Assembly: GCA_030633015.1 (NCBI GenBank)
Contig: DAOVTR010000048.1
Location: 1-8,872 of the forward strand
DNA length: 8,872 bases
Reading direction: 5' to 3'
Source of the DNA: Bdellovibrionales bacterium
Lineage (GTDB): Bacteria; Bdellovibrionota; Bacteriovoracia; Bacteriovoracales; Bacteriovoracaceae
In this document: piece by piece, positions 1-8,872 of the stretch
Position numbering within the stretch: the first letter of the stretch is position 1
How the letters are laid out: every line of letters begins with the position of its first letter
Notes under the pieces: model-generated
What the model was told of the DNA's origin: nothing
The model's database searches: none
What the model saw: the letters and a program-made list of their open reading frames with translations, nothing else
Program-made: the position numbers and the translations under genes

Positions 1-841
1 AGAGAGATTTCCACTTGCATCACATATTCCAATGGTGGTTTTATTTGTAGGGACTATTGCGGTATATTTTGCTGAAGAGTTTACGTTTAAAAGTCTATTC
101 CCTTTTATTGCAACATTTATTTTCTTTTTCAAATTAAGATTGTTCGACGAAATTAAAGATTTTGAGCTAGATAAAAAAATTAATCCTCAGAGGCCTTTGC
201 CTAGAGGGTTGCTTAATGTTAAAAATTTAGAGCATGGAATTATTTTGTGCATAATTGCTGAAGTAATATTGTTTGGTATTTATGGATATTTTGCTCTTTT
301 GTTGGCATTAATTACAATTATGTATTCACTTTTAATGTATAAAGAATTTTTTATTGGAAATTATATTCGTCCTCACTTAACAACTTATGCAATTTCTCAT
401 ACTGTAATAACGGTTCCCTTGTCTTTGACGATTACTCAAACATTGTCTAATACATCACTTTTTAACCAAAGTTTGGATATAGTGTATCTCTCTTTGGCCA
501 ATTGGTGCTTTTTTAATATTTTTGAGTTTGGCCGAAAAACATTTTTAAAAGATGAGGAGAGAGAGGGAGTTGAATCATATTCAAAAATCTTTAAACCATT
601 TGGAGCATATCTTTTAGTTCAGACAATGTCGTTTCTGGCACTCTTTTTTATCTTTTATATCGAAAAATCAATGTCACTCGCAATAAAATTTTTAATAGTC
701 TCTAATTTGATTTTAGCTGTGATTGGGTTCTCTTATGTGCTTATTCACAATAATTCTTGGGGAAAAATATATAGGGCGTTCTCTAGTGGATTTATAATTT
801 TAGCTTATATAGGTATTTGTGCAATAAAACTTTTTTTATAG
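1..841 (+). CDS. UbiA-family prenyltransferase, 5' end missing
   Basis: Integral membrane enzyme of the UbiA superfamily, which transfers a polyprenyl (or similar) group from a diphosphate donor to an acceptor in the inner membrane. The frame is open to base 2 with no stop, and the residues before the first Met (codon at 32) read ERFPLASHIP, so the gene starts outside the window and the Met at 32 is internal. Numbering from that Met, 269 residues are visible. The first Asp-rich motif is FDEIKDFELD at 38-47 (D39, D43, D47, spacing as in the usual NxxxDxxxD), followed by NPQRPLPRG at 51-59. The usual second Asp motif is replaced by FEFGRK (164-169) and KDEEREGVESYS (173-184). Seven or more hydrophobic helices fill the rest (for example 21-38, 69-101, 148-166, 191-210, 216-236, 250-268). 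Its stop at 839-841 overlaps the ribosome binding site of the next gene, so the two are co-expressed. Family assignment is firm; donor and acceptor are unknown. Confidence 0.85.
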   Translation, partial: ERFPLASHIPMVVLFVGTIAVYFAEEFTFKSLFPFIATFIFFFKLRLFDEIKDFELDKKINPQRPLPRGLLNVKNLEHGIILCIIAEVILFGIYGYFALLLALITIMYSLLMYKEFFIGNYIRPHLTTYAISHTVITVPLSLTITQTLSNTSLFNQSLDIVYLSLANWCFFNIFEFGRKTFLKDEEREGVESYSKIFKPFGAYLLVQTMSFLALFFIFYIEKSMSLAIKFLIVSNLILAVIGFSYVLIHNNSWGKIYRAFSSGFIILAYIGICAIKLFL

Positions 842-846
842 GAGAG
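841..846 (+). promoter_or_regulatory. Ribosome binding site for the TTG start at 851
   Basis: GGAGAG lies 4 bases before the TTG at 851 (6 bases when counted from the GGAG core). An in-frame TAG at 839-841 rules out any earlier start, and the conserved GGKG motif comes only 17 codons after the TTG, so the rare start codon is well supported. The site shares its first base with the stop codon of the preceding gene, which suggests translational coupling. Confidence 0.7.
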
Positions 847-850
847 ACAA

Positions 851-3541
851 TTGATTATTACTGAAGACAGCTCACGAAATTATGTTGAAAAATTTGCAGG
901 AGGAAAGGGATATAATTTATACCTTTTAACTAAAGCCGGATTTAATGTTCCGAAATGGAATGTTATTTCTTCGCAACTATTTGAAACATTCAAACGCAAT
1001 AATAACTTAAAAATTAAGCTAGAAGAAATTATTGATAGCAATAAACAAAACTTTAAGGCCATGTCTGTTGAAATTAGCAAGTTAATTTTAAATGGAACAA
1101 TTAGTGATAAATTATTAAATGAACTTGGGTTTGCCTATGATCAACTTTCAAGTAATTTAATTGCAGTAAGATCATCGGCAATAGGAGAGGATTCTGCAGG
1201 ATATTCTTTCGCAGGTCAACTTAGCTCTTATCTATTTATAAAAGATAAAAGCACAGCAATTGAAAAAATAAAGCAGTGCTGGGCTTCAGCGTATTCTGAA
1301 AGATCGTTGGTATATCGAAATCAAAACTCACTTAGCTTAAAAGATATAAGCGTTGCAGTTGTTCTTCAGCAGATGGTCAATTCAGAAAAAAGTGGAGTGC
1401 TTTTTACTTCTAATCCAGTAAATAAGGATCCAGAACAAATTGTGATTAATTCTGTTTATGGAATTGGAGAAGGAGTTGTATCAGGGGAGCTTGATGCTGA
1501 TACTTTTGTTATAGATCGTTTGTCAGGTGAAGTTAAAGAAAAAATAATTGCTTCAAAACCCTCCATGTTCGTAAACGATAGCAAAAGCTTTGGAATTATA
1601 GAAGTAGGTGTTGATATAAAAAAACAAGAACTTTCTAGTTTAGATAATTTAGAGTTGGAAGAGCTTAGAACCCTTGCTAATAAAATAGATGATTTTTATA
1701 ATTTTCCTCAAGATGTAGAGTGGGCCGTTGTTTCGAAGAAATTATATATACTACAATCGCGGCCAATTACCACGCAAATCAATAATAGAAATGGACTACT
1801 TTATATATGGGATAATTCAAATATTGTGGAAAGTTATGGCGGAATAACCAAGCCTTTAACTTTTGATTTTGCTAGGTTTGTTTATCACAATGTCTATGTT
1901 CAGTTTGCTGAAATACTTTTAGTTCCTTCAAAGCAAATCAAGGAAATGGACTATTTTTTGAGAAATATGCTTGGTATTTTTTACGGAAGAATATATTACA
2001 ATCTTTTAAATTGGTATAAGCTAACGAGTATTCTTCCAGGGTTTAAATATAATAGATCATTTATGGAAACTATGATGGGCACTTCTGAATCCTTGGCCGA
2101 TGAAGTTGCCGAGCGCATTCGGCCACCAGAGTTTGAAAAAACATTCCTTGCAACAATAAGAAGAGCTATCACTGGTTTGAAGTTTTTATATTTTCACTTT
2201 GCTATTCAGCCCATTGTTGATCGATTTTTAAAATATTTCCATAAGGAGTATGATCGAGTAAGGCATTTAGATTTTAGATCAATGACAGCAGATGAAATTT
2301 ATGGATATTACCAAGTTGTTGAGCGGAAATTTCTTAGACAATGGAAAGCCCCCATTATTAATGACTACATTTGTATGGTTCATTTTGGTCTGTTTAAAAA
2401 ATTATGTGAAAAATGGCTGGGATCACTTGGGCCATCTATTCAAAATGATCTTTTGTGTGGAGATGGTAATTATGAATCAGCACAACCAACGAGAGAGATG
2501 ATTCGAATTGCAAATTTTGTTGAAGGTAATAAAAAATTAAAAAAATTAATTTTAGAAAATAGTAATATTGATTTATTAGATTTAATTAGAAGAGGTGAAT
2601 ACAAGGTACTTAAATCATTAATAGATGATTATCTTGATAAGTATGGATTTCGTTGTATGAGCGAAATGAAACTTGAGCAAGTTGATTTGCACTTAGAACC
2701 TTCTACTTTTTTTGCTTTTTTAAAAAATTATCTAAGAAATAAGCCTGTAAGCTTAGATGAAATGGACAAAAATGAGCAGAAAATAAGGTCGACTTCTGAG
2801 AAGAGTGCTTTTGAAGCTATTTCAGGTTTTAAAAAACTTATTTTTAGATGGTCACTTAAAAATGCCAGGCAGGCCGTTAGAAATAGAGAGAACACTAGGT
2901 TTTGTAGAACTAGAATTTATGGTGTTGTAAGAGCAATGTTTTTTGCAATTGGTGAAGACTTTGTCAAAAGACAAATAATTGAAACAAAAGAAGATGTTTT
3001 TTATCTATCTCTGCCTGAGTTATCTGGGGCAATTGAAGGAACAAATCCAATCATAGATTTAAAAAAGATGATTAATGCAAGAAAATTAGAATATTTAGAA
3101 TTTGAAAAACATGAGCCAGATTCACGTTTTATGACGAGAGGGCCTGTCTATTGGAATAATACTCACTTTTCCAAGGAAGAAGTTTTTCAGACGGATGAAC
3201 AACTCTCTTCACGAATAATTAAAGGAATAGGTTGTTGTCCAGGGATTGTTGAAGGAAAAGTTAAGGTAATCATGTCACCAGATGATGATCTAGAGCTTAA
3301 TAAAGATATCCTTGTTACTATGAGAACAGATCCAGGATGGGTTCCACTTTTTCCTGCTGCTTCAGCGCTGCTTGTTGAGAGAGGTGGATTGTTATCCCAT
3401 TCAGCTATCGTTGCCAGAGAGATGGGAATTCCAGCTGTCGTAAGTATAAAAGGTCTTACAAAAATATTAAAGACTGGAATGAATGTTAGAATTAATGGTG
3501 AGACAGGTATAGTTGAAATTTTAGATGAAATATCGGAGTGA
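851..3541 (+). CDS. PEP synthase-related phosphotransferase with C-terminal phosphohistidine domain (rifampicin-phosphotransferase-like layout)
   Basis: An 896-residue cytosolic enzyme of the dikinase superfamily. The N-terminal ATP-binding domain (about 1-306) shows GGKGYNL (17-23), AVRSSAIGED (105-114), FAGQ (120-123), PQDVEWAV (286-293) and LQSRPI (301-306). The C-terminal domain (about 788-896) is the swivelling phosphohistidine domain: GIGCCPGIVEG (792-802) and GGLLSHSAIVARE (845-857), with H850 the expected phospho-carrier. Order is ATP-grasp, long middle region (about 310-785), His domain, with no PEP/pyruvate TIM barrel after the His domain. True PEP synthase and pyruvate phosphate dikinase place the barrel last; rifampicin phosphotransferase has the order seen here. 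The middle region carries NIVESYGGITKPLTF (324-338), YGRIYYNLLNWY (378-389) and, near its end, REN (679-681) and KEDVFYLS (713-720). It should set the acceptor. Known chemistry for this layout is ATP to AMP + Pi with the beta-phosphate passed through His to the acceptor. Start is TTG, decided by the site at 841-846. 'PEP synthase' would be a misleading name; the acceptor is unknown, and the neighbourhood suggests a lipid or lipid precursor. Confidence 0.85.
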   Translation: MIITEDSSRNYVEKFAGGKGYNLYLLTKAGFNVPKWNVISSQLFETFKRNNNLKIKLEEIIDSNKQNFKAMSVEISKLILNGTISDKLLNELGFAYDQLSSNLIAVRSSAIGEDSAGYSFAGQLSSYLFIKDKSTAIEKIKQCWASAYSERSLVYRNQNSLSLKDISVAVVLQQMVNSEKSGVLFTSNPVNKDPEQIVINSVYGIGEGVVSGELDADTFVIDRLSGEVKEKIIASKPSMFVNDSKSFGIIEVGVDIKKQELSSLDNLELEELRTLANKIDDFYNFPQDVEWAVVSKKLYILQSRPITTQINNRNGLLYIWDNSNIVESYGGITKPLTFDFARFVYHNVYVQFAEILLVPSKQIKEMDYFLRNMLGIFYGRIYYNLLNWYKLTSILPGFKYNRSFMETMMGTSESLADEVAERIRPPEFEKTFLATIRRAITGLKFLYFHFAIQPIVDRFLKYFHKEYDRVRHLDFRSMTADEIYGYYQVVERKFLRQWKAPIINDYICMVHFGLFKKLCEKWLGSLGPSIQNDLLCGDGNYESAQPTREMIRIANFVEGNKKLKKLILENSNIDLLDLIRRGEYKVLKSLIDDYLDKYGFRCMSEMKLEQVDLHLEPSTFFAFLKNYLRNKPVSLDEMDKNEQKIRSTSEKSAFEAISGFKKLIFRWSLKNARQAVRNRENTRFCRTRIYGVVRAMFFAIGEDFVKRQIIETKEDVFYLSLPELSGAIEGTNPIIDLKKMINARKLEYLEFEKHEPDSRFMTRGPVYWNNTHFSKEEVFQTDEQLSSRIIKGIGCCPGIVEGKVKVIMSPDDDLELNKDILVTMRTDPGWVPLFPAASALLVERGGLLSHSAIVAREMGIPAVVSIKGLTKILKTGMNVRINGETGIVEILDEISE
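3535..3538 (+). promoter_or_regulatory. Ribosome binding site deciding the ATG start at 3544
   Basis: GGAG sits 5 bases before the ATG at 3544. A GTG at 3538 is in the same frame, but it begins on the last base of this site and so could not use it. The ATG at 3544 is therefore preferred, two codons shorter than the longest reading. The site lies inside the last codons of the upstream phosphotransferase gene. Confidence 0.65.
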
Positions 3542-3543
3542 TA

Positions 3544-4233
3544 ATGGATGAGCTATTATTAGATGCTAAGAATTTAGATTTTAAGTACCATTTAGGTCAT
3601 CAAACAATTCATGCACTAAAAGATGTAAACTTAAAAATTAACAAGCAGGATTTTATTTGTCTATATGGCCCTTCTGGTTCGGGAAAATCTACTTTACTTA
3701 ATGTTTTAGGGCTTGTTGAAAACATTCAAGAAGGAGATCTACTTTTTAAAGGGGATTCAATTAAAAATATTAGTGAAAACAAAAAAAATAGGTTAAGAAA
3801 ATTTAATTTTGGGTTTGTATTTCAAAGTTTCCATCTGAATCCAGTTTTAACTGCTTATGAAAATGTAGATTTCTTTTTATCAAGACAGAAGATACCTGTA
3901 AAAGAGAGACAACGCATTGTATGGGAATCGCTCAAAAGTGTAGGACTTGAAGAGTTTGCAGACACAAAACCACTACAATTAAGTGGAGGACAGAGGCAAA
4001 GGGTTGCAATCGCTCGTGCTCTTGCAAAGAAACCAGAAGTGATAATTGCTGATGAGCCAACGGCCAGTCTTGATCAAAAGACAGGTGAAGAGATAATGAA
4101 TCTTTTTATTGATTTAAATTTAAAGCATAAGGTTAGTATTATACTAGCAAGTCATGATCAGATGGTTATAGAAAAATCACCCATTAAAATTTCACTAAAA
4201 GATGGAATGATTAGTAGGGATAAATTATGTTAA
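3544..4233 (+). CDS. ABC transporter ATP-binding protein, LolD/MacB type
   Basis: Cytoplasmic ATPase that powers the permease encoded next. All ABC motifs are intact. With numbering from the alternative GTG at 3538 (subtract 2 for the ATG start), Walker A is GPSGSGKST at 44-52, the Q-loop is Q96 in FVFQ, the signature LSGGQRQR is at 148-155, Walker B with catalytic Glu is VIIADEP at 168-174 (E173), and the H-loop is H206 in ASHD. Length of 229 residues and the sequence after Walker A (STLLNVLGLVE) are typical of the LolD/MacB/FtsE class, which works on lipoproteins, lipids or peptides extracted from the inner membrane rather than classic import. The stop overlaps the permease start by 7 bases. 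Family is firm; substrate is not readable from the ATPase. The name lolD is withheld because this is probably a specialised paralogue beside lipid-type genes, not necessarily the housekeeping lipoprotein exporter. Confidence 0.92.
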   Translation: MDELLLDAKNLDFKYHLGHQTIHALKDVNLKINKQDFICLYGPSGSGKSTLLNVLGLVENIQEGDLLFKGDSIKNISENKKNRLRKFNFGFVFQSFHLNPVLTAYENVDFFLSRQKIPVKERQRIVWESLKSVGLEEFADTKPLQLSGGQRQRVAIARALAKKPEVIIADEPTASLDQKTGEEIMNLFIDLNLKHKVSIILASHDQMVIEKSPIKISLKDGMISRDKLC

Positions 4234-5432
4234 TTAAAATTGCATTTAAAAATTTATTTAGAAATCCAAGAAGATCTTTTGCTATTTTAATAACAGTGGC
4301 ACTCGGTGTAAGTTCTCTTTTTTTATATCATGGTTTTAATTTTGGAATAATGAATCAGTATCGTGTTAATACGATTCGAACACATTATGGCCATGGACAG
4401 ATCAATACAGTGGGGTATCGAAATCAGGTTTATGAAAAACCATGGGAACATTGGATTGATAATTATCAAGAGATTTATAAGAAACTTAAAGGAAATCCAA
4501 AAATTAAGCATGTGTTTCCTCGGTTGCAGTTTTATGGATTGTTAACAAATGGTAAAATTAATGTTAGTGGTAAAGGGCAGGGAGTAGATGCACTCGAGGA
4601 GTCAAAGTTTTTTACCGCATTAAATATTATTGATGGTAAAATGTTAACTGATGAGATTGATGGAGTTATGCTTGGAAAGGGACTAGCAAGGTCGTTAAAC
4701 GTCGGTCTTGGGGATAGAGTAACAGTTTTAGTAAATACAGTTTACGGAAGTTTAAATGGAGTTGATCTAAATGTCGTAGGAATATTTCATACTGGAATAA
4801 AAGATTTTGACGACGCAGTTTTTAGACTTCCAATTAAGCAAGCACAATTTATTTTAGATACGAATAAAGTCGAGAGTATCTCTCTCGGACTTGCTAAAGA
4901 TAGTTATTGGAAAGAAGTTAAGTTTGATATAGAGAAAATATATAATAATTTAGAATTGACTCCTTTTGAGATATTAGACAAAGTCTTTTATCAAAATGCT
5001 ATTGATTTTTTAAAAAAACAGTTTGATTTTATTAAAATAATTATCATCATCATTGTTGTTTTAGGGATTTTTAATACGGTATCAACATCCGTATTAGAAA
5101 GAAAACAGGAAATTGGAAATTTACGTGCGAATGGAGAATCAGCAAAAGATGTAATGAGTCTACTTCTGTTTGAGGCGGTACTGCTTGGTTTTATTGGTGG
5201 CGTATTAGGGATTTTGGTATCAGTTATTATAAATAATACTTTACTGATAAATGGCGTGTTGATGCCACCAAGTCCGGGTTTAACCCGCCAATTTAATGTT
5301 TTTGTTGAGCTTCAGCCATATTATGGTCTTGTAACGTTACTGATAGGATTAGCAACGACAACAGTTGGAGTTTTGGTAGCGGGATATAAAATTGTTCTAA
5401 CTCCAATTGCTCAATTGTTGCGTTCAGCTTAG
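4227..5432 (+). CDS. FtsX/LolC-E-type ABC transporter permease
   Basis: Inner-membrane partner of the preceding ATPase, 401 residues. Topology is the four-helix FtsX/MacB/Lol type: a basic N-terminus (FKNLFRNPRRS), TM1 at about 17-39, a large periplasmic domain at about 40-266, then TM2 (268-290), TM3 (311-337) and TM4 (367-389). The cytoplasmic ERKQEIGNLRANG at 291-303 matches the coupling segment of FtsX-domain permeases (usual form ERxxEIGxLRAxG). The loop MPPSPGLT (346-353) before TM4 is also usual for LolE-like members. There is one permease gene, so the transporter is likely a homodimer plus two ATPases, unlike the LolC/LolE heterodimer of E. coli. AGGGA at 4216-4220 lies 6 bases before the ATG, inside the ATPase gene, and the start overlaps the ATPase stop (ATGTTAA, 4227-4233). 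Four helices with a periplasmic domain fit extraction of a lipid-anchored or lipid substrate from the outer leaflet of the inner membrane. Confidence 0.9.
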   Translation: MLIKIAFKNLFRNPRRSFAILITVALGVSSLFLYHGFNFGIMNQYRVNTIRTHYGHGQINTVGYRNQVYEKPWEHWIDNYQEIYKKLKGNPKIKHVFPRLQFYGLLTNGKINVSGKGQGVDALEESKFFTALNIIDGKMLTDEIDGVMLGKGLARSLNVGLGDRVTVLVNTVYGSLNGVDLNVVGIFHTGIKDFDDAVFRLPIKQAQFILDTNKVESISLGLAKDSYWKEVKFDIEKIYNNLELTPFEILDKVFYQNAIDFLKKQFDFIKIIIIIIVVLGIFNTVSTSVLERKQEIGNLRANGESAKDVMSLLLFEAVLLGFIGGVLGILVSVIINNTLLINGVLMPPSPGLTRQFNVFVELQPYYGLVTLLIGLATTTVGVLVAGYKIVLTPIAQLLRSA

Positions 5433-5441
5433 GAGTTTAAA

Positions 5442-6125
5442 ATGAAATATCTGTTAATAATTTTTTTCTCGTTTAATCTTTACGCTCAAGACGCTGGCAA
5501 TATAATAAAGAAAGCAGACTCTATTAGAAACCCAATGAAATCATTTTATATGCAAGTTGAAGTTGAAAGTTCAGATGCCCCCTTTTCTAAGTTTGAGGTT
5601 TTTACCAAAGGAAAAACAAAAACATTAATTAAAACACTTCTACCGAAAAAAGATAGGGGAAGAAACCTTTTAATGCTTGATGAACAAATGTGGATTTTTA
5701 TTCCAAACTTAAGAAGGTCAGTAAGAGTTGCCCTTTCTCAGAAGTTAACTGGACAGACTTCAAATGGAGACATTAGCAGAATGAACTGGTCTAGTGATTA
5801 TAATAGTTCAATTGTAGATCAGGATAAAAATCAGTGGAAAATTTTTTTAAAGTCAAACAAGAAGGGACTTACCTACGATCAACTTTACGTATGGATAGAG
5901 AAAAATACTTTTAGGCCTATAAAAGCAGAGTACCTTTCGTTAAGTGGAAAACCTTTAAAGTTGGCCACGTTTAGTGGTTATAAACTTATTGCAGGAAAAG
6001 CTCGGCCAACAGTGATAAAAATTGAAAATGCATTAAATAAGACAAGCTTTTCGACTATGAATATTATTAAAATGGAAATTAGAAAAATTCCTAACCGATA
6101 TTTTAATAAGCAAAATTTAAAATGA
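5442..6125 (+). CDS. LolA-like outer membrane lipoprotein-sorting protein (periplasmic carrier)
   Basis: Secreted 227-residue protein of the LolA-like 'outer membrane lipoprotein-sorting' group, predicted to shield a lipid or acylated substrate in the periplasm. A short signal peptide (MKYLLIIFFSFNLYA, cleavage likely after A15) precedes the mature chain, which starts QDAGNIIKKADSIRNP, a helix usual in this group. Then come beta-strand-rich segments: SKFEVFTKGKTKTLIKTL (49-66), DRGRNLLMLDEQMWIFIPNL (71-90) and RRSVRV (91-96), matching the family pattern 'RGxxxLxxxxxxWxYxPxxxRxxRI'. The later region TYDQLYVWIEKNTFRPIKAEYL (144-165) continues the half-barrel pattern. No lipobox Cys is present, so it should be soluble. 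AGGAG at 5431-5435 is 6 bases before the ATG and overlaps the permease stop (5430-5432). Position between permease and barrel makes it the natural shuttle of this system. No LolB-like receptor is visible; the barrel downstream may take that role (inference). Confidence 0.82.
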   Translation: MKYLLIIFFSFNLYAQDAGNIIKKADSIRNPMKSFYMQVEVESSDAPFSKFEVFTKGKTKTLIKTLLPKKDRGRNLLMLDEQMWIFIPNLRRSVRVALSQKLTGQTSNGDISRMNWSSDYNSSIVDQDKNQWKIFLKSNKKGLTYDQLYVWIEKNTFRPIKAEYLSLSGKPLKLATFSGYKLIAGKARPTVIKIENALNKTSFSTMNIIKMEIRKIPNRYFNKQNLK

Positions 6126-7303
6126 ATAATATGATTAAAGGTTTAATTTTATCTGTCTTTTTATTTTCCATTAATGGAATTTGTTCAACCCCAAAAGTTA
6201 AATTAGGGTTTGAATATACATTTCAAGTTTTTCAACAAAAAACTCCAGAATCTCTTTATTCACATCTTTTTTTTGATTTTGATTATACCTATAATTCAAG
6301 CCTTATATTAGACGATAGTTTTATTTTTATAAAAGTTAAGACTTTAGGTGATTTTCAAAACGATAACTATGTAGAGGTTAAAATTAGTGATTTATACTTC
6401 TCGAAAAGTGGAGATCGTTTTGATTTAAAAACAGGATATCAAATTATCAATTGGAGTGAAACGTTTGGAATAAATATTATGGATATCGTTAATCCCAGAG
6501 ATTATAGTTACGGTATATTTGGTGATCTTGAGGATATGCAAAAATCAGTTTTTACAATTAATTACCAATTGCTATTTGATAAATATAATTTCCAATTTGT
6601 TTTTACTCCAAAAGTAGAATCTGATAAGTTTCCAGATGTTTCGAGTGTGTATAGTACATTGCCGACAACTGTTCGTGGCCTAGTTGTAAATGATTTTCCA
6701 TCTTATCAAATTTTCAATGAATTAGAGTATGGCCTTAAAATAAATTACCTGGCCGATAATGGAATAGATCTGAATTTTATTTATTTTTTTCATCAGAATA
6801 GAAACCCAATATATGAGATTAAAAAGAATCAACTGTATCCAGTCAGTGAATTTATTAATTCTTACGGTATTACTTGTTCTAAGGCCTTTACTCATTTTGT
6901 TTTAAGAGGAGATCTGTTGTTGGATATAAATTCTCCATATATTGATAATAGTTTAATTGTGCACACTAAAGATCGATTTCAGACTGTCATGGGTTTAGAT
7001 TATCAAGGGGCCAGTGAAAGTATTATTGCATTTCAAAGCTTTTACAGTAGTGAGTATGAAAAAATATGGTTAGCTTTTCAGTATAAAGATTCATTTTTAA
7101 AAAAGTCACTTGATGCAACTTTTACTGTATTTAAAGGGATTTATAATAACGATGTATGGATTACAACAGAGATTGTTAAATCTTTTAATGATTCCATGTC
7201 ATTACTATTTAAGTTTGATCTTCTGGATGGAAAAAAAATTGATCTTATCGGTCAATACCGTGATGTTGATAGAATTTCTTTAAAGTTTAATTATTTTTAT
7301 TAA
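6122..7303 (+). CDS. Outer-membrane beta-barrel protein, DUF1302-like
   Basis: A 393-residue protein with a signal peptide (MIKGLILSVFLFSINGICS, likely cut before T23; NGIC is not a good lipobox). The mature part is rich in alternating polar/aromatic strands and ends ISLKFNYFY, an aromatic C-terminus typical of BAM-inserted barrels. The segment SDLYFSKSGDRFDLKTGYQI (89-108), NWSETFGINIMDIVNPRDY (110-128) and the following GDLEDMQKSVFTINY (134-148) resembles the DUF1302 hallmark, where a strand pair ends in Q-hydrophobic-W-G-x-x-G-x-N-x-x-D-x-x-NPRD and continues to a PEDxR-like turn. The ATG at 6122 overlaps the stop of the LolA-like gene (ATGA) and has no visible Shine-Dalgarno, so translation probably depends on coupling; an in-frame ATG at 6131 (residue 4) is a second candidate. 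DUF1302 barrels often sit beside LolA-like proteins and exporters, which fits a role as outer-membrane acceptor or channel for the exported lipid. Exact function unknown. Confidence 0.72.
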   Translation: MNNMIKGLILSVFLFSINGICSTPKVKLGFEYTFQVFQQKTPESLYSHLFFDFDYTYNSSLILDDSFIFIKVKTLGDFQNDNYVEVKISDLYFSKSGDRFDLKTGYQIINWSETFGINIMDIVNPRDYSYGIFGDLEDMQKSVFTINYQLLFDKYNFQFVFTPKVESDKFPDVSSVYSTLPTTVRGLVVNDFPSYQIFNELEYGLKINYLADNGIDLNFIYFFHQNRNPIYEIKKNQLYPVSEFINSYGITCSKAFTHFVLRGDLLLDINSPYIDNSLIVHTKDRFQTVMGLDYQGASESIIAFQSFYSSEYEKIWLAFQYKDSFLKKSLDATFTVFKGIYNNDVWITTEIVKSFNDSMSLLFKFDLLDGKKIDLIGQYRDVDRISLKFNYFY

Positions 7304-7311
7304 GTTTTTTT
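7282..7311 (+). terminator. Weak candidate terminator at the end of the operon
   Basis: Bases 7282-7291 (AAAGTTTAAT) can pair with 7299-7308 (ATTAAGTTTT) around a 7-base loop: ten pairs, two of them G-U wobbles and none G-C. A run of seven T spans 7305-7311, partly within the 3' arm. The structure overlaps the stop codons of both convergent genes. The stem is thermodynamically weak, and such AT-rich pairing is expected now and then by chance, so this is tentative. Only the plus-strand transcript has the U-run. Confidence 0.3.
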
Positions 7312-8872
7312 AATGCATGTTTCCTGCATAGATCAATTTCTTCATTTGTTATTTCGACATCGTGACCCATTATTGCTGATAATCTAACCCCATGTTTCCT
7401 GGCCAGTTGATCAATTTCTCTTACTTTTTGGTAGCTAATATTTCGAGATAATGTAAAAGATTCAAAGCGTTCCTCTAGTGCTAAAAGAGCAGTCTCTGCA
7501 AGGCATGCATAAACAACATTTCTTTCTAGACCTATATCACATGATAGTTTAATTTCTCCAGGTAGTTCAACTTCACCGCTTGCAATAACTAATACGTCAG
7601 GTCTTGTAATTGCATCCTCTTTTTTTATATCAAATGGACGACTAACATCACAAATTACACATCCCGGTTTAACCTTTGAAATATCGATTAGTTTTTTTCC
7701 TTGGGCCGAAGTTGTTGTTATCATTAAGTCTACTTCACTTAAATAATTATTGGGGTTTGTTGCAACAACGATTTCACATTGAGGTGAAAGTTCTTTGATG
7801 TCGTCAACGAGTGATAACAATTTGTAGGCGCGTGGAGCTATTAGAATGATTTTTTTCCATGACTTAGAAAGAAGTTTAGCGCTAACTTTTCCAATACTAC
7901 CTGTCGCACCAATAATCATCAGTGTCCCTTGATAGATATTATTTTCTAAAGGGACCAGCTGCATTTTTTTAGTTGCAAAATCAGCCGCCCAAAGGGTAGC
8001 CGCAGCAGATAGTGAATTTCCTGTTGTTACAGGTATGGGACTTCTTTTAGATATGGTAACACCTGCATCTCCAACAATTTTCGTGTACGCTCCAAGTCCA
8101 ATAATTTGAGCACCAAATGATTTTGCTTTAATGGAGATGTTAACAAGTTTTTCGTATATTTTTTCAGGATTGCTTTTTAAAAGCATCTTAGGGGTTTCAA
8201 AAATAGTATAAATATCTCCATAGACCTCTTTGCCTGTTGAAATACTTTTTATGCCAGAGATTTGACCATATTTTGATCCAGGGAGAAAGCCTATCATTTT
8301 TTCTAATGGGCCCTCGATTGTGGATACAAAAGGTTTTACTGCTTTGATACTTGGGTGTCTAAACAGATCATTAATGCTTAGTGGATGTATAATAAAAGCA
8401 AATTTAGATTTAGTGTTAATTTTTTTATCTAGCATTTGAATTTGAGGTCTTAAAGAGAATTTATTAATCCATCCAAAAATATCATCTTCTGTTATTCCCG
8501 AAGGGTCATCTTTATATGCCAGGAAAATTGCTTCAAGCAGTGGAAAGTTAATTCCAGGCAAGTTAAAAATTTCTGGCATGCAATTTATAATGTTAGTTAC
8601 GTTTGCTTTTTTAAGTTTGAATTCGCTATCAGCATTTAAAAAATCAATAATAAAAGTTTTTCCTTTTAAGTTGTTAAGCTTCAAAAGTTCAAGTTGGCTA
8701 GTATTGCCTACAAAGACATCACAGTTTAAAAACTTTTTCAATACCTTACTTTTAGACAGTTTTTTATCTGTAAAATCTTTAAGGGTAGGCTTGTTGATTT
8801 TGTATGGAAAAATAAATGGAAAAATTAATTTTAAAAAAGTTTCAAGCCTTGATGGCCCCTTTAAAAGAAGAG
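7287..8872 (-). CDS. Long-chain acyl-ACP reductase-like protein with N-terminal extension, 5' end missing
   Basis: The C-terminal ~370 residues resemble cyanobacterial acyl-ACP reductase, which reduces long-chain acyl-ACP to fatty aldehyde with NADPH. Numbering from the TTG codon at 8741-8739, the similar part begins at FAFIIHPLS (114-122) and includes GAQIIGLGAYTKIVGDAG (210-227), TTGNSLSAAATLWAA (239-253), the Rossmann loop IIGATGSIG (276-284), VVYACLAETALLALE (409-423) and LARKHGVRLSAI (446-457). C413 in YACLAE matches the cysteine that carries the acyl thioester in the cyanobacterial enzyme. The TTG at 8741 is not a convincing start: the frame stays open without a stop through base 8872 (43 further codons, reading LLLKGPSRLETFLKLIF then on to KKLSKSKVLKKF), so the start lies outside the window. 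The extension before the reductase part is at least about 155 residues, absent from the ~340-residue cyanobacterial enzyme. A 'shikimate dehydrogenase' label would reflect only the shared Rossmann fold. The gene converges on the barrel gene with a 17-base overlap. Family confidence is good; aldehyde production is inferred. Confidence 0.75.
   Translation of the reverse strand, partial: LLLKGPSRLETFLKLIFPFIFPYKINKPTLKDFTDKKLSKSKVLKKFLNCDVFVGNTSQLELLKLNNLKGKTFIIDFLNADSEFKLKKANVTNIINCMPEIFNLPGINFPLLEAIFLAYKDDPSGITEDDIFGWINKFSLRPQIQMLDKKINTKSKFAFIIHPLSINDLFRHPSIKAVKPFVSTIEGPLEKMIGFLPGSKYGQISGIKSISTGKEVYGDIYTIFETPKMLLKSNPEKIYEKLVNISIKAKSFGAQIIGLGAYTKIVGDAGVTISKRSPIPVTTGNSLSAAATLWAADFATKKMQLVPLENNIYQGTLMIIGATGSIGKVSAKLLSKSWKKIILIAPRAYKLLSLVDDIKELSPQCEIVVATNPNNYLSEVDLMITTTSAQGKKLIDISKVKPGCVICDVSRPFDIKKEDAITRPDVLVIASGEVELPGEIKLSCDIGLERNVVYACLAETALLALEERFESFTLSRNISYQKVREIDQLARKHGVRLSAIMGHDVEITNEEIDLCRKHALKKLNKNN

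Follow-up and report, generated by a model that had tools for sequence, protein, structure and literature searches.

A conserved gene cluster of Bdellovibrio relatives with predicted lipid enzymes and a candidate Lol-like export route

How lipids are delivered to the outer membrane is a matter of continuing debate. The stretch of DNA analysed here, which we refer to as the window (8,872 nucleotides, from a member of the Bdellovibrionales), codes for predicted enzymes next to a Lol-like transporter and raises the question of whether both act on the same compound. A preliminary description had proposed that the first two enzymes of a six-gene run help to make a lipid or lipid-linked molecule, which the products of the last four genes move to the outer membrane.

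A compact gene run and the cluster around it

All six open reading frames of the proposed run were found on the plus strand and in one direction, coding in order for UbiA-like, phosphotransferase-like, LolD-like, LolE-like and LolA-like proteins and a DUF1302-type barrel (Table 1). The run is as tightly coupled as had been described, with intergenic gaps of +9, -4, -7, +9 and -4 bases from 5' to 3'. In a comparison with self-trained profiles, the same order was seen again in four relatives (L005, L046, L048 and L050), in the first of which the barrel is spread over two open reading frames, and this recurrence argues against a chance neighbourhood. A convergent reductase gene, which the preliminary description had not included, overlaps the end of the barrel gene by 17 bases. 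A search of the window with Rfam models at the gathering score and a tRNA scan gave no matches, and promoter-like sites were not in excess (30 compared to 33.2 in shuffled sequences). Six terminator-like sites were counted, compared to 2.7 in shuffles.

Table 1. Predicted genes of the window
Feature	Position	Strand	Basis
UbiA-superfamily membrane enzyme	2..841	+	PF01040; 5' end beyond window edge
Candidate ATP-grasp/phosphohistidine phosphotransferase-like protein (relative of rifampin phosphotransferase and PigC)	851..3541	+	PPDK_N and PEP-utilizers
LolD-like ABC ATPase	3538..4233	+	ABC_tran; best NCBIfam model LolD
LolE/FtsX-type permease, class A, sole permease gene of the run	4227..5432	+	FtsX and MacB_PCD
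Putative periplasmic LolA-like carrier	5442..6125	+	LolA_like PF17131; profile match 3buu
Distant DUF1302-type outer-membrane barrel	6122..7303	+	DUF1302 below cut-off; matches in relatives
Acyl-thioester reductase (AAR/PigE-like), convergent	7287..8870	-	PigE and AAR models; N-terminus cut by window edge

Judged by the gene content of relatives, the genes of the window form one end of a larger conserved cluster, which is uncharacterised and found in many Bdellovibrio relatives; among the matches listed, the open-licence literature held no description of it. At locus L048, 13 genes in one direction include the window gene set as well as genes for a lipid kinase, an SDR, a BtaA-type (DUF3419) transferase, a formyltransferase and an acyl-ligase, and the reductase gene is part of the same cluster in relatives. 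The UbiA-like and phosphotransferase-like genes usually adjoin, but they do not form the self-contained enzyme pair of the preliminary description; they belong to a larger set comprising the UbiA-like and phosphotransferase-like proteins, the thioester reductase, SDR, lipid kinase, BtaA-type protein, acyl-ligase and a formyl- or GNAT transferase. Annotation covered 30 proteins of relatives, a subset of all neighbours. Seven proteins, from L048, L044, L020, L070 and L060, matched PF11899 (DUF3419) with 100.3 to 225.1 bits against 28.2, and close relatives of the BtaA-type protein are named BtaA or S-adenosylmethionine-diacylglycerol 3-amino-3-carboxypropyl transferase by some sources; the window itself has no BtaA-type gene. 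The formyltransferase was present in 37 and the GNAT transferase in 23 of 80 loci, never together at one locus, as expected for alternatives at one step. The L070 cluster also includes a cytochrome P450, and in L044 the acyl-ligase is fused to an alpha/beta-hydrolase domain. The ligase is OleC-like (232.6 bits against 900), but an olefin (ole) pathway was rejected, as no OleA-type thiolase is named among the 30 annotated proteins.

Predicted enzymes

The phosphotransferase-like protein carries PPDK_N (266 bits) and, at its C-terminus, PEP-utilizers (80.8 bits) as its sole Pfam domains. A C-terminal PEP/pyruvate-binding domain, which defines phosphoenolpyruvate synthase, was not found with Pfam. 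The score for the phosphoenolpyruvate synthase model TIGR01418 lies below its cut-off (328.1 against 739.75 bits), and that for NF004881, which bears the same name, lies above (1037.8 against 883 bits); databases name the protein PEP synthase. In an alignment with the rifampin phosphotransferase of Listeria, residues Lys22, Arg117, Glu297, Arg666-Glu667 and His825 are kept and Thr136 reads as Ser, and the substrate-binding middle part does not align. The roles of the catalytic residues in the two phosphotransfer steps are described in the available text of PMC4844700. With the family model NF041857 (cut-off 999) the score was 332.6 bits. Single-stretch matches over nearly the whole protein were obtained with PigC (NF052631, 381.6 bits against a cut-off of 1300) and RedH (379.2 bits).

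The UbiA-like protein just exceeds the gathering cut-off of PF01040 (36.2 against 34.2 bits), and digeranylgeranylglyceryl phosphate synthase (6m31) is a weak match (E = 0.006). The first UbiA motif, RxxDExKDxxxD...R, is kept in 60 of 60 relatives (Asp49, Glu50, Asp53 and Asp57), whereas columns 170-196 of the window protein, which we take to be the place of the second Asp-rich motif, hold no conserved Asp, the commonest Asp column being filled in 16 of the 60. As conservation is limited to the first motif, the earlier name 'prenyltransferase' is too strong: the assignment to the UbiA family stands, and prenyl transfer is a putative activity.

About 160 N-terminal residues of the reductase, which has 676-783 residues at full length in relatives, fall beyond the window edge, and the cut protein scored 162.8 bits with the PigE model NF053554 (cut-off 850) and 60.2 bits with the AAR model TIGR04058 (cut-off 449.7). 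The thioester-forming Cys (Cys294 in AAR, Cys296 in PigE), whose role is covered in the available text of PMC8341465, is invariant in 33 of 33 aligned sequences. No Pfam family scored above its cut-off in the first approximately 310 residues of five relatives, and no aminotransferase domain was found on the reductase with Pfam.

The transporter and its distribution in the phylum

The LolD-like protein matches ABC_tran with 118.7 bits and reaches 202.8 bits with the LolD equivalog TIGR02211 (cut-off 307.75). The LolE-like permease contains FtsX (62 bits) and MacB_PCD (47.5 bits), and its nearest solved chains are LolE (7mdx and 7arh) and LolF (9w37). It scored 99.6 bits with the LolC/E equivalog TIGR02212 against a cut-off of 362.45, a harsh test here, as no copy in eight genomes of the phylum attains it. 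For the LolA-like protein, PF17131 is well supported (131.9 bits, cut-off 30), and its profile matched the LolA-superfamily protein NE2245 (3buu) with E = 2.2e-58. The barrel had no Pfam match at E <= 0.01; a search at E <= 0.1 gave DUF1302 (PF06980) with 14.2 bits, below the cut-off of 23.2. At E <= 0.1, 6 of 18 members of the barrel alignment matched DUF1302 (best E = 4.3e-17), and the homologues P0122 and P0124 carry a precomputed PF06980 assignment. Among eight genomes tested, five encode elsewhere two permeases nearer LolC/LolE and all eight an additional LolA. The best reading of these comparisons is that the Lol-like ABC shuttle is probably dedicated and distinct from the genomes' other Lol sets.

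We surveyed 290 genomes of the Bdellovibrio phylum for close relatives of the window LolE (class A) and for three pathway enzymes, with paralogous LolE of class B as control and 10 kb as the linkage threshold. Class-A LolE occupies 40 places in 39 genomes, and the same 40 were recovered with the window LolE alone as query (two lists compared by eye). An 883-residue reading frame of L070 was left out of class A, its LolE score being inflated by self-inclusion; its genome (G020) has no class-A match, and the LolE of L001 belongs to class B. The two weakest reductase fragments were also left out (G190 and G292, both counted via other pieces). At least one of the three enzymes is present in 38 of the 39 class-A genomes, G087 being the exception. 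Class-A LolE was found together with the phosphotransferase in 35 genomes (LolE only in 4, phosphotransferase only in 59, neither in 192), with the reductase in 36 (3, 50 and 201, in the same order), with the BtaA-type protein in 36 (3, 60 and 191) and with class-A LolA in 38 (1, 0 and 251), and the Fisher tests of these co-occurrences ignore kinship. An enzyme gene lies within 10 kb of 35 of the 40 class-A places compared to 2 of the 28 class-B places; the LolA rows of the count are the best 45, and LolA distances at class-B places are incomplete. Class-A LolE is unlinked to enzyme genes in G239 and in both copies of G272. Gene order differs among relatives, and the gene set is kept together.

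The enzyme-transporter link is one-way: the transporter goes with the enzymes, and the phosphotransferase is often present without the transporter. The preliminary description had tied the functional link to such linkage, and it holds up from the side of the transporter, which lacks all three enzymes in only 1 of 39 genomes. From the other side, 59 of 94 phosphotransferase genomes are without the class-A permease, which counts against export of an amino-lipid; they include G013, whose locus L040 is placed closest to the window in the phosphotransferase tree. On this tree the transporter label changes 18 times compared to 20.4 after shuffling, with numbers this low in 57 of 500 shuffles, the labels being drawn from loci of limited length only: L044 is labelled 'without', and its LolE stands 6.1 kb past the reductase, at a distance of 13.2 kb from the phosphotransferase. 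The scattered label and the steady linkage, taken together, suggest that a linked set has repeatedly been gained or lost.

A possible pathway, its rivals and related systems

At the level of sequence, the analysis shows the protein families, the retained catalytic residues, and the co-occurrence and linkage of the genes. The last two, with linkage kept across several gene orders, support lipid-type synthesis genes joined to a dedicated Lol-like route; the lipid as transported substrate, the other part of the original proposal, is our inference. We propose, with a probability of about one half (0.52), that the cluster makes an unusual amino-lipid or lipid-like compound and exports it via a dedicated Lol-like shuttle. 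The acyl-ligase and the AAR-type reductase could produce a fatty aldehyde from a fatty acyl thioester, and this aldehyde might then be reduced to the alcohol by the SDR. The BtaA-type protein would transfer the 3-amino-3-carboxypropyl group of S-adenosylmethionine onto a lipid hydroxyl, and the new amine might be capped by a different enzyme in each of two clades, the formyltransferase or the GNAT transferase. The UbiA-like and phosphotransferase-like enzymes might use a phosphohistidine step to activate the chain or acceptor and might assemble the parts within the membrane. LolD and LolE, the single permease perhaps acting as a homodimer, would extract the product from the inner membrane, the LolA-like protein would ferry it through the periplasm, and the barrel could be its receiver at the outer membrane. 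One might further speculate that Bdellovibrio relatives possess a new outer-membrane amino-lipid. Its synthesis would involve a UbiA-fold enzyme and a phosphohistidine partner similar to PigC and rifampin phosphotransferase, both acting on a chain derived from a fatty aldehyde and not from isoprenoids, and its transport to the outer membrane would rely on a Lol-type ABC machine taken over from lipoprotein transport. In this detailed form we consider the proposal doubtful.

It is also possible, if unlikely, that the product is a diffusible specialised metabolite resembling prodiginines or tambjamines, for which a PigC-like enzyme would condense a fatty aldehyde with an amine, and that it is secreted through LolDE, the LolA-like carrier and the barrel. 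The nearly full-length PigC and RedH matches, a reductase closer to PigE (4ppm) than to AAR and the P450 of L070 are in line with this, as are the LolA-superfamily and DUF1302 proteins that serve an RND monoterpene exporter in Castellaniella (available text of PMC6394551). However, the PigC and PigE scores stay far below their cut-offs, the presence of DAGK-like, BtaA-type and acyl-ligase genes speaks for lipid chemistry, and no pyrrole-pathway gene is named among the annotated genes; the prodigiosin pathway itself was rejected on these scores and on the lack of a pyrrole gene in that annotated set. We give rather little credence to a second lipoprotein-sorting set for a few lipoproteins, with the enzymes making a lipid that these use or carry. 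Among solved structures the permease is closest to LolE and LolF, and LolF entries show that single-permease Lol systems exist, but class-A LolE is restricted to 39 of 290 genomes, where it tracks the pathway enzymes, and the window LolA is followed by a DUF1302-type barrel and not a LolB-like lipoprotein. That enzymes and transporter are mere neighbours of unshared function is highly improbable, as the linkage of class A, in varied orders, and its near absence from class B outweigh the transporter-free phosphotransferase genomes and the scattered tree label.

If the shuttle is indeed dedicated to a lipid, the cluster would offer a genetically separable case of lipid transport by a Lol-type ABC machine, in a group of which some predatory members can be cultured. 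It would also provide testable homes for orphan enzymes, namely a BtaA relative, a rifampin-phosphotransferase-like protein and a UbiA-fold enzyme in which the second Asp motif is not conserved.

Several known systems share features with the cluster. BtaB is the methyltransferase partner of BtaA; relatives of the window share the family DUF3419 with the BtaA betaine-lipid transferase, but their gene is linked to UbiA, phosphotransferase, reductase and exporter genes, and no BtaB-type partner is named among the annotated genes. With rifampin phosphotransferase, the window protein has domain order and catalytic residues in common, and we do not claim that it acts on rifampin; it differs in its score below the family cut-off, its middle part, which does not align, and the Ser at position 136. 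PigC and PigE of prodigiosin synthesis are resembled over the whole length and in the reductase domain, respectively, whereas the window proteins score below both cut-offs and the reductase is without an aminotransferase domain by Pfam. The myxococcal elb ether-lipid operon has reductase, acyl-ligase and NAD-dependent epimerase-type genes in common with the cluster. Its multidomain ElbD was not found among the genes annotated here, UbiA, phosphotransferase, BtaA-type and exporter genes are absent from the available description of elb, and identity was rejected on this difference in the described gene sets (PMC9131029). AmeABCD-type exporters (RND pump, AmeB and AmeA) likewise pair a periplasmic protein of the LolA superfamily and an outer-membrane protein of the DUF1302 family, and they handle a hydrophobic substrate, but their motor is an RND pump and not an ABC/FtsX pair, and according to the available text of PMC6394551 their genes cluster with monoterpene degradation. 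LolCDE-LolA lipoprotein sorting, including the single-permease LolDF form, shares the LolD-type ATPase, LolE-type permease and LolA-superfamily carrier. The window set differs in LolD and LolE scores below the equivalog cut-offs, in its one permease gene and in a carrier of PF17131 rather than PF03548, and it adds a DUF1302-type barrel after LolA and the linkage to predicted lipid enzymes.

The genes of the window and the chemistry of their enzymes

The six plus-strand genes of the window are separated by gaps of +9, -4, -7, +9 and -4 bases, and one convergent gene is present besides. The order of families and these gaps (-7 to +9 bases) confirm the tight six-gene run of the preliminary description, and we agree with it that each family is known. 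Searches of the window for tRNAs and for RNA families above gathering score gave no hit.

Features of the window with strand and basis of assignment
Feature	Position	Strand	Basis
UbiA-family protein		+	Pfam/NCBIfam
ATP-grasp/phosphohistidine enzyme (phosphotransferase)	851-3541	+	Pfam/NCBIfam
LolD-like ATPase		+	Pfam/NCBIfam
LolE/FtsX permease		+	Pfam/NCBIfam
LolA_like protein		+	Pfam/NCBIfam
Barrel, sixth gene, distant DUF1302 relative		+	14.2 bits, cut-off 23.2
Acyl-thioester reductase, convergent		-	Pfam/NCBIfam

The barrel had no Pfam match at E <= 0.01; DUF1302 was matched by 6 of 18 aligned barrel relatives (E <= 0.1). When aligned with the Listeria rifampin phosphotransferase, for which residue roles are described in the cited part of PMC4844700, the phosphotransferase keeps Lys22, Arg117, Glu297, Arg666-Glu667 and His825, and Thr136 is replaced by Ser. 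The only NCBIfam cut-off that it passes is that of NF004881, named phosphoenolpyruvate synthase; as Pfam did not find the C-terminal pyruvate-binding domain, this name is probably a misannotation. The aligned window reductase retains the Cys that forms the thioester in AAR and PigE, the role of which is described in the cited part of PMC8341465. In relatives, the reductase domain is preceded by an extra domain of ~310 residues (e.g. L048:2748-3680), which has no Pfam match above cut-off. The UbiA-like protein had been described as a prenyltransferase. Motif 1 is kept in 60/60 relatives, but the 60 aligned relatives lack a conserved Asp at the expected motif 2 site, and its donor may therefore be other than prenyl diphosphate.

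The larger cluster in relatives

A phosphotransferase profile search of genome contigs confirmed 362 relatives, and the best 80 loci were kept. Among these best 80 of 362, a UbiA-like gene or domain directly adjoins the phosphotransferase on the same strand in 67; it lies divergently on the opposite strand, ~1.6 kb away, in L016, L019 and L051, and none was found in 10, three of which (L013, L057 and L058) start at a contig edge. Upstream of the UbiA/phosphotransferase pair, relatives carry a formyltransferase and an acyl-ligase; in the Bdellovibrio locus L044 the ligase is joined to an alpha/beta-hydrolase domain in one protein. A second block encodes a DAGK-like lipid kinase, an SDR, the reductase and a DUF3419 (BtaA-type) protein, relatives of which are named BtaA or S-adenosylmethionine-diacylglycerol 3-amino-3-carboxypropyl transferase by some sources, as names only. 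All four second-block genes fall within the retrieved stretch in 30 of the 80 loci; where both 10-kb flanks are complete (33 loci), the BtaA-type gene is present in 22 and the reductase in 23. In L048, DAGK, SDR, reductase, DUF3419, formyltransferase, a 231-aa protein, ligase, UbiA, phosphotransferase, LolD, LolE, LolA and barrel form a single run of 13 genes, in which the 231-aa protein, itself without a Pfam match, occupies the hydrolase-domain position. The window is one end of this larger cluster.

Single loci show further variation. L065 encodes an acyl-ligase (AMP-binding) and UbiA fusion as a single 775-aa ORF (7633-9960), and L070 a cytochrome P450 (5864-7579, 280 bits) between a barrel-like gene and the ligase. 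An asparagine-synthase-like gene is convergent to the phosphotransferase in L020 (12620-14266), and several other loci have ORFs of comparable size at a comparable position. A weakly barrel-like family of ~355 residues adjoins the LolA-like gene in L044 (15824-16891), L039, L069 and L074, and LolD instead in L067.

Formyltransferase genes were found in 37 and GNAT genes in 23 of the 80 loci, and never together. This split mostly tracks two phosphotransferase clades; in the exceptions, L016, L019 and L051, the phosphotransferase belongs to clade 1, but the divergent GNAT-UbiA-ligase set beside it is of the type seen with the other clade. This set takes the place of formyltransferase-ligase-UbiA, a cassette swap. 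Formyltransferases and GNATs are unrelated kinds of enzyme, both of which commonly acylate amines. That they replace each other hints that the acceptor is an amine, and the BtaA-type step would provide one.

Linkage of the transporter to the enzymes

LolDE directly follows the phosphotransferase in the window, L005, L046, L048 and L050, follows a GNAT gene in L088 and L090, lies between LolA and the reductase in L087 and L039, and in some loci is separated from the phosphotransferase by up to 17.6 kb. Linkage that persists despite such reshuffling argues for a function common to enzymes and transporter rather than a frozen order. In L065, a Bd3614-like deaminase and a YkuD (L,D-transpeptidase) gene (14673-16521) follow LolDE, replacing LolA and the barrel. 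A quick tree built from 84 phosphotransferases pairs the window protein with that of L040, labelled Halobacteriovorax marinus (SH-aLRT 99), which points to a Bacteriovoracia-like host for the window. The transporter label, drawn from loci of limited length, requires 18 changes on this tree, 13 of them forced by well-supported branches, against a shuffled mean of 20.4 (57 of 500 shuffles were as low as 18), and is thus scattered rather than clustered.

We searched 290 genomes, the phylum of the L044 genome G014, with profiles for LolE, phosphotransferase, reductase, LolA and BtaA-type protein. Since the LolE profile had been seeded from loci found via the phosphotransferase, the search was repeated with the window LolE alone, which returned the same 40 places in 39 genomes (class A; at least 294 bits, 45-66% identity), the next score being 205 bits. 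Counted as genomes with both, LolE only, the other only and neither, class A LolE co-occurs with the phosphotransferase (35/4/59/192, p = 1.3e-15), the reductase (36/3/50/201, p = 8.4e-19), the BtaA-type protein (36/3/60/191, p = 1.1e-16) and class-A LolA (38/1/0/251), where the p-values treat related genomes, many of them fragmented, as independent. The control, class B LolE (28 weaker places in 26 genomes), gave 9/17/85/179 with the phosphotransferase (p = 0.83).

The preliminary description had tied the enzymes to the transport genes. Within 10 kb of a phosphotransferase, reductase or BtaA-type gene, this linkage holds for 35 of the 40 class A places as against 2 of 28 for class B, but 59 of 94 phosphotransferase genomes, including that of L040 (G013), have no class A permease, and the pathway therefore does not need it. 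The class A transporter accompanies the pathway; the pathway can do without the class A transporter. The class A places beyond 10 kb of all three enzymes are in G207, G087, G239 and, twice, G272. The 19 kb retrieved around each G272 copy (L082, L083) contain no LolA or pathway enzyme; the phosphotransferase match of this genome scores weakly, at 554.7 bits, and lies 70 kb away from one of the copies.

Eight class A genomes were scored against lolCE: G003, G014, G015, G101 and G191 have two other permeases at 207-313 bits, with class A copies at 81-106 bits, whereas the extra permeases of G016, G146 and G238 are weaker (best 109-136 bits; class A 91-103 bits), and all copies in the eight genomes stay below the curated cut-off of 362. 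Apart from the linked carrier, all eight have a PF03548 LolA above cut-off. The class A set is accompanied by further Lol-like genes in these genomes. At least one phosphotransferase genome without a class A permease, G060, has a class B LolE-LolD-barrel-LolA set (L097), with no adjoining pathway enzyme and the phosphotransferase elsewhere; in L001, a class B set is convergent to the phosphotransferase.

Proposed route and known systems

From the families, residues, linkage and co-occurrence observed here, we infer the chemical steps, substrate and transport direction of a pathway, the most likely course of which is as follows. The reductase would make a fatty aldehyde, the BtaA-type enzyme would add an aminocarboxypropyl group, which would then be N-capped, and the UbiA/phosphotransferase pair would join the parts. 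The product would be exported via LolDE, the LolA-like carrier and the barrel. PigC and RedH match the phosphotransferase in one stretch across nearly its whole length, and a secreted prodiginine-like metabolite is a rival for the cluster product. A second rival is that LolDE and the LolA-like carrier form an additional lipoprotein-sorting set. For the export route proposed here, a known parallel is AmeABCD, in which, according to the cited part of PMC6394551, a LolA-superfamily carrier and a DUF1302 barrel accompany an RND pump, whereas the window motor is a LolDE-type ABC transporter. A LolA-superfamily carrier and DUF1302 barrel combined with such a motor and this enzyme set were absent from the literature matches listed.
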